DNA of 64,000 nucleotides from Spirosoma montaniterrae (GTDB lineage: Bacteria > Bacteroidota > Bacteroidia > Cytophagales > Spirosomataceae), in assembly GCF_001988955.1 (NCBI RefSeq), contig NZ_CP014263.1, forward strand, positions 4,682,001-4,746,000, read 5' to 3'. The number at the start of each line of letters is the position of its first letter. The first letter of the stretch is position 1. The notes beneath the pieces were generated by a model, which searched no databases, was not told the origin of the DNA, and was given only the letters and a program-made list of their open reading frames with translations. The translations under genes and the position numbers were made by a program. Shown in pieces: positions 1-64,000 of the stretch.

Positions 1-755
1 ACTGTTTAGTCCACCGTATGGATGCTACTTCATGGTTTGCTCAATTCAAAGGTAATACGACTGGTTTCGAGAATGCTGTTAAGAACCACATTCAAACGGT
101 AGTTGGTCGTCACAAAGGCAAAATCAAAAGCTGGGATGTATTCAATGAAGTCTTTGAGACCAGCTCAGGGGCTATTCGGAAAACGTCGTTTCGGGATTTA
201 TATACCAGTGATGCCGCTTACTTAGAGTTTGTTAAACGTTGCTTCCAATGGGCCAACGAAGCTGACCCAAACGCTCTGTTATTCTACAACGATTTTAACT
301 TAGAATCATCTACGCCAAAATTAGAAGCAGTAATTGGGTTGGTGAATAACATCAGGAAGGCTGGTGTTCGGATCGACGGTATCGGTACTCAAATGCACAT
401 CACCGTTAATACCCCAAATAATGGCATCCGCAACTCTTTCCAGCGGTTAGCTTCTACAGGTCTGCTCATCCATGTATCTGAATTAGATATCGCTGTTAAC
501 CCACAAAATGTTACCCCCTTAGTGATGACTCAGCAATTGGAGAACAGTCAGGCGGCCAAATACCAGTCAGTTGCGTCTCTGTACAAGACTAATGTACCGG
601 CTCGCTTGCAGTATGGCATCACCTTGTGGGATTTCAGCGACGGTGATAGCTGGTTAGTGAAGGTGCAAAACAAGGTGGACATGCCGAACATTCTTGATAA
701 AGATTACAATAAGAAACCTGCCTTCTACGGTTTTCTGAACGGATTACAGAATTAG
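1..755 (+). CDS. Endo-1,4-beta-xylanase, GH10 family (3' part)
   Basis: Retaining glycoside hydrolase of the GH10 (beta/alpha)8-barrel family, which cuts beta-1,4-xylan. The frame is open at the left edge, so the N-terminus and any signal peptide lie outside the window; the ATG at 18 is internal. Seen: WDVFNE near the start (acid/base Glu), LFYNDFN, GTQMHI, and HVSELDIAV (nucleophile Glu), then a Trp-containing LWDFSDGDSW near the C-terminus, in the order expected for GH10. No module follows the barrel. It converges on the exopolysaccharide operon and shares a hairpin with it. Family is secure; substrate is inferred. Confidence 0.93.
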   Translation, partial: CLVHRMDATSWFAQFKGNTTGFENAVKNHIQTVVGRHKGKIKSWDVFNEVFETSSGAIRKTSFRDLYTSDAAYLEFVKRCFQWANEADPNALLFYNDFNLESSTPKLEAVIGLVNNIRKAGVRIDGIGTQMHITVNTPNNGIRNSFQRLASTGLLIHVSELDIAVNPQNVTPLVMTQQLENSQAAKYQSVASLYKTNVPARLQYGITLWDFSDGDSWLVKVQNKVDMPNILDKDYNKKPAFYGFLNGLQN

Positions 756-792
756 GATAACCCTCGCTACGTCACTACTCTCTTTACATTTT

Positions 793-836
793 GCTTAACG
801 AACGAAGGCCGCTTATGCGGCCTTCGTTCGTTAAGC
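793..836. terminator. Bidirectional hairpin terminator
   Basis: A perfect 20-bp stem (793-812 with 817-836) closed by a TTAT loop lies between the convergent xylanase and the last exopolysaccharide gene. T-rich stretches flank it on both sides, so it can end transcription from both directions. Confidence 0.8.
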
Positions 837-853
837 GTTTGGTATTGCCCTAC

Positions 854-2008
854 TTACCGCACAACGTCATTATAAATAGCCATTAATTGTTCGTAATTAG
901 ATTCAGGCGTGAATTCGTTTAAGTATTTCGCCCGTCCTCGAAGTCCCATCTGTATAGCCATATCTTTGTTAGACAGGACACGGTGAATTTTCTCGACCAA
1001 GTCTTCAACTGAATCATTTTCAAATATATAGCCAGTTATTTCGTCATCAATTAATTCGGGAATCCCCCCCATGCGAGACCCGATCACGGCAGTCCCCTTT
1101 GCATAAGCTTCTACAACTACCCGACCAAACGGCTCATACCATACCGAGGGAATTACCAGTGCCTGCGCTTTGCCGATAACCTCATAGGTATCGGTCAGTG
1201 GCAACTTACCCAAATAATCGACATTATAGTTTTCAGCTAAAGCCATCACTTCGGGAACAAGCGGACCTTCGCCGATTATCTTCACACGAATGGAGGTTGG
1301 TAGCTTCGGTATTGCTTTTAGCAATAATAAAATGCCCTTTTCTGCCTGTAGCCGGCCTACATATACTATATAGTTTTCTTTGCCAGCCGACAAACCAGGA
1401 TCAGGAAAAACAAAGTTGGGCTTTACAGTGATTTTGTTAGCCGGAAAACCACCTTCTACCATTTTAGCTTTTACAAATTCTGATACGCTAATAAACCTAT
1501 CGATTTTACTCCAGGTTGGAAGTTGATTGTGCAGCCATAGCATAGAAGCGGCTGTTGCACTGGCTGCTTTATTACCCCGATAGCAGTTATGCTGAATGGC
1601 TGGAATCTTCGCTGTTTTTTTCAAACATAGCTCACAGACATGGCCGTCACGATACAATAGACTATTTGGACACAGGAACCGATAATTTCGCACGGATTGA
1701 ACCACCGGAACGCCTTCTGCCTGAGCCGCGTAATAAACTGACGGGGATATTAACGGAAAAAAATTTTGTACATGAACAACGTCAAACTTCTGCTCTTTCA
1801 ACAATTTCCGGACATAGCTATAAGCTTCATTTGACCATAACGTGCGTAGCCCAACCGACACATTTGATAAAGCAGCTACTTTGGTATTGTTTTCGACATA
1901 AGAAACCACCGAATTACCGTACTTCTCCAAAATGGCTACTTCTGCCCGCCGTGATTCTCCTTCACCGCCTTTTATCAAATACTCGTTATGAATGCTCAGG
2001 ATTCGCAT
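854..2008 (-). CDS. Glycosyltransferase family 4
   Basis: GT-B fold glycosyltransferase of 384 residues, expected to add a sugar from an NDP-sugar to the lipid-linked repeat unit on the cytoplasmic side. Seen: an N-terminal GGEGESRR loop, a central Cys group (residues 113, 125, 128 and 142) typical of one GT4 subgroup, YVGRLQAEKG, and the E-x7-E motif EPFGRVVVE at 292-300 in the nucleotide-sugar domain. It is the last gene of the operon, 12 bases after the preceding gene's stop. Sugar specificity cannot be read from the sequence. Confidence 0.92.
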   Translation of the reverse strand: MRILSIHNEYLIKGGEGESRRAEVAILEKYGNSVVSYVENNTKVAALSNVSVGLRTLWSNEAYSYVRKLLKEQKFDVVHVQNFFPLISPSVYYAAQAEGVPVVQSVRNYRFLCPNSLLYRDGHVCELCLKKTAKIPAIQHNCYRGNKAASATAASMLWLHNQLPTWSKIDRFISVSEFVKAKMVEGGFPANKITVKPNFVFPDPGLSAGKENYIVYVGRLQAEKGILLLLKAIPKLPTSIRVKIIGEGPLVPEVMALAENYNVDYLGKLPLTDTYEVIGKAQALVIPSVWYEPFGRVVVEAYAKGTAVIGSRMGGIPELIDDEITGYIFENDSVEDLVEKIHRVLSNKDMAIQMGLRGRAKYLNEFTPESNYEQLMAIYNDVVR

Positions 2009-2020
2009 ATAGATTACTAT

Positions 2021-3085
2021 TCAAGCTAACTGATTAGATTGGCCTAACTGTTGGCGGCTTTGATACAGGTTGTCAACATTCTCATTTTCAACTTGTTGCC
2101 TTAAGTAGTAAGCATAGTCCAGCCACGAATAACTACGGATGTATTTTTCAATATCGTTAGGGTCGATAAGTGGCAAACGACCTTCTTTTATAGCATACAC
2201 CGAATCGATCAGGTCATTGAAATCGGAGAAGGTATACGCAATGCCTTCCTGTCGGCAATCTTTAAAGTTGCCAAAGTCAGGTCCGATAACTGTTTTGAAA
2301 TTAGCGATTGACTCAATCAATGCACCCGAACTTAATACGCTCTGCGATTGATACGTAAAAACAACAGTTCGAGAAGCATGCATCAATGTCTTAAGTTCTT
2401 CGTCGGAGGTAAACTTATTACAGATAGTTATACGATCTGTAACTAAACTCATCAAAGCCTGATAATACGTTGAATCAGGGCATTTCCCCTGAATATGTAT
2501 GCGCAAGTTATTGTCCCCACGTGCATGAACAGCTTCTAAAAACTCCTTAATTCCTTTATAGGGAAGTATGGAACCCCACACCAAGACATCATATTCAGAA
2601 TCGGCTGATGTAGGGAAAGTTGATTCGTTTTGTTTGAATGGGTGTGGATAATAGACGATGCTGCGTGCACCAGGTAGTTGTACATCTCCAGTATGGGCAA
2701 TTCTGACATCTGCCTGTTTCATTAACAGTTTCCGGAAATAGGCAGCTATTCGTCGGTTTTTGGGACTGTGACTAACTTTGTTGTGAATAGTCCATATAAC
2801 TTTTACGCCCGACAGTTTCAGAAAAGGTATTAGAAAAATTAACGCAATTGCCTGTACATGGCCCATAGTGCGGTTGGCAACCTCTTCTACCCAGTTAAAA
2901 ACGACAGCATCTAAACGATGTGCATACCGAAAGATATCAATCACACCCAGCCAGGCGGTTTTACTACGTACCACGCTCACCTCGGTCTCTTCCAAAGCCT
3001 TTACCAAATCTTTAATGTAGGGGTTCGTATCAGGCTTTATACTATATGACCGATCAGGGTATACGTACATTTTTATTTGTTTCAT
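2021..3085 (-). CDS. Putative GT-B glycosyltransferase
   Basis: A 354-residue protein inside the polysaccharide operon. The N-terminal half contains a hydrophobic stretch (about residues 78-96) followed by VIWTIHNKVSH, a His-Asn segment common in GT-B sugar transferases. The C-terminal half has VWGSILPYKGIKEF, the usual start of the nucleotide-binding domain. The E-x7-E signature is not clear, so this is a divergent member. Position between an acetyltransferase and a GT4 supports a role in repeat-unit assembly. Product class is likely; acceptor and donor are unknown. Confidence 0.75.
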   Translation of the reverse strand: MKQIKMYVYPDRSYSIKPDTNPYIKDLVKALEETEVSVVRSKTAWLGVIDIFRYAHRLDAVVFNWVEEVANRTMGHVQAIALIFLIPFLKLSGVKVIWTIHNKVSHSPKNRRIAAYFRKLLMKQADVRIAHTGDVQLPGARSIVYYPHPFKQNESTFPTSADSEYDVLVWGSILPYKGIKEFLEAVHARGDNNLRIHIQGKCPDSTYYQALMSLVTDRITICNKFTSDEELKTLMHASRTVVFTYQSQSVLSSGALIESIANFKTVIGPDFGNFKDCRQEGIAYTFSDFNDLIDSVYAIKEGRLPLIDPNDIEKYIRSYSWLDYAYYLRQQVENENVDNLYQSRQQLGQSNQLA

Positions 3086-3093
3086 AATTAATT

Positions 3094-3651
3094 TCAGGTG
3101 TAGAGGTAGGGGAAAAAGTCATTCTGGTACAGAAGCTTCGATTCTCGCTTCCCAATGATTTTGGCCGGAACACCACCGGCTATGCTCATGGGTGGAACGT
3201 CTTTCGTCACTACTGCTCCTGATGCGATAACACTCCCCCGCCCAATGCGTACACCCGGTAGAATCGTTACGCGCGAGGCAACCCAAACATGGTCTTCAAT
3301 GATAACATCGCCACTTTTGGTGTCGTGGTAGTCTGAGTGGGGGTCGTGTTCAAGCGTAAAAATCCAGGTGCCGCGCGCAATATCCACATTGTTATGAATG
3401 ACAATTTTTCCAGCTCGTCCATCAAGCAAGCAATCCGGATTAATGATACAGTTATCACCAATCTGAATGTGGCTTTTGTCGATATGTTTGCTCAGTATCT
3501 TTACGTTTACGCACACATTCGACTTCTTGCCCAGCCGCAAATAACCGCGAATCAGTAGAAGACGAATACCATTGATGGGTATTCTGGCGATAAAGGCGTT
3601 ATAAACGTACAACCTTAACGCTGTAGCAAACTGCTTTACTTTCAGGCCCAT
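3094..3651 (-). CDS. Hexapeptide-repeat acyltransferase
   Basis: A 185-residue left-handed beta-helix acyltransferase resembling the colanic-acid WcaF/serine-acetyltransferase group, which moves an acetyl group from acetyl-CoA to a sugar hydroxyl. Seen: repeated [LIV]-G-x4 hexads ([51 protein letters not shown]) and the end motif [11 protein letters not shown] that closes the coil. The start overlaps the end of the GT2 gene by 10 bases, showing translational coupling. Probably O-acetylates the exopolysaccharide. Confidence 0.9.
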
Positions 3652-4538
3652 ACAATTGTGCGTAATGATTTGATAATTAGTTTCGCATAGCTAAGGGTTA
3701 GATTTGCCCAGCCAAACACGGTGTTGGCATGTCGTTTATTCAGCACTATATTATGGCGGATGTTATGAAGAGAGCGGTTAGAGACAAGCATCTTTCTAAG
3801 ATCGTCAAAACTCCGCGCTTTTGTCAGACCTGTAGACTCCCGATTATTATAAATTTTGAGTGTCGGCACGGCAAATGAAGCGACACCAAGCTTACCTGCC
3901 CGGAGAAAAAAGTCCATATCGCCGTGGTATTGAGGAAATATGTCAGCGTCGAAGAAACCAACTTTTGTTAACACGGTAGCTGGAATAACCGTACCCATGC
4001 CACCCGACCAGTCGATTCGGATAATGTCGTTGAACTGCCCACGGTCGGTCTCGTTGGCCCCTATTAGTTTTTTCTGACCTGTTTTGTGGGAATAATAACA
4101 ACCATAATTGAAAAGCTTATTCGACTCGCCAAGCCAGTATATTTTGGAAACCAAAATAGAACGGCTGTAGGCGGGTTCTTTTTTTAGTACCGCATCAAGC
4201 TCCACAAAGTAGTCGATTTCGCACAGCGTATCGTCATTCCAAAGAATAACGAAATCGGCCTGTAAATGCTCTACGGCGTGTTTGGCTCCGAGATTTACAG
4301 CCCCACTCCACCACAGATTTCCATCACCTTTTATCAAGTGTATGTCTGGGTAATGCCTGGAAATCCATTCTGAACTGCCATCGGTTGAGCCGTCGTCAAC
4401 AACGACTACTGCAAAGCGATACGCACTATCCAAAACGTGATTTTGGTGGTAACTAAGGGCGTCATACAGCGACCGGATGCCCTTCTGTGTGAGCAACAGC
4501 CGGTTGTGAATGGGTATGATGATGCAGATGGTATTCAT
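3642..4538 (-). CDS. Glycosyltransferase family 2
   Basis: GT-A fold transferase of 298 residues, similar to rhamnosyltransferase-type GT2 proteins. Seen: IIIPIHNR at the N-terminus, [11 protein letters not shown] (residues 45-55), [12 protein letters not shown], and WNDD (100-103), the metal-binding acidic motif. Its first 77 bases lie inside the 3' end of the upstream polymerase gene in another frame, an unusually long overlap. The start chosen is the only ATG that keeps the complete nucleotide-binding strand. Confidence 0.9.
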
Positions 4539-5727
4539 TGGCTTTATCCGTTATGTAGAAAAGGCAGGCAAAAGGCACGAAGTACGACGGAGTCTCGAAG
4601 AAGTTGGCCCCCGTGAAAGCCGTTAGTGCACACAGCACGAAGCACAATCGAATGTATCTGGGTATAATCAGATGCTTACGCGGAATAAGCACTTTAGCGT
4701 AGAACATAATTACGACCACTACGTAGAACAAGCCAAACTTGTTGAAAGCACCTATTAGCCCTACATCGCTTCTGTATAAACCCAACCCCCACTTCAACTG
4801 CTCTTTAATTTCTTTACCATAGGGGCTTAGATCATGCTCCCACCCATTACCAAGCAGGTAGCACAGCGGGTGCGGCCAATACTCAAACAGGAAATAGTTT
4901 ATTTCAAGTGCCCGAACATAATCGCCGGAGGTGACTCCCTGCTCTTTCGACAACTCGATCAGTGCCAATATAAAGTCGCCAGCAACAGCGAAGAATACGA
5001 GAGCAAACCCAAAAAATAAGGTTGTGAAACGAATACGTTTGACACTGGCAACTTTAAAGTTGAGGAAAACATCGGCGGTGAAAACCAGTATCAGGCCGAA
5101 TATCACTTGCCTTGACTGCATGAGTAGTATAGCGGCAATCACTAAGGCAAATAATGCAATGTTTGATAGCGACAACTTCTCATAGATCTTCTGCCACATG
5201 TAGGTAGCCAGAAAATAACTGAATCCGACACCCGCTATCCAAATCCGCACAATCCCCCCCCTTATATCGACATTTCGCTCCTTACCATCCTCATAGGTCA
5301 CACCGTGGTATACATCGAACAGAACAGTAGGGTAAGTGAACTGCTGCACGACCATAATTATTGACCAGGCAACCCCAAAAATGATGAGCAGCTTCTCCAA
5401 TTTATATGGATCAACGTTCATTTTATGGAGTGCGAAATACAGCAACCAGAAGAAGATTACTCTGGATGTTAATAACGACAAGGCAAAATTTTGGTCGTGA
5501 AATAAAAAGGCTGGTATAGCACTCAGCAAGCTGAGAATGATGATTGCCTTGACGTAAAAGACAAATGGTGTTCGTATGCGCTTGGGGTGCGATACATTAT
5601 ACCAAATCAGCACTAATACGATAGCGGCCTCTAATGCATCAAAATATATATCATCAATGAGCGAGAAAGAGAACAGACGTACTGAGACGGCAAACAGTAT
5701 TCCGATTAGAAATAAGTGACTGTTCAT
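4462..5727 (-). CDS. O-antigen polymerase-like membrane protein (Wzy-type)
   Basis: A 421-residue protein with about ten to twelve hydrophobic segments and one long extracytoplasmic loop (about residues 265-330), the layout of Wzy/EpsG polymerases that join repeat units in the periplasm. Wzy proteins share little sequence, so the call rests on topology and on the adjacent flippase, glycosyltransferases and Wzc-like gene. The C-terminal tail is His-rich (HLHHHTHS) and is encoded in the stretch overlapping the GT2 start, so the last 25 residues may be a by-product of the overlap. Confidence 0.75.
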   Translation of the reverse strand: MNSHLFLIGILFAVSVRLFSFSLIDDIYFDALEAAIVLVLIWYNVSHPKRIRTPFVFYVKAIIILSLLSAIPAFLFHDQNFALSLLTSRVIFFWLLYFALHKMNVDPYKLEKLLIIFGVAWSIIMVVQQFTYPTVLFDVYHGVTYEDGKERNVDIRGGIVRIWIAGVGFSYFLATYMWQKIYEKLSLSNIALFALVIAAILLMQSRQVIFGLILVFTADVFLNFKVASVKRIRFTTLFFGFALVFFAVAGDFILALIELSKEQGVTSGDYVRALEINYFLFEYWPHPLCYLLGNGWEHDLSPYGKEIKEQLKWGLGLYRSDVGLIGAFNKFGLFYVVVVIMFYAKVLIPRKHLIIPRYIRLCFVLCALTAFTGANFFETPSYFVPFACLFYITDKANEYHLHHHTHSQPAVAHTEGHPVAV

Positions 5728-5779
5728 GTAGAGTGCGAGTTATTATTCGATGCAAACACAAATGCGGATTGCACTTGTC

Positions 5780-7147
5780 TCATTTATTCCACAAACCCAC
5801 GGCAGTACCTGAGATAATTTTTTGGCATTGCAATGAGTACACTACGCCTAACACCAGAAAAAACAGCGTATTAGTCCCTACCACCCCAATTATTCCAAAG
5901 CTTTTGCCGAAATAGATGGCAATGGGAATGTTCAGCAAAGCCCCAATAATGACGAGTATCAGTTGTAAACGAATCTTGCCAATTCCATTTAGCAGGTAGA
6001 CATGCAGCATATGCCATAGATTGGCAATTACGTACATAGCCATGCATACTGATAAGGACATTGGAACAGAAACACTCTCACCTATCCACAGCTTAAAAAG
6101 CAAGGGCGAACAGACTAAAATCAGAATTGTCAGTGCCGCAAAAGCAAGCCATAGTTTTCGCATCTGGTGCAGGCTATTTCTCAACCAGTTGAAATCCTGC
6201 TTCGCATAGGCGTCGGTGAATGAACTCCACAAGGGTAGCATGATGATGTTAAACACCACGATAGTTACGGAGAATAGCTTGTAACAAACACTGAAGATAG
6301 TGACCTGTTCAGGGCCAAGCAACTGATTGATAATTACATAGTTGGATTGAAAGATTACCAATACGCTAATCTGAATGACGAAGAAAATACCGCCTGTGTT
6401 CAATAGGCTACCAGCATGTTTAAAGCGAATAAACTGCCAGTTGGGAGCCAGAGAAGCAAGCACATTGCGATACAGAAACAGCGATGAAACAATGAAGGCC
6501 AAAACAGGCATACTCGCCACAATCGCCACCAGTGCAAACAGGCTGCTTGGTACGTAGTGTATGCAGTAGTAGATGGCGGCTAACGTGCTGAGTTGACCAA
6601 ACAGCGCAATGAACGAGGCTTTGGCTGATTGATGAGTTGATGCAAGCACAACATTGATAAGCTGCACTACAAACTGAATGCAAAAACAACCCACGGCCAC
6701 CCACATTACCGAGCGTAGTGTTTCTTCTTTCTCGGCGTCTACGTTCAGCACGCTTCTCCACTCCACAAAACTGCTACTGACCGCAAACACGACAAAGGTT
6801 AAAATCGCAATCAGGGCAAGAACGGCGTAGGTAGTGCTGACATAAACTCGCGCTTTTTCTTTTTCACCAATCGCCAGCGAGTGAGCCAGCTTATTCCTAA
6901 GACCATTGCCCAAACCGACGTCGAAGAAATTAAGCCACTGAACAATTGAGCTAATAGTTAACCAAACACCGTATTGCGCCGGAGAAACATAGTTGATTGT
7001 CATGGGAACCAGTACCAGCCCAACTAATATTCCACCAGCCCGGATCAGGAAAGAAAGAGCAATATTTCGTCTAACCAACACTGTCCTTTCGTGGCCTCTC
7101 ACGAAAAAATCGGTCAGTTTACTTTTTAGGGCAGTTACCATTAGCAT
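5780..7147 (-). CDS. Polysaccharide flippase (Wzx/MOP family)
   Basis: A 455-residue membrane protein of about 12-14 segments matching lipid-linked oligosaccharide flippases of the MOP superfamily, which move undecaprenyl-linked repeat units across the inner membrane. Seen: charged N-terminus followed by NIALSFLIRAGGILVGLVLVP and NYVSPAQYGVW, typical of the first helix and loop of Wzx-like proteins. ATG at 7147 is used; a second ATG at 7141 is possible. Lies between the polymerase and epimerase genes, 78 bases after the latter. Confidence 0.88.
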   Translation of the reverse strand: MLMVTALKSKLTDFFVRGHERTVLVRRNIALSFLIRAGGILVGLVLVPMTINYVSPAQYGVWLTISSIVQWLNFFDVGLGNGLRNKLAHSLAIGEKEKARVYVSTTYAVLALIAILTFVVFAVSSSFVEWRSVLNVDAEKEETLRSVMWVAVGCFCIQFVVQLINVVLASTHQSAKASFIALFGQLSTLAAIYYCIHYVPSSLFALVAIVASMPVLAFIVSSLFLYRNVLASLAPNWQFIRFKHAGSLLNTGGIFFVIQISVLVIFQSNYVIINQLLGPEQVTIFSVCYKLFSVTIVVFNIIMLPLWSSFTDAYAKQDFNWLRNSLHQMRKLWLAFAALTILILVCSPLLFKLWIGESVSVPMSLSVCMAMYVIANLWHMLHVYLLNGIGKIRLQLILVIIGALLNIPIAIYFGKSFGIIGVVGTNTLFFLVLGVVYSLQCQKIISGTAVGLWNK

Positions 7148-7225
7148 AAAAGACTGCTCTTCCTCAGCGGATTATTTATGATTCTTCTCGTAAAGAAAAA
7201 ATACGTTCTGGGCTGTACATGCTTG

Positions 7226-8298
<1,073 letters not shown>

Positions 8299-8327
8299 AG
8301 AAAAACAGTTTTTGTAGAGGTAATTGA

Positions 8328-9014
8328 TTACCAGGCTTTTTTGTCTCCTTTAATCATGCAGGTAGCCGTCCACCAGCAGATTTTTATGTCTAACAGAAAT
8401 GTGCGTCTTCTGATGTATAGCCGGTCTAAGCGCACGCGCTGAACCATGTCGACCAACCGGGCAGTTTCGCCCCGGCAACCGCGTACCTGCGCCAGTCCGG
8501 TGATGCCGGGCTTTACGGCATAGCGGCTGGGGTAGCCGGGCAGCGTGTGCCAGTGCTGGGCGTCGAGGGCAATGGGATGCGGACGTGGGCCAACAATGCT
8601 CATCTGCCCCATCAGTACATTGAATACCTGCGGCAGTTCGTCGAGGTTGGTTTTACGCAGTACGCGGCCAATACTCGTGATACGCCGGTCGTTTTTGGTG
8701 GCCTGCTTAAAGGTCGCGTTGCGCTCGTAGGTCATCGTTCTGAACTTCAGGCAGCGAAACGGGCGACCGTTGCGGCCCGTGCGCAACTGCACGAACAGAG
8801 CCGGGCCGGGCGAATTGATCCGAATGGCAAGAGCCAAAGCCGGTACTAACCAACTCAGCACCAGAATCACCGCAACTGAAGCCACTACGATATCGAAGGC
8901 ACGTTTTATCCAAATGCCCACTTGATAGCCCAGCACCGTGCGTGACTGGCTCGCTGAATGCACATCCGTAACGGCAACCGGCTCCGAAACCGGTGGTATG
9001 AAAAGGTCGAGCAT
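8328..9014 (-). CDS. Undecaprenyl-phosphate sugar-1-phosphate transferase (initiating)
   Basis: Bacterial sugar transferase (PF02397 type), 228 residues, which starts repeat-unit synthesis by placing a sugar-1-phosphate on undecaprenyl phosphate. Seen: [19 protein letters not shown] (the re-entrant membrane helix), [45 protein letters not shown] and the PGITGLAQV end. It lacks the four extra N-terminal helices of WcaJ/WbaP, so it is the short monotopic form. It sits 13 bases after the kinase gene stop. Confidence 0.94.
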
Positions 9015-9035
9015 AATGGGTATGGATAAAAATTA

Positions 9036-11378
9036 CTATTTCCGCTTGTGAATCGTGATTTTGGCAGGCTTATTCGGTTCCTCATAATAGCCGCCGTAGC
9101 CGTAACTGTAGCCGTATTGATACGACTCGCCCCCGCCAACGCCGTTCAGAATCAGGTTTAAGCGTTGAAACCGGTGTTCTTTATATAAGTTGTCGATCAT
9201 GCGGATATAGGCTTTGGGCGTATGGTCGTGGCGCACCATAAACATCGTGGCGTCAACGTGGGGCGCAATCAGTTGTGCATCGGTCACTAACCCAATTGGG
9301 GGCGTATCAACAATGATGTAGGCAAACCGCTGGCGCAACTCGCGGAAGAGTTCTTCAAGCTGTGGGCTGCTGAGCAATTCGGCGGGGTTTGGCGGAATTG
9401 GCCCGCTTGTGATGATGTGGTAGTTCGGAAAGCCGGGAATCTCCTGCAAGATGTCGTCTACAGTGGCTTCCTGAATCAGGTAGTTGCTGATACCCACGGT
9501 GTTTAGCAGCCCAAGCACCGAGTGTAGTTTAGGTTTGCGGAGATCCATTTCCAGAATCACCGTTGGGCGGTCGACCAATGCCAGGCTGGCTCCCAGGTTC
9601 AGCGACAGAAACGATTTACCTTCGCCACTGATGCTTGAGGTGAACATCACTACCTGACTGTCGGTGGGATTCGAGCGCAGAAACTGGAGGTTGGTACGCA
9701 GCGTTCGGATCTGTTCGGCAATAACCGAGCGTTTGCCCGATACCATCACGAGCGGATCGACGTTGCGGCTCGCCATAATTTCGCCCAGAATAGGCACCTG
9801 CGAGGCCGATTCAATATCAGACCGGCGGCTAACGCGGTCGTTCAGGGCGTCGCGGGCGGCAATAGCTCCCACAGGCAGCATCAGTCCCAGCAGTCCGAAC
9901 AGCAGAAAGATGGTAGCTTTCACGGGCTTCACCGGCTCCGAACCCGACCGGGGCGGGTCGATGGTGCGGCTGTCGGCCACGGTCGAGGCATAGGACAGGG
10001 CCGTTTCTTCGCGCTTTTCAAGCAGGTACGTGTACAGGTTGTTTTTGATGGCCTGCTGCCGGGTAATGTTCACCAGTGCCCGTTCTTTGCGCGGAATTGT
10101 CCGAATCTGATTCTCCAGTTGGCGGTTGGTGAGCCGGAGCTGCTGCCGGGTGCTGGTCAGTGCCTGCTTCATGTTCTGTACATTGTCGGTCAGGCTGGCT
10201 TTGGTAGCTTTTATCTGACTATCGAGCGACTGCAACATGGGGTTGTTGAGCGTGGTGGTGCGGCTCAACTGATCGCGTTGCAGTTCCAGCTCGTTCAGTT
10301 TGCCCACTAAGCCCACCAGCACGGGGTCGCTCACGCTGAGCGTTGCCGGGGCCATTCCGCGCTCGTTGCTGCGGCTGCTCAGATACCGTTCCACGTCTTC
10401 GATTACGCCAAGCTGAATGGTTGTTTTATTCAACTGGCTATCATTATCTTTCACAGTTTCCAGAAATACCTGCGCCTGCGAACTCAGGTCGGTAATTCCC
10501 TCTGCCGACTTGAAACTTTCAACGCCTTTTTCTACCGTCGAGAGTTCGCCCGCAATCAGCCGCAACCGCTCCTCAATGAAGCTGAGCGTATTAGAAGCCA
10601 CAATGTTCTTATCGACTACGGCGGCCTGATTGTATTCGCTGATGAGTTTGTTCAATACGGCTTCGCCTTTGCGCGGCACTGCATCTTCGAGCGTAAGCTG
10701 CAACACGGTCGAGGCTTTGCTCGTAGGTTCAACGGTTAGCTGCTTAAGATACCCTTCAACCGCATCCTGCCGGGGCAGCACCTGCACAATGATGGGGTCG
10801 CTACCCGTTTTTAATCGATGATGAGCAAATACCCGCACCCGACCATACGGCGTTTGAACGCTCTGATTGACCGGGTAAATTTTGTCGTTGATCCGTACTG
10901 TATTCGGGCTGGTAGCGGTAATTTCCAGTTCGTTCTCATACAATGCCGGCGTAGGTTTCTCTACCACCAACCGAATGGGGGCAACATCGTAGATTTCGCG
11001 TTTGCCGAGGTTGGTCGGCTGAAAATACTGCACGTCGAGACCGAGACCACCCACTACCTTATCCATCAGGGCGTGTGATTTCAGGATTTCCATCTCATTT
11101 TCCACGACCTTTTTCGGCGCGAAAATGTCCATCTCTTTCAGGATGTTTTCTTCGCTCAGCCCTTTCTTGTCGTCTTTGATGAGCAGGCTGGTCTGCACCT
11201 TATAAATAGGTGTTTGATAGAGCAGGTACGCATAGGCACCGGCACCGGCCAGAATCAGTGAGGCAACAAACCATTTCCAATGCCGCGCGTAGCGCATCAG
11301 GATCGCCCGCAGGTTGGGCGTATTCTCCGCTTCGTATAATTGATACGGAGCATAGGCGTAATTATTCTGATTCGACAT
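9036..11378 (-). CDS. Wzc-like polysaccharide co-polymerase with tyrosine autokinase domain
   Basis: A 780-residue inner-membrane protein that controls polymer length and links to the outer-membrane exporter. Layout: N-terminal Wzz domain after one membrane helix (WFVASLILAGAGAYAYLLY), long coiled-coil periplasmic region, second helix (about 480-505), then a BY-kinase domain with Walker A SSISGEGKS (581-589), Walker A' VILEMDLRKPK and YIIVDTPP. The C-terminus has seven tyrosines between residues 753 and 765, the autophosphorylation cluster expected of this family. It follows the export lipoprotein by 12 bases. Confidence 0.95.
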   Translation of the reverse strand: MSNQNNYAYAPYQLYEAENTPNLRAILMRYARHWKWFVASLILAGAGAYAYLLYQTPIYKVQTSLLIKDDKKGLSEENILKEMDIFAPKKVVENEMEILKSHALMDKVVGGLGLDVQYFQPTNLGKREIYDVAPIRLVVEKPTPALYENELEITATSPNTVRINDKIYPVNQSVQTPYGRVRVFAHHRLKTGSDPIIVQVLPRQDAVEGYLKQLTVEPTSKASTVLQLTLEDAVPRKGEAVLNKLISEYNQAAVVDKNIVASNTLSFIEERLRLIAGELSTVEKGVESFKSAEGITDLSSQAQVFLETVKDNDSQLNKTTIQLGVIEDVERYLSSRSNERGMAPATLSVSDPVLVGLVGKLNELELQRDQLSRTTTLNNPMLQSLDSQIKATKASLTDNVQNMKQALTSTRQQLRLTNRQLENQIRTIPRKERALVNITRQQAIKNNLYTYLLEKREETALSYASTVADSRTIDPPRSGSEPVKPVKATIFLLFGLLGLMLPVGAIAARDALNDRVSRRSDIESASQVPILGEIMASRNVDPLVMVSGKRSVIAEQIRTLRTNLQFLRSNPTDSQVVMFTSSISGEGKSFLSLNLGASLALVDRPTVILEMDLRKPKLHSVLGLLNTVGISNYLIQEATVDDILQEIPGFPNYHIITSGPIPPNPAELLSSPQLEELFRELRQRFAYIIVDTPPIGLVTDAQLIAPHVDATMFMVRHDHTPKAYIRMIDNLYKEHRFQRLNLILNGVGGGESYQYGYSYGYGGYYEEPNKPAKITIHKRK

Positions 11379-11390
11379 GAACGTGTCTGT

Positions 11391-12218
11391 TTAGAATTGC
11401 GAAACGATAATCGCAAGAAAGGATAAACCGCTGAGTATGATTGGTAATAGCTGATTGGTTCGGTCGGCAGTAGCTGCCCGAACCCGCGTAGGTTCTACAT
11501 ACACAATATCGTTGGGGTGCAGGTAGTAGTAGGGCGAATTGAACAGATCGCGCTGGGTCAGATCGATGCGGCCAAAACTCCTGTTTCCGTTTTCTTCCCG
11601 GATAATCAGCACGTTATCGCGCCGACCATATATAGTCACGTCGCCCGACAGGCTGAGGGCTTCGAGCAGGGTAATCTGTTCGTTCGGTATCGAAAACAGC
11701 GATGGGCGGGCTACCTCCCCCATGACTGATACCCGAAAGTTCAGATTACGAATGTTGACAGTAGGCTCTTTCAAATACTCTTTAAGCGACTCGCGCAGCC
11801 GGTCTTTCACCTGGGTAATGGTTTGCCCACTCACTTTCACTTTTCCCAGCATGGGCAGCTCAATCATACCGTTGGCATCTACCAGATACCCGTTAGCTGG
11901 CAAAAGCGGAGTGGTATTTGTTACCTGCATCGGTACGTTGCCTCGTTCGGCAACGGTGATGGCGGCATACGGATTGAAAAAGCTGGTTGCTTCCGGGTTC
12001 AGGCTGCTCACCTGCACCGACAGGATGTCGCCCGGTTGAATAGCAGGCACGTAGCGGTCAGGAATGGTCAGACTTGCTTTTTGCCCCGATACGTCCTGAA
12101 AGTAAGCTAAATGTTGGGTGCTGACGCAGCCTGTCAGCCATTGTGTACTGATAAGGAATCCAACCAGTAGGCGCAGAGAGAACAAACGTAGAGTTGGTTT
12201 AGCCAGATGTAGAGTCAT
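11391..12218 (-). CDS. Polysaccharide export lipoprotein (Wza/OtnA-like)
   Basis: First gene of the operon. The ATG at 12218 gives 275 residues with a signal peptide and the lipobox LTGC; an in-frame ATG at 12260 would put 14 polar residues before it. Contains the poly-export domain (IQPGDILSVQVSS ... GYLVDANGMIELPMLGKVKVSGQT) followed by a SLBB-type domain (RVSVMGEVARPSLFSIPNEQITLLEALSLSGDVTIYGRR) and a C-terminal hydrophobic segment. Forms or connects to the outer-membrane channel working with the Wzc-like protein. Confidence 0.94.
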   Translation of the reverse strand: MTLHLAKPTLRLFSLRLLVGFLISTQWLTGCVSTQHLAYFQDVSGQKASLTIPDRYVPAIQPGDILSVQVSSLNPEATSFFNPYAAITVAERGNVPMQVTNTTPLLPANGYLVDANGMIELPMLGKVKVSGQTITQVKDRLRESLKEYLKEPTVNIRNLNFRVSVMGEVARPSLFSIPNEQITLLEALSLSGDVTIYGRRDNVLIIREENGNRSFGRIDLTQRDLFNSPYYYLHPNDIVYVEPTRVRAATADRTNQLLPIILSGLSFLAIIVSQF

Positions 12219-12291
12219 ACAATTGATTTTCCTGAGTTCGCAGAGTAGTTTATCGCACACTTATTACAGTATGCCTTTATTATTGTCCAGA

Positions 12292-12323
12292 CAAAAATAG
12301 TAAAGTTTTTGTTTACGAAACAA
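12292..12323 (-). promoter_or_regulatory. Promoter of the exopolysaccharide operon
   Basis: Read on the minus strand, a TTG (12321-12323) lies 21 bases before TATTTTTG (12292-12299), matching the Bacteroidota sigma consensus TTG-N19..21-TAnnTTTG. It is about 74 bases upstream of the export lipoprotein ATG, and no other good match lies closer. The 9-mer AGTAAAGTT (12299-12307, plus strand) overlaps the edge of the -7 box. Confidence 0.6.
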
Positions 12324-12547
12324 TATCAAAGTTACAACGGTAATATATTTTTCTTAGTGATTTTTCCGCTTACATCAGCATAATATACCACCTAAAGCTG
12401 CGATGGCGAGCATAAATGTTTATGCCAAAAAACTTCTTTTTTTCTAACAATCATTTGATTATCAGATGTTTATAACAGATGTGTTTTTATCACGGTAGGC
12501 CGTTTAATTTTCTATTATTTCTTAATTACCCAGAAAATTTTCCAAAA

Positions 12548-12642
12548 AACTTTACTGATTTCATACAACTGTTACTGTGAAAAATACCAGTAAAGTTAGG
12601 TAAAAAATAAATAATATGTTACTGTTAATTTTATACAGTAAA
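12548..12642. promoter_or_regulatory. Cluster of TTACTG/CAGTAA motifs in the divergent region
   Basis: The 12261-12662 gap is AT-rich and holds no gene. Within it AACTTTACTG (12548-12557) and its exact inverse CAGTAAAGTT (12588-12597) face each other across 30 bases. Further half-motifs are at 12571 (GTTACTG), 12618 (GTTACTG) and 12636 (CAGTAAA). The same AGTAAAGTT core lies at the polysaccharide promoter at 12299. It may be an operator shared by both divergent units. Confidence 0.4.
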
Positions 12643-12662
12643 TTCAAACTAAATTTATTGCG

Positions 12663-13364
12663 ATGTTTATGCGACTATCTCTATTCATCAGCTTCCTTTT
12701 GTTCGCAAATCAGCCAGGACGGGCTGCCCATCAGCCCGATACATCTGGTGTGATTACGCGACAACACGCCGTTCGCCTGCATATAGGAACAACGGGGCCG
12801 GGGCTGTTTTATAACCGGCAACTAAGCTCAGCAAAGCGGTTGTGGTTGCGCGTTGGCGGGCAATATATTGCTTACCGTCAACCGATTCGGGTCAATGTCT
12901 CGTCGGAGTCGTACATCACCGTCGATCCTGATTTTATGATTGGGCTGGCGCAGGCCGGGCTGATGTGGCAACCGTTCCGGCGCGGGTCGTTCTATCTGGC
13001 GGGCGGGCTTGGGTATACCTGGCATCCGCACCTCGGCGCAGTTGTTACTACCGATAAAAAACTGAATCTGGGTGGGCTGGAACTGCTGCCCGAAGACGTC
13101 GGTACGGTCAGTTTAGCCGTTCGCTGGCGTCCGGTAGTGGGTTATTTCGGCTTCGGTTTCGGGCGACCCGTTCCGCGCAGACGCTGGGGTGTGGGCGTTG
13201 AGCTGGGCGCGTTCTACCTCGGTCGGCCCCGTGTCGATCTGGCCTACGAAGGTTTTTTAGAGACAACCAACCTGAGCGAGCAAGTGCCTGTAGTTGAGCG
13301 AAATCTGTCGAATTATCGCTATCTGCCATCGTTAAATTTTACGCTTACGTACCGACTACCATGA
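12663..13364 (+). CDS. Outer-membrane beta-barrel-like protein, unknown function
   Basis: A 233-residue protein with a signal peptide (MRLSLFISFLLFA region). The rest alternates aromatic and polar residues with repeated glycine-rich strands (FYLAGGLGYTWHPHL, PVVGYFGFGFGRPVP) and ends in TLTYRLP, typical of small outer-membrane barrels. I do not recognise a named family. It overlaps the next gene by four bases (ATGA), so the two are translated together. It is transcribed away from the polysaccharide operon out of the shared control region. Confidence 0.75.
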   Translation: MFMRLSLFISFLLFANQPGRAAHQPDTSGVITRQHAVRLHIGTTGPGLFYNRQLSSAKRLWLRVGGQYIAYRQPIRVNVSSESYITVDPDFMIGLAQAGLMWQPFRRGSFYLAGGLGYTWHPHLGAVVTTDKKLNLGGLELLPEDVGTVSLAVRWRPVVGYFGFGFGRPVPRRRWGVGVELGAFYLGRPRVDLAYEGFLETTNLSEQVPVVERNLSNYRYLPSLNFTLTYRLP

Positions 13365-14974
13365 CTGTTCGTCTGCTTTATCTGCTATTCTTTTTTGTTA
13401 CGCTCGATGCCTGCCAAAACCCGCTCGACGGCGTACAGTTGCGGCTGAAAGACCCGCTTCAGGAAAGTGTTGTCGAGTGTCGTCTGTATGACCCGGCGGG
13501 CAATCCGCTGCCTAAAAACAGCCGGGTAATTCTGGCCGGACCCGACGCCAGCCGGGTTGTGACAACATTGAACACCACTAACTTCAAAATTAACAGCGAT
13601 GGTGTTCTGCTGATGGCTGCATCGCCCACTGTAACGCCAGGCCCGGCCCAGCCGCTGCGGTTCACGGTGGCCGTTGAAGCCGATGGCTACTTAGCTGTTG
13701 TTCAGCCGATTGTGCTAACTGGCCCGGCCCGGCAAACGCGGGTGCTGCGCCAGATCAATCTTGCCAGACCGCCCCGAAGTCTGGTAGCCGCGCAAACAAA
13801 TAGCCGGGCCAGTACCGACGGCACCCTGCCAACTACCCTCGCCCTCACCACTGCCGAACAAACGCCCGACGCTGACCGCGCTACGGTTACGTTCGCGCCA
13901 GGCACCAAACTAACTGACCGCGACGGGCAACCTGTGGGCGGCAATCTGACACTGGCCGTACTGCACACCAACACCCGTACAACGGCTTCGACCAGTCAGG
14001 TGCCGGGCGGAGGCATTTTGTCGGATGTTAAGCCGCTTCCGGGCCAACCCACTCCCGGTACGTTACGCATCACGTCGATAGCCGGGTCGGTTACGTTCGC
14101 GCTGTATAACGAGCAGTATGCGCTGGTTCGCAGTCTGTCGCAGCCCATGCGCTGGACGATGGAGCTGAATCCGACTACCATCAATGGGCAAAAAGCGCGG
14201 GCCGTACAGGTGGGCGATACCATTCCACTGTATAGTTACGATGCGTTTACGAATCGCTGGCAGCAGGAGAAACCCGGCATTGTGGCCCGAAACAATCAGA
14301 CCGGGCGGCTCGAATACCGGGCCGAAGCCACCCACGCGGCTGCCTACGTTGCCACCTGGACCGAGTCGGTCTGTGATTTGGGGCCGGTTTTTCGGGTCAA
14401 TAGCAAGCTTGCCAACGTAGACGTTAATTACCGGTGTCAGTTGGTCGATGCCCGCACCAACGAAGTGGTTGGTAATTTCTATGCGAACGTGAACAACGGT
14501 GCGCTGATTCGGGTCTATAACCAGGTATCGGGCCGAAGCCTGAAACTGCGCGTATACGACGAAACCGACGCCTGGGGCAAAGGAGCGAAAGGCGGGTTAA
14601 TGGCCGAATCGGGCGAGGGCATCACCTGCGACCAAACGCCCGTTGCCATCAATTTAAGTGCCCTGCCAGTGCCGCCTGCCATGAAACTGGAAATACGGTT
14701 TGCCTGCCCCAAAGGCACGAAGTTGGACGAAGCCTCGCTCCCGGCCCTGTTCAAAGCCCAGTACAGTGAAGTAGGCAAAGAAAACTGGCGCGACCTGCTG
14801 ACGGCCACGCGCACCCAACGGGCGGCCACGTCGTATAAACTTCAGGTGGGCAAACGCTACGATTTCCGGGCCAGTACCGACGGCGGGGCTACCTGGCCGT
14901 TGCGCCAGCCTAACTATCTGGTAGACAAAGCCGACTGGACGCTGAAAATAGAAGCCGAGATGTATTGTAAATGA
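13361..14974 (+). CDS. Large hypothetical lipoprotein
   Basis: A 537-residue protein with signal peptide and lipobox TLDAC, so it is predicted to be lipid-anchored. The mature part starts with a carboxypeptidase-regulatory or Ig-like segment (VVECRLYDPAGNPLPKN), then a Thr/Pro-rich middle, and a region AAAYVATWTES followed by a beta-rich end. The part around TFAPGTKLTDRDGQPVGG resembles inverse-autotransporter or Bacteroidota surface domains, but this is not firm. Coupled by ATGA overlaps to both neighbours, so it is the middle of a three-gene unit with the barrel and a GT9 enzyme. Confidence 0.75.
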   Translation: MTVRLLYLLFFFVTLDACQNPLDGVQLRLKDPLQESVVECRLYDPAGNPLPKNSRVILAGPDASRVVTTLNTTNFKINSDGVLLMAASPTVTPGPAQPLRFTVAVEADGYLAVVQPIVLTGPARQTRVLRQINLARPPRSLVAAQTNSRASTDGTLPTTLALTTAEQTPDADRATVTFAPGTKLTDRDGQPVGGNLTLAVLHTNTRTTASTSQVPGGGILSDVKPLPGQPTPGTLRITSIAGSVTFALYNEQYALVRSLSQPMRWTMELNPTTINGQKARAVQVGDTIPLYSYDAFTNRWQQEKPGIVARNNQTGRLEYRAEATHAAAYVATWTESVCDLGPVFRVNSKLANVDVNYRCQLVDARTNEVVGNFYANVNNGALIRVYNQVSGRSLKLRVYDETDAWGKGAKGGLMAESGEGITCDQTPVAINLSALPVPPAMKLEIRFACPKGTKLDEASLPALFKAQYSEVGKENWRDLLTATRTQRAATSYKLQVGKRYDFRASTDGGATWPLRQPNYLVDKADWTLKIEAEMYCK

Positions 14975-15966
14975 CTCCACGCATGAAAATCCTGATTCTT
15001 CGCTTTTCTTCTATCGGCGATATCGTACTGACTACCCCCGTTGTTCGATGCCTGAAGCAACAATTACCCGGGGTGTCGGTGCATTTTTGTACGAAACGGG
15101 CCTATCAGCCACTAATCGAGCATAATCCGCATATCGGTCATCGGCATTATTTAGACGACCGCCTGCCCGACCTGATTCGGCAACTCCGCGCCGAACGGTT
15201 CGATTACGTAATTGACCTGCACAACAACCTGCGAACGCGCCTGATTAAAACCGCTCTGGGCGTTCGTAGCTACACTGTCGATAAGCTGAATCTTCGCAAG
15301 TGGCTCTACGTGCGGTTTAAGGTAGACGTGATGCCTGACCTGCACATTGTAGATCGCTATTTGGCTACGGTAGTGCCATTAGGCGTCAGAAACGACGACC
15401 TCGGCTTGGACCATTTTATACCCGACCATGAGCAGGTTCCGTTCAGTAGTCTGCCCATAACGCACCAATTTGGTTATGTTGCTTACGCCATTGGCGGGCA
15501 GCATGCCACCAAACGCCTGCCCGCATCACGCATGGTCGACCTATGTCGGCAGTTAAACGAACCGGTCATATTGCTCGGCGGCACCAACGACCGGGCCGCT
15601 GGTGAGCAGGTAGTAGCCCTGTTGGGCAGCAAACGGGTTTACAACGCCTGCGGCCTCTACAGTATCAACCAATCGGCTTCGCTGATACAACAGGCGCGAA
15701 TGGTATTCAGCCACGACACCGGGCTGATGCACATAGCGGCAGCCTTTCAGAAAACAGTTTATTCTATCTGGGGCAATACTACGCCCCGGCTGGGTATGTA
15801 TCCATATAAAACAAAGTTTATAGTTCTGGAGAATCAAACTATACACTGCCGCCCCTGTTCTAAAATCGGCCATGATTATTGCCCACTGGGACATTTCCGC
15901 TGTATGATCGACTTGCCTATTCCGGCTGATGTGCTGTCGTCGGCCCAACAGAAAACAATTAGCTGA
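14971..15966 (+). CDS. Glycosyltransferase family 9 (heptosyltransferase-like)
   Basis: ADP-heptose:LPS heptosyltransferase-like protein, 331 residues from the overlapping ATG at 14971 or 327 from the ATG at 14983 (MKILILRFSSIGD), which fits the family start better. Seen: the RFSSIGDIVLTTPVVR N-terminal loop, FDYVIDLHNN, YAIGGQHATKR and VFSHDTGLMHIAAAF, the donor-binding motif of GT9. Probably adds a core sugar to lipopolysaccharide in the cytoplasm. Coupling to a lipoprotein gene is unusual. Confidence 0.92.
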   Translation: MTPRMKILILRFSSIGDIVLTTPVVRCLKQQLPGVSVHFCTKRAYQPLIEHNPHIGHRHYLDDRLPDLIRQLRAERFDYVIDLHNNLRTRLIKTALGVRSYTVDKLNLRKWLYVRFKVDVMPDLHIVDRYLATVVPLGVRNDDLGLDHFIPDHEQVPFSSLPITHQFGYVAYAIGGQHATKRLPASRMVDLCRQLNEPVILLGGTNDRAAGEQVVALLGSKRVYNACGLYSINQSASLIQQARMVFSHDTGLMHIAAAFQKTVYSIWGNTTPRLGMYPYKTKFIVLENQTIHCRPCSKIGHDYCPLGHFRCMIDLPIPADVLSSAQQKTIS

Positions 15967-16174
15967 TCGTTTCTTACCCGGTAGACAGTATTAACTACAA
16001 CAATAGACCATAAAATTTTTATTAAATGTATAGTTCTGATAAACAAAGGTTTATATAAAATTCACCTGCCTTTTAATCAATAATCTAATTTATTGCAATC
16101 TAAGGTTGTAAACCCTGCGTATGCCTGTCATTCTGTTCAACGCAGAACAGTGTTTTCAAACCTTTTATTACTCA

Positions 16175-16900
16175 ATGAAAAACGTTAACAAACTCCCCGA
16201 AACGACCCCGATATTGGCTGATAGCCGCCGGTCGTTTCTGCGGGTGGCTTCAGTGGCAGCCGTTACGGGTGGCCTGCTGACGGCCTGCTCAACGGCAGAC
16301 ATGCAAGTACAGCCCAGCGGGGCACGGGCCGCTGCTCCGGGCGATGTTGTTACCCTCCCCGGTGGCGATATCGGCATCCTTAACTACGCCTACGTGCTGG
16401 AACAGCTCGAAGCCAGGTTCTACGAAATGGTAGTGGCGAACTTCTACGAAGGCATTACGCAAATGGAGCGCCAGTTGCTGACAGACCTGCGTAACCACGA
16501 GGTTATTCACCGCGAGTTTTTCAAGGCCGCCCTGGGCGGAGCCGCTGTTCCGCAGCTAACATTCGATTTCAGCGGTATCAATTTCCGCCAGCGCACCGAC
16601 GTGCTGACGGCAGCAAAGGTATTTGAAGACACGGGCGTAGGTGCTTACAACGGAGCGGGTAAATACCTGCAAAGTGCCGATTTCCTCACGTTGGCCGGTA
16701 AAATTGTATCGGTCGAAGCGCGGCACAGTTCGATCATCCGCGAAATGCAGTACATGAACCAAACGGCCTTTGCGGGCGAAGACATCGTAGACCCGAATGG
16801 CCTCCATCTGGCGTTTGAGCCATCGGCAGTACTGCCTAAGGTTCAGCCGTTTATCCGCGAAACAATCGATGCCCGCAATCTGCTAACCCGCGCAGCTTAA
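16175..16900 (+). CDS. Tat-exported ferritin-like domain protein (first of pair)
   Basis: The ATG at 16175 (241 residues) puts the twin-arginine motif SRRSFLRVAS near residue 20, followed by a hydrophobic stretch and LLTACS, a possible lipobox, so the protein probably folds in the cytoplasm and is exported by Tat. The mature part has ferritin-like helices: YVLEQLEARFYE, RNHEVIHREFF and VEARHSSIIRE, giving the Glu/His residues of a di-iron site. This is the PF13668 ferritin-like group, often near desiccation-related proteins. Its partner starts 14 bases downstream. Confidence 0.88.
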   Translation: MKNVNKLPETTPILADSRRSFLRVASVAAVTGGLLTACSTADMQVQPSGARAAAPGDVVTLPGGDIGILNYAYVLEQLEARFYEMVVANFYEGITQMERQLLTDLRNHEVIHREFFKAALGGAAVPQLTFDFSGINFRQRTDVLTAAKVFEDTGVGAYNGAGKYLQSADFLTLAGKIVSVEARHSSIIREMQYMNQTAFAGEDIVDPNGLHLAFEPSAVLPKVQPFIRETIDARNLLTRAA

Positions 16901-16914
16901 ACTACTCAGCAATC

Positions 16915-17712
16915 ATGAATCTCCAAAATATATTCAATGAACTCGAAAAGGTCGACGGGGAAGTATTCGACCGGTTGGCGCATGTATCACGCCGGGGTTT
17001 GTTTAGCTCCCTGACGAAAAAAACGGTAGCTGTAGCGGCACCCGCTGTTATGGCTTCGGCTATGACCAGCGCATACGGCCAAAGCAGCCAACTGCCACAA
17101 AACGTGGTCGACGTGCTCAACTTCGCCCTGCTGCTGGAGTACCTGGAGTACGAATTCTACGACATTGCCAACAATTCGCCCGGCCTGGTTCCAAACCAGT
17201 TTAAGCCGGCGTTCGAGTTTATCCGTCGGCATGAAGAAGTACACGTCAAATTGCTGAAGTCGGTATTAGGCTCGCGGGCGATTGCCAAGCCGGGTTTCGA
17301 TTATTCGGCGAAAGGAGCTTTCCCTGATACATTCCGCAACTTCCAGACCTTCGCGGCTGTGTCGCAGGCGTTTGAAGACACGGGTGTACGGGCCTATAAA
17401 GGTCAGGCTGCCAACCTGATGAATGCCAAGCCAATTCTGGAAGTAGCCCTGCAAATCCACGCGGTAGAAGCTGCCCACGCAGCCCGCGTTCGGAACATTC
17501 GCGGTCAGAAAGGCTGGGTTGTTGGTGGTGGTCCGCAGGGTCTGCCTGCTGCCGCTGCCGGTGTGTATATGGGCGAAGACAACGTGATTCAGGGAGGTGC
17601 CAATCTGGTAGCCCTGCTGGGGAGCCAATTCTCGACCGACGCCATCACAGAAGCGTTCGACGAGCCGCTGACCCGCGAACAGGTTGTCGCTATCGTGACG
17701 CCGTTCTTATAA
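16915..17712 (+). CDS. Tat-exported ferritin-like domain protein (second of pair)
   Basis: A 265-residue paralogue of the upstream gene. The N-terminus has HVSRRGLFSSLTKKTVAVAAP, a Tat-like signal with the twin Arg, but it starts with about 22 charged residues. Ferritin-like helices: LLLEYLEYEFYD, RRHEEVHVKLL and AVEAAHAARVRN carry the paired Glu/His ligands. Unlike its neighbour it has no lipobox, so it may be free in the periplasm or pair with the lipid-anchored partner. A strong hairpin follows. Confidence 0.88.
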   Translation: MNLQNIFNELEKVDGEVFDRLAHVSRRGLFSSLTKKTVAVAAPAVMASAMTSAYGQSSQLPQNVVDVLNFALLLEYLEYEFYDIANNSPGLVPNQFKPAFEFIRRHEEVHVKLLKSVLGSRAIAKPGFDYSAKGAFPDTFRNFQTFAAVSQAFEDTGVRAYKGQAANLMNAKPILEVALQIHAVEAAHAARVRNIRGQKGWVVGGGPQGLPAAAAGVYMGEDNVIQGGANLVALLGSQFSTDAITEAFDEPLTREQVVAIVTPFL

Positions 17713-17723
17713 ATTTCTGTTTA

Positions 17724-17758
17724 TTTTGAGTCCTACACATGATGTGTAGGACTCAAAA
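17724..17758 (+). terminator. Hairpin terminator after the ferritin-like pair
   Basis: A 17-base arm TTTTGAGTCCTACACAT is followed after one base by its exact inverse, 12 bases past the stop. It has A/T tracts on both sides, so it could work in both directions. Confidence 0.75.
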
Positions 17759-18188
17759 CATTTCTGATACAACCGTAAAATCCCTTCCTTTAGGGCGGGT
17801 GTACAAGGTCAGGCCCACAGCGCAATCGGTACGCCGACCGAGTCCGTTAACTTTAAAGGGTACTGATACTGCATACTGCCGAACGCACCCAACCAGCAAA
17901 GTCAACTGGCTTTGCTGGTTGGGTGCGTTCGGTTTGTGTATAACCTGGTTTTGGAATTTCTAAAATTACGCTGGGCCGGGCTTAACTCAATGCTGGACTA
18001 CAAAGCAGACTGATACGGCAGGAACATCCTGCGTATCGGTTGCTTTGCGTCCCGGCGGGAAGCGAAAGCTTTCGAATCTGTTCGGTGTGCGGTTGGCATA
18101 ACAAAAATTTAAACCTATCAGACCGTGTTTGGACGCATACGGCAATGGTCATAGCGTTGGGCGTGACCAGAACGCGGGGGAGGATTGG
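17759..18188. other. Gene-poor gap with a long hairpin
   Basis: About 430 bases with no supported gene. A perfect 23-bp inverted repeat (17879-17901 with 17910-17932, loop of 8) is the strongest structure. Around 18050-18110 one frame reads FRICSVCGWHNKN, which recalls the end of CPCC-type cysteine-rich proteins. That frame has no usable start or matching N-terminal motif, so any gene there is decayed. Confidence 0.5.
17879..17932. repeat. Perfect 23-bp inverted repeat
   Basis: CCGAACGCACCC... and its exact inverse are separated by an 8-base loop. It is about 170 bases past the ferritin-like genes and about 260 bases before the convergent minus-strand gene. It may be a terminator or an intergenic repeat like the others in this window. 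Confidence 0.7.
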
Positions 18189-18632
18189 TTATCGTTTCAG
18201 CCACAACAATACGCTGATTAAGACAGACACCAACGCTGATGCCCAAAGAATCCAGGTCATCCAATGCGCTGGTACTTCGCGGTGGGGTCGGTAAAAAAGG
18301 GCTGGTTTCGCTGGCACCATCTCACCCGCTGCATTACGGGCGCAGAAATCGGCAAAATTCGCATAGTCGGCAAATTGCGCCAGTGCGTCGAGCGTTCCAA
18401 GCGTCGCGTCTGATGAGTGCCAGAACGTTTGGAGGTCGTGGGCTTCAACCCATTGGTTGGTATGCATCATCACTCGTTCGCTCAACGTCTCAAAATCGCG
18501 CAGTTGCCAGTGTTCGGGCGGTTCCCAGCGCAAAATACGCTCGATTTGCTGTTTGAGATCGTGCGTAGATCGGCCAGGCCTGTCCGACAAGCCGTCAGGC
18601 CAACTAATGTGCCGGGTTTTTCTAATAGGCAT
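18189..18632 (-). CDS. Hypothetical protein with C-terminal membrane helix
   Basis: A 147-residue protein from the ATG at 18632. The first 120 residues are soluble and rich in Trp, His and Asp (RWEPPEHWQLRDFETLSERV). The end is a single hydrophobic segment (MTWILWASALVSVLISVLLW) closed by LKR, so it looks tail-anchored with the bulk in the cytoplasm. I recognise no family. It is 35 bases after the lipoprotein gene on the same strand and may share its transcript. Confidence 0.6.
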   Translation of the reverse strand: MPIRKTRHISWPDGLSDRPGRSTHDLKQQIERILRWEPPEHWQLRDFETLSERVMMHTNQWVEAHDLQTFWHSSDATLGTLDALAQFADYANFADFCARNAAGEMVPAKPALFYRPHREVPAHWMTWILWASALVSVLISVLLWLKR

Positions 18633-18667
18633 AGTCAAATAAACATATTTTTCTTGCCAATTACTGT

Positions 18668-19144
18668 CTACTCCAGCTCAAACGTTATCGTTACGTTTCC
18701 AGAGCCAAGAGCCGCTGCCAGCCCCGCCGGATTGTCAATTCGTCCGAGCTTGGTATAGGAGTAAGAAGTTCGAAAGGTTTCGTAAAACAGCACCAGTGTA
18801 TTAGACCCATATAACATCAGGTCGCCGGTTTGAATCGTGCCGGGGTTTGCTGCATTGGTGGGCAATACACTGGTCAGTTCGGCAAACTTCTCATTTCCAT
18901 TCAACTCCCGCATAGAAAGGGTAATTGGCAGACGGGCTTTGAAAGCAGTGACGGTTGGATTGTCGAGCAAAGTTGCCGTGAACGTATTGGCCTCTATTCG
19001 GATAATTAGTCGATTGGTCATCTGAATTTTATCGTTGTTGGTTGTGCCGACCGTATCCTGACCGGTAGGATTTGTAGGTTTACAAGCTGTTGCGCTGACG
19101 AAAAACAGCAAGAGCGGCAGTAAGAGCGTAAACGAACGGTTCAT
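18668..19144 (-). CDS. Cyclophilin-like fold lipoprotein
   Basis: A 158-residue protein from the ATG at 19144, with signal peptide and lipobox ATAC. The mature part matches the cyclophilin-like fold family (Cyclophil_like2 type): FTATLLDNPTVTAFKARLP, an LNGNEKFAEL segment, IQTGDLMLYGSNTLVLFYE, then YTKLGRIDNPAGLAAALG and a terminal beta strand. Such proteins lack the classical prolyl-isomerase active site and their role is unknown. Its start overlaps the stop of the barrel gene by four bases. Confidence 0.8.
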   Translation of the reverse strand: MNRSFTLLLPLLLFFVSATACKPTNPTGQDTVGTTNNDKIQMTNRLIIRIEANTFTATLLDNPTVTAFKARLPITLSMRELNGNEKFAELTSVLPTNAANPGTIQTGDLMLYGSNTLVLFYETFRTSYSYTKLGRIDNPAGLAAALGSGNVTITFELE

Positions 19145-19914
19145 GGTACTTGCTTGAATGTTTTGCTGAAATTGTAAGAGACCATCACATTCCACATGAA
19201 GTGCTGATTACCCGGTATGTTAGACGTAAAAGTCTGATTTATAGTCGATTGTAGTGAGAATGGAATGCCTTTTTTAGCTACTATGGCGGTCGCTGAAAAA
19301 TAACTCCCCTGATGGCTGTCGACGTACATTAAGTATACCATCGGAATCAGGTTTAGTCCGAATCCGCTCCCAAGCCTGATAGCTGAGATGCTACTGTTTA
19401 AAAAGAAAACATCTGTGTTTTGCGGTCCCCATTTTTGCAATCCGCTGCCATGCAAATACACCGCGCCAATGCTCCAGTTGGGCGTAATCTGGTAGTTGGG
19501 TACCACCTCAGCCGCTGCGAAGCGTAGTGTTTCGGTAAGTTCACTGCTAATGCCATTTTCGGTTATTGTTCTTCTTACCAGCGTAAAGGCTGGATGAACG
19601 CCGATTCGCAAACTGAACTTCTTTTGCTCGATCAGGCGATACCTGAACCAGAAAATGAACCCACCTTTACTGGCATCTGGAACCAGACGAATGTCGGGGT
19701 CGAAACTGAACCTTTTCTTGCGCCAATAAAAATTCATAATAACCGCCGGGCTATTTAACGAAAATGTTGGGATGATAGAAAACCCATTGTTGGTAAGACC
19801 TACTGAACCCGAAACCGTGGTGAGGCCCTGGGTGCTGTCGGCAGACTGTGTAAAGCCCGTCAGCGACGCAAGTGTAAATGTCAGTAGTGCTAAACCAGTG
19901 ACGATACGCTTCAT
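19141..19914 (-). CDS. Putative outer-membrane protein
   Basis: A 257-residue protein with a clear signal peptide (MKRIVTGLALLTFTLASLTGFTQ cut into charged, hydrophobic and cleavage parts). It is rich in alternating beta strands with aromatic girdles and ends MVSYNFSKTFKQVP, consistent with a small barrel. No named family recognised. It is translationally coupled to the cyclophilin-like lipoprotein and divergent from an AraC regulator, which probably controls both. Confidence 0.75.
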   Translation of the reverse strand: MKRIVTGLALLTFTLASLTGFTQSADSTQGLTTVSGSVGLTNNGFSIIPTFSLNSPAVIMNFYWRKKRFSFDPDIRLVPDASKGGFIFWFRYRLIEQKKFSLRIGVHPAFTLVRRTITENGISSELTETLRFAAAEVVPNYQITPNWSIGAVYLHGSGLQKWGPQNTDVFFLNSSISAIRLGSGFGLNLIPMVYLMYVDSHQGSYFSATAIVAKKGIPFSLQSTINQTFTSNIPGNQHFMWNVMVSYNFSKTFKQVP

Positions 19915-20046
19915 TTACAGGTAATTATATTGGTGATAAATAAATTCATCGTAAAATTACCCTGCCCCCACTTGCTTACTTATATACATTTTACGGTTAT
20001 GCTTACCACTTTTACAGATGCCGCAGTGAGCCACGGCTTTTGAGCG

Positions 20047-20054
20047 TAGATTTG
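20047..20054 (+). promoter_or_regulatory. Candidate -7 box of the AraC gene
   Basis: TAGATTTG fits TAnnTTTG and lies 18 bases before the AraC-family ATG. No TTG at the right distance upstream was found, so the promoter may need an activator. Confidence 0.35.
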
Positions 20055-20071
20055 ATGCTAAAACAAAGCAG

Positions 20072-20959
20072 ATGATTACTTACGACACCATAAAAAAGTA
20101 CTGCGATACGTTTAACAACACAGCGCAGCACCCGCTCATTAGTTTGGTCGATTTCAACAAATCCGCCCTAATGAGCCGAATGAAGTTCACGTTGGCGTTT
20201 TATGCCATCGTCATTAAAGAAACCCGCTGCGGTGATTTGCGGTACGGTAACAAGTACTATGATTATGCCGAGGGTACTATAGTGTTTTTTGGGCCAGGGC
20301 AAGTAGTGACGAACGAGCCTGAAGGAGAACTACATAAACCCTATGGTCAGGCTCTTATCTTCCATCCCGACCTCATTAAGGGCACGAGCCTGGGCAGACA
20401 GATTCACGAATATTCATTTTTCAGGTATCAATCCAGCGAGGCTCTCCATCTTTCCGAAAAAGAAAGAGAAATTGTGAATACTTGTTTTGGCAATATTGCC
20501 ACTGAAGTCGGCCAAAATATTGACCGGCACAGTAAGAAGTTAATAGTGGCTAATCTTGAACTGCTTTTAAAGTATTGTCTGCGTTTTTATGACCGCCAGT
20601 TTATTACCCGTGAGCAGGTCAACCGGGGCGTTATCGAACAGTTCGAGCAGAAACTCAGTGAGTATTTAGCAGGCGAAAAGCTAAAAACTTTTGGTGTTCC
20701 TACGGTAGCCTATTTTGCCCATGAGTTACACCTTTCACCGAATTACTTTGGCGATTTGATTAAAAAAGAAACTGGAAAATCGGCTTTAGAATATATCCAG
20801 ATGCACTTGCTTGACCTGGCAAAAGAACGAATTTTCGATACCAGCAAATCAGTAAGTGAAATTTCTTATGAGTTAGGCTTTAAGTACCCACAGCATTTTA
20901 CCCGATTTTTCAAACAAAAGGTAGGCGAAACGCCCAATGAGTATAGAGGATTAAACTGA
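20072..20959 (+). CDS. AraC-family transcriptional regulator
   Basis: A 295-residue regulator with an N-terminal cupin-like sensor part (EGTIVFFGPGQVVTNEPEGE) and a C-terminal double helix-turn-helix: VAYFAHELHLSPNYFGDLIKKETGKS, then SVSEISYELGFKYPQHFTRFFKQKVGETPNEYR, the signature of AraC/XylS. This is the form often annotated as helix-turn-helix transcriptional regulator in Bacteroidota. It is divergent from the barrel and cyclophilin-like genes, its most likely targets. The ligand is unknown. Confidence 0.93.
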   Translation: MITYDTIKKYCDTFNNTAQHPLISLVDFNKSALMSRMKFTLAFYAIVIKETRCGDLRYGNKYYDYAEGTIVFFGPGQVVTNEPEGELHKPYGQALIFHPDLIKGTSLGRQIHEYSFFRYQSSEALHLSEKEREIVNTCFGNIATEVGQNIDRHSKKLIVANLELLLKYCLRFYDRQFITREQVNRGVIEQFEQKLSEYLAGEKLKTFGVPTVAYFAHELHLSPNYFGDLIKKETGKSALEYIQMHLLDLAKERIFDTSKSVSEISYELGFKYPQHFTRFFKQKVGETPNEYRGLN

Positions 20960-21021
20960 ATAGGCTTTCGCACAGTAGGCCCCAGAATCCAGTAAATAAA
21001 CGTAGAACGTGACTGGTCAAT

Positions 21022-22197
21022 CTACACTTTGACAATTACGCGCTTCTTCCACATCCACCACAAAATGCCGAACCAGATGAGTACAAACGTAAGTGCGCCC
21101 GCCAGTGATGCATTTTTAGGGTCGGTAAAGGGCGGGGCAATGAAGGTGCGATATAGATAATCGCGTAAGTTGACTTCCGAACCATCGGGCTGAGCCACTT
21201 TTATCAGGCTCATGATACGTGGAATCAGGCCCGACAAAAAGAATACTGTGATGGCATTAACGCCAAACGCGACAAACGGCATAGCCCAGCGTTGCCTGCC
21301 GGTTGCTCCCCCAGCCTGTACGTCGATGAACCAGTAACACAAAGCCAGCCCGAGCATTGCCAAACCGCCCGCCAGCAACACATACGACGAAGTCCACAGG
21401 GCTTTGTTGATGGGAAAAAAACCGTCCCAAATCAACCCACCCAGCGTAACAAGGCAACCCACTGCAAAGAGCCACGCTACTTTTTCGGTCGCATCACGGT
21501 TGCTCCGAAGCCAGCGGCCTGTGAGCAGACCAACAAGGCCAGTGCCAATAGCCGGAATAGTGCTTATCAAGCCTTCGGGGTCCCAGACTTTGGCGGGTTT
21601 GTAAACGTGCGCGGGCGTCAAAATCGTGCGGTCGACCCAGGCTGCGAAGTTAGATTCGGGTTCGAGATTGGGGTAGCCTACGCCGGGAACGGGAACAACG
21701 GTGAGTAACAACCAATAACCGATAAGCAGAATAGCCAACAACCATCCCTGCTGACGGGGTGATGTTCTTAGAAAAATAAGCGAACAAACCAGATACACCA
21801 GCGCGATGCGTTGCAGTACGCCCATGACACGCACGGTACTGATGTCGAACTTAGGGAAGAAATTGAGAAACAGCCCCAGCAGAAACAGCGTTATACTCCG
21901 TTTCACAATTTTTTGCACGACTCCCTTACCTCCACCTCTCTCTCTTTCGCCCCCTAATGCATACGTGATAGACACGCCAACGATAAACAGAAAAAACGGA
22001 AAAATAAGGTCGGTGGGTGTCCAGCCGTGCCAGTGGGCATGTTCAAGGGGTGCGTAGATATGGCCCCAGTCGCCGGGATTATTGACCAAAATCATGCCTG
22101 CTACGGTGATACCCCGAAAGGCATCGAGCGAAAGCAGGCGGGTGGACGCGACGGGTGTTCCGATTGAGGAAGGCTGATAAGTAAAGGAGGTTTGCAT
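21022..22197 (-). CDS. DUF5009/HGSNAT-like membrane acyltransferase
   Basis: A 391-residue protein of about ten membrane segments, starting at the ATG at 22197 (an upstream ATG at 22242 adds 15 residues of another character). RLLSLDAFRGITVAGMILVNNPGDW, HWHGWTPTDLIFPFFLFIVGVS and GVLQRIALVYLVCS are the marks of the heparan-alpha-glucosaminide N-acetyltransferase-like family, with the conserved His in the first loop. It probably transfers acetyl groups across the membrane to an envelope sugar. It is the last gene of a minus-strand run with mutS-like and fur-like genes. Confidence 0.9.
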   Translation of the reverse strand: MQTSFTYQPSSIGTPVASTRLLSLDAFRGITVAGMILVNNPGDWGHIYAPLEHAHWHGWTPTDLIFPFFLFIVGVSITYALGGERERGGGKGVVQKIVKRSITLFLLGLFLNFFPKFDISTVRVMGVLQRIALVYLVCSLIFLRTSPRQQGWLLAILLIGYWLLLTVVPVPGVGYPNLEPESNFAAWVDRTILTPAHVYKPAKVWDPEGLISTIPAIGTGLVGLLTGRWLRSNRDATEKVAWLFAVGCLVTLGGLIWDGFFPINKALWTSSYVLLAGGLAMLGLALCYWFIDVQAGGATGRQRWAMPFVAFGVNAITVFFLSGLIPRIMSLIKVAQPDGSEVNLRDYLYRTFIAPPFTDPKNASLAGALTFVLIWFGILWWMWKKRVIVKV

Positions 22198-22262
22198 ACT
22201 GGCTAAATCAGGTAGGGCGAAGATACACAACGACAGCGTCAAAACGCTGGCTTACCCCAATT

Positions 22263-24086
22263 CTACAGAGCCTGCTGTTCAGTAAACATCTCAATACCAA
22301 TTGCCTGCATCAACTGGCTGGCGTTGAAACTGGTACAGATGCCGTCGCGCAACGTATAATCGAATACTAACTCGCCGTTAGTCAAATCAGATTGGAAATG
22401 GTAGTTACGTACAAATTCGCTGGCGTCGGTGAGTTGGCCGAGTTCGAGGTCGTGGGTCGAAACGAAGCCCGACGCTGTAGTTTTGTGCAACTGCCGAATC
22501 AGAGCTTCGGCTCCCCGGTGGCGGTCGGCAGAGTTCGTACCTTTCAAAATTTCGTCTAAGAAGTATAAAACTGGCAGGTGTCTCTGCGAAGCAGAACGCT
22601 GTTGCTTCGTGAGCTTAATCAACGTTTTCAGCCGGAGTAGTTCCGCATAAAACGACGACGTACTTTCTTCGAGCGAATCCTGTGTGCGCATACTTGTGAA
22701 CACCCGCACGGGCGAACACCGGAACGATTCGGCACTGACCACCGCACCTGCCAGTGCCAGCACTACATTGGCCCCCACCGTGCGTAGAAATGTACTTTTT
22801 CCTGACATATTCGAACCGGTAATCAGCACCGTTTGGCCCGAACCTTCCAGCGAAAGCGAATTGGCAACGCTGCGGTCGGGGGGCAAAAGCGGATGAACTA
22901 CCTGCATCATGTCGAGCTGAATGGAGCCGTCTACGATGTTGGGCGTGGCGTACTGCGGGTGCGCGTAGGCAAAACCAGCCAGACTATTGAGGGCTTCGAG
23001 TTCGGCCAGAGCCTCGAACCAGCGACTAAGGTGCGGGCCGTATTGCTGCCGCCAGCGTTCGAGCCGAAACAAATAATGAATGTCCCAAAGTGTGGGCAGG
23101 CCGAGCAACAGCGAGAAATAAGCGTTGCGTCGGTAGTTCAGGGCTTCGGTCAGCCACGCCAGTTGGCCGATAGCTTTCGAGGCTGTTAGGTTATCAGAGG
23201 TCAATGCTTTGCGAATGGCTTGCAGCCGTAGCGCGTCGCCTTTAACGGTTTCGGCCTGACCGAATAAACTCCGGTAGGCACCCAGCGCGGTTGAGATGGT
23301 GAAGGTTTGTTCGCTCAGCTCTTTTGCCCGGTTAGCGGTCTGACTCAGCAAAAACCCATGAGCCGCCAAACCAGCCAGCACAGCCGCGCCGGGTACATAA
23401 CCTGATAACCAGGCAATAAACAACGCCAGTGTAACGGCGGGCAACCCAAACCGCAGGACGTTCAGGAAAGCAGGTAGCGGAGTTCCCTCGGCAGTAGCCC
23501 AGCTAACGAGCGTTTCGGGCGAACGGCCAATGGTTTCTTCCTGATAGGCCAATACCTCAAACCGTTGCCGCCACTCAAGTTGGGGCGTCAAATCGGCCAC
23601 GGCCAACTGCCGTAAGTGTATGGCATCGGGCAATGACGGATTCAGCAGCCACTGTGCCAGCCGGTTTTCGCCCTCGTGCGTATGTGTCCGGTTCAGAAGT
23701 CGAAACAGCGATTGCCGCCCGAATACGTCGAGGTCGCTGCTGTAGGAATGCGCTGGATTCACGAATCGCTGGTCCATCTCCGGGCGCAGGTACTGCCGGT
23801 TGAGCCGGGCCGCTTCGTCCTGATTGATAAACGCCAGATGCCGGTTTAGTTCGCGTTCCTGCCGTATCTGCTGATGCTTTTTCAGCAATGCCAGAAAGCC
23901 CACAATGCCCGCTAACAAGGCCACAACCGCTCCCGTTTGCTGGTCGGCCCGCGCCAGCAACCAAACGATAATAACTGCCCCAAAAAACCAGAGAATCCGC
24001 CAGAACGCCAGTTGGTTATATCGCCGTTGAGCGGCTTGTCCGGCTTGCTGAAATTGCTGTTGACGGACGGAAAAGGTATCGGACAT
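22263..24086 (-). CDS. Membrane-anchored MutS-family ATPase
   Basis: A 607-residue MutS homologue. The ATPase core is plain: ITGSNMSGKSTFLRTVGANVVLA (Walker A, quoted in parts TGSNMSGKS), YFLDEILKGTNSADR (Walker B and signature) and STHDLELGQL. The mismatch-reading domain I is absent, and the N-terminus has two hydrophobic helices (about 28-45 and 50-68), with another pair near residues 210-245. It is thus neither MutS1 nor MutS2 (no Smr domain). Function unknown. The ATG is two bases after a repeat element that separates it from the fur-like gene. Confidence 0.88.
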   Translation of the reverse strand: MSDTFSVRQQQFQQAGQAAQRRYNQLAFWRILWFFGAVIIVWLLARADQQTGAVVALLAGIVGFLALLKKHQQIRQERELNRHLAFINQDEAARLNRQYLRPEMDQRFVNPAHSYSSDLDVFGRQSLFRLLNRTHTHEGENRLAQWLLNPSLPDAIHLRQLAVADLTPQLEWRQRFEVLAYQEETIGRSPETLVSWATAEGTPLPAFLNVLRFGLPAVTLALFIAWLSGYVPGAAVLAGLAAHGFLLSQTANRAKELSEQTFTISTALGAYRSLFGQAETVKGDALRLQAIRKALTSDNLTASKAIGQLAWLTEALNYRRNAYFSLLLGLPTLWDIHYLFRLERWRQQYGPHLSRWFEALAELEALNSLAGFAYAHPQYATPNIVDGSIQLDMMQVVHPLLPPDRSVANSLSLEGSGQTVLITGSNMSGKSTFLRTVGANVVLALAGAVVSAESFRCSPVRVFTSMRTQDSLEESTSSFYAELLRLKTLIKLTKQQRSASQRHLPVLYFLDEILKGTNSADRHRGAEALIRQLHKTTASGFVSTHDLELGQLTDASEFVRNYHFQSDLTNGELVFDYTLRDGICTSFNASQLMQAIGIEMFTEQQAL

Positions 24087-24088
24087 AC

Positions 24089-24155
24089 GTAACGCGGCTG
24101 TAAAGCCGCTTTGTTTCGCACTGCTCTGTTACTTACGGCTTTCCAGCCGCGTTAC
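24089..24155. repeat. GTAA-headed inverted-repeat element, copy A
   Basis: GTAACGCGGCTGTAAAGCCG (24089-24108) and its near-exact inverse (24136-24155) are separated by 27 bases. Each arm is itself a small palindrome (GCGGCT ... AGCCG). The right end, read on the minus strand, begins GTAA and its TAA is the stop codon of the Fur-family gene; the left end is two bases from the ATG of the mutS-like gene. Same element as 54683-54752 and 55143-55206. Confidence 0.85.
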
Positions 24156-24565
24156 TGATTACACCCTTGACAAACGCCCTGAATGAGCAGGTTCATTTCT
24201 TTGCGGGCGTAGCCGTCGGGCAGGGCAATGGCCGGGATATGAACGCCGTCTAAGCAGGTGGTTTGGCCGCAGGTTTCGCACTTGAAATGTACGTGGTCGT
24301 GATGGTGGTGGCCTTCGGTGCAGGTTTCACGGCAGAGGGCATATTTGGTGCCGCCTTCATCGTCCAGCACCTTGTGAATCAGGCCCACGTCCAGAAACGT
24401 CCGCAGCGTTCGGTAGATCGTTACGCGGTCGTGGTCAGGGCCGAGGCCACTCTCCACGTCGCTATGCGCCAGCGCGTGACCGGCGTTCAGAAACAAATCC
24501 AGCACTTCTTCCCGGCCACTCGTGTGCCGCAGGTTGAAGGTTTTGAGCGTTTGGGCAGCGGTCAT
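24152..24565 (-). CDS. Fur-family transcriptional regulator
   Basis: A 137-residue metal-responsive repressor. The winged helix has DRVTIYRTLRTFLDVGLIHKV, the DNA-reading helix of Fur/Zur/PerR. A His-rich stretch GHHHHDHVHFKC precedes CETCG (Cys96 and Cys99), and VCQGC (Cys132 and Cys135) ends the protein, giving the structural zinc site. Whether it senses iron, zinc or peroxide cannot be decided. It lies between an ABC exporter and a MutS homologue, set off by a repeat element on each side. Confidence 0.93.
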   Translation of the reverse strand: MTAAQTLKTFNLRHTSGREEVLDLFLNAGHALAHSDVESGLGPDHDRVTIYRTLRTFLDVGLIHKVLDDEGGTKYALCRETCTEGHHHHDHVHFKCETCGQTTCLDGVHIPAIALPDGYARKEMNLLIQGVCQGCNQ

Positions 24566-24584
24566 GGTTTTAGTGAACCTTTGT

Positions 24585-24680
24585 GTAGAGACGCAGGATA
24601 TTGCGTCTCACTCGCGTCAGTAATTTTCACCAACCGGAAAAATTATCCGGCGGCTAAGACGCAATATCTTGCGTCTCTAC
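24585..24680. repeat. GTAG-headed inverted-repeat element
   Basis: Left arm 24585-24608 and right arm 24657-24680 are inverted copies with one mismatch in 24; each begins GTAG and contains its own palindrome AGACGCAA-GATA-TTGCGTCT. A further small hairpin (CCGGA...TCCGG) lies between the arms. The GTAG of the right arm provides the TAG stop of the ABC exporter. The layout is that of paired REP sequences. Confidence 0.85.
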
Positions 24681-26482
24681 TCTATTGTTTCAAACTGCAA
24701 TTTAACCAGATTGGCGTAAATGCCGTCTTCGTATAAAGCCAGTTCGTCGTGGGTGCCCTGTTCGGCAATCAGGCCGTCGCGTAGCACGTAAATCTGATCG
24801 ACCTTCCGAATCGTTGCCAGCCGGTGAGCAATAATAATCGTCGTGCGGTTTTGCATCAACTCGTCCAATGCGTCTTGCACCAAGCGTTCGGACTCGGCGT
24901 CGAGCGAACTCGTTGCTTCGTCGAGAATCAAAATCGCCGGGTCTTTCAGAATGGCGCGGGCAATGGCAATGCGCTGCCGCTGACCACCCGATAGTTTAAC
25001 ACCGCGTTCGCCCACAATGGTTTGCAGACCGTCGGGAAAGGTGTCGATAAACTGGAGTGCGTTGGCTTTGCGGGCTGCTTCGCGTACTTCGGCTTCCGTT
25101 GCACCCGGTTTGCCGTACTGAATATTCTCAAAAATTGTACCGCCAAACAGCATTACTTCCTGCGGCACCACGGCGATGTTCTTCCGTAACTCGGTCACGT
25201 TAAAGCTCGTCAGGTCGCGGCCATCGACGGTTATCTGCCCGCTGCCGCGTTCGTAATACCGCATCAGCAACTGCACAATGGTCGATTTACCGGCTCCGCT
25301 CTGACCTACGAGCGCGATTTTCCGTCCGGCGGCTACGTCGAGCGAAATGCCGCGCAGCACCGGCATATCGGGCCGCGACGGGTACGAAAACTGCACATTC
25401 TGAAACCAGACGTGGCCCTGTACCGGCACAAACAACGGTGTCTGTTCGTCGGCGTTCACTTCCGATGATTCGTCTAAAATCTCCAGAATCCGCTCCGACG
25501 CGCCGATTGTCTTCTGAATCTGCGCGTACATGTCGCCCATCCCCGCCACCGAGCCGCCAATGAAGGCGGTGTAGAAAATAAACGACAACAAATCGGCAAA
25601 TGGAATTTCGCCCGATTGCACCAGTATACCGCCGTACCAGACAATCGCCATGATGCCGCCGAACATAGTCGAGATGATGAACGACACAAAAATGCCCCGG
25701 TACGTTGCTGTTTTCAAGGCCGTATCGACCATCAGCCCCAGTGCCGAACCGTAGCGATTAATCTCTATCCGCTCGTTCGTGAACGCTTTTACGACGTTGA
25801 TCGATTGCAACGTTTCTTCGACAATCACGCTTGCAGCCGCCAGCAAATCCTGCGCCCGCTTCGACAGTTTACGGATGAACCGCCCGAAAAACATGGCCGC
25901 CACGATGATCACCGGGAAGGTCGCCAGCATGAATAGCGTCAGTTTCCACGACACGTAGAAGATGAAAATCGTACCGCCGATGAGCGTGGCCACCTGCCGA
26001 AACAGTTCGGCAATCGTAATCGAAAGCACGTCCTGCAATTGCGACACGTCGGCAGAAATACGGCTTGTCAGTTCGCCCACGCGCCGTTTCTCGAAAAACG
26101 GAATCGGCAGCGTGATAATTTTGGCGTACACGGCCTTGCGGACGTCGGCCATTGAGCGTTCGCTGACCTGCGCCGAGAAGTAGATTCGCAGGAACGAGAA
26201 CAGAGCCTGCAAAATCAGGATACCCGCAAAAATCAGAATCACCTGATTGAGCGTAAACGGCGACTGCCCCTGAATTACCTTTGTCACCTGCCCAATCAGA
26301 GCCGGGAAGCTGAGCGTCGTAGCTGTTGAGAGAGCCAGAAAAATAGCTCCCAGTATGAATTGTGTGCGGTAGGGCCGCACAAAACGGAAAATCCGCAGGG
26401 TCTTTTTCAGGCCCTCACGATCTAATTTTCCTTTATCCTGTTCCGGTGTTTCTTCGCCGAAACTTCGTGTTCGTTTTGCCAT
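24677..26482 (-). CDS. ABC exporter, fused permease and ATPase (MsbA-like)
   Basis: A 601-residue half-transporter that works as a dimer. Six membrane helices (about residues 45-320), then the nucleotide-binding domain: GQSGAGKST (Walker A), LSGGQRQRIAIARA (signature), ILILDEATSSLD (Walker B) and IIAHRLATIRK (switch His). Start taken at the ATG at 26482 (MAKRTRS); an upstream ATG at 26521 lies inside gldB. MsbA-type exporters move lipids or drugs outwards; the substrate here is unknown. Four bases separate it from gldB. Confidence 0.93.
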   Translation of the reverse strand: MAKRTRSFGEETPEQDKGKLDREGLKKTLRIFRFVRPYRTQFILGAIFLALSTATTLSFPALIGQVTKVIQGQSPFTLNQVILIFAGILILQALFSFLRIYFSAQVSERSMADVRKAVYAKIITLPIPFFEKRRVGELTSRISADVSQLQDVLSITIAELFRQVATLIGGTIFIFYVSWKLTLFMLATFPVIIVAAMFFGRFIRKLSKRAQDLLAAASVIVEETLQSINVVKAFTNERIEINRYGSALGLMVDTALKTATYRGIFVSFIISTMFGGIMAIVWYGGILVQSGEIPFADLLSFIFYTAFIGGSVAGMGDMYAQIQKTIGASERILEILDESSEVNADEQTPLFVPVQGHVWFQNVQFSYPSRPDMPVLRGISLDVAAGRKIALVGQSGAGKSTIVQLLMRYYERGSGQITVDGRDLTSFNVTELRKNIAVVPQEVMLFGGTIFENIQYGKPGATEAEVREAARKANALQFIDTFPDGLQTIVGERGVKLSGGQRQRIAIARAILKDPAILILDEATSSLDAESERLVQDALDELMQNRTTIIIAHRLATIRKVDQIYVLRDGLIAEQGTHDELALYEDGIYANLVKLQFETIE

Positions 26483-26486
26483 TGTT

Positions 26487-27470
26487 TTATTCCGTCTGCC
26501 CCTTATATCCCGACTGTTCAAAAATCTGCCGGGTGTCGGCGTTACGCATCAGGTCGGCAATGCTGACATTGTTGCGTTCGTCGTGATACCGCCCCACAAT
26601 CCGCCAGCCGAGCCACCGACCGATGGCACCGGGGCAGGCCGGGCCGATTTCTGCCGTAAAGGGCCGTTCGTTCAAATATCGTTGTTTTATGGCCGGATTT
26701 GTTTGATATAGCAACTGATTATCAATAAAATGCGCCCAAACAATATCCTGCGCGTTAAACGTTTCGGTCAGTTGCTTGTCTGTATAACCGACAATTAAGC
26801 TATCGGCCACCTCGGGCAACATGGTTTTTGTAAAGACAAACCCTTTTCCATAATACACCATGTCGGCCAGCATGGTTTGGTCGGTGCGGTTCGTGGCATT
26901 GTATTTGTCAGAGATGGCGAAGACGATAGCCGGTACGATGTAATCTTTTTGATATCGGCGTAGAATGTACTGTGGATATTCTGGTCCCTGCGGACGGTAT
27001 TTGGCAGTCGGCCCGGCGAAGTAATCAAGCCCAATGACGATCAGACTGTCAGTAACGACCAAATCAGGCCCTGTAAAGCCCGTCACGATGGTTGCAATGC
27101 GGGGCACCCGGAAGTCGGGGAAGTCTTTTTTGATGTTGGTAAAGGCTTCGGCCAACTGATTTTTCAGGTCGGTCATGTCGCCAAACTCGGCCTGTACCTG
27201 TTGATTCAGTTCGTTCAGAGCCGGATTGTTGACCCGGTTGGTCAATTCCCGGACAAGGGCTGTATCAGAACCAGCCTCATTCGCGTTAAAGTACAATTGA
27301 ACTACGCCGGGGTTGCGATTCAGAAACGCCCGGATACCATTGGCCGACTTGTCGGCGAAAAGTTGCTGATCGAGCCGAAGTAGCGTAACGTCTTCTTTTT
27401 TAGAACACGAGACCAGAAAAAACAAGCAAAAAAGGCCCAGCGGGGCCATCCACAATCGCATCGACATCAT
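26487..27470 (-). CDS. gldB: Gliding motility lipoprotein GldB
   Basis: A 327-residue lipoprotein (lipobox LVSC at the end of a short signal peptide) of the GldB family, an envelope protein needed for gliding and for the type IX secretion apparatus in Flavobacterium. Family stretches seen: LRLDQQLFADKSANGIRAFL, IGLDYFAGPTAKYRPQGP and ILRRYQKDYIVP, then GKGFVFTKTMLPEVADS and EIGPACPGAIGRWLGW near the end. Non-gliding Bacteroidota also carry it. It is the first gene of the minus-strand run and divergent from a PorT-like gene. Confidence 0.88.
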   Translation of the reverse strand: MMSMRLWMAPLGLFCLFFLVSCSKKEDVTLLRLDQQLFADKSANGIRAFLNRNPGVVQLYFNANEAGSDTALVRELTNRVNNPALNELNQQVQAEFGDMTDLKNQLAEAFTNIKKDFPDFRVPRIATIVTGFTGPDLVVTDSLIVIGLDYFAGPTAKYRPQGPEYPQYILRRYQKDYIVPAIVFAISDKYNATNRTDQTMLADMVYYGKGFVFTKTMLPEVADSLIVGYTDKQLTETFNAQDIVWAHFIDNQLLYQTNPAIKQRYLNERPFTAEIGPACPGAIGRWLGWRIVGRYHDERNNVSIADLMRNADTRQIFEQSGYKGQTE

Positions 27471-27500
27471 CAGTTTTCTGTATTGAAAACGTGCAAAATT

Positions 27501-28382
27501 ATGAAAAAAGTTGCAGGGCTTCTCCTGATTTTGACAACCTTACCCCTGACCGGTGCTGTAGCCCAGTCGTCGGTGTCGCGCGTTAGCCGACCGCTTAACA
27601 GTTATTCGAAAGAATCGGACAAGCGGTTTCGTAAGATTCTGGGCGACAACTATACCGACCAGAATCAGGCGGATTATGATGACGAAATAAAACGTCGGCG
27701 ACGCCGTCGGCAGCCAACCGACGACCGCTACGACGAAACCGGCCCCGACTATGCCCGCCCGAACAAACTGATTGAAATGAGCATCCGGTTCGCACCTTCG
27801 CTTAATCTGAACACTGCCGAGGGTATGGGTAACTACGCTGGATTTCTGCCCAATGGCGGGGGCGTTCGCATGAGCGTGGGGCCTGTGTTCGATTATTTCT
27901 TTTTCAAAGATCGATACGCATTTAGTTCAGGGCTTTGGTATACCATCAAGCGGTCGGGTTTTCAAATGCCCGCGTCGTTTGGTTCGTCGCGGTTTACGCC
28001 GGGCGCACCCGAAAAAGAATCCATCTATAATCTGCAATACCTGCAAGTGCCGCTTACCGTGAAAATGTTTGCCAACAACATTGGGCCAAATGTGCGGTTG
28101 TATGTGCAAACGGGTGGCCTGTTGAGCCTGAAATTAGCCGAACGTGCTTTACAACAGGAGCGCAATGGTCTCTATCTCGCCGAGAGCGGGGGCGACCGGC
28201 GGCAATATAGTTTTGGCGACGTTGAACTGCTGCTGGGAACGGGCGTTCAGTACAAAATCAATAACGTCAACGCCTTCAACCTCGGCGTTAGCTACCAGCG
28301 CGGCCTGCTGAACGTGTCGCGGGCCAATCAACTGACCTCGAAAAACCGGGTGGTGAGTTTAGATTTAGGGTTTAAGTTCTGA
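27501..28382 (+). CDS. PorT-like outer-membrane beta-barrel protein
   Basis: A 293-residue protein from the ATG at 27501 (MKKVAGLLLILTTLPLTGAVAQ signal, given here only as its position, residues 1-22). A basic stretch with six arginines (RRRRRRQ, about residue 66) precedes a PorT-family barrel: FAPSLNLNTAEG, GPVFDYFFFKDRYAFSSGLWYT, YLQVPLTVKMFAN, and the last strand VVSLDLGFKF. PorT-type barrels are linked to type IX secretion or are of unknown role. Divergent from gldB. Confidence 0.82.
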   Translation: MKKVAGLLLILTTLPLTGAVAQSSVSRVSRPLNSYSKESDKRFRKILGDNYTDQNQADYDDEIKRRRRRRQPTDDRYDETGPDYARPNKLIEMSIRFAPSLNLNTAEGMGNYAGFLPNGGGVRMSVGPVFDYFFFKDRYAFSSGLWYTIKRSGFQMPASFGSSRFTPGAPEKESIYNLQYLQVPLTVKMFANNIGPNVRLYVQTGGLLSLKLAERALQQERNGLYLAESGGDRRQYSFGDVELLLGTGVQYKINNVNAFNLGVSYQRGLLNVSRANQLTSKNRVVSLDLGFKF

Positions 28383-28388
28383 TTTTTC

Positions 28389-28470
28389 AACTGCAAAGAC
28401 GCAAAGCTTTTCGCGAAGTGCGCAATAGACATCTTTGCGTACTTCGCGTAACCTTTGTGCCTTTGCGGTT
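28389..28470. repeat. Imperfect inverted repeat of CGCAAAG-like units
   Basis: Arms 28389-28425 and 28435-28470 pair with about seven mismatches. The left arm opens GCAAAGAC GCAAAGCT, an 8-base near-repeat. It fills the gap between the convergent barrel gene and hisF and could also end transcription from both sides. Confidence 0.75.
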
Positions 28471-28477
28471 AATTTTT

Positions 28478-29233
28478 TTAAATCCTTATCTCAATTCCTT
28501 TCTCCCGCAGGTACTCTTTCAGGGCAGGAATCTCGATTTCTTTGAAGTGGAATATGCTCGCAGCAAGCCCGGCGTCGGCCTGGCCGGTAGTGAACACATC
28601 CACGAAATGATCCATCGACCCGGCCCCACCCGACGCAATGACCGGAATGTTGGCCGCACCCGAAACCCGCGCCGTTAACTCCAGCGCGAAACCTGCTTTG
28701 GTGCCGTCGGTATCCATTGAGGTCAATAGGATCTCGCCCGCGCCCCGGTTCTCTACTTCCTTCGCCCACGCAATCGTCTGTAGTTCAGTTGGTTTTCGTC
28801 CGCCGTGGGTGTGAACAAGGTGCTGCTCACCCACCCACCGCGTATCAATTGCTACTACTACGCATTGACTGCCGAACTCCAGTGCGAGTTGGTCGACTAA
28901 GCCGGGGTTACGAACAGCGGACGAGTTGATGGAAATTTTGTCGGCCCCGGCGTTCAGTAGTGCCGATACATCGGCCACGGATGAAATTCCCCCTCCTACC
29001 GTGAACGGAATATTGATGGTGTGCGCCACATTACGAACGAGGTCAATCAGCGTTTTGCGTTCATCGACCGTGGCTGTAATATCCAGAAAAACCAGTTCAT
29101 CGGCACCTTGTTCGGCATAGATAGCCGCCAGTTCGACGGGGTCGCCTGCGTCGCGGAGGTCCACGAAGTTGGTGCCTTTCACGGTGCGCCCGTCTTTGAT
29201 GTCGAGGCAGGGAATAATGCGTTTTGTAAGCAT
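28478..29233 (-). CDS. hisF: Imidazole glycerol phosphate synthase, cyclase subunit
   Basis: A 251-residue (beta/alpha)8-barrel that turns PRFAR plus ammonia into imidazole glycerol phosphate and AICAR, the fifth step of histidine synthesis, with HisH. Seen: [19 protein letters not shown] with the catalytic Asp, [41 protein letters not shown] with the second Asp, and PVIASGGAG phosphate loop. Start at the ATG at 29233 is right for the family; the ATG at 29278 would add 15 residues and overlap hisA. Confidence 0.97.
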
Positions 29234-29274
29234 ACTAATAACTTTCGATGGGTTTGTACTCCATACAATACGAC

Positions 29275-29997
29275 TCATTGTTGGCTGATGGCTGTTAACT
29301 GTTTCAGCGTTACGCGTCCTTCGTAAATGGCTTTGCCCACAATGACGCCATACAGGCCCATATCGGCCAATGTTTCAATGTCTCCCATGTTCGAGACGCC
29401 CCCGCTGGCAATAATGTTCAGGGTTGAGAAGCGGTCCTGCATGTTGCGGTACAACTCAAACGAAGGCCCCTGTAACAGCCCGTCTTTGGCAACGTCGGTG
29501 CTGATAACGTACTGAATGCCCCCTTCAACCCATCGGTCGAGGAAATCGTAAATCCAGACATCGGTGCCTTCTTCCCAGCCGCTAACGGCGATTTTCTCGT
29601 TTTTCGCATCGGCTCCGAGAATAATTTTCTCCGACCCGTGTTGTGAAACCCACTGTTCCAGCACGTCGGGCTGTTTTACGGCGATGCTGCCGCCCGTAAC
29701 CTGTTTGGCTCCGCACTCGAACACCGTCCGCAGGTCGTCGTCCGACTGAACGCCCCCGCCGAAGTCGATGTGTAGACGGGTTTTGGTGGCAATCAGTTCC
29801 AATACCTTCCAGTTCACAACGCGCTTTTCGCGGGCACCGTCGAGGTCTACCAGATGCAGGCGGGTTAGTCCGGCATCTTCGAACTGCATTGCCACGTCGA
29901 GCGGTCGGGCGTTGTACTCTTTTTTCTGGTTGTAATCGCCCTGGGTGAGCCGAACGGCTTTCCCGTCGATAAGGTCGATAGCGGGGATGATATACAT
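29275..29997 (-). CDS. hisA: ProFAR isomerase
   Basis: A 240-residue barrel enzyme that isomerises ProFAR to PRFAR, the step before His[23 protein letters not shown] carries the catalytic Asp at residue 8; [43 protein letters not shown] (second Asp) and [13 protein letters not shown] are typical. It sits between hisH and hisF on the same strand; a hairpin element separates it from hisH. Confidence 0.97.
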
Positions 29998-30004
29998 ATA
30001 GTTT

Positions 30005-30086
30005 AAACGCAGAGGGGCAGAGGTTTACGCAGAGTTCGCAAAGTAGTCTCTGTGTGCTCTGCGTAAACCTCTGCCCCTCTGCGTTT
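30005..30086. repeat. Perfect 30-bp inverted repeat of CGCAGAGG-like units
   Basis: Arms 30005-30034 and 30057-30086 are exact inverses around a 22-base loop. The arm contains GCAGAGGG GCAGAGGT, an 8-base near-repeat like that of the element beyond hisF. It fills the space between hisH and hisA, which belong to the same pathway and direction. Confidence 0.85.
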
Positions 30087-30089
30087 GAA

Positions 30090-30692
30090 TCAAAGTTTCA
30101 AAAAGTTCTCTAAAATGGTTTGCCCGGCGTTGCCGCTTATTTCGGCGTGAAACTGGGCGGCATAAAAATTGTCGCGGTGAAGCATCGCGCTGAATGGGCG
30201 TACGTAATCGCAAACCGCCGTAGTTTCGGGACAAACGTCGGCGGCATAGCTGTGTACGAAATACACGTAGGCGTTTTCGGGAAGCCGCTCGGTCAGCGGA
30301 CCGCGTAGGGTATGAATGTTGTTCCAGCCCGTGTGCGGCACTTTCAGCCGTTGACCGTTCAACACGCCATCGGTAGGGAACCGACGCACGTCGATATCGA
30401 AAATACCCATGCAGGTCGTGTTGTTTTCTTCCGAATGGCGGCACATCAACTGCATCCCAACGCAGGTGCCCAGCACCGGCTGTTTCAGGCTCGGTATCAG
30501 TTTGTCCAGTCCACGCTGGCGCAGGTAGGCCATTGCTGTGCTGGCCTCGCCAACGCCCGGAAAAATAACTTTGTCGGCAGAGCGGATTTCGGCTTCGTCG
30601 TCGGTAAGCAGGTAGGGTGCGCCCAGCCGGTCGAGGGCAAACATCACCGACTGCACATTGCCCGCGTTGTATTTAATAATTACGGTTTTCAT
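30090..30692 (-). CDS. hisH: Imidazole glycerol phosphate synthase, glutaminase subunit
   Basis: A 200-residue class I glutamine amidotransferase that feeds ammonia to HisF. Start at the ATG at 30692 (MKTVIIKYNAGN), the family start; the open frame runs much further upstream but only antisense to nadC. Seen: FPGVGEAS, the nucleophile elbow VLGTCVGMQLM with its Cys, HTGWNNI, VYFVHSYA, and the catalytic His-x-Glu in AAQFHAEISG (H and E of the triad). First gene of hisH-hisA-hisF. Confidence 0.96.
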   Translation of the reverse strand: MKTVIIKYNAGNVQSVMFALDRLGAPYLLTDDEAEIRSADKVIFPGVGEASTAMAYLRQRGLDKLIPSLKQPVLGTCVGMQLMCRHSEENNTTCMGIFDIDVRRFPTDGVLNGQRLKVPHTGWNNIHTLRGPLTERLPENAYVYFVHSYAADVCPETTAVCDYVRPFSAMLHRDNFYAAQFHAEISGNAGQTILENFLKL

Positions 30693-30699
30693 CCAACGG

Positions 30700-30730
30700 C
30701 AAAGGTACGGCTTCTGGGCAGGCACCACAA
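30700..30730 (-). promoter_or_regulatory. Promoter of hisH
   Basis: On the minus strand TTG (30728-30730) is 20 bases before TACCTTTG (30700-30707), a full Bacteroidota-type promoter. The predicted transcript start is only a few bases before the hisH ATG, so the leader is very short and no histidine leader peptide fits. The divergent nadC gene starts 20 bases beyond it. Confidence 0.6.
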
Positions 30731-30749
30731 AAACTATTACCTTGCAGGC

Positions 30750-31598
30750 ATGAATCTGCACGAATTTATTCGATTGGCCCTTGCCGAAGACGTTGGCGAT
30801 GGCGATCATACGTCCCTGTCGACCATTCCGGCAGATGCGCGGAAGCGGGCGCGGCTGCTGGTAAAAGAAGCTGGTATTCTGGCCGGGGTCGAAGTAGCCC
30901 AGGCTATTTTCGCCGAAGTTGACCCTAATTTTATCGTGGACGTGCTGATGCACGACGGCGACGCCATCAAGCCCGGCGATATTGTGCTGACTGTAGACGG
31001 CAACGCCCGCAACATTCTGACCGCTGAGCGGCTGGTACTCAATTGTATGCAGCGTATGAGCGGAATTGCTACCCAAACACGCCGGATGGTAAACCTGCTC
31101 GAAGGCACCCGCGCCAGGCTGCTCGACACGCGCAAAACCACGCCCAATTTCCGAATCTGCGAAAAAATGGCGACCAAAATCGGCGGGGCCGTAAACCACC
31201 GTTTCGGCCTGTACGACATGATTCTGATTAAAGATAACCACGTCGATTATGCCGGCAGCATCGAAGCGGCCATTACCAAAGCCGTTTCGTATCTGCGCGA
31301 AACGGGCCGTAACCTCCGCATCGAGGTCGAAACCCGCAATCGCGCCGAAGTTGAAGAGGTGCTGCGTGTAGGGCAGTCTGACGCGACCCGGGTAGACGTA
31401 ATTTTATTAGACAACTTCACTCCCGACGGTATCCGCGACATGGTGCGGCTCATCAACGGGCGTTTCGTGACCGAAGCATCGGGCGGCATCAACGAAGACA
31501 ATCTCCGGGCCTATGCCGAAACGGGCGTTGATTTCATCTCGTCGGGCGCACTCACGCACCAGATCAAAAGTTTGGATTTGAGTTTGAAAGCGTATTGA
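30750..31598 (+). CDS. nadC: Nicotinate-nucleotide pyrophosphorylase (carboxylating)
   Basis: A 282-residue quinolinate phosphoribosyltransferase of de novo NAD synthesis. Start at the ATG at 30750 (MNLHEFIRLALAEDVGDGDHTS) as usual for NadC; the open frame upstream is antisense to hisH. Seen: EDVGDGDHTS, RLVLNCMQRMSGIAT, LLDTRKTTPNFR with substrate-binding Arg/Lys, NHRFGLYDMILIKDNH, IEVETRN and VTEASGGINEDN. Divergent from hisH. nadD of the same pathway is at 54108 in this window. Confidence 0.97.
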   Translation: MNLHEFIRLALAEDVGDGDHTSLSTIPADARKRARLLVKEAGILAGVEVAQAIFAEVDPNFIVDVLMHDGDAIKPGDIVLTVDGNARNILTAERLVLNCMQRMSGIATQTRRMVNLLEGTRARLLDTRKTTPNFRICEKMATKIGGAVNHRFGLYDMILIKDNHVDYAGSIEAAITKAVSYLRETGRNLRIEVETRNRAEVEEVLRVGQSDATRVDVILLDNFTPDGIRDMVRLINGRFVTEASGGINEDNLRAYAETGVDFISSGALTHQIKSLDLSLKAY

Positions 31599-31612
31599 GT
31601 ATCGTTTTTCGG

Positions 31613-31678
31613 TTCCATCAGCGGGCGAATTAATTCCAGGACGCATAGTCCGGGACGCGTAGTCGTCCGCTGATGGAA
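31613..31678. repeat. Inverted repeat with internal tandem
   Basis: TTCCATCAGCGGGCGA (31613-31628) and its inverse (31663-31678) match with one difference. Between them GGACGCATAGTCC and GGACGCGTAGTCG form an approximate tandem. It follows the nadC stop and may serve as its terminator. Confidence 0.6.
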
Positions 31679-31730
31679 AGTTTCTGTAGTGTGTTGATCA
31701 TGACTGACTGTCGTCTTAAATGCCGTTCAG

Positions 31731-31763
31731 TTGTAGTGGACTAAACAAAAAGTTTTACTTTTG
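31731..31763 (+). promoter_or_regulatory. Promoter of the PIN toxin-antitoxin pair
   Basis: TTG (31731-31733) lies 22 bases before TACTTTTG (31756-31763), which is 21 bases before the first ATG. This is a good TAnnTTTG box with slightly long spacing. Confidence 0.5.
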
Positions 31764-31784
31764 ATAACGAACAGTTGATCCGAT

Positions 31785-31997
31785 ATGAACCAGATAAAGA
31801 TACCCGCAACCCAACCTCGGACGCCTAACTCCGTGCCTACAGCTAATCCCATGCGGGTTTATTACTCTGATGATGTAGCGGCTGCAGGTGGTCTGGAACA
31901 ACTCTTACGCGAGATTGGGAGCGATCAGCCTAAAAAGTTACCTGAGTTAAGTTTTACAGAAGAGGAGTGGGAATCTATGTTGTCGCAAGGGTTATAA
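31785..31997 (+). CDS. Putative antitoxin of a PIN-domain module
   Basis: A 70-residue protein directly before a PIN-domain toxin, 19 bases apart, with its own promoter. The first 20 residues are Pro/Thr-rich and look unfolded; the middle (VAAAGGLEQLLREIG) and the end (LSFTEEEWESMLSQG) are helical. It does not show an AbrB, Phd, RHH or HTH DNA-binding fold that I can recognise, so it is called antitoxin from position and size only. The C-terminal acidic helix is the likely toxin-binding part. Confidence 0.65.
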   Translation: MNQIKIPATQPRTPNSVPTANPMRVYYSDDVAAAGGLEQLLREIGSDQPKKLPELSFTEEEWESMLSQGL

Positions 31998-32016
31998 ATA
32001 GAAATTATATCAACTC

Positions 32017-32415
32017 ATGCTGCTTGATACAAACGTATTCATAGAGTTAATCCGAAAAAAAGCTGAATTACCGCCCTTTGCTGTCATATCAATTATTACA
32101 GTAGGTGAGTTAAAAGCCTTTGCTATTAAACGGAACTGGGGTTATCAGAAAAGGGCTACGCTGGAAAAAATAATTGGTGAGATTCCTGTACTTGGTATTG
32201 AACCAACGCTTACAGATGTGTATGCAACAGTCGATGCTTATAGCCAGGGACTATTAATCTCGGACCCGTTACCTCCAGGCATAACCGCCAGAAATATGGG
32301 TAAAAACGACATCTGGATAGCCGCCACAGCACTATACTACGATGTAGAACTTCACACGGCTGATAATGATTTTGACCATTTGCTGCCCATTGGTTTGCGA
32401 TTGGTCAAACTGTAA
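32017..32415 (+). CDS. VapC-like PIN-domain toxin
   Basis: A 132-residue PIN-domain ribonuclease, the usual toxin of type II VapBC modules. Seen: MLLDTNVFIEL (Asp4), TVGELKAF (Glu31), KNDIWIAATA (Asp98) and TADNDFDHL (Asp116, Asp118), giving the acidic set that binds Mg/Mn. Length is as expected for the family. Target RNA unknown; many VapC cut tRNA. Its antitoxin is the preceding small gene. Confidence 0.88.
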   Translation: MLLDTNVFIELIRKKAELPPFAVISIITVGELKAFAIKRNWGYQKRATLEKIIGEIPVLGIEPTLTDVYATVDAYSQGLLISDPLPPGITARNMGKNDIWIAATALYYDVELHTADNDFDHLLPIGLRLVKL

Positions 32416-32498
32416 TCAAATGAGCATACACAAACTTACCATTTCGGTACGTTATTTGAAGCAGGGTGCGATGTGCTGATACGTTGCATCTATTTTGT

Positions 32499-34115
32499 AT
32501 GAACAATACCTATACCGTTACGGCCTACTTACTCCTGTTTATTACATTTGGTGCCAATGCCCAACTGCGTAACGATTCGACCCGCGTCCAGAATCTGGGT
32601 AATCAGGTTAATTCGGAGTACAACGAAATCAACCCGATGATTGCGCCGGATGGGAAAACGCTGTACTTCGCCCGTATCAGCCACCCCAACAATACGCACG
32701 GCAATAAAGGCAGTCAGGACATCTGGTACTCCGAATTTGACGAAGCCAGCAAACAGTGGGGTCCTGCCCGGCGTATGGGTTTTCCGCTCAACAAAGACGA
32801 ATACAACTGCGCCTACAGCATCACGCCCGACGGGCAAACGATGCTCATTAAAGGGCAGTACGAAAACGGCAACTACCTGACGCGTGGCTTTTCGCTCAGC
32901 AAAAAAACGGCAAGCGGCTGGTCGCCCCCGCAGAAAATCGATATTCCGAACTACGTTAATCTGAGCAAAGGGCAGTTCGATTGCGGCTTTATGTCTGCCG
33001 ATGGTAAAGTGCTGCTGATGGCGTTCAGTGAGAAAAAAAACAGCAAGGAAGATGACCTTTACGTGAGCTTCCGGCAGAAAGACGGTTCGTGGAGCAAGCC
33101 AATGGATATCGGCCCGGAGGTGAACACCAAATTTACCGAAACTACGCCCTTTTTGGCTCCCGACGGAGCCACACTCTACTTTTCGAGCGACCGCGAAGGG
33201 GGCCTCGGTAGCAACGACATTTACGTAGTAAAGCGCGTTGATAAGACCTGGAAACACTGGAGCAAACCCGTAAATCTCGGCCCGGCTGTGAATACCGATG
33301 GTTACGATGCTTATTATACGCTCTCGGCATCAGGCGATTACGCTTATCTGACTACGTTCAAAAATACACTCGGCAAAGGCGACATTGTTCGTGTCAAGTT
33401 AGGCGACGATACACCCCCGGCCAACGCCCCGGCAAAAGTCGGCGGTGGCAACGACCTGGCCCAGAATCCGGCCAACACCCGGCCCGACCCGGTCGCGCTC
33501 ATCAGTGGCAAAGTAATCGATCAAACAACGGGCAAGCCCATCGAAGCCCGCATTGTATACCAAACCCTGCCCGACGGGGCCGAAGCAGGCGAAGCGACCT
33601 CCGACCCGATTACGGGCGAATATAAAATTGTGCTGCCCTACGGTCAGCGATACACAATGAGGGCCATCGCCAAAGATTTTATCGCTGAGGGCGATAACAT
33701 TGACCTGACCAAAACAGCCGGCTTTCAGGAAATCAAGAATAAAGAGTTGAAATTAGTGCCGATTGAAGTAGGCCGGACCGTGCGGCTCAACAACATTTTC
33801 TTCGACACGGGCAAGTCCGAACTGCGGCCTGAATCCGGCCCTGAACTCGACCGGCTTGTTATTACATTAAACGACGCGCCCAAAATGGTGATTGAAGTAC
33901 GCGGCCATACCGACAACACTGGCTCGAACGAAATTAATGCCAAACTCTCGCAAGACCGGGCCGACGCCGTGCGCGAATATTTCATCAGCAAAGGCATTGA
34001 ACCCGACCGTATTGCCAGCAAAGGCTTCGGTGAAACCAAACCCGTTGCTACCAACGACACCGACGAAGGCCGCCAGCAGAATCGACGCGTGGAGTTTGTG
34101 ATCGTGAAGAAATAA
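32499..34115 (+). CDS. OmpA-family protein with PD40 repeats
   Basis: A 538-residue envelope protein from the ATG at 32499 with a signal peptide. Layout: PD40 beta-propeller blades (MIAPDGKTLYFARI, SITPDGQTMLIKG, FLAPDGATLYFSSDREGGLGSNDIYV, and further ones), a carboxypeptidase-regulatory-like domain (ISGKVIDQTTGKPIEARI), and a C-terminal OmpA peptidoglycan-binding domain (IFFDTGKSELRPES, VRGHTDNTGS, LSQDRADAVREYF, NRRVEF). This layout is common in Bacteroidota and resembles PorE-type proteins of type IX secretion, but PorE itself is not proven. Confidence 0.92.
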   Translation: MNNTYTVTAYLLLFITFGANAQLRNDSTRVQNLGNQVNSEYNEINPMIAPDGKTLYFARISHPNNTHGNKGSQDIWYSEFDEASKQWGPARRMGFPLNKDEYNCAYSITPDGQTMLIKGQYENGNYLTRGFSLSKKTASGWSPPQKIDIPNYVNLSKGQFDCGFMSADGKVLLMAFSEKKNSKEDDLYVSFRQKDGSWSKPMDIGPEVNTKFTETTPFLAPDGATLYFSSDREGGLGSNDIYVVKRVDKTWKHWSKPVNLGPAVNTDGYDAYYTLSASGDYAYLTTFKNTLGKGDIVRVKLGDDTPPANAPAKVGGGNDLAQNPANTRPDPVALISGKVIDQTTGKPIEARIVYQTLPDGAEAGEATSDPITGEYKIVLPYGQRYTMRAIAKDFIAEGDNIDLTKTAGFQEIKNKELKLVPIEVGRTVRLNNIFFDTGKSELRPESGPELDRLVITLNDAPKMVIEVRGHTDNTGSNEINAKLSQDRADAVREYFISKGIEPDRIASKGFGETKPVATNDTDEGRQQNRRVEFVIVKK

Positions 34116-34123
34116 TAACACCT

Positions 34124-34885
34124 CTAATCAAGCCCCGGTCGTCGGAATGCTCTGGCATTCGGGAAGAGCGTTTCGATGTCCCGACGCAGGTGGCAGAGCA
34201 GGGCCAGCAGGTCGAGTACATCGTCTGTTTTGTCAGGGAAATGCGTCAATAACGTTTCCCAGGCCATTAGCGACCGGTCGATGCTAACCAACACGAGTTT
34301 GGCTTTGCCGAGGTGATAATCATTCAGATGCTCGTCGGTGGCAGGCTCGGTCAGGAAACGCAGTGCTGAGAGTAGCTTAACCGGAATTAGTGTACGATAC
34401 CAGCCGATAACGTCCCACGCATCTTTCAGTGCGCGTAGTACCGGCATAGCGTCTTCTTCGGTTTGCAAACCCAGTTCAACGCGCCAGCGTTGTTCCTGCC
34501 CCGCATTCGTCAACAAGTCTTTTTCTGCGGAGAGCCAGCGGCCACTTTGTTTCAGGTAGACGTTGGCGAGTTTCGCCAGAGGGTGCCGCCGGATGTCGAC
34601 AACGGGCAGTAGGGCTTTTTCCTCCAGGGCCAGCGTTTGGGGTTCGGTAGGCGTATCAGGGCCAATCAGCCGATTCGTCTGATTTAGTTTTTCAACATAC
34701 TGCTTTGTTAGGGTCAAGGCGTCGGTAAGCTGCTGAACTAAATCCGGGCTGTTCGTAGCGGCTTTTACTAACCCGGCTTCCTGCTGAATCTGAAAACTTC
34801 GGCAACGATTCGTGAACAGGCATCGTGCACACCATGCGTCGCAGTAGTTATATATGCCTGGAATAGGTTTGCTGAAAGAATCCAT
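34124..34885 (-). CDS. Hypothetical protein with N-terminal Cys cluster
   Basis: A 253-residue protein with no signal peptide. The N-terminus reads YCDAWCARCLFTNRC: Cys15, Cys19, Cys22 and Cys28 (C-x3-C-x2-C-x5-C), which could hold a zinc ion or an iron-sulphur cluster. The remainder is all-helical, with many Leu, Arg and Trp and no known catalytic motif. Family not recognised. It converges on the OmpA-like gene with a gap of eight bases. Confidence 0.7.
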   Translation of the reverse strand: MDSFSKPIPGIYNYCDAWCARCLFTNRCRSFQIQQEAGLVKAATNSPDLVQQLTDALTLTKQYVEKLNQTNRLIGPDTPTEPQTLALEEKALLPVVDIRRHPLAKLANVYLKQSGRWLSAEKDLLTNAGQEQRWRVELGLQTEEDAMPVLRALKDAWDVIGWYRTLIPVKLLSALRFLTEPATDEHLNDYHLGKAKLVLVSIDRSLMAWETLLTHFPDKTDDVLDLLALLCHLRRDIETLFPNARAFRRPGLD

Positions 34886-35056
34886 CGAAATATCTTTTAC
34901 TGGTGCTATTATATTTTGTAAATATATAAAATGTCAGAATAATAGTAAAGTTGTTTTTTGAAATGCAATACTATCATTAATCACTAAAATACAGACGGAA
35001 ACAATTCAGGTGATTTATGGCTTACGATGATAAATAGCCACAACTTCCAATTTACT

Positions 35057-35851
35057 ATGCAACTTAACGCTGGCTGCGAACTCCAGTTCGAGGCCCAGGG
35101 ACCAACCCCTCTTGTGTTAATGCTCCGACCGCGCTCCGGTGCCGGGCAATGGATTATGCGTGAAGAATACCAGATTACGCCCTCCGTCAACGTGACCGAA
35201 TTTACCGACATGTACGGCAATTTGTGCCAGCGGTTAGTTGCTCCAGAAGGGCCATTCTCAATTCACTTTTCGGCCACAGTGCAAACCGCCGACGCCATAG
35301 ACGTAGAGCCGGGTGCACCGTATACGCCCGTAGAAGACCTGCCCGACGACGTGCTGCACTACACGCTGCCCAGCCGTTACTGCCAGTCGGATCAGTTGGG
35401 TGATTTGGCTGCGGAGATCACCAATGCCGTTGAACCGGGCTACGATCAGGCCGAAGCCATTCGGAAATGGATTAACGAAAACGTAAAATACCAGTATGGC
35501 ACCAGCGATGCCAGCACGTCGGCGGTTGATACGGCAAATGCCCGTGTTGGCGTGTGCCGCGATTTTACACACCTTGGCATTTCACTGTGCCGGGCATTAA
35601 ATATACCGGCCCGGATGGTGGTAGGTTATTTGTACCAACTCAAACCGATGGACTTGCACGCCTGGTTTGAAGCGTACATAGATGGTCGTTGGTTTACGTT
35701 CGACGCTACGCAGCAACAGCCGCGCGGTAATCGTATTACCGTTGCCTACGGACGTGATGCTGCCGACGTGGCCTTCACAACGCAGTTTGGACCGATGACG
35801 CTCAACGACATGAAAGTTTGGGTCGACCCCGCTGAAATTGCTGAAAACTAA
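35057..35851 (+). CDS. Transglutaminase-like family protein
   Basis: A 264-residue cysteine-protease-fold protein of the transglutaminase superfamily. The ATG at 35057 (MQLNAGCELQFEA) matches the beginning of such proteins; an ATG at 35027 adds ten residues. Seen: the N-terminal beta domain (TPLVLMLRPRSG), a helical linker, then GVCRDFTHLGISLCRAL (catalytic Cys), MDLHAWFEAYI (His) and WFTFDATQQ (Asp). No signal peptide, so cytoplasmic. The family cleaves or modifies peptides; the substrate here is unknown. A 48-bp palindrome follows the stop. Confidence 0.9.
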   Translation: MQLNAGCELQFEAQGPTPLVLMLRPRSGAGQWIMREEYQITPSVNVTEFTDMYGNLCQRLVAPEGPFSIHFSATVQTADAIDVEPGAPYTPVEDLPDDVLHYTLPSRYCQSDQLGDLAAEITNAVEPGYDQAEAIRKWINENVKYQYGTSDASTSAVDTANARVGVCRDFTHLGISLCRALNIPARMVVGYLYQLKPMDLHAWFEAYIDGRWFTFDATQQQPRGNRITVAYGRDAADVAFTTQFGPMTLNDMKVWVDPAEIAEN

Positions 35852-35853
35852 CG

Positions 35854-35901
35854 TTCCCTTCCGTAAGGGGGCGACTTAAGTCGCCCCCTTACGGAAGGGA
35901 A
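35854..35901. repeat. Perfect 48-bp palindrome
   Basis: The 24-base arm TTCCCTTCCGTAAGGGGGCG... (35854-35877) is followed with no loop by its exact inverse (35878-35901), centred on CTTAAG. It begins two bases after the transglutaminase stop and is joined to a second hairpin that serves the opposite strand. Confidence 0.9.
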
Positions 35902-35935
35902 TAAAAAAAGCGCGGCACTGATATGTGCCGCGCTT
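35902..35935 (-). terminator. Terminator of the coiled-coil membrane protein gene
   Basis: On the minus strand the stem AAGCGCGGCAC/GTGCCGCGCTT (35908-35918 with 35925-35935, loop of 6) is followed by seven Ts, the classical intrinsic terminator form, 31 bases past the stop. Confidence 0.85.
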
Positions 35936-35966
35936 CTGCGTTTCAATTTAGATGTAGAGCAAAAAA

Positions 35967-36902
35967 CTACCGAACGGCAAACTCACCAGCTCCGATACGG
36001 AAACCTTCGGCGTAGAGTTCTACCGTGTATTTGCCCGGCTTATAGGGAATGCCGCGCGTATACAGCAGTTCAACGTTCTGACCCTTACTGGTGTAATTCA
36101 CCGTTTGCTTGGTTGTATAGATGGTCTCGTTGCCATCGACAGTGAACGTACCCGAACCATTCGCCATGTCTGACACAACTGCACCGTCGGGATCAAGTAC
36201 CCGCACATACACGTCTTTTGGCTCTTCTTTGGTCAGCGGGTTATCGAGCAACGTGTACATCAGCTTGATTTTGTCTAAGCGACGTGCTTTGTAGGCATCG
36301 TCTTCCTTTACTTTGCCTTTGGCGTTAACAGCCAGCACTTTCACATTCTGTGCTTTCAGCGCAGCCGCACGAGTTACTTTCGTGCTAAGTTCCTGATTTT
36401 GCGAAACTACCGTCGTTACCGAATCTGCCAGTCGCTGACGCTCGGTTTTCAGACCCGTATTTTCTTCGTCAAGCACCTTCACATTGGTTGCCAGCGTCAC
36501 GTTCTCGCGTTGTAGATTGGCAATAAGCGTATCTTTCTCGATCAGAAACGCTTCGTACTGCTTGATTTTGGCCTCGTATTTGGAAATCGAAATCCGATTA
36601 CCCCGGCGCAGCGATGCTCTGTCTTCTTCGAGCTGGGCCTTCACTTTCTCCAGCTCCGAAACGTCGCCACCTAACTTCTGAACCTCAGCAATTTTGGCAT
36701 CCAATGCCGTCGAAATCGAATCTAACTTAACGCGGGTTGTTGAGAGTTCTTCAACGCGCTCGGAGATAGTCACCTCCTGATTTTCGGACACTTTTTTCTG
36801 ATCGAAGTAGAGGTAACTAACCATACCAGCTAAACCCGTCATAATGATCAGAGCAGCCAGCAGGGCACCGTTGGTTTTTGACTTTGGGGGATTGTTCTCC
36901 AT
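35967..36902 (-). CDS. Membrane-anchored coiled-coil protein
   Basis: A 311-residue protein with one N-terminal membrane helix (LLAALIIMTGLAGMVSYLYF, residues 14-33) with a short cytoplasmic side. Residues about 40-185 form a long coiled coil (heptads around SELEKVKAQLEEDRASL and LIANLQRENVTL). The C-terminal 110 residues are beta-rich (DVYVRVLDPDGAVVSD, PGKYTVELYAEGF). This architecture is widespread in Bacteroidota as a conserved hypothetical; I give no function. Confidence 0.8.
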   Translation of the reverse strand: MENNPPKSKTNGALLAALIIMTGLAGMVSYLYFDQKKVSENQEVTISERVEELSTTRVKLDSISTALDAKIAEVQKLGGDVSELEKVKAQLEEDRASLRRGNRISISKYEAKIKQYEAFLIEKDTLIANLQRENVTLATNVKVLDEENTGLKTERQRLADSVTTVVSQNQELSTKVTRAAALKAQNVKVLAVNAKGKVKEDDAYKARRLDKIKLMYTLLDNPLTKEEPKDVYVRVLDPDGAVVSDMANGSGTFTVDGNETIYTTKQTVNYTSKGQNVELLYTRGIPYKPGKYTVELYAEGFRIGAGEFAVR

Positions 36903-37257
36903 TGTAAATAGTCAGTTTAATTGGACATGAACACGTACTCAGGTAAAGGTTTCGGTCATTAAAAATGGATAGAAAAACAGCCTATACGGTCAACAATGGA
37001 ATCACAACATCATAACAATTTCCAACACTACTATCCTTACTGAAGACGCTATCGTAACGATATTCAGGAAAGATGTATTGCCCTGTATTACAAACAGATT
37101 GTCGACAAAGTTCATAATTAATGATTTGATAAACAAATTATTGCGCCAAATAATAAACAATTTACCTTGTAAATGAGATACATAGAGCCCGATTTAGCCC
37201 GGCTGGGCCAATACGAAAATTTGAGCCAGCGGCCCAGCTTTTTCGTTACTTTGACGA
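36903..37257. other. AT-rich divergent intergenic region
   Basis: A 355-base gap between two divergent genes. No reading frame, RNA gene or long repeat was found. It is markedly AT-rich (around 37010-37170) and must hold the promoters of both neighbours. Just before prmA, TTACTTTG is a weak match to the -7 box. Confidence 0.5.
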
Positions 37258-38142
37258 ATGAATTATATCGAACTGCAACTATTAATTTCGCCCGATTTTA
37301 CCGATATACTCACTGCCGAACTCGCCGAACTGGGGTTTGAGTCGTTTGTTGAAACCGATCAGGGCTTGAATGCTTATATTGTTGAGCCAGATTTCCGGGA
37401 AGACGCCATACAGGAACTTGTTGCGAAATACGCCAGCCAAACCGCAATAGCCTACGCAGTCAGTTCGTTAGAAAAACGAAACTGGAACGCCGAGTGGGAG
37501 AGTGGATATGAACCGATTGAAGTGGCGTCCCAAGTCCGGGTCCGGGCGTCCTTCCACGAGAAGGATGCCCGGTTTCGTTACGACATTGTCATCAATCCGA
37601 AAATGTCGTTCGGAACCGGCCACCACGAAACTACGGCCATGATGCTCGAACACCAGCTTAGCCTGGATTTCAGCAGAAAAACAGTGTTGGACGTAGGCAG
37701 CGGAACGGGTATTCTGGCCGTTTTGGCGGCTAAAATGGGCGCACAGGCCGTGGTAGCCTTCGACATTGAGGAGTGGGCCGTTGAAAACGCCCGCGAAAAC
37801 GCCGACCTGAACCAATGCCCGCAAATCAGGGTCTTTCAGGGTACCATTGCCGACGTAGACCCGGCAAGCCGCTACGACGTGGTGCTGGCTAACATCAATC
37901 GAAACGTATTACTGGCCGAAATTCCGACCTACACGCACCTGCTCAACGAAGGCGGTTATTTGCTCGTCAGCGGTTTCTACGAAGCCGATGCCGTTGATAT
38001 TGAGCAAAAAGCCGCCGAGTCAGGGTTAACACCGGTTCAGGGAATGACAATTCGGGGATGGACGTCGTTACTATATCAAAAGCCGGACAGCAGTTGGCTG
38101 ACAGTTATGACGACCAACTTATTTACAGCAAATGCGCAATGA
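37258..38142 (+). CDS. prmA: Ribosomal protein L11 methyltransferase
   Basis: A 294-residue SAM-dependent enzyme that trimethylates L11 at several lysines. Seen: N-terminal substrate domain (MNYIELQLLISPDFTDILTAEL), WNAEWESGYEPIE, INPKMSFGTGHHETT, SAM motif DVGSGTGILAVLAAKMGA, AFDIEEWAVENARENA and LANINRNVLL. The C-terminus overlaps the ATG of the following giant gene by four bases (ATGA), so the two genes share a transcript. Confidence 0.96.
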   Translation: MNYIELQLLISPDFTDILTAELAELGFESFVETDQGLNAYIVEPDFREDAIQELVAKYASQTAIAYAVSSLEKRNWNAEWESGYEPIEVASQVRVRASFHEKDARFRYDIVINPKMSFGTGHHETTAMMLEHQLSLDFSRKTVLDVGSGTGILAVLAAKMGAQAVVAFDIEEWAVENARENADLNQCPQIRVFQGTIADVDPASRYDVVLANINRNVLLAEIPTYTHLLNEGGYLLVSGFYEADAVDIEQKAAESGLTPVQGMTIRGWTSLLYQKPDSSWLTVMTTNLFTANAQ

Positions 38143-41100
38143 AACGAAGTATAGTTTGTCTTTTTGGGATAGCCTTGCTAACCGTTACGTCGTTGACTGC
38201 CTTCGGGCAGGCAGTGCGGCTGTCGGATAAGCCCGACCAGTTTATGGCCGACGTCCAGAAGCTGATGGCAACGGGTGGGCCGGGTGCAGCCCGCACGGGG
38301 GCCGAGTTGCAGGCCGTTTGGTCGGAAAATCGGCTGACGCCCCAGCAGCAGGAACGCGTGATGACGCTGAGCCGTAAAATGAACCAGAAACGGCTCGCTC
38401 CGGCCACGTTCTTCGCGTCGTTCTATGGCTCTGTTGTCGCAGCCGCCAATGCCCAGCCTGCCGCCGACATTGACGGGCTGCTGACCGTTGCCGAGAAGCT
38501 ATTCGAGACCGCCGACGCCCGCACCTTTGGGCAAAGTCTGCAAACGACGCGGCTGTTTCTGGAAAAACGACTGTTATATACCAGTAATTACAACAAGCTA
38601 TACGTTCATGGCGGCTCGTTCCGCTTCCGTTTCATAGGCAACGACGCGCCCGTGTCAACTTCGCAAGCCGCCGAGAAAACCCCAGCCCAACAAACTGCCG
38701 ATTCATTGGCTGCGGCCAAAGCGGCTGCCGAGCGGTCGCGCTTCGACGGCTGGGACGAGCCTCAGCCGGGCGATTCAGCACAGCCTCGTTCGTTGGGCGT
38801 GCAGTTTGTGCCGCAACGCCGAGCGTTGCCGACAGTGTCGGGAGCCGTGATTACGCTTACCGACGTGTCGCTGGCGATGGTTGCCAACAAAGATTCGGCG
38901 GTATTGGCAAATACATCGGGTGATCTGCTGTTGAAAGAAGGCGTTTTTGTGGGCAAAGGGGGTAAGTTCACCTGGGAGTCGGTAGAGCGGCCCGATATTT
39001 TCGTGACGTTCAGCGAGTACGCGCTGCCCATCATCAGCCCGCGTTTGCAGGCCGACGACGTGACGCTGACTGCCGAGGGATTGACCGCCAAACCCGTGAA
39101 GGGCGTTTTTGAGTATGTGCTCCGCAAACGGGCTGGCCCAACTAATTACCCGCGCTTTATGTCGTGGCAAAACGACGCAAAAATTCCGGGTCTGGGTGCT
39201 GATGTAGACTATCGGGGTGGGCTGGCTTTGGCCGGTACGCAGTTGGTGGGCGCTTCGGCCAGTGGGCAACCGGCAGTGATCGTTGTCAAACACAACGGCA
39301 AACCGGCGTTTAAGGCCAGTAGCCGCCGGTTCGATTTTAAAGACTCTACCATCACGGCGCAGTCGGCGGCTTTCGTAGGCTATATCGACGCCGATTCGAT
39401 TACACACCCCGCCGTTCAGTTTAAATTTGATAAAACCCAGCGCGTGGCCTGGCTCAATCGGCCCGACCGCACCGAGTTTGCCCGTGTGCCGCTGGCCGAT
39501 TCGTACCATAAATTCTACATTCTGCCCGAAGTGACGCGCTGGGACCTGCCCCGCCGGAAGGTTGATTTCTATCAGGTAGGAGCTAAACGTGAAGTACCGG
39601 TTCGGTTCGAGTCGTTCGATTATTTTCTGCCGCAGCGGTATTCTGACATTTCCGTCGATTACGGGTTTCATCCGCTACAAATCGTTGCGAATTTCGTTTC
39701 AACCAAAAAGCAGCAGACGTTTACCGACGACGAGATTACGCAGTCGGTGAAGCAGGTAAGTCCGGTGGCTCTGCGGGGCGCTTTGAATCGAATGGTGCTG
39801 GAAGGCTACATCGACCGCGATGCTGCCGGGCTGATGCGCCTGAGCCGCAAAGGGGTGCTGTATGTGCTGGCGAATGTGCAGAAAAAAGACTACGACAACT
39901 TCCAGGTGCAATCGACCTTTGCCTCGAACGACAGCACCAAAAACGCGACCATCAATTTAGATGATAAACTGCTGACCATTCGGGGCGTTAGCGGCTTCAC
40001 CATCTCCGATTCGCTCAAAGTCTTCGGCTTCCCATCCGACAAAACCCTGCGTATTGGCAAAGGCCGGGCTTTTTCGCTGAACGGCCAACTAAAAGCGGGA
40101 AATCTGCGCTATGCCGGGCAGAACCTGCAATTCGACTACGACAAGTTTTCGATGAACCTCAACAAAATCGATTCCATTACCTTCTCGTCGCAGAAATTAG
40201 CGGCTCAGGGCAAGGAAGGCGAAGTTGGGGGCGACATCAAGTACGAGAATCCCGGAACGGTCTTTCTGGCCGGTGCCGACAATAAGTCGGGGCAGATGAA
40301 GGGCAAAAAGACCACGCAGCGGCTCGTGATGCCACAAGGCATGACCGTCTATTTCGACCAACCCGTTCGTGGTGATCTGATTTATAATAAGAAGGTCTAT
40401 TTCAAAATCCCGGCTATCGACAACGACAGCATCGGGCAGGGCGACATTTCGTTTCTGGGTACGTTCTACTCCGACGGTATTTTCCCGCCTTTCAAAGCCG
40501 AGCTAAAAACCATGCCCGACAACACGCTGGGCTTCGTGCATAAAGCACCGGCTACAGGATACCCGGTCTATAGCAGCAAACCCGGCGGGCCAACCGTGAA
40601 ACTGACCACCGAGCTTACGATGGACAAAAACGGGTTGCGGGCCGAGGGCGTACTGAACCACCTGACCACCACACTCAACACCGGCGGTATGCTGTTCATG
40701 ACCGATTCGCTGCTGGCGTCGGGCGCGAACGGTGAGGTGAAAGAAGGGTTAGTCGGGAAAACCTACTTCCCGCAGGTGAAGCTGAATAACTACAGCCTGA
40801 AATGGTGGCCCAAAGCCGACAGTATGGTGATTACGACGCAGAAAAACAACTTCGTATTCTATAACGCCACCACCAATCTGGAAGGCGAAGTTGTGCTGCG
40901 GTCAACGGGTTTGTTTGGCAGCGGCACCCTGCGCCGGAAAGACTCGGAAGCCATCTCGAAACGCATAAAGTTCAACAAAGACGGTTTTCTGGCAAACGAC
41001 GCGCAGTTCAAAATTTTGTCTGACAAGGAGAACGCCCGCCCAATTCTGCTCGGCAATGGCGTTGATGTAGATTTTAACCAGACAAAGGGACTCGTTGGGC

Positions 41101-43238
41101 TGGCGATTAATAACACGTCAGAATTAGTTGGCGACTCGGTTGCGGCCAGTCTGGAGTTTCCGTCGGCAGCTTACAAAACCAACATCAACCGGGCGCAATG
41201 GAATGTGAACGCCCGCACCATTGCCATGAAGGGCGATGTGAAAACGTCGACGTTTACAGCCACCAGCGAAGAGCAGGAGGGACTGACATTCAATGGTTCG
41301 GCGGCTTTGTACGATGTCGAGAAAATGATGCTGAACATCAGCGGGGTACCTTACGTGACGGCTGCCGATGCTCGTATTTTTCCTGACAAAGGGATCGTTA
41401 CTGTCCGGCGCAACGGCGAAATGATGGCCCTCAAAAATGCCCGATTGGAGTTAGATACGGTTAGTTTGTTCCACAAACTGAAAAACGGCAACATTCAGGT
41501 CTTGTCGCGCACTCGTTTTGCAGGCGACGCTACCTACCTGTACCCGACCATGAAAGGCGACACGGCGGCTATTAAAATGGGCAGCTTTGAGTTGAAAGAA
41601 GCCCCCGCAGTGGCGGCCAATTCCCCCTCTCCTGAAAAGCAGGAAAAGGGGGGAGGGGATGAGGTGAGAAAGCCCACTCGCAAAACCAATCGCACTCCGA
41701 AAAATACAAATGCCGGGAAAACATACTTTACCGTAGCCCGTGCTGAGGTGGAAGAAACGGATAATCTGCAATTGGCCCCGCGCATTTTGTACAAAGGACT
41801 GATTACGATGGAAGCTCCGCGTCAGGATTTGGCTCTCGACGGGGCCATTAAACCGGCCTTGAAAAAACGCCGTGACCTGGAAGGAAACTGGATTCCGTTC
41901 AAAGAAAAAATTGGCGAACGGCTTGAAATAAAAGTCGATAAAACCCTGAAAAACGAAGGCGGGCAGCAACTTGTGGCCGGTATCCATTTCCGGCTCGGCG
42001 GTGGCAGCAATTCAGCGAGCGGGCTGTATCCTACGTTCCTGTCGGCCAAAGAAGACTCCCGCGACGATGACCTGTTTACGGCAACGGGCGTGATGCGCTA
42101 CGACGAAAAAGACAAACTGTACCGCATTACCTCATCGACCGCTACCGAATCTATCGCCGAACTCGACAGCGCGAGCGATGATGTTGAAAACGCCTTCACG
42201 TTCAACGATCCGCGCGGGCTGATGACGTACAAGGGCAAACTGAATCTGCTGAACGCCAGACCAAACGAGTACCTGCTGGCGGCTGGTTCGGCCCGAATCA
42301 ACATCGACAGTGCGCTGTATCGCTTCAATACGTTGCTGGCCTTCACGTTCCCGATGCCGGAACCCATCACGACGGCCATTGCCAGCAAACTGATTACGGC
42401 CAATCAGGAAGAACGCAACGACGAAGCCGCCGACGACGACCTTAATCGACTGTCAGACAAGCTCTTGCCGCTGATTGGGCAGCAAGCCGTTGATGCCTAC
42501 CGGACAAAGGCACAGAACGCACACGTACCGCTCAGTCAGGCATCACCCAAACTGAATGCCGCTCTCGTGCTGGCAAATGCCAACCTGCGCTGGTCCGATA
42601 AGTTCAACGCCTTCTACAGTGTCGGGCGGCTGGGTGTGTCGAACATCATGACCGCCGACATCAACGCACAGATGGACGGGTTTATCGAAATTCGCAAAAT
42701 GCCTAACGGCGACGAAGCGAGTATTTATCTCGAAGCTTCGGAAGATGAGTGGGTGTTTTACGATTACAAACCGGGCAACGGACCGGGTTCAGTGGGGCAG
42801 TTAGCTATTGTAACATCGAGTCAGGACATCAACGACCGGCTGCTGGCAGGGTCGAAGAACAGCGGGAAAGCGGCTTTAGAACTGGTTTCGGCCACGACCG
42901 ACGAGAAAGAATTATTTGTAGACCGCTATCTGGATCAGTACAAAACCAGACCGAAAGCCGCGCCGAAGCCCAAAACGCAGCCTAAAGCACCAACGCCCGC
43001 AGCCCAGCCCACGGTCGCTGCGTCGTCGGACCCGTTCGACGAAACGGTTGAACCTGCCGAGCCAAAAGCGGCTGAACCGGCCCCGAAAGCCGCCAAAGGC
43101 GCGAAGACGAAGCCGCAGAAGGCCAAACCCGGCCAACTACCCGCTGCTGCCGACAAGCCGGCCCCGAAAGTGGCGAAAGAGGAGCCGAAGCCGAAAGAGA
43201 AGAAAAAAGACAAAGAAGACGAACGTGAAGGGTTTTAG
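38139..43238 (+). CDS. Giant secreted protein of unknown function (1,699 aa)
   Basis: Starts at the ATG at 38139, overlapping the prmA stop, with a signal peptide (MKRSIVCLFGIALLTVTSLTAFGQ region). The mature protein is almost all beta-rich: repeated short strands such as LLLKEGVFVGKGGKFTWESV, YFKIPAIDNDSIGQGDISF and TFNGSAALYDVEKMMLNISG, recalling a very long layered beta structure. A short winged-helix-like part lies near residues 500-590. A Lys/Pro/Ala-rich tail of about 110 residues ends in DEREGF. A palindrome-like insertion lies at about residues 1161-1177. Large proteins of this form occur in Cytophagales without known role; envelope location is inferred. Confidence 0.85.
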   Translation: MKRSIVCLFGIALLTVTSLTAFGQAVRLSDKPDQFMADVQKLMATGGPGAARTGAELQAVWSENRLTPQQQERVMTLSRKMNQKRLAPATFFASFYGSVVAAANAQPAADIDGLLTVAEKLFETADARTFGQSLQTTRLFLEKRLLYTSNYNKLYVHGGSFRFRFIGNDAPVSTSQAAEKTPAQQTADSLAAAKAAAERSRFDGWDEPQPGDSAQPRSLGVQFVPQRRALPTVSGAVITLTDVSLAMVANKDSAVLANTSGDLLLKEGVFVGKGGKFTWESVERPDIFVTFSEYALPIISPRLQADDVTLTAEGLTAKPVKGVFEYVLRKRAGPTNYPRFMSWQNDAKIPGLGADVDYRGGLALAGTQLVGASASGQPAVIVVKHNGKPAFKASSRRFDFKDSTITAQSAAFVGYIDADSITHPAVQFKFDKTQRVAWLNRPDRTEFARVPLADSYHKFYILPEVTRWDLPRRKVDFYQVGAKREVPVRFESFDYFLPQRYSDISVDYGFHPLQIVANFVSTKKQQTFTDDEITQSVKQVSPVALRGALNRMVLEGYIDRDAAGLMRLSRKGVLYVLANVQKKDYDNFQVQSTFASNDSTKNATINLDDKLLTIRGVSGFTISDSLKVFGFPSDKTLRIGKGRAFSLNGQLKAGNLRYAGQNLQFDYDKFSMNLNKIDSITFSSQKLAAQGKEGEVGGDIKYENPGTVFLAGADNKSGQMKGKKTTQRLVMPQGMTVYFDQPVRGDLIYNKKVYFKIPAIDNDSIGQGDISFLGTFYSDGIFPPFKAELKTMPDNTLGFVHKAPATGYPVYSSKPGGPTVKLTTELTMDKNGLRAEGVLNHLTTTLNTGGMLFMTDSLLASGANGEVKEGLVGKTYFPQVKLNNYSLKWWPKADSMVITTQKNNFVFYNATTNLEGEVVLRSTGLFGSGTLRRKDSEAISKRIKFNKDGFLANDAQFKILSDKENARPILLGNGVDVDFNQTKGLVGLAINNTSELVGDSVAASLEFPSAAYKTNINRAQWNVNARTIAMKGDVKTSTFTATSEEQEGLTFNGSAALYDVEKMMLNISGVPYVTAADARIFPDKGIVTVRRNGEMMALKNARLELDTVSLFHKLKNGNIQVLSRTRFAGDATYLYPTMKGDTAAIKMGSFELKEAPAVAANSPSPEKQEKGGGDEVRKPTRKTNRTPKNTNAGKTYFTVARAEVEETDNLQLAPRILYKGLITMEAPRQDLALDGAIKPALKKRRDLEGNWIPFKEKIGERLEIKVDKTLKNEGGQQLVAGIHFRLGGGSNSASGLYPTFLSAKEDSRDDDLFTATGVMRYDEKDKLYRITSSTATESIAELDSASDDVENAFTFNDPRGLMTYKGKLNLLNARPNEYLLAAGSARINIDSALYRFNTLLAFTFPMPEPITTAIASKLITANQEERNDEAADDDLNRLSDKLLPLIGQQAVDAYRTKAQNAHVPLSQASPKLNAALVLANANLRWSDKFNAFYSVGRLGVSNIMTADINAQMDGFIEIRKMPNGDEASIYLEASEDEWVFYDYKPGNGPGSVGQLAIVTSSQDINDRLLAGSKNSGKAALELVSATTDEKELFVDRYLDQYKTRPKAAPKPKTQPKAPTPAAQPTVAASSDPFDETVEPAEPKAAEPAPKAAKGAKTKPQKAKPGQLPAAADKPAPKVAKEEPKPKEKKKDKEDEREGF
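41622..41668. repeat. Palindrome-like insertion inside a reading frame
   Basis: The G/C-tract run TCCCCCTCTCCTG, a short AAAAG loop, then CAGGAAAAGGGGGGA pairs imperfectly, followed by GGGGATGAGGTGAG. It encodes a low-complexity linker (SPSPEKQEKGGGDEVRKP) between two beta-rich parts of the giant protein. It looks like an intergenic hairpin element sitting in frame. Confidence 0.55.
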
Positions 43239-43241
43239 TAG

Positions 43242-43285
43242 CTTTGTGGTTCCGGGCGGGACGCGTCTCGCCCGGAATCACAAAG
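43242..43285. repeat. Near-perfect 44-bp palindrome
   Basis: Arms 43242-43263 and 43264-43285 are inverses with two mismatches and no loop. It lies between the giant gene stop (43238) and the ATG of the CPBP gene (43290), so it could weaken or modulate read-through between them. Confidence 0.8.
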
Positions 43286-43289
43286 TCTT

Positions 43290-44219
43290 ATGAAAGCCCT
43301 CTGGCGCGACCTCCGCACCCACCTGCAAACCGATTTCCAGCCCGACCTCTACGGAGCTGTTGCCGTTTGGCTCGTATTGTTGCTGACAGTCAACTATTAC
43401 CTCGATCTGGAAGATTCGTATATCGACTCGTTTCAGGGACAACCCATCTGGCCGGTGTTCTATTTCGGCCTGTATGCCACCTGCTACTACGTCAGTGTCT
43501 GGCTCTGGACGCACTTTTGCCACCGGCCCGACATTTGGCGAAACCGGGAATTCTGGACACGAAGCCTGACGGCCCTCATCAGCTATTCCATTTATTCGGG
43601 GTTCTACGCGCATAGCGAACTAAGCCGACAACTCTGGGATGGGCAGGCGTTTGTATTTCTATACTATTGCCTGCACAACCTGCAATCGCTGTTGACGATT
43701 GTGCTGCCGCTGTACCTCTTTTACCGATTTGCTGACCCGCAGCCGAGCCAATTTTACGGCATGGCACCCAAACGTAAAGGGTTGGTTTTGTACCTCACGC
43801 TGCTGGCCCTGATGGTGCCGCTGATTACGTGGGCGTCGTTTCAGCCCGATTTTCTGGCAAGCTACCCCACCTACCACGATACCAGTGCGAACGAGTTTTT
43901 TGGCGTGCCTGAGTGGGTTACGACCCTGATTTATGAACTATGCTACGGCTGGGACTTCGTGCCAACCGAACTGCTGTTTCGGGGCTTTTTAGTCATTGGC
44001 ATGAGTCGCGTGCTGGGCAGCGGAGCCATATTGCCCATGATTGTCTGGTACTGCGCCATTCACTTTGGCCGACCTGTAGGCGAAGCCGTATCGTCTATTT
44101 TCGGTGGCTATCTGTTGGGCGTACTGGCTCTAAGTACGCGCAGCATCTGGGGTGGTCTGCTCATCCACATCGGCATCGCCTGGGGCATGGAGATAGCAGC
44201 TTTTTTGCAAAAGTATTAG
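43290..44219 (+). CDS. CPBP-family intramembrane protease homologue
   Basis: A 309-residue membrane protein of about eight helices in the CAAX protease and bacteriocin-processing (CPBP/ABI) family. Seen: TELLFRG (residues 226-232) at the place of the EExxxR motif, AIHFGRPVGEA (His258), and GGLLIHIGIAWGME (His293). The first Glu of EExxxR is Thr226, so only Glu227 and Arg231 remain; proteolysis is therefore uncertain. Its stop overlaps that of the convergent DUF5615 gene by four bases. Confidence 0.85.
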   Translation: MKALWRDLRTHLQTDFQPDLYGAVAVWLVLLLTVNYYLDLEDSYIDSFQGQPIWPVFYFGLYATCYYVSVWLWTHFCHRPDIWRNREFWTRSLTALISYSIYSGFYAHSELSRQLWDGQAFVFLYYCLHNLQSLLTIVLPLYLFYRFADPQPSQFYGMAPKRKGLVLYLTLLALMVPLITWASFQPDFLASYPTYHDTSANEFFGVPEWVTTLIYELCYGWDFVPTELLFRGFLVIGMSRVLGSGAILPMIVWYCAIHFGRPVGEAVSSIFGGYLLGVLALSTRSIWGGLLIHIGIAWGMEIAAFLQKY

Positions 44220-44590
44220 TGATTACGCGGAATGGCTCGTTGTCGAATAATATTGGGTTCTATTACAGTTATAAACCCCCTGAATTCCCACCCTTCATCA
44301 TCTAAACGGAGTAGCAAACGACCTGGAAAATCGGGTAAATAGTCGTCTAATCGAAAATAAATTACGCCAATTGGTCGGTAGCCGTCTTTAAAAATCAGTG
44401 TACCATGATCACCATCGAAGGTTAGTAATAGCCTTTTTTCATCAATTGCTGCCTGCATGACGGCTGTATCTGGCAAGCCACCCTGGTCAATCCCAATATG
44501 ACGGACATCCCAGCCTGCATCGGTTAACGCCCGGAAAGCGGGAATAGGGAAATTTTCATCAGCGAGCCAACGTAGGGTTGCTGGATTCAT
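44216..44590 (-). CDS. DUF5615 PIN-like toxin
   Basis: A 124-residue protein of the DUF5615 family, PIN-like predicted RNases. Seen: RWLADENFPIPAFRALTDAGWDVRHIG (with Asp11 and Glu12 as acidic residues) and LLLTFDGDHGTL, the second acidic cluster, as in Mut7-C-like nucleases. It overlaps the preceding DUF433 gene by four bases, the usual toxin-antitoxin arrangement. Activity is inferred from family and pairing. Confidence 0.88.
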   Translation of the reverse strand: MNPATLRWLADENFPIPAFRALTDAGWDVRHIGIDQGGLPDTAVMQAAIDEKRLLLTFDGDHGTLIFKDGYRPIGVIYFRLDDYLPDFPGRLLLRLDDEGWEFRGFITVIEPNIIRQRAIPRNH

Positions 44591-44832
44591 GAAGCCTGAC
44601 GCAATGAATCATGAATTTTAAACACATCATCCCGAATAGTTTCGAGCATAAATGCATATACGGCTGGCAAAGCTTCTTTGGATAAGGTAGGATAGCTTTC
44701 CAAGAGCATAGCTTCTGTCCAGCCGTTAGCAAGACGTTCTAAAATAAGTTCTACTGATAGGCGAGTGCCCTTAATAATTGGTTTCCCTGCCAAAATCGCC
44801 GGGTCTGTATGGATATAGTTGCGCCAATTCAT
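44587..44832 (-). CDS. DUF433 antitoxin
   Basis: An 81-residue protein of the DUF433 family, with a winged helix-turn-helix that binds DNA. Seen: IHTDPAILAGKPIIKGTRLSVELILERLANG, the family signature, and SYPTLSKEALPAVYAF for the second helix pair. Stop overlaps the DUF5615 start, so the two are co-translated. Expected to neutralise the toxin and repress its own promoter. Confidence 0.9.
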   Translation of the reverse strand: MNWRNYIHTDPAILAGKPIIKGTRLSVELILERLANGWTEAMLLESYPTLSKEALPAVYAFMLETIRDDVFKIHDSLRQAS

Positions 44833-44854
44833 GAGCCTGATGATTTAAAGTAAT

Positions 44855-45568
44855 CTACTCCACTGGAGCCTCCACAATAGTAACGATTTTCCACATGCCG
44901 CGAATGTCGTGCAGGGGTACTGTCACGTTGCCGCCGTTAGGGTTGTCGGAGTGTAAGGTTAGATATTTTCTGGTAATCAGTTCGTTGTCGCGGATGCGCT
45001 TGACCACGAAATAATCGCGGTACATCACGGCATACACTCCGCCCGATTGATACTCCCAATCGCTTTCGCTGACCGGCACGGCCAGCACTTTAGCCCCGTG
45101 TGCCAACTGCGGACTCATGCTGTTGCCCGAAATTTCAAGCACAACAGCCTGTTTGTGACCTTTCGCCACAGGTTTGCGTACCCGGAACAATTCGGCATCG
45201 GCCATGCTGCTGCGGTCGGCATAACTTTCTACGAAGGTGGCATAAAAACGGACAGGCACAAACGGCACCTCAACGGTGTCTTCGTCGGCGTTCAGAGCTA
45301 CGGCATTGGTTTCTGGCGAGTTCAGCACGGGTTCGATACCCCGAATCAAATAGTCGGCACTGATTTGCGGGTAGCAGGCCAGCAAACTCATGATGGTGTC
45401 ATACGATGGTTTGGCCCGACCATTCAGAATATTATAAAACTTAGAGGGGTTCTCGCCTAACTCTTTGGCAATCTGGTAGATAGTAATGCCGAGTGCATCG
45501 AACACTTGCTTTAAACGGTCCTGTATGTTCGTTGATGTAGCCACCTTAGTTGAACATTTTTTACCCAT
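44855..45568 (-). CDS. XRE/LexA-like repressor with S24 domain
   Basis: A 237-residue protein with an N-terminal helix-turn-helix (ITIYQIAKELGENPSKFYNILNGRAKPSYDTI, about 28-59) and a C-terminal S24 peptidase-like domain: EISGNSMSPQ (Ser150), YFVVKRI (Lys190) form the Ser/Lys dyad. No Ala-Gly or Cys-Gly cleavage pair is evident in the linker. Divergent from a Y-family DNA polymerase 120 bases away, which suggests that it controls that gene after DNA damage. Alternatively a phage-type repressor. Confidence 0.9.
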   Translation of the reverse strand: MGKKCSTKVATSTNIQDRLKQVFDALGITIYQIAKELGENPSKFYNILNGRAKPSYDTIMSLLACYPQISADYLIRGIEPVLNSPETNAVALNADEDTVEVPFVPVRFYATFVESYADRSSMADAELFRVRKPVAKGHKQAVVLEISGNSMSPQLAHGAKVLAVPVSESDWEYQSGGVYAVMYRDYFVVKRIRDNELITRKYLTLHSDNPNGGNVTVPLHDIRGMWKIVTIVEAPVE

Positions 45569-45593
45569 TGTAGTATGGATATATTGTGATTAT

Positions 45594-45623
45594 AATACAA
45601 GTAAAATATATTGCGCTTGTATT
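45594..45623. promoter_or_regulatory. Candidate operator between S24 repressor and Y-family polymerase
   Basis: AATACAAG (45594-45601) and CTTGTATT (45616-45623) form an exact inverted pair with a 14-base spacer, so the half-sites are two helical turns apart. It lies 26 bases upstream of the repressor ATG and 66 bases before the polymerase start, well placed for a shared operator. Confidence 0.45.
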
Positions 45624-45688
45624 AGAACAAACTTACGACTAATACAGACGAAAGACTACCCAAAAAGACACTATCTAATAGAAATTTA

Positions 45689-46954
45689 GTGAATCGAAAC
45701 CGATTATCGACCCACACGCAGCCAACCGTTCTGTTTATCGACATGAACAGTTTCTTTGCTTCCTGCGAACAACAGGTGAATTATTGGTTGCGGGGCCGGC
45801 CAGTAGGGGTGTGCGTATACACGGGTCCGCATGGCTGCGTAATTTCGCCGTCCATCGAAGCTAAAAAGCGGGGTGTTAAAACCGGAATGCGGTTAGACGA
45901 AGCCATACATCTTTGCCCGGAATTGGTTCCCGTCGAAACACACCCCGGACGGTATCGGGAGTTTCATGTGAAAATTATTGAGGTACTGCGGACGTTTGCC
46001 GATGATGTGGTGCCCAAAAGCATTGATGAAGCAGTTGTTGATCTTACTGATTATCAATTAGTTTACCCCAATATGCAGCAGGTGGCAATGCAGATTAAAC
46101 ACGCAATCCGGCGCGATGTGGGCGACTGGCTGCGCTGCTCCATCGGCATTGCGCCCAATGTGTTTTTAGCCAAATTAGCGTCCGACATCCAGAAACCCGA
46201 CGGCCTGACCATCATTACGCCCGAAACCATCGACGGTGTACTGCGCCGATTGAGATTGCTGGATCTGCCCGGCATCGGCGACCGCATGGCCGCCCGGCTT
46301 GAAGACGCGGGTATCCACACGCCACTCGACCTGCGCTATGCCCAACCCGAACGCCTGAAAGCCATCTGCAAAAGCGTGGTTGGCTGGCGATGGCATCTGC
46401 GGCTCAATTTTGCGGGCGAAGTTGATCTCGACAACAACGAGGAGTACAAAAGCATGTCGGCCATGCGAACGATTTCGGGCGAGCAGCGGGCATCCGCCGA
46501 GCGGCTCGATGAACTACTGCTGTCGCTCTGCCTGACACTCGAACGGCGCATGGTTCGCAATGGGGTATTCTGCCAGAACATGTCGTTCTCGTGCCGGTAC
46601 CACACTGGCAAAACATATAACTACGACGTCAGCTTTCCGGCTCCCATGCAGGACGGCCCCGAACTTTACCGCATCATCCGCGAACGGCTCGACAAGTTTC
46701 AGGCCGCGCACCAGTGCGAACCCGTGCTGAACGAATATCTCCGCACAATGAGCGTGGTGGTGCATCGATTTGTTGCTGCCGATGCCGTGCCGCTGCATTT
46801 GTTTGACGATAACACTCGCAAAGACAAACTCCGCCAAACGGTCTACAACCTCAAAGACAAATTCGGCTCCGATAAACTCATTCGCGCCACCGAACTCCGC
46901 GACAACCCCGCCTATCGTGACGTGATTGGTTTCGGAAACATCAAGGATTTATAA
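45689..46954 (+). CDS. Y-family DNA polymerase (Pol IV/UmuC-like)
   Basis: A 421-residue translesion polymerase that copies past damaged bases. Seen: VLFIDMNSFFASCEQQ (catalytic Asp18), SPSIEAKKRGVKTGM, VPKSIDEAVVDL (the SIDE acidic pair), SIGIAPNVFLAKLASDIQKPDG, helix-hairpin-helix LDLPGIGDRMAARLEDAGI, and a C-terminal little-finger domain. The start is GTG; the next ATG would remove the first beta strand. Its last six bases overlap the convergent pirin gene. Probably repressed by the divergent S24 regulator. Confidence 0.94.
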   Translation: MNRNRLSTHTQPTVLFIDMNSFFASCEQQVNYWLRGRPVGVCVYTGPHGCVISPSIEAKKRGVKTGMRLDEAIHLCPELVPVETHPGRYREFHVKIIEVLRTFADDVVPKSIDEAVVDLTDYQLVYPNMQQVAMQIKHAIRRDVGDWLRCSIGIAPNVFLAKLASDIQKPDGLTIITPETIDGVLRRLRLLDLPGIGDRMAARLEDAGIHTPLDLRYAQPERLKAICKSVVGWRWHLRLNFAGEVDLDNNEEYKSMSAMRTISGEQRASAERLDELLLSLCLTLERRMVRNGVFCQNMSFSCRYHTGKTYNYDVSFPAPMQDGPELYRIIRERLDKFQAAHQCEPVLNEYLRTMSVVVHRFVAADAVPLHLFDDNTRKDKLRQTVYNLKDKFGSDKLIRATELRDNPAYRDVIGFGNIKDL

Positions 46955-47800
46955 CACGCCCATTTTTCCATTCTGAAAATCGGCAAACGCTTCCATAATT
47001 TCCTCGCGGGTATTCATCACGAAGGGACCATAAGCGGCCAACGGTTCGCGGATGGGTTCGCCTGCCAGAATGAGCAATTTGCCATCAGAACCGGCTGAGA
47101 ATGTAAGTGTATCACCGTCGGCGTTGGTCAGCGCAAGTTGACCGCGCGTAATCGGTTCGCCATTCAATTGTGCTGAACCACTGAGAGCATATACAAAAAC
47201 CGTGTAGTCGGCTGGCATAGTCAGCGTTTCGGTCTGTCCGGTGGTTAACGTTAAATCGGCCAGAACAACCGGGCTGAAGGTATGCGCCGGACCAGTCAGG
47301 CCCGATAACTCGCCCGCAATGACGCGTAGGGCACCACCACCGGGCAGCACTGTAGCTGGTATGCGCGAGGATGCAATGTCCTGATACCGGGGCGAATTCA
47401 TCTTGTATTTGGCAGGCAGGTTCACCCATAACTGCACAAAATCGAGCCGCCCGCCCTGCCGCGAAAACGCGCTTTCGTGCTTTTCTTCGTGGATAATGCC
47501 CGAAGCTGCTGTCATCCACTGCACGTCGCCCGCGAACAGTTTACCGTGATTACCCGCCGAATCGCGGTGTTCGAGTGCACCTTCATAGACAACCGTAACG
47601 GTCTCGAAGCCCCGGTGTGGGTGCTGATCAACGCCTTTTGGGTGTTCGGAAGGGGCTACCTGCATCGGGCCGTGGTGGTCGAGCAAGAGGAACGGATTGT
47701 AGGGCCGCGAATTCTGCGGGTGAAAAGCATTCAGACCAACAAAGCCATCGCCCACACTGTTGGGCTGAGCGGTTTTTACGGAAGCAACAGTTCGATTCAT
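46949..47800 (-). CDS. Pirin family protein
   Basis: A 283-residue double-cupin (bicupin) protein from the ATG at 47800 (MNRTVASVKTAQPN). Seen: NPFLLLDHHGP, GVDQHPHRGFETVTVVYEGALEHRDSAGNHG with metal-binding His residues, MTAASGIIHEEKH, and a second cupin with PADYTVFVYALSGSAQL. Some pirins are quercetin dioxygenases, others act as redox cofactors; function here is unknown. The gene is 79 bases after the Fpg-like gene. Confidence 0.92.
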   Translation of the reverse strand: MNRTVASVKTAQPNSVGDGFVGLNAFHPQNSRPYNPFLLLDHHGPMQVAPSEHPKGVDQHPHRGFETVTVVYEGALEHRDSAGNHGKLFAGDVQWMTAASGIIHEEKHESAFSRQGGRLDFVQLWVNLPAKYKMNSPRYQDIASSRIPATVLPGGGALRVIAGELSGLTGPAHTFSPVVLADLTLTTGQTETLTMPADYTVFVYALSGSAQLNGEPITRGQLALTNADGDTLTFSAGSDGKLLILAGEPIREPLAAYGPFVMNTREEIMEAFADFQNGKMGVL

Positions 47801-47879
47801 GACAGGTGTAATTAATGTAGATACATGCAAAATATAAACTGTACCTGTTATCAATTAGTTCGCGCCGGATGTGCCACAA

Positions 47880-48701
47880 CTAAACAGGTATGTTTTGCTC
47901 CTTTGGGCAAAAAAAGGTGGTTCGTCCACCAACGGTTGAGCGTTCGATACGGGTGCGGCAGCGGGGGCAAAACTTGTGCGCTTCTACGTCGTCGTAGGGC
48001 GAATCGTCCCATTCGCGGACGTGAATTAGAAAACTGTTCGGAAAGTCGCGGTAGGTGGCTTCATGGCGAATGGCCGTTTCCAGCACGAGCCGAGTGGCGT
48101 CGTGCAGGGCGGTTAGCTGTTCGTTGGTGAGTGTGTCGGCGCGTTGTTCGGGGTGAACGCGGGCCTGAAACAACACCTCATCCACAATCCAGTTGCCTAA
48201 TCCGGCCACTACGCTCTGATCGAGCAAAACGGGTTTAATAAAGGCTTTCTTGCGCCGGATGCGTTCGCTCAGTTCATTCACCGAAATGTCTAAGCCGTCG
48301 GGTGCAATTTTCTTGCGTTCCAGAAACGCATCGATGCTATCGATTAAGCCAACCCGCTCAAACTTACGCGGACACAAAAAGCCGAGGTTGAAGCCATTAC
48401 TAAACTCGAACACAATGCGGGCAAAGCGGGGCCGGTCGAGCGACGCGTGGTAGTATTCGAGGTCGCCGGTCATGCCGAAGTGCATGTGTACGATTACGTC
48501 GGGCGCGTCGGTTAATACGAACAGATTTTTGCCTACCCGGCGCGTTCCGGTAAACTGTCGCCCCACGAGCGTGGTCAGCAATGTGTTATAGTCGGTGGTG
48601 AGAAGTTTTCTGTCTTCAACTTCGATATGAGCAATCGGCTGGTTAAGCGACGATGTTTCGAGGTATTGTCGTCGGATTTCAACTTCGGGCAGTTCGGGCA
48701 T
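47880..48701 (-). CDS. Fpg/Nei-family DNA glycosylase
   Basis: A 273-residue base-excision repair enzyme that removes oxidised purines or pyrimidines. The start MPELPEVEIRR gives the catalytic Pro2 and Glu3 after Met removal. Seen: HMHFGMTGDLEYY, PRKFERVGLI, LLDQSVVAGLGNWIVDEVLFQARVHPEQ (H2TH region). The C-terminal zinc finger has CPRC (Cys245, Cys248) and Cys265, but Glu268 stands where the fourth Cys should be. The subtype is uncertain; a C-terminal variant binding metal differently is likely. Confidence 0.92.
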   Translation of the reverse strand: MPELPEVEIRRQYLETSSLNQPIAHIEVEDRKLLTTDYNTLLTTLVGRQFTGTRRVGKNLFVLTDAPDVIVHMHFGMTGDLEYYHASLDRPRFARIVFEFSNGFNLGFLCPRKFERVGLIDSIDAFLERKKIAPDGLDISVNELSERIRRKKAFIKPVLLDQSVVAGLGNWIVDEVLFQARVHPEQRADTLTNEQLTALHDATRLVLETAIRHEATYRDFPNSFLIHVREWDDSPYDDVEAHKFCPRCRTRIERSTVGGRTTFFCPKEQNIPV

Positions 48702-48743
48702 ATGGGCGTTGCTTTACCCGTATAAAACATCAGGCCCGGCTGC

Positions 48744-48773
48744 TTGTTAGATTCGGAGAAGGCCGTATATTTG
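48744..48773 (+). promoter_or_regulatory. Plus-strand promoter facing the tRNA-Phe region
   Basis: TTG (48744-48746), 19 bases, then TATATTTG (48766-48773) is an ideal Bacteroidota promoter. It points towards the iron-sulphur gene at 49103, 330 bases away. A transcript from here would cross tRNA-Phe in antisense. Confidence 0.5.
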
Positions 48774-48864
48774 CTAAGTCAAAAATTAGTATGCACGCAT
48801 ACTGTTTTTGACGGAAATAACTACAGAACCGATGCAGCGAACGCGTAGAGATGCTCTGAAAATG

Positions 48865-48892
48865 AAAAAAGCCTTCCCAGATGAGAAGGCTT
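48865..48892 (-). terminator. Terminator of tRNA-Phe
   Basis: On the minus strand AAGCCTTC, loop TCATCTGG, GAAGGCTT, then a run of Ts lies 10 bases after the encoded CCA. It has the classical intrinsic form. Confidence 0.85.
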
Positions 48893-48901
48893 CCGTTGCG
48901 G

Positions 48902-48977
48902 TGGTGGTGATGGACGGAATCGAACCGCCGACACAAGGATTTTCAGTCCTTTGCTCTACCAACTGAGCTACATCACC
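48902..48977 (-). tRNA. tRNA-Phe (GAA)
   Basis: A 76-base cloverleaf including an encoded CCA. Acceptor stem GGTGATG/CATCACC, D-arm AGCTCAGTTGGTAGAGC, anticodon stem GGACT/AATCC-type with loop CTGAAAA giving anticodon GAA, and T-arm GGCGGTTCGATTCCGTC. It stands alone, with its own promoter (48990-49019) and terminator. Confidence 0.97.
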
Positions 48978-48989
48978 GAAACGTGGGTG

Positions 48990-49019
48990 CAAAAGTACGT
49001 TTTCGTTTCCATTTTGCAA
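48990..49019 (-). promoter_or_regulatory. Promoter of tRNA-Phe
   Basis: On the minus strand TTG (49017-49019), 19 bases, then TACTTTTG (48990-48997), ending 12 bases before the mature 5' end of the tRNA. This is the clearest promoter of the window and sets the consensus used elsewhere. Confidence 0.75.
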
Positions 49020-49102
49020 GTTTCTGACCGGAATAAATTTTTAGTAATTTTTACCTGATTGACTATTTTGCTGACAGTCAGCCTTATTAAGACCCCAAAC
49101 CA

Positions 49103-50506
49103 ATGCACATTCTTCAGCAAATTTTATTCGTAGCAGCTTTAGCCGTAGCAGCCTGGTTCGTTACGAAGCGCGTGAAACTGATTGCACGGGCCATCAATTT
49201 AGGTCGCCCCGAAGACCGGACCGACAACCCCGGCGAACGCTGGCGCACGACGCTGTTGGTAGCTTTCGGGCAAAAGAAAATGTTCACCAATCTGCTCGTG
49301 GGCGTAATGCACTTCGTCATTTATGCCGGGTTCATTATCATCAACCTCGAAATTTTAGAGATTATTTTAGATGGCATTTTGGGTACGCACCGACTGTTTG
49401 CGCCCTACATCACACCCATCTATCCGTTTCTGATCAACGTCTTTGAGGTGCTGGCATTCGGCGTTCTGGCCGTTTGTGTCGTTTTTCTGACGCGCCGGTT
49501 CGTTGCCCGCGTAAGCCGATTGCAGGCCGAGCGGCACCGCGAACTGCGCGGTTTCTCAATTCCTGATGCCACAATTATTCTGACCGCCGAAATTATCCTG
49601 ATGATTGCCTTCCTGACCTGGAATGCATCTGACAGTGTGCTGCGCGACCGGGGTGTGGGCTATTACGGCGACTTGCAGGGTGTTGTGCCGGATTTCCTGA
49701 TTAGCCAGTACCTGAAGCCACTGTTTGCCGGGTTCAGTGATACCGCACTGGTAGCCTACGAGCGCGTGTCGTGGTGGTTGCATATCCTTGGTATTCTGGC
49801 ATTTGCCGTGTACGTGACTTACTCGAAACACCTGCATATTGCGCTCGGCTTCCCGAACGTGTATTTCTCGGACCTGCAACCTAAAGGCGAAATGCAGAAC
49901 ATGCCCGCCGTGACGAAGGAAGTGCAACTGATGCTCGGCTTGCCGGTTACGACCGAACCCGATGGCTCACAGGCTAACGACAACGGTATGCAACCCGCCG
50001 AAGCTACGTCGGGCGAGTCCACACCAGACGAAATCGGGCGTTTTGGCGCGAAAGACGTGTATGACCTGAAATGGATCAACCTCATGAACGCGTACAGTTG
50101 TACCGAATGTGGTCGCTGTACGGCGGCTTGCCCGGCCAATATAACCGGCAAAAAACTGTCGCCCCGCAAAATCATGATGGACACCCGCGACCGGCTCGAA
50201 GAGATTCAGCGCGGCTGGCAAACCAACGGCGTCGATTATAAAGACGAAAAATCATTGCTGGGCGACTACATTACCGCCGAAGAACTGAACGCCTGCACCA
50301 CCTGCCAGGCATGTATTAATGCCTGCCCCATCAACATCAATCCGCTCGATATTATTCTGCAATTGCGCCGGTATAGGGTCATGGAAGAGTCGCAGGCTCC
50401 GGCATCCTGGAACGCCATGTTCAGCAATATCGAAAACAATATGGCTCCCTGGAAATTCTCGCCCAGTGACCGGTTCAACTGGGCCGAAATGGTAAATGAG
50501 AAGTAG
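49103..50506 (+). CDS. Membrane-bound (Fe-S) electron-transfer protein
   Basis: A 467-residue protein with five or six membrane helices in the first 260 residues (one with paired His, as in heme-b NarI-like domains) and a cytoplasmic ferredoxin-like domain: CTECGRCTAACP and CTTCQACINACP, two 4Fe-4S clusters. It belongs to the heterodisulfide-reductase-like group that moves electrons between quinone and a soluble partner. Its partner is the CCG-domain protein downstream; donor and acceptor are unknown. An inverted repeat with an 8-base period lies between the two. Confidence 0.92.
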   Translation: MHILQQILFVAALAVAAWFVTKRVKLIARAINLGRPEDRTDNPGERWRTTLLVAFGQKKMFTNLLVGVMHFVIYAGFIIINLEILEIILDGILGTHRLFAPYITPIYPFLINVFEVLAFGVLAVCVVFLTRRFVARVSRLQAERHRELRGFSIPDATIILTAEIILMIAFLTWNASDSVLRDRGVGYYGDLQGVVPDFLISQYLKPLFAGFSDTALVAYERVSWWLHILGILAFAVYVTYSKHLHIALGFPNVYFSDLQPKGEMQNMPAVTKEVQLMLGLPVTTEPDGSQANDNGMQPAEATSGESTPDEIGRFGAKDVYDLKWINLMNAYSCTECGRCTAACPANITGKKLSPRKIMMDTRDRLEEIQRGWQTNGVDYKDEKSLLGDYITAEELNACTTCQACINACPININPLDIILQLRRYRVMEESQAPASWNAMFSNIENNMAPWKFSPSDRFNWAEMVNEK

Positions 50507-50594
50507 TTGTAAAGTTGTAGCGTTATAAAGTTGTAGAGTTGGCTCCGCCATCATCCGTCAACTTTGTAACGCTATAACTTTACAACTCTACAAC
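50506..50594. repeat. Inverted repeat with 8-base period, copy 1
   Basis: The left arm (50506-50541) reads GTTGTAAA GTTGTAGC GTTATAAA GTTGTAGA GTTG; the right arm (50559-50594), read in inverse, gives GTTGTAGA GTTGTAAA GTTATAGC GTTACAAA GTTG. Both are the same 8-base unit with small changes. It starts on the last base of the upstream stop codon. A second copy is at 54008-54102. Confidence 0.85.
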
Positions 50595-50600
50595 TTGATA

Positions 50601-51404
50601 ATGATGACAACTGAAAAAACATACACCGTGCCGACAATGGCCGACATGATGGCCGCTGGCGACGAACCTGAGGTCTTGTTCTGGGTTGGTTGTGCTGGTT
50701 CGTTCGATGATCGGTACAAGCGCGTTACTGTTGCGTTCGTGCGCATCCTGAACCACGTAGGTATCAAGTTTGCCGTACTCGGCCCCGAAGAAGCCTGCAC
50801 TGGCGACCCGGCCCGGCGGGCGGGCAACGAATTTCTGTTTCAGATGCAGGCCATGAGCAATATCCAGGTGCTGAACGGCTACAACGTAAAGAAAATCGTG
50901 ACGGCCTGCCCGCACTGTTTCAATACACTCAAAAACGAGTATCCCGAACTGGGCGGTAACTACGAAGTGATTCACCACTCCACTTTTCTCCAGGGACTAA
51001 TTGACGAAGGCCGCATTCGCGTGAAAGATGGGCAGTCGTTCAAAGGCCGTAAAATCACGTTCCATGACTCGTGCTATTTAGGCCGGGCCAATAAAATTTA
51101 CGAAGCTCCGCGCGAGGTGCTGGCTGCATTAGACGCCGATCTGGTCGAGATGAAGCGCGTAAAAGCGAACGGCCTTTGCTGCGGAGCGGGTGGCGGTCAG
51201 TATTTTAAGGAGCCGGAACCGGGCAACAAAGACGTGAACGTAGAGCGCGTGCAGGAAGCGTTGGCTACCGGTGCCGACACCATCGCCGTGTCATGCCCGT
51301 TTTGTATGACGATGATGTCGGACGGAGTGAAGAACCAGAACCGCGAAGACAGCGTTCGGGTCTATGATATCTCCGAGCTAATCGCGCAGGGGGAAGGACT
51401 TTGA
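50601..51404 (+). CDS. CCG-domain (Fe-S)-binding protein (HdrB/GlpC-like)
   Basis: A 267-residue cytoplasmic protein with two CCG domains, as in heterodisulfide reductase subunit B and GlpC. Seen: LFWVGCAGSFDDR, CPHCFNTLKNEYP, FHDSCYLGR and LCCGAGGGQYF, VSCPFCMTMM, the cysteines that hold special Fe-S clusters. ATG at 50601 chosen (TTG at 50595 also in frame). It forms an electron-transfer unit with the preceding membrane protein. Substrate unknown. Confidence 0.93.
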   Translation: MMTTEKTYTVPTMADMMAAGDEPEVLFWVGCAGSFDDRYKRVTVAFVRILNHVGIKFAVLGPEEACTGDPARRAGNEFLFQMQAMSNIQVLNGYNVKKIVTACPHCFNTLKNEYPELGGNYEVIHHSTFLQGLIDEGRIRVKDGQSFKGRKITFHDSCYLGRANKIYEAPREVLAALDADLVEMKRVKANGLCCGAGGGQYFKEPEPGNKDVNVERVQEALATGADTIAVSCPFCMTMMSDGVKNQNREDSVRVYDISELIAQGEGL

Positions 51405-51492
51405 CAGTGAACCGCCAACAGCGAGCAGCCAACAGTTAATCGTACTGAGTGGACATCTCACTGTTGGCTGTTGGCTGCTAACTGTTGACTGA
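51405..51492. repeat. Inverted repeat with 7-base period
   Basis: Left arm: AACCGCC AACAGCG AGCAGCC AACAGTT. The right arm (51458-51492) in inverse: AACAGTT AGCAGCC AACAGCC AACAGTG. It fills the gap from the CCG-gene stop to just before the next ATG at 51495. Confidence 0.8.
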
Positions 51493-51494
51493 AT

Positions 51495-52031
51495 ATGTAC
51501 ACCAACTTTGCCAACTTGCCCGATACAGCCCGCGTGTGGGTCTATCAGGCCAATCGCCCGCTCTTGGATGCGGATGTAAGTACGATTCAGAATGCTTTGC
51601 AACCTGCGTTGGAGCAGTGGGCCGCACACGGGCAACCGCTGCTGGCATCGGCGCAGGTAATCGAGAATCGGTTTGTGGTTATTGGCGTCGATGAGGGCTA
51701 CAACCTGCCGAGCGGCTGTTCTATTGACGCGTCGGTACGAACGCTTCAACAGATTGGGCAGCAGGCTGGGATCGATTTTTTCGACAGGTCGGCGGCTGTG
51801 CGCGGAGCCGATGGGCTGGTGCAGACGTTCGCGTTGCCTCAGATTAAAGCCGCCGTTGCTGCCGGGCAGATTGCCCCCGATTCAATTATTTTTAATACGC
51901 TGGTCAAAACCAAAGCCGAATTCTTGACAGATTGGCAGATTCTGGCGAGTCAGTCATGGCTAAAGCGGTATTTTGGCGTAGATACGCAACCCTCTGCGTC
52001 CTCTCCGGTGTCAGCAGTGGGTCACGATTAA
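51495..52031 (+). CDS. Conserved hypothetical protein
   Basis: A 178-residue soluble protein found in many Bacteroidota under the misleading name 'ABC transporter ATPase', though it has no Walker motif. Seen: TARVWVYQANRPL, LEQWAAHGQPLLASAQVIENRFVVIGVDE (a beta-alpha core), LPSGCSIDASVRTLQQIG with one Cys, and FNTLVKTKAEF near the end. It follows the Fe-S pair after a repeat element, probably in the same transcript. No function given. Confidence 0.8.
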   Translation: MYTNFANLPDTARVWVYQANRPLLDADVSTIQNALQPALEQWAAHGQPLLASAQVIENRFVVIGVDEGYNLPSGCSIDASVRTLQQIGQQAGIDFFDRSAAVRGADGLVQTFALPQIKAAVAAGQIAPDSIIFNTLVKTKAEFLTDWQILASQSWLKRYFGVDTQPSASSPVSAVGHD

Positions 52032-52093
52032 TTCAATAGGGTATAAGTTTTTCCAACTACTTATCTAAAAAATTAAAACCCGTTCTAACGCTG

Positions 52094-52109
52094 ACGTTTT
52101 ACAAAACGT
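52094..52109. promoter_or_regulatory. Short palindrome upstream of the sigma factor
   Basis: ACGTTTT-AC-AAAACGT, a 7-base arm palindrome, lies about 160 bases before the sigma-factor ATG in a gap without genes. It may be an operator or the end of the upstream transcript. Confidence 0.3.
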
Positions 52110-52269
52110 TCATGACAAATCGGCATAATTGCCTGATTTTAAACCTTTATTTTGAACAAAGGATTGATTTTTGCAGTAAAGTACGAACAACACGTAGCGA
52201 ACTGGTTTGGTGCCAGCATCGAAATCGTTGAGCCGGGCCGATAGGAAACGGCAATTAACCCGTACTTTT

Positions 52270-52947
52270 ATGGCGACCATTCCCGAAGTTATGCCAGATA
52301 CGCCAACTCGCGACGATCAATTACTGCCAGGCGACAATGCCGCTGAACAACCGGCGGCAGAAACACCCGTTCGTCGGTATACCGACGAGCAGAAATATCA
52401 GGTGTTCAACAAGGAGTTCATGCCCCACATTGACTCCATGTACAATTTTGCCTTCCGGCTGACCAACGACGAGGACGATGCCAACGATCTCGTGCAGGAT
52501 ACCTACCTGAAGGCGTTTCGGTTTATTTCGTCATTTGAGCAAGGAACTAACGCAAAAGCGTGGCTGTTCCGCATTCTGAAGAATAGCTTCATCAACGATT
52601 ATCGGAAAAAAAGCAAGGAACCGGCTAAAGTCGATTATCAGGACGTAGAAACGACCTATAATTCGGAAGATGCCGAAACCGAGCACACCGTCGACCTGCG
52701 GGCCGAATCGGTTTCTGATTTAATTGGTGATGAAGTAGCCACCGCCCTAAACTCATTACCGGTTGACTTCAGAACGGTGATTATTCTCTGCGATATCGAA
52801 GGATTTACGTATGAGGAAATGGCTAAGATTCTGGACATTCCGATTGGCACTGTCCGGTCGAGATTGCACCGCGCTCGTAACCTGTTGAAAGAAAAATTGC
52901 GTGATTACGCGGCTTCGATGGGGTATAATGAAGAAAGTGACGAATAA
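52270..52947 (+). CDS. ECF-type RNA polymerase sigma factor
   Basis: A 225-residue sigma factor from the ATG at 52270 (a TTG at 52207 would add 21 basic residues). Region 2: MPHIDSMYNFAFRLTNDEDDANDLVQDTYLKAFRFI with AKAWLFRILKNSFINDYRKK, the -10 recognising part. Region 4: LPVDFRTVIILCDIEGFTYEEMAKILDIPIGTVRSRLHRARNLL. A zinc-type anti-sigma candidate follows, as in the SigR/RsrA pattern. The N-terminal 45 residues are a disordered extension. Confidence 0.94.
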   Translation: MATIPEVMPDTPTRDDQLLPGDNAAEQPAAETPVRRYTDEQKYQVFNKEFMPHIDSMYNFAFRLTNDEDDANDLVQDTYLKAFRFISSFEQGTNAKAWLFRILKNSFINDYRKKSKEPAKVDYQDVETTYNSEDAETEHTVDLRAESVSDLIGDEVATALNSLPVDFRTVIILCDIEGFTYEEMAKILDIPIGTVRSRLHRARNLLKEKLRDYAASMGYNEESDE

Positions 52948-53027
52948 ACCGAACTTTTTCTACGCATAAATTGGTTCTGCTGATAACTTAACGTATTATT
53001 ATTTTTGGAATAAATATAATTTTTCCA

Positions 53028-53318
53028 ATGCAAACGTCGTTGCCATCATCGTCTTCATCCAGCCTTCGCCCTGCGATGAAAGAACATTGCGATCACCAGG
53101 CAGATTGCTTGAAGATGATACAATTAATTCTGGATGGGGAAGCCACCGAACAGCAACTCGCCCGCCTGCGGGATAACTTAGAGACCTGCCAACCCTGCAT
53201 TCGCATGTATCATTTGGAGAAGGAAATCAAGGAGTTGCTTACCAAGAAAATGGAAAAAAGGTGCTGCCCCGATCAGTTAGTGGCAACCATCAAAGCCAAG
53301 ATTCTTACATTCAGCTAA
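53028..53318 (+). CDS. Zinc-binding anti-sigma factor (ZAS-like)
   Basis: A 96-residue protein (or 80 from the ATG at 53076, MKEHCDHQ) with HCDHQADC near the start and ETCQPC in the middle, giving the His-x3-Cys and Cys-x2-Cys ligands of zinc-containing anti-sigma factors such as RsrA. There is no membrane helix, so it is a cytoplasmic sensor, probably redox responsive. It lies 80 bases after the ECF sigma gene. Confidence 0.85.
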   Translation: MQTSLPSSSSSSLRPAMKEHCDHQADCLKMIQLILDGEATEQQLARLRDNLETCQPCIRMYHLEKEIKELLTKKMEKRCCPDQLVATIKAKILTFS

Positions 53319-53332
53319 CCAAAACACAACCT

Positions 53333-53381
53333 AATTGGGGTAATCAGACCACCGTTCCAAACGGCCCTGATTACCCCAATT
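53333..53381 (+). terminator. Hairpin between anti-sigma and gmk genes
   Basis: A 15-bp stem AATTGGGGTAATCAG (53333-53347) with its inverse (53367-53381), and a small inner stem CCGT/ACGG. No strong T tract follows, so it may end or only attenuate transcription. Confidence 0.6.
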
Positions 53382-53403
53382 CACTTTAAACAGTTTACCA
53401 AAC

Positions 53404-54003
53404 TTGGACGGCAAACTCATTATCTTCTCGGCTCCTTCGGGGTCTGGCAAAACCACCATCGTCAAGCATTTGCTGGCCGGGAACGCAAATCTCGGCTTTT
53501 CTATTTCGGCCTGCACCCGCGACCGCCGGGGTCGCTCAGAGGAAAATGGTAAAGATTATTATTTTCTGACACCCGAAGAGTTTAAGCAGAAAATTGATAA
53601 TCACGAGTTTGTAGAGTGGGAAGAGGTGTATGTTGGCGCATTTTATGGCACATTAAAGTCTGAAATCGAACGGCTGTGGGCGGCTGGTAAACACGTACTG
53701 TTCGATGTTGACGTAAAGGGTGGCCTAAAACTAAAAGAATATTATGGCGACAAGGCACTGGCGGTTTTCGTGAAGGTTCCCGATGAAGAAACCCTCCGTC
53801 AACGCCTGATTGGACGCGGTTCTGAAACGGAAGAAAGCCTGTCGAAACGGCTGTTTAAAGTGCATTTCGAGATGAGTTTTCAGAATGAATTCGACGTTAT
53901 TTTAGTCAACGACGATCTGGAAACCTCATACCGCAAAGCCCAGCAATTGGTCGACGATTTTGTCAGAGAAGGCAAAATGCCCGCCAAAGGAACGGTTATT
54001 TGA
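53404..54003 (+). CDS. gmk: Guanylate kinase
   Basis: A 199-residue enzyme that phosphorylates GMP to GDP. The start is a TTG ([18 protein letters not shown] in literal reading, initiated as Met); no ATG exists upstream in frame, since a stop lies close by. Seen: P-loop [10 protein letters not shown], the GMP-binding stretch [49 protein letters not shown] and [16 protein letters not shown] lid. Full length for the family. Confidence 0.96.
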
Positions 54004-54007
54004 CAGA

Positions 54008-54102
54008 GTTATAGAGTTGTAGGGTTATATGGTTGTAAAGTTGGGCTGTAGCCTTCTTTTGCGAAGCAACCCTACAATGGTATAACCCTACAACGGTACA
54101 AC
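54008..54102. repeat. Inverted repeat with 8-base period, copy 2
   Basis: Left arm: GTTATAGA GTTGTAGG GTTATATG GTTGTAAA GTTG; right arm (54067-54102) in inverse: GTTGTACC GTTGTAGG GTTATACC ATTGTAGG GTTG. Same unit type as at 50506-50594. It fills the gap between the gmk stop and the nadD ATG. Confidence 0.85.
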
Positions 54103-54107
54103 TACTG

Positions 54108-54680
54108 ATGAAAATAGGTTTGTTCTTCGGGTCGTTCAACCCGATTCATATCGGACATCTGATTATAGCCAACACAATGGCGACATCGACCGACCTGGAG
54201 CAGGTCTGGTTTGTGGTATCGCCCCAGAATCCGTTTAAGAAAACGAAAAGTCTATTACACGAATTCGACCGGTTCGACTTGGTGGAGCGGGCCATCGCCG
54301 ATAACAGCCGTTTAAAAGCCACCAACATCGAGTTTTCGATGCCTAAACCCAGCTACACGGTCGATACGCTGGCGCGACTAAGCGAGAAGTATCCGCAACA
54401 CCAGTTCGCGCTCATCATGGGCGAAGACAATCTGGAGCAGTTTGCCAACTGGAAAAATCATCAGGCTATTCTCGATTTCTACGGTCTGTACGTGTATCCG
54501 CGCCCCCGCGCTGCCGACAGCCCTTTCAAAACGCACCCCAACGTTCGGCTGGTTCAGGCTCCTTTGTTGGATATTTCGGCCACGTTTATCCGCGAAAGCC
54601 TGAAAGCTAACCGCTCCATCCGCTACATGGTGCCGGAGGTAGTCGAAGAAATGATAGAGCGGAAGAAGTTTTACGTTTGA
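54108..54680 (+). CDS. nadD: Nicotinate-nucleotide adenylyltransferase
   Basis: A 190-residue enzyme that makes deamido-NAD from nicotinate mononucleotide. Seen: IGLFFGSFNPIHIGHLIIAN with the HxGH adenylyltransferase motif, SPQNPFKKTKSL, KPSYTVDTLARL, FALIMGEDNLEQFANWKN and the SATFIRESLKANRSIRYMVPEVV end with its ISxT-like motif. It works downstream of NadC, whose gene is about 23 kb away in the same window. Confidence 0.97.
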   Translation: MKIGLFFGSFNPIHIGHLIIANTMATSTDLEQVWFVVSPQNPFKKTKSLLHEFDRFDLVERAIADNSRLKATNIEFSMPKPSYTVDTLARLSEKYPQHQFALIMGEDNLEQFANWKNHQAILDFYGLYVYPRPRAADSPFKTHPNVRLVQAPLLDISATFIRESLKANRSIRYMVPEVVEEMIERKKFYV

Positions 54681-54682
54681 GC

Positions 54683-54752
54683 GTAATGCGGCTGGAAAGC
54701 CGCTCGTCTATTCAAGTTAATGTGTTTACCGGCGGCTTTCCAGCCGCATTAC
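54683..54752. repeat. GTAA-headed inverted-repeat element, copy B
   Basis: GTAATGCGGCTGGAAAGCCGC (split as GTAATGCGGCT and GGAAAGCCGC, 54683-54703) and its exact inverse (54732-54752) surround 28 bases. Each arm is a stem GCGGCT/AGCCGC around a GGAA or TTCC loop. It begins three bases after the nadD stop and ends eight bases before the stop of the convergent lipoprotein gene. Confidence 0.9.
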
Positions 54753-54759
54753 ACATCAC

Positions 54760-55140
54760 TTACGGTATCCCGTTCTGGAACGTAATTTCGGTGGCTAAAC
54801 CGATGGCACTGAATCGGATTGCTACCGAACGGCTTCGTGATTTGGCACCGGCTTTATCGCATTGCGGGCCTTTTTGCAGAAAATAAATGTAAAATTTCTG
54901 ATTCCGGTCAGCAATCTGATTAACGTCGGGCCGACCCAGCAGTTCGCCGATGGAGTTGGCTGTTTTGCCCCGGATGTTTTCTATTTCAGCGCGGAAGTCA
55001 GGTTCGAGCGCGGCCCGCACACCGTTGCACCCCCCCCGGTCGCCCCGCCATTTTTTCAGGTCGAGTTTGCCAAGCTGATCTGGTGCGGGACCGCAGGCTG
55101 TGAGGAGAATGCTTACTATAATGGTAGTGAGTGGGCGCAT
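54760..55140 (-). CDS. Small hypothetical lipoprotein
   Basis: A 126-residue lipoprotein from the ATG at 55140 (MRPLTTIIVSILLTACG, lipobox LTAC). The mature part has DLKKWRGDRGGCNGVR, then LLGRPDVNQIADRNQKFYIYFLQKGPQC, recalling small Bacteroidota lipoproteins with BamE/SmpA-like features (a short helix, then the LGRPD turn and a beta strand), though this is only a resemblance. The ATG lies two bases after a repeat element that separates it from the M28 gene. Confidence 0.8.
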   Translation of the reverse strand: MRPLTTIIVSILLTACGPAPDQLGKLDLKKWRGDRGGCNGVRAALEPDFRAEIENIRGKTANSIGELLGRPDVNQIADRNQKFYIYFLQKGPQCDKAGAKSRSRSVAIRFSAIGLATEITFQNGIP

Positions 55141-55142
55141 AC

Positions 55143-55206
55143 GTAATGCGGCTGGAAAGCCGCTTCTTCCTAAATCTTTACAAAAGCGGCTTCCCAGCCG
55201 CGTTAC
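55143..55206. repeat. GTAA-headed inverted-repeat element, copy C
   Basis: The left arm (55143-55163) is identical to that of copy B; the right arm (55186-55206) differs at two positions. It fills the gap between the M28 stop (one base away) and the ATG of the lipoprotein gene (two bases away), as copy A does between the fur-like and mutS-like genes. Confidence 0.9.
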
Positions 55207-55207
55207 A

Positions 55208-56227
55208 CTACTCATTATAGATCACCTGCAAAACAGTTTGTCCAACGGCTTTGAGCGTGGCCCGGTCAATGTTGCTCATATCGTCTTCGGCGGTGTGCCA
55301 GGCCGGAAAGAAGCCGCCTGTACCAATGTTGGTATGAATAATATCAATCATCGGAATTTTAGCGATGGTGTTGGGAGCTACGTGGTCGTCCATGATAGCA
55401 CTGCCAGGGGTATCAACAAAGTACTGACTATAGCCCAGCCGACTGGCGGTTTGCCATATGTTGTTTGTTACGTTGGGAGCGAACTGCATGGAGTGGCCCT
55501 CTTTAGGAAACGTTGCGCTTTTGGCTCCAACCATATCGAGCAGAATGCCGTAATAGGCCGAATAGCCCGGCTTGTGGGGGTTTTTGGCCCAGTAGCGCGA
55601 CCCAAGACAGAAGCCCATGTAATCGTACTGATTGCCACTTGCTTGCTCAAAGTCATCTTTTACTTTTTCGCCACTGCCCCAGTCTTCGGCGTCGAAGAAA
55701 ATAATGTCGATGCCTACGCCGGGTTTCTGTTGCGCCTGCTGAATGGTTCGGGCCAGTTCGAGTAACACGCCCACCCCACTTGCGCCGTCGTTGGCGGCTG
55801 TTACGGGCTTGTTTTTATCGGCAGCATCAGGATCGTTGTCGGCGTGCGGGCGCGAATCCCAGTGGCTCGCCAGCAAAATTCGTTTGGTAGCCTGCGGATT
55901 GATGCTGCCGATGATGTTGCGGGCGTTCAGCTTCTTCCCGTCCCAGGTGGTTGCCACAAAATTCTGTTCCGTCACCGTACAGCCAAACTGCTTTAACTTA
56001 GAAACCAGATAATTACCGGCGTCAACGTGTGCGGGCGTATTAGGTACGCGAGGGCCAAAAGCCACCTGCTTGTCAATATAGGCATAGGCCGAGTCGGCGT
56101 TGAAAGCGGGGGCTGTCACCTGAGCGGGCTGTTCGTTGGTTTGCGTCGCGTCGGTCTGCTTTGGTTTTTCGCGGCAGGCCGAAATGGTTAAGGCCAGAGC
56201 CAGGAAAAAAATTGTGGACTTAGTCAT
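55208..56227 (-). CDS. M28-family peptidase / glutaminyl-peptide cyclotransferase-like lipoprotein
   Basis: A 339-residue lipoprotein from the ATG at 56227 (lipobox ISAC). The catalytic domain has LLASHWDSRPHADND, AANDGASGVGVLLELAR, IIFFDAEDWG, SAYYGILLDMVG, DDHVAP and HTNIGTGGFFPAWHT, the metal ligands His, Asp, Glu and His of M28. The HWDSRP-ADND and DAEDWG forms are those of bacterial type II glutaminyl cyclases (as in Porphyromonas), which cyclise N-terminal Gln of exported proteins. I favour that, but an aminopeptidase is possible. Confidence 0.9.
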   Translation of the reverse strand: MTKSTIFFLALALTISACREKPKQTDATQTNEQPAQVTAPAFNADSAYAYIDKQVAFGPRVPNTPAHVDAGNYLVSKLKQFGCTVTEQNFVATTWDGKKLNARNIIGSINPQATKRILLASHWDSRPHADNDPDAADKNKPVTAANDGASGVGVLLELARTIQQAQQKPGVGIDIIFFDAEDWGSGEKVKDDFEQASGNQYDYMGFCLGSRYWAKNPHKPGYSAYYGILLDMVGAKSATFPKEGHSMQFAPNVTNNIWQTASRLGYSQYFVDTPGSAIMDDHVAPNTIAKIPMIDIIHTNIGTGGFFPAWHTAEDDMSNIDRATLKAVGQTVLQVIYNE

Positions 56228-56231
56228 GATA

Positions 56232-57719
56232 TTACTCTTCATACGCCCAGTCGATCTGGTGTTTCATGTCTTTAATTACCAGTCCCTGCGCTTTGAAATA
56301 CGAACGAATCTGGTCTACCTTGTCGTATTGCCGCTGCTCTTTGTACTCGCGATAGAGTGTTAACAAGCCATCGACAACGGGCTGATCGGCAGTGCCTTCT
56401 TCGCGTAAGCCCAGCACCTCCTGCATTAATGTAACAAACGAATCTTTCAATAGGATAAACACATCTTCGCCCAACGCAGCCGGGTGTAGCTGAGTGGCGT
56501 AGAGCATATTCACATACTTGAGTAGCGTGAACACCTGCGCTATCGCTACAGCCGTGTTCAGGTCATCGTTCATGGCGTCGTAGAACTGCTGCACCGCCTG
56601 CCGAATGTCCTGCTGCTTTTTCTCGTCGGCAGACACCGTTTCGTCGGCCTGATACTGTAACGTTTTGGCGATACGCAGCCCGTTGGCAAGGCGTCGATAC
56701 CCTTTTTGGGCCGCTTTCAAGGCTTCGTTCGAGAAATCGAGCGTACTGCGGTAGTGCGATTGCAACATAAAAAACCGCACTGTCATAGGGCTATAGGGCT
56801 GGTCGAGCAGATAATGACTACCGGCAAACAACTCGGAGGGTAGAAACGAGTTGCCCAGCGACTTACTCATTTTCTGCCCGTTCACAGTGAGCATGTTCGA
56901 GTGCATCCAATACCGAACCGGCTCAACGCCCGTCAGCCCGTCGCCCTGCGCGATTTCGCATTCGTGGTGTGGAAACTTCAAGTCCATGCCACCGCCGTGA
57001 ATGTCGAACTGCTTACCGAGGTATTTGGTACTCATGCAGGTACATTCGAGGTGCCAGCCCGGAAAGCCTTCGCCCCAGGGCGAGTTCCAGCGCATGATGT
57101 GTTCGGGGGAGGCTCGTTTCCAGATGGCAAAATCGAGCGGGTTGCGCTTCTCCGACTGCCCGTCCAACTCGCGGGTTTCGTTCAGCAAATCGTCTAAGAT
57201 GCGGCCCGACAGTTTGCCATAGTTGCCGCCCTGCTGATTATATTTCTCAATATCGAAATATACCGAGCCATTCGATTCGTAGGCTAACCCTTTGGCTAAC
57301 AGCGTCTGCACGGCTTCGATTTGTTCAACCATATGCCCCGTGGCGGTGGGTTCGATACTGGGCGGCAGCATGTTGAACGCTGTCAATACAGTATGAAAAT
57401 CGTTGGTGTAGCGTTGCACGATTTCCATTGGCTCCAGCTTTTCGAGTTTCGCCATGCGCCCGATTTTGTCTTCGCCTTCATCGCCATCGCCCACGAGGTG
57501 GCCCACGTCGGTGATGTTGCGCACGTAGCGAACTTTGTAGCCAATGTGCGTCAGGTAGCGAAAGAGCGTATCGAACGTCAGGAACGTGCGCGAATTGCCG
57601 AGGTGGACATAGTTATAAACCGTTGGCCCACAGACGTACATGCCTACATAGGGCGGACTGAGCGGCTCGAACAGTTCTTTTTGGCGGGAAAGCGTATTGT
57701 ACAGCTTCAGGGGTTGCAT
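56232..57719 (-). CDS. cysS: Cysteinyl-tRNA synthetase
   Basis: A 495-residue class I synthetase that charges tRNA-Cys. Seen: [20 protein letters not shown] with the zinc Cys and the HxGH-like [42 protein letters not shown] with Cys ligands, [10 protein letters not shown], and [12 protein letters not shown]-terminal helical part ends in [20 protein letters not shown]. Full length for the family. Four bases separate its stop from the ATG of the M28 gene. Confidence 0.97.
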
Positions 57720-57772
57720 GTCGCGAAATTACGCATTCCGGTTTGGAAAACGGCGAACCCACTCAAGTTCGC

Positions 57773-57780
57773 TATCTTTG
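57773..57780 (+). promoter_or_regulatory. Candidate -7 box for the acetyltransferase-like gene
   Basis: TATCTTTG fits TAnnTTTG, about 100 bases before the ATG at 57884 and before a long hairpin element, which would thus be in the transcribed leader. Confidence 0.4.
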
Positions 57781-57792
57781 CTGGAATTTTTA

Positions 57793-57878
57793 GTGAAAAG
57801 TGAAGAGTGAAAAATGCAAAGTGCCTGCAAGTTCGGGGCGTTATTCATTTTTCACTTTGCATTTTTCACTCTTCACTT
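57793..57878. repeat. Inverted repeat with 7-base period
   Basis: The left side reads GTGAAAA GTGAAGA GTGAAAA ATGCAAA GTG; 25 bases of it (57799-57823) have an exact inverse at 57853-57877, with GTGAAAA ATGAATA continuing the unit. It lies between cysS and the ATG at 57884, close enough to hide the ribosome-binding region. Confidence 0.85.
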
Positions 57879-57883
57879 GAAAG

Positions 57884-59086
57884 ATGCAAGTTGTCGAAGT
57901 AGGCGCGAACGCCCGGTATCAGAAAGAATTTATTCAGTTTCCCGTGCGGCTCTACCGGAACGATTCGTGCTGGATTCGTCCGTTGGATGCCGACGTGGAG
58001 GAGGTGTTCGATCCGGCCCGCAACAAACGCTTTGACCACGGTGAATGCACGCGCTTTCTACTGCTGAACGACCGGGACGAGACCATCGGACGAATAGCGG
58101 CTTTTGTCGATTACGAGATTGCCAGCTTAGACAATGACCAGCCTACGGGCGGCATAGGATTCTTCGAGTGCATCGAGAATCAGGAGGCTGCTTTCGCGCT
58201 CTTCGACGCAGGCAGGATATGGCTACAGGAACGCGGCATGGAAGCCATAGACGGGCCGATAAATTTCGGCGACCGTGACCGTTGGTGGGGCTTGCTCGTC
58301 GATGGGTTCGACCGCGAACCGAACTACTGTATGCCCTACACCAAGCCGTACTACATTCCGTTTTTTGAAAACTACGGCTTTCAGGATTATTTCAAACAGT
58401 TTACGTTTGGCATTCCAACTACCTGGGATAAACTGGTCGATATGTCGCAGGCGGTGAAAGACCGCGCCCGGCGTATCTACGAAAATCCGGAGTATAGCTT
58501 CCGCACGCTTGACAAGCGCGACCTGCCCGCTGCCGCCGAGCAGTTTCGGCATATCTACAACGCGGCCTGGGGCCAACATGCGGGCGTGAAAGAAATGACT
58601 GCCGAACAGGCGCAGGGGCTGATGCAGAAGCTAAAGCCGGTTATTGACGAGAAAATCATCTATTTCGCCTATCACGGCGATGAGCCGGTGGCCTTTTTCG
58701 TGTGCCTGCCCGAACTGAACCAGATTTTCAAGCATGTTAATGGCAAATTAGACCTGATAGGCAAGCTGAAATTTCTGTGGCACGTTGTCCGCAAAACCAA
58801 CCGCAAAGCCTTCGGGGTAGTGTTTGGCGTGGCTCCGGCGCATCAGGGCAAGGGACTCGAAGCGGCCATCGCACTTCGGATGCCGCACGAAGCCGATACG
58901 AATCCGAATTTCCAGTACGATACGCTCGAAATGAACTGGGTTGGCGATTTTAATCCCATTATGGTGCGCTTCGTGAGCCAGTTAGGATCAACTATCGTCA
59001 AAACCCATGTGACCTATCGCTATTTGATTGACCGTACCAAACCATTTAAACGCTGCCCCGTAATTGGGCGAAAGAAAGAAAAATAA
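57884..59086 (+). CDS. GNAT-like N-acetyltransferase family protein
   Basis: A 400-residue soluble protein conserved in Bacteroidota. The C-terminal half has the GNAT acyl-CoA binding layout: KAFGVVFGVAPAHQGKGLEAAIALRM (the V.P.HQGKG loop) preceded by EPVAFFVCLPEL, and EMNWVGDFNPIMVRFVSQLG towards the end. The N-terminal half (FGDRDRWWGLLVDGFDREPN) resembles a second, degenerate GNAT fold. Substrate unknown. Its stop overlaps the kinase ATG by one base, so the two are coupled. Confidence 0.82.
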   Translation: MQVVEVGANARYQKEFIQFPVRLYRNDSCWIRPLDADVEEVFDPARNKRFDHGECTRFLLLNDRDETIGRIAAFVDYEIASLDNDQPTGGIGFFECIENQEAAFALFDAGRIWLQERGMEAIDGPINFGDRDRWWGLLVDGFDREPNYCMPYTKPYYIPFFENYGFQDYFKQFTFGIPTTWDKLVDMSQAVKDRARRIYENPEYSFRTLDKRDLPAAAEQFRHIYNAAWGQHAGVKEMTAEQAQGLMQKLKPVIDEKIIYFAYHGDEPVAFFVCLPELNQIFKHVNGKLDLIGKLKFLWHVVRKTNRKAFGVVFGVAPAHQGKGLEAAIALRMPHEADTNPNFQYDTLEMNWVGDFNPIMVRFVSQLGSTIVKTHVTYRYLIDRTKPFKRCPVIGRKKEK

Positions 59087-60003
59087 TGAGCTTAGTAACC
59101 GTTGGTTCCGTTGCGTTCGATGCGCTCGAAACGCCTTTTGGCAAAACCGATAAAATTATCGGCGGTGCTGCCACCTACATCACGCTGTCGGCGTCGTATT
59201 TCACGGAGAAAAACAATCTCGTAGCTGTCGTAGGCGACGATTTTCCGCAGAGCATGATCGATATTCTGGAGAGCCACGGCGTTGATACGCAGGGACTGGA
59301 GATTCGGAAGGGAGAGAAAACGTTTTTCTGGTCGGGCAAGTACCACAACGACATGAACACCCGCGATACGGTGGAGGTGCAACTGAACGTAATGGGCGAT
59401 TTCGACCCAAAAATTCCCGATGCTTACCAGGATTGCCAATACCTGATGCTTGGTAATACATCGCCGACGGTACAGCGGCTGGTAATTGAGCGGTTGCATA
59501 ATCGCCCGAAACTGATTGTTCTGGACACGATGAATCTCTGGATTGAGATTGCCAATCCCGACCTGATGGAACTGCTGAAATTAGTCGACGTATTGGTAGT
59601 GAACGATGAAGAAGCCCGGCAACTCACCCGCGAGTATTCGTTAGTACGGGCAGCAGCCAAAATTCGCGAAATGGGGCCGAACACCGTCATCATTAAAAAA
59701 GGCGAACACGGTGCGTTGCTATTTCAGGGCGATCAAATCTTTTTCGCTCCCGCGCTGCCACTCGAAGAAGTGTTTGACCCAACCGGCGCGGGCGATACCT
59801 TCGCAGGAGGTTTTATTGGCTATTTAGCTCAAACCGACGACAGTTCGTTCGACAATATGAAGCGGGCCATTATTTACGGTTCAGCAATGGCGTCGTTCTG
59901 CGTCGAGAAGTTTGGTGCTGAGCGTATTATGAATCTGACGCAGGAAGAAATCGATGCCCGCGTTCGGGAGTTCATAAAACTGTCGGCCTTCGGGCTAGTA
60001 TAA
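59086..60003 (+). CDS. PfkB-family carbohydrate kinase
   Basis: A 305-residue ribokinase-fold kinase. Seen: TVGSVAFDALETPFG at the N-terminus, IIGGAATYITLSASYF (first PfkB signature region), VVNDEEARQLT, TVIIKKGEHGALLF and DPTGAGDTFAGGFIGYLA with the catalytic Asp and anion hole. Substrate unknown; the group includes ribokinase-like and adenosine kinase-like enzymes. Translation is coupled to the GNAT-like gene upstream. Confidence 0.93.
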   Translation: MSLVTVGSVAFDALETPFGKTDKIIGGAATYITLSASYFTEKNNLVAVVGDDFPQSMIDILESHGVDTQGLEIRKGEKTFFWSGKYHNDMNTRDTVEVQLNVMGDFDPKIPDAYQDCQYLMLGNTSPTVQRLVIERLHNRPKLIVLDTMNLWIEIANPDLMELLKLVDVLVVNDEEARQLTREYSLVRAAAKIREMGPNTVIIKKGEHGALLFQGDQIFFAPALPLEEVFDPTGAGDTFAGGFIGYLAQTDDSSFDNMKRAIIYGSAMASFCVEKFGAERIMNLTQEEIDARVREFIKLSAFGLV

Positions 60004-60059
60004 ACGTTTCGGATAGCTGAATCGTTATATACCAGCATTTCAACCTCTACAACGACCGT

Positions 60060-62936
60060 ATGGTACGTTTTTTCTCCTGTCTGAGCTTACTGCTCTGCAC
60101 AACCCTGGCTTTGTCGCAGCCAGCCGTTCAACCTAAACAAGGTAAATCCCCCGCTCGGTCGGCAAGCCCGGCCAGCAAAGCAATCAACCTCAATGCCCCC
60201 ATCCCAACCGACCCGGCAGTGAAGGTGGGCAAACTACCAAACGGCCTGACGTATTACATCCGCAAAAATGCCGAGCCGAAAAACCGGGCCGAACTGCGGT
60301 TGGTGATCCGGGCGGGGTCGGTACTCGAAACCGACGAGCAGCAGGGCCTGGCCCATTTTATGGAACACATGGCCTTTAACGGCACCAAAAACTTTCCAAA
60401 AAATGAACTCGTCAACTTCCTGCAATCGGCGGGGGTACGGTTCGGAGCCGACCTGAACGCCTACACAGGTTTCGACGAAACGGTGTATCAACTGCCCGTT
60501 CCGACCGATTCGGCGCGGCTGTTTGAGCGGGCTTTTCAGATTCTGGAAGACTGGGCACACAACGCTACCATCGACCCGGCAGAGGTTGAAAAAGAACGGG
60601 GCGTTATTCTGGAAGAACGGCGGCTTGGGCGCGGAGCCGGTCAGCGGATGCGCGATAAATATTTTCCGATTTTACTCAACAATTCGCAGTATGCCAACCG
60701 CTTACCGATTGGCACCGAGCAGGTGCTGACGACGTTTAAGCCTGAAACGCTGCGGCAGTTTTACAAAGATTGGTATCGACCCGACCTTATGGCCGTGATT
60801 GCTGTGGGCGATTTTAACGCGACCGAAGTCGAAGCGATGATTCGGGAGAAATTCGGGCGAATTCCGGTGGTTAAGAACGCAAAGCCGCGCCGGGACTACG
60901 AAATTCCGGCACACAAAGATACGAAAGTGGTGATTGTGACCGACCCAGAACAGCCGAATACGGTGGTGCAGGTGATTTACAAACGCCCCGAAATCAAAGA
61001 GCGGACCCTCAACGACCTGCGCGAAAGCATCAAACGCGGCCTGTTCAACACCATGCTGGGCAACCGGATTCAGGAACTGACGCAGCAGGCTAATCCGCCG
61101 TTTCTGGGCGGCTACAGCAATTACAGTGATTTTCTTGGCAATCTCGATGCCTTTACGTCCATTGCTGTAGCGAAGGAAGGTAATGTAGAGCGGGCCATTC
61201 GGGCGGTATTGGACGAAAATGCCCGTGTAAAACAATTTGGCTTTACAGCTACCGAACTGGCCCGCGCCAAGCAGGAATTTTACACGAACGTGGAGCAGAG
61301 TTATAGCGAACGTAACAAAACCCGCTCGGCTAATTTCGTCAGTGAATATGTTCAGAATTTCACCGATAAAGAGCCATACACAAGCATCGACTTCTACTTC
61401 GATTTCACGAAAAAGGTGCTGCCCGGCGTTGCCCTCGATGAAGTCAATACGCTGGTCGATCAGTTTATCAGGAACGAGAACCGGGCCGTGATTGTGATGG
61501 CCCCGGAGAAAGATAAAGCCAAACTGCCGACCGTTGAGCAGATTATCGGCTACGTCGATAGCGCGGGCAAAGACCTCAAACCTTACGAAGACAAAACCCT
61601 CGACGCGCCATTGGTGGCAACACCGCCCACGCCTTCGCCCGTGTCAAACGCACGCGAAATCAAAGAAATAGGCGTCACAGAATGGACACTCCGCAACGGC
61701 GTTCGGGTAGTGCTGAAACCGACGGATTTCAAGAACGACCAGATTTTATTTTCTGGAGTGAGTTTTGGCGGCACGTCGCTCTACGAGTTGAAAGATTTTC
61801 AATCGGCGCGGTTTTCGAGTACGCTGGCGGCTATGGGCGGCACGGGTGCTTACAGTCAGGTGCAGTTAGGCAAATTTTTGGCTGGCAAGCAGGTAAATGT
61901 ATTTCCGTTTGTGAGCGAGCTGAACGAAGGCGTCAACGGCAGCGCGGCCCCGAAAGACCTTGAAACGGCACTGCAACTGCTCTACAGCTATTTCACACAA
62001 CCCCGCAAAGATCCCGACGTGGTGGCCGGGTTCCTGTCTAACCAACGAAACGCGCTGCAAAATCAGATCAACACGCCCACGCCCCAACGGGTGTTTCAGG
62101 ATACAATATCGATCACGCTGGGCGCGAACAATCCGCGTCGGCAACCGCTTAAACCGGCTGATTTAGACAAGATTGATCTCGACCGGGCCATCAGCATCTA
62201 TCAGGAACGCTTCGCCAATGCAGGCGATTTCACGTTCTTCTTCGTCGGCAATTTCAACGAAGAAAACATTAAGCCGCTCATCGAAAAATACCTCGGCGGT
62301 CTGCCCGCCACACCTGGCAAAACCGAGAAGTTTACCGACCTCGGCATTCGGATTCCGGCGGGACAACTGAGCAAAACCGTTTATCGCGGTCTCGACCCGA
62401 AAGCTACCGTGCAGATGGTGTATAGCGGAGACCTGACATGGTCGCCCGAGACCACAACGCAATTAGACGCCCTGGCCGAAGTGCTGGAAATCAAGCTGAT
62501 TGAAAAGCTGCGCGAAGAAGAGAGTGGCGTCTATGGCGTTGGGTCCAATGCCAGCTACAGCAAATACCCGGTGCCGCGCTACACGTTCCGCATCAGCTTC
62601 GGCTGTGCGCCCGAAAACGTAGAGAAGCTGATTGCCAAAACGCAGGAGATCATAAATACTATCAAGCAAAACGGTGCCGCTCCGGGCGACATTGCCAAGT
62701 TTAAGGCCGAAACCTGGCGCGAAACTGAAGTGCAGTTGAAAGACAATCAGTTCTGGCTCGGCTATCTGCAAAGTCAGTATTTCAATCAGGATGAGCCGAC
62801 CGAAATTCTGCGCGAAAACGAGCAGTTGAATAAAGTGACCGTCGATAGCACGAAAGCAGCCGCTAACAAGTATCTGGCCGACAACGTTGCCCGGTTCGTG
62901 CTGCTGCCGGAGAAAAAAATGGAGATAGGTAAGTAG
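60060..62936 (+). CDS. M16-family zinc metallopeptidase
   Basis: A 958-residue secreted or periplasmic peptidase with a signal peptide (residues 1-19) and a fused pair of M16 halves. The first half has GLAHFMEHMAFNGT, the inverted zinc motif HxxEH (His99, Glu102, His103), with the third ligand Glu in the EVEKERGVILEE stretch about 75 residues later. The second half (from about residue 540) lacks HxxEH and serves as the closing half, as in PqqL-like proteins. Degrades short peptides by family; own target unknown. Confidence 0.94.
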   Translation: MVRFFSCLSLLLCTTLALSQPAVQPKQGKSPARSASPASKAINLNAPIPTDPAVKVGKLPNGLTYYIRKNAEPKNRAELRLVIRAGSVLETDEQQGLAHFMEHMAFNGTKNFPKNELVNFLQSAGVRFGADLNAYTGFDETVYQLPVPTDSARLFERAFQILEDWAHNATIDPAEVEKERGVILEERRLGRGAGQRMRDKYFPILLNNSQYANRLPIGTEQVLTTFKPETLRQFYKDWYRPDLMAVIAVGDFNATEVEAMIREKFGRIPVVKNAKPRRDYEIPAHKDTKVVIVTDPEQPNTVVQVIYKRPEIKERTLNDLRESIKRGLFNTMLGNRIQELTQQANPPFLGGYSNYSDFLGNLDAFTSIAVAKEGNVERAIRAVLDENARVKQFGFTATELARAKQEFYTNVEQSYSERNKTRSANFVSEYVQNFTDKEPYTSIDFYFDFTKKVLPGVALDEVNTLVDQFIRNENRAVIVMAPEKDKAKLPTVEQIIGYVDSAGKDLKPYEDKTLDAPLVATPPTPSPVSNAREIKEIGVTEWTLRNGVRVVLKPTDFKNDQILFSGVSFGGTSLYELKDFQSARFSSTLAAMGGTGAYSQVQLGKFLAGKQVNVFPFVSELNEGVNGSAAPKDLETALQLLYSYFTQPRKDPDVVAGFLSNQRNALQNQINTPTPQRVFQDTISITLGANNPRRQPLKPADLDKIDLDRAISIYQERFANAGDFTFFFVGNFNEENIKPLIEKYLGGLPATPGKTEKFTDLGIRIPAGQLSKTVYRGLDPKATVQMVYSGDLTWSPETTTQLDALAEVLEIKLIEKLREEESGVYGVGSNASYSKYPVPRYTFRISFGCAPENVEKLIAKTQEIINTIKQNGAAPGDIAKFKAETWRETEVQLKDNQFWLGYLQSQYFNQDEPTEILRENEQLNKVTVDSTKAAANKYLADNVARFVLLPEKKMEIGK

Positions 62937-62985
62937 TATCGGTTGAAGGTAAATTTAACCTGTCGTTTTCCGCAAGTTGCGCTCT

Positions 62986-63783
62986 ATGCCTCAACAACCG
63001 CCCCAACTCCGAACCGTTGCCGTAACACGCTACGTAACGCCCCTGCGCGAAGGAGGTTCGTTGCCCGCCATCGTCGAAGCCGACGACGAGTTTCTGTATG
63101 TGCTGAAGTTTCGTGGGGCTGGGCAGGGTGCCAAAGCCCTGATTGCCGAACTCATTGCGGGCGAACTTGCCCGCGCAATCGGTTTGCGCGTACCCGAACT
63201 GGTGTTCGCTACGCTGAGCGAAGCCTTTGGCCGCACCGAACCCGACGAGGAAATTCAGGATTTGCTCCGGGCCAGCGAAGGACTGAATCTCGGTCTGCAT
63301 TACCTCTCCGGAGCCATTACGTTCGACCCGATTTTAAACACTATCGATGCCCGTTTAGCCTCAGAAATCGTATGGTTCGATTGCTTTATCACAAACGTTG
63401 ACCGAACGGCCCGGAATACCAATATGCTGATGTGGCACAAAGAGTTGTGGCTTATCGACCACGGCGCGGCTTTGTATTTTCACCATTCCGGTCAGCCGTG
63501 GGAAGAGCAGGCAGTTCGGCCCTTCGTAGCCATAAAAGACCACGTCCTATTGCCCCGCGCTACCGAACTCGACGCCGTTGACGCTGACTTCCGCCAACGC
63601 CTGACACCCGACCGCATCCGGGCTATCGTATCACTCGTACCCGACGAGTGGCTGACCGATGCCGAATCGGACGCTACGCCCGACGAACGGCGCGAGGTAT
63701 ATGCCCGGTTTTTAGAAACCCGCCTGGCTCATTCCAACACCTTTTTGACTGCTGCTAACGATGCCCGGAATGCACTTGTATGA
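62986..63783 (+). CDS. HipA-like kinase family protein
   Basis: A 265-residue protein of the short HipA-like kinase group, from the ATG at 62986. Seen: FLYVLKFRGAGQGAKALIAELIAGELARAIG (with a Lys for ATP), WFDCFITNVDRTARNTNMLMW (catalytic loop with Asp and Asn) and LWLIDHGAALYF (metal Asp of the DFG-type motif). It lacks the N-terminal domain of true HipA and has no HipB neighbour. The DUF3037 gene overlaps its end, a known pairing. Role unknown. Confidence 0.88.
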   Translation: MPQQPPQLRTVAVTRYVTPLREGGSLPAIVEADDEFLYVLKFRGAGQGAKALIAELIAGELARAIGLRVPELVFATLSEAFGRTEPDEEIQDLLRASEGLNLGLHYLSGAITFDPILNTIDARLASEIVWFDCFITNVDRTARNTNMLMWHKELWLIDHGAALYFHHSGQPWEEQAVRPFVAIKDHVLLPRATELDAVDADFRQRLTPDRIRAIVSLVPDEWLTDAESDATPDERREVYARFLETRLAHSNTFLTAANDARNALV

Positions 63784-64000
63784 ATACGCCGTAATTCGGG
63801 TGGTGCCGCGCGTTGAACGCGAAGAGTTTCTGAACGTGGGCGTTATTCTGTATTGTTCGGCGCAGGGATTTCTGCAAACCAAATTTGCGCTTAAGGAAGA
63901 ACGGCTACGGGCATTTTCGAGTGCTGTAGACATATCTGAACTGCACGAGCGTTTGCAGGCATTTGAGCGGGTGTGTGCGGGTCGGCGTGAGGGCGGGCCG
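63761..64000 (+). CDS. DUF3037 family protein (5' part)
   Basis: Open frame from the ATG at 63761 (or 63770) to the right edge with no stop, 80 residues readable. It begins HLYEYAVIRVVPRVEREEFLNVGVILYC, the typical DUF3037 start, then FLQTKFALKEERLRAF and a helical part. It overlaps the HipA-like gene by 23 (or 14) bases. The 3' part is outside the window. Function unknown; paired with HipA-like kinases in other genomes. Confidence 0.85.
   Translation, partial: MPGMHLYEYAVIRVVPRVEREEFLNVGVILYCSAQGFLQTKFALKEERLRAFSSAVDISELHERLQAFERVCAGRREGGP

What the first reader, a model, noticed from the sequence alone, without database searches (positions are those of the whole stretch)
24084..24155. Repeat element that supplies a stop codon at one end and abuts the next start codon at the other
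Copy A of the GTAA element fills the gap between the Fur-family and mutS-like genes exactly. Read on the minus strand, the GTAA head forms the TAA stop of the Fur-family gene, and the ATG of the mutS-like gene follows the other end by two bases (ACGTATG). Copy C at 55143-55206 does the same between the M28 and lipoprotein genes: stop one base away and the same ACGTATG junction. Seen directly. I infer that these elements act as stop-start punctuation in operons and set the translation-initiation context of the downstream gene.
Basis: partly seen in the sequence, partly recalled or inferred. Interest (0 to 1): 0.72.

Follow-up and report, generated by a model that had tools for sequence, protein, structure and literature searches.

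The report
Mobile hairpins wedged between genes
A small hairpin-forming mobile DNA element in a Spirosoma bacterium sits so tightly between neighbouring genes that one end often carries the stop signal of the first gene and the other ends two to four letters before the next gene begins; the fit is real and recurs in related species, but related genes mostly keep the same ends without it, so a role as genetic punctuation is unproven.

Summary
The "GTAA element" is a REPIN: two head-out REP palindromes (GTAACGCGG[C/G]TGGAAA[G/C]CCGC). About 70 elements were found in this Spirosoma genome, and a RAYT transposase gene is flanked on both sides by the same doublets. In G000, stops lie within 14 bp of 56/71 stop-facing ends, and in 25/71 the head itself supplies the stop. 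Starts lie within 6 nt of 22/51 start-facing ends. Pooled over this genome and four congeners, start spacing peaks at 2-4 nt (37 of 59 within 0-14 nt; native gaps 10 of 39). A second REPIN family with another stem shows the same pattern.

The punctuation reading is only partly supported. Congeners without a match to this REP in the gap often keep the stop at the same codon (33/46; 16/29 without the fur-mutS gap) and an ATG within 4 codons (45/51). Convergent gaps show similar packing. At 4 of 13 testable junctions the element probably replaced the last 1-4 codons. Hairpins of unrelated families also occupy many Spirosoma gene junctions and differ between congeners in the same gap. REPs supplying stop codons is published; the start spacing was not found in my searches. 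Best reading: mobile hairpins packed at gene edges, with plausible but unproven effects on translation.

The parts
24089..24155 (.). REPIN copy A (67 bp) between the Fur-family gene (24152-24565, -) and the mutS-like gene (22263-24086, -)
   Evidence: folds as RNA to -36 kcal/mol, z -5.7
24089..24109 (+). REP arm, GTAA head facing the mutS-like start codon
   Evidence: 1 mismatch
24135..24155 (-). REP arm whose head GTAA contains the TAA stop of the Fur-family gene
24152..24154 (-). TAA stop codon of the Fur-family gene, inside the head
24084..24086 (-). ATG of the mutS-like gene, 2 nt from the element end
54683..54752 (.). REPIN copy B (70 bp) between convergent genes, 2 and 7 nt from their stops
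   Evidence: RNA fold z -8.1
55143..55206 (.). REPIN copy C (64 bp): M28 peptidase stop (TAG, 55208-55210) 1 nt from one end, ATG of the small gene (55138-55140) 2 nt from the other
   Evidence: RNA fold z -7.7
24566..24679 (-). Next gap upstream in the same run of genes, with an unrelated hairpin family (TAGAGACGCAA...TTGCGTCTCTA) whose end contains the TAG stop of the 24677-26521 gene

Best explanation
The element is a REPIN, a non-autonomous doublet of GTAA-headed REP palindromes. It is (inferred) mobilised by a Y1/HUH transposase of the RAYT family encoded at G000:C1:3915014-3915598. Copies end up at gene edges, often packed close to the limit on both sides. On the stop side the element overlaps the gene as far as it can while its own stop, or the old stop at the same codon, still ends the gene. 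On the start side it comes as close as 2-4 nt to the ATG, so the base of its GC stem lies about 7-9 nt upstream. The most likely cause (inferred) is insertion at or next to stop codons and into short gaps, loss of copies that damage coding sequence or gap interiors, and perhaps trimming of spare DNA around retained copies. The resulting mRNA hairpin, from the stop codon to just before the next AUG, probably alters termination, re-initiation or mRNA stability at some junctions, but that effect need not be why the elements are there. Shown: identity, RAYT linkage, position rule, pre-existing stops and starts in many relatives. Inferred: mobility here, trimming, effect on translation.
For: Identity: 123 REP arms with up to 4 mismatches in the fetched stretches group into 70 elements: 49 head-out pairs, 2 triplets, 19 singles. 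Arms of one element match each other at the variable head base (38/49 against 26.9 shuffled) and at the variable stem base (46/49 against 24.3), so the doublet is one unit. RAYT: NCBIfam NF047646 95 bits against cut-off 80; Pfam Y1_Tnp; PDB 4er8 TnpArep E 7e-10. REP doublets flank it on both sides. In one search, 12 of 29 distinct RAYT-relative loci show REP-like heads on both sides, with stems that differ between them. Position: (start spacing 0:0, 1:1, 2:16, 3:9, 4:12, 5:2, 6:4, 7:1, 8:1). Edge placement also in convergent gaps (8/15 both ends within 14 bp in G000, 5/12 in G004) and in G000 divergent gaps (5/5 within 14 nt of a start, P 4.5e-4). Stops and starts exist without the element. 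An empty-site case: at 2684861 congeners G001 and G006, with no REP there, end the upstream gene in ATGA at the next gene's start.
Against: Trimming and insertion preference were not separated: no close strain pair was available (best mutS-like identity 74%), so few true empty sites could be read. Copies closer to consensus are not looser (mean mismatches per arm 1.13 in tight, 0.88 in other elements), which speaks against slow trimming. A plain GTAA/TTAC target does not explain the position: among 1541 such sites in control gaps, 13.4% of those facing a stop are at -4 and 3.7% of those facing a start are within 6 nt, against 35% and 43% observed. The start preference is weaker outside G000 and G042: divergent elements within 14 nt of a start are 3 of 8 in the other four data sets, and tandem elements with a distant stop that lie within 8 nt of the start are 2/10 in G004 (0.7 expected), 0/5 in G046 and 0/1 in the G042/G023 loci. 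Given its own gap, a detected stem is not nearer the start than random placement (REP 7 observed, 9.2 expected within 8 nt; other hairpins 12 against 18.1), so start contact comes mainly from which gaps hold elements.
Confidence: 0.64

Rival explanations
1. Punctuation: the elements are kept because they provide the stop and set the initiation context of the next gene.
For: Both ends fit in many tandem gaps (20/41 in G000 and 11/33 in G004 with both ends within 14 bp). Sharp 2-4 nt start spacing not seen in native G000 tandem gaps (37/59 against 10/39, Fisher P 3e-4). Shine-Dalgarno-like motif in only 1.5% of 686 starts, so other upstream features could matter more.
Against: Stops and starts pre-exist in many relatives. 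Similar packing in convergent gaps. The N2-4 bases are not conserved. In Flavobacterium johnsoniae, lower pairing around the start goes with better translation (PMC6847099, passages).
Confidence: 0.13
2. Stop-start clasp or insulator: the long hairpin controls coupling. A ribosome ending at the 5' foot melts the stem base and frees the AUG at the 3' foot, or the hairpin blocks re-initiation like a ribosome termination structure. Any palindrome family can serve, so families replace each other in one gap.
For: Predicted stem runs from the stop region to near the start in copies A and C and in several congeners at fur-mutS, for example a perfect 24-bp stem in G009 (z -11.4). At fur-mutS, REP-like doublets, terminator-like hairpins and another palindrome family alternate among congeners. 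Inverted repeats unrelated to this REP occur in 39/183 non-REP tandem and 38/58 convergent gaps of 30-150 nt but in 1/34 divergent. Hairpins just after stops inhibit re-initiation in a synthetic operon (PMC7518266, abstract and passages).
Against: At fur-mutS, 7 of 23 folded gaps have weak structure (z above -1.5; one of them, G002, was folded on a shortened gap), and one further gap was too long to fold. Convergent gaps show similar packing without any downstream start. The published structures are depleted, not enriched, at short gaps. No expression data.
Confidence: 0.15
3. Transcription terminators or mRNA 3'-end protectors that are simply near stops, as for REPs elsewhere.
For: Stop proximity in tandem and convergent gaps. 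Five congeners carry terminator-like hairpins (stem plus T run) in the fur-mutS gap (L102, L103, L106, L109, L121). REPs near 3' ends of ORFs are published (PMC3733652).
Against: No T run follows the stem in copies A and C and the next ATG is 2 nt away, leaving no room for a new promoter after the stem. Start-abutting copies occur where the stop is far (G000 4/7 within 8 nt against 0.8 expected; G042 stretches 4/4), though rarely in G004 (2/10) and not in G046 (0/5).
Confidence: 0.08

Closest known systems
REPINs and RAYTs / TnpAREP (Pseudomonas, E. coli, Stenotrophomonas; PMC3116915 and PMC8266576, passages)
   Same: Inverted REP doublets, mainly extragenic, with a head next to each palindrome; a RAYT gene flanked by the doublets.
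   Different: Head is GTAA in 107 of 123 arms instead of GTAG; ends often abut start codons at 2-4 nt. PMC3116915 describes doublets as randomly distributed in extragenic space.
GTAG REPs that supply stop codons (Di Nocera et al. 2013, PMC3733652, sections 14 and 15 read)
   Same: They report that GTAG REP ends often provide the TAG stop of flanking ORFs and that REPs lie close to 3' ends.
   Different: Here mostly TAA; and they report varying distances from the downstream ORF, while here the start side has a sharp 2-4 nt mode.
Ribosome termination structures (PMC7518266, abstract and passages)
   Same: Stable mRNA structure immediately after the stop codon.
   Different: Not defined as repeats, and depleted when the next gene is close; here hairpins occupy the gap up to the next start.
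TAACTGA intergenic repeats of Beggiatoaceae and some Bacteroidetes (PMC4679880, abstract and passages)
   Same: Repeats containing stop codons placed a few nt before starts, sometimes overlapping the upstream stop.
   Different: Direct heptamer repeats, not palindromic REP doublets; the abstract names no mobilising mechanism.

Membership tests
REP / REPIN | Short palindrome preceded by a conserved tetranucleotide, usually GTAG | tested here: inconclusive
   Palindrome present; head is GTAA 107/123, GTAG 9/123. A variant head, so the strict GTAG or GTGG rule is not met by most arms.
REP / REPIN | Two REPs in inverted orientation with a short spacer, forming one hairpin | tested here: met
   49 of 70 elements are head-out pairs, spacer 13-94 bp, median 24; folds
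REP / REPIN | Many copies, mainly outside genes | tested here: met
   61 of 70 outside called genes
REP / REPIN | Linked RAYT gene flanked by the same REPs | tested here: met
   G000:C1:3914874-3914949 and 3915602-3915676 flank the RAYT
REP / REPIN | Mobilised by the RAYT | not testable with these tools
   No close strain pair; bench assay needed
RAYT (REP-associated tyrosine transposase) | Passes the curated family model | tested here: met
   NF047646 95 bits, cut-off 80
RAYT (REP-associated tyrosine transposase) | HUH motif and catalytic tyrosine in one Y1 domain | tested here: met
   NHVH and YIIHNP in P0001, read by eye against the motif table passage; Y1_Tnp match at 79-170
Intrinsic transcription terminator | Stem followed by a T run | tested here: not met
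   Copies A and C are followed by GTATG on the coding strand
Ribosome termination structure | Stable structure directly after the stop that lowers re-initiation | tested here: inconclusive
   Structure predicted; effect on re-initiation not testable here

The most novel reading that the evidence does not exclude
In Spirosoma, junctions between genes are slots where interchangeable mobile palindromes are captured. A REPIN or another hairpin running from the stop codon to a fixed short distance before the next AUG folds so that stop and start lie side by side at its foot, acting as a clasp that couples or insulates translation in a genome without Shine-Dalgarno sequences. Repeat families compete for, and replace each other in, this one slot.
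Probability: 0.17. Interest if true: 0.8.

Novelty: new variant of a known kind. Interest (0 to 1): 0.53.

Why it matters
It adds a GTAA-headed REPIN-RAYT set in Bacteroidota with a placement rule not found in the papers searched: the start codon 2-4 nt from the end, on top of the known stop-side contact. The same slot in one gap (fur-mutS) is held by different hairpin families in different congeners. That makes two old questions testable in one genus: do REPs affect translation of the next gene, and is placement set by insertion or by selection?

Tried and rejected
A plain GTAA/TTAC target site was tested as the sole cause of the position and rejected. Slow trimming of old copies only: copies closer to consensus are not looser. 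Placement within a given gap as the cause of start contact: not supported, since a detected stem is moderately biased to the stop side (within 8 nt: REP 15 against 10.1 expected, other hairpins 37 against 23.9) but not to the start side; which gaps hold elements matters more. Start calls as an artefact: checked with in-frame ATGs, which raises start contact within 8 nt to 26/51 in G000 and 14/37 in G004, and with orthologues. Fold z-scores of gaps as a signal specific to the element: non-element gaps in G000 are also strongly folded (median z -2.36, n 209), which led to the wider hairpin finding. Not run: structure prediction, the large protein search, Rfam, an E. coli control of start spacing, a search for target duplications.

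Limits of the counts. Genes come from a codon-usage caller written here, not from a curated annotation. Control gaps come from stretches chosen around REPs. Searches listed 100 of 107 and 100 of 101 hits, so a few copies may be missing. 17 REP hits with 5 mismatches were dropped before pairing. 9 of 70 elements lie inside called genes and were left out of distance counts, three of them complete doublets (350155, 2770371, 5781019). For G004, 48 elements in 40 stretches were measured (47 between genes); two planned stretches and elements first listed were not fetched. For G046 30 of 92 hits came with loci. For G042/G023, 30 loci plus 20 G042 stretches were used, against 145 hits. Orthologous gaps were found for 23 of 61 elements. 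'REP-less' means no match to this REP with up to 5 mismatches near the gene end, so diverged REP-like palindromes can be counted as REP-less (for example G014 and G017 at fur-mutS). The start-spacing histogram uses the caller's starts and leaves out negative values. The long fur-mutS gap of G021 was left out of the folding, so 23 gaps were folded.

Papers: PMC3733652 outline, sections 14 and 15 and passages; PMC8266576, PMC3116915, PMC6006769 and PMC6847099 passages; PMC7518266 and PMC4679880 abstract and passages. All others only as search listings. The E. coli work on REPs close to stops and translation (Liang, Rudd and Deutscher) is recalled, not seen. No paper on start-side spacing of REPs turned up in searches, in an open-licence library only.

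Full report
What was checked. The element at 24089-24155 and its sister at 55143-55206 are as described, with small corrections given under the observation check. A third copy at 54683-54752 lies between convergent genes. The neighbours are a Fur-family regulator, a MutS-domain protein, an M28 peptidase and a nucleotidyltransferase-like protein; the 126-residue gene beside copy C has no Pfam match.

What it is. The genome is a single contig of 5,797,678 bases. It belongs to Spirosoma: congeners G009, G010 and G046 have contigs of exactly the length of named records of S. validum, S. sordidisoli and Spirosoma sp. 48-14, and these three are the nearest named relatives of the mutS-like protein at 68-72% identity. 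The pattern GTAACGCGGCTGGAAAGCCGC occurs 107 times with up to 3 mismatches and its sister stem GGGTGGAAACCC 101 times (overlapping sets), with no match for the reversed controls. In the fetched stretches 123 arms with up to 4 mismatches form 70 elements: 49 head-out pairs, 2 triplets, 19 singles. The two arms of an element agree at variable positions beyond shuffles, so the doublet is the unit. One Y1 transposase gene (G000:C1:3915014-3915598) is flanked on both sides by these doublets. It passes the NCBIfam model for REP-associated tyrosine transposases and its only PDB match at E up to 0.1 is TnpArep, 4er8. Two other Y1 transposase genes in the genome lie away from the listed REPs. In the genus, 19 of 36 genomes have a relative of the RAYT at E up to 1e-20. 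Of 29 distinct loci, 12 show REP-like heads on both sides of the gene, and the stems differ between them, for example GGACATCCTGTCC in G042 and G023. This is a REPIN-RAYT system with a GTAA head.

Where it sits. Distances were measured with a gene caller written for the purpose. In G000, 61 of 70 elements lie between called genes: 41 tandem, 15 convergent, 5 divergent. Stop-facing ends are within 14 bp of the stop in 56/71 (null per gap 35.5%), supply the stop in 25/71 (6.4%), and both ends are within 14 bp in 28/61 (16.4%) (binomial P values between 1e-13 and 5e-7). G004: 39/57, 13/57 and 16/47. The second REPIN family in the G042 stretches: stop within 14 bp 22/28, start within 8 nt 8/18, both within 14 bp 8/23. 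In the smaller samples, G046 gives 14/24, 4/16 and 6/20, and the G042/G023 loci 19/26, 4/14 and 8/20; there the start-side excess over the per-gap null is small (25% against 18%, and 29% against 19%). Counting in-frame ATGs that the caller had passed over, 26/51 start-facing ends in G000 and 14/37 in G004 have a start within 8 nt.

The start side is sharp. Pooled over five data sets, the distance from the element to the called start is 2, 3 or 4 nt in 37 of the 59 cases between 0 and 14, never 0 and once 1. Native G000 tandem gaps without a REP have 10 of 39 there (Fisher P 3e-4). Since five bases (GTTAC) lie between the GC stem and the element edge, the stem base is about 7-9 nt from the AUG. 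For unrelated hairpins in G000 tandem gaps, 21 of 71 lie 7-13 nt and 5 of 71 lie 0-6 nt from the start (list). Start contact is partly independent of the stop: in G000 divergent gaps 5 of 5 elements are within 14 nt of a start (P 4.5e-4), and in tandem gaps with a distant stop 4 of 7 are within 8 nt of the start against 0.8 expected; the G042 stretches give 4 of 4. Against this, G004 gives 2 of 10, G046 0 of 5 and the G042/G023 loci 0 of 1, divergent elements elsewhere 3 of 8, and a stem placed at random in its own gap would be near the start as often as observed.

Orthologous gaps. Gene ends beside 27 elements were sought in three congeners without matches to this REP at up to 1 mismatch, and with the other loci in hand 23 elements could be compared. 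Where the head supplies the stop, relatives with no match to this REP in the gap have the stop at the same codon in 33 of 46 cases and within 3 codons in 45 of 46. Seventeen of these come from fur-mutS; without it the figures are 16 and 28 of 29. Where the stop lies just outside the element, 34 of 39 keep the codon. Four of 13 junctions differ consistently: at 2684861, 697107, 5224381 and 5422613 the relatives are 1-4 codons longer, and at 2684861 two of them end in ATGA. There the element plausibly cut the upstream gene short and supplied its stop. An ATG is at the same codon in 27 of 51 and within 4 codons in 45 of 51 (27 and 31 of 37 without fur-mutS). So the element often adopts ends that already exist.

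One gap across the genus. The fur-mutS gap was read in 24 Spirosoma genomes (23 folded). By eye, REP-like doublets with the stop in one foot and the start 2-4 nt beyond the other are clear in G000, G009, G016 and G017, with a short remnant in G014 and partial or decayed forms in G004, G007, G008, G010, G013, G015 and G020. Five congeners carry a terminator-like hairpin there, four (G005, G019, G021, G023) a different palindrome (TTTTGTCATGCTGA...), and G024 and G011 show little structure. G000 and G004 share six element-bearing gaps; I estimate roughly that fewer than one would be expected from copy and gap numbers, but no call computed this.

A wider pattern. Non-REP gaps in this genome also hold long hairpins of unrelated repeat families. 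An inverted repeat with a perfect 12-bp seed occurs in 39/183 tandem and 38/58 convergent non-REP gaps of 30-150 nt but in 1/34 divergent ones. The other four Spirosoma examined give 10-33% of tandem gaps, G028 of the same order 6/35, and G033 0/40; letter-shuffled gaps gave none. Convergent cases will include ordinary terminators. In the window, the gap at 24566-24679, next to copy A, holds such a hairpin whose end contains the TAG stop.

How it most likely works. Insertion by the RAYT and survival mainly at gene edges explain most of the data. A plain GTAA target is not enough. Whether packing comes from insertion or from later trimming is open. The predicted mRNA consequence is a strong stem from stop to start, which on published grounds could hinder re-initiation or new initiation (PMC7518266, PMC6847099, passages). 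The clasp reading, in which the terminating ribosome opens the stem foot and frees the AUG, fits tandem junctions but not convergent or divergent ones, and is kept as the novel case.

Comparison and novelty. REP ends supplying stop codons are published for GTAG REPs (PMC3733652, section 15), with varying distances to the downstream ORF. The GTAA head and the start spacing are the new parts. This is a new variant of a known kind.

Noticed in passing
window 24566-24679: A different hairpin family (TAGAGACGCAA...TTGCGTCTCTA) occupies the next gap in the same run of genes; its outer end contains the TAG stop of the gene at 24677-26521. A related copy lies at G000:C1:4649101.
   Followed up: partly
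window 50504-50600, 51402-51494, 54001-54107: Three more tandem gaps with long near-perfect hairpins of low-complexity families (TTGTAAAGTTGTAG..., CAGCCAACAG...), starting -2 to 12 nt from the stop and ending 7-13 nt before the next start.
   Followed up: partly
window 29998-30434 and 57720-57883: Divergent gaps in which a long hairpin (AAACGCAGAGGGGCAGAGG...; AAGTGAAGAGTGAAAAATG...) lies 7 and 5 nt from a start codon, so start-side contact is not limited to REPINs.
   Followed up: no
G000:C1, for example 25853, 512688, 4628174, 1041521: Several hairpin families have a 5' arm rich in TGA/ATG/GTG (GTTGAATGATTGAGTG, AGTGATGAGTGATGAA) on the mRNA strand, in the examples read by eye; orientation was not counted.
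   Followed up: no
G000:C1:350155-350213, 2770371-2770431, 5781019-5781079: Three complete REPIN doublets inside called genes.
   Followed up: no
L254, L259, L262, L265, L266 (G039, G014, G041, G043, G023): RAYT relatives flanked by another, longer REP type (GTAGTACCGACCGTCCCGGTCGG).
   Followed up: no
L248/L269 (G004:C1:5894005-5894585): The RAYT relative of G004 is interrupted (one in-frame TAA, two pieces in different frames) although the genome has 72 hits to the REP pattern.
   Followed up: no
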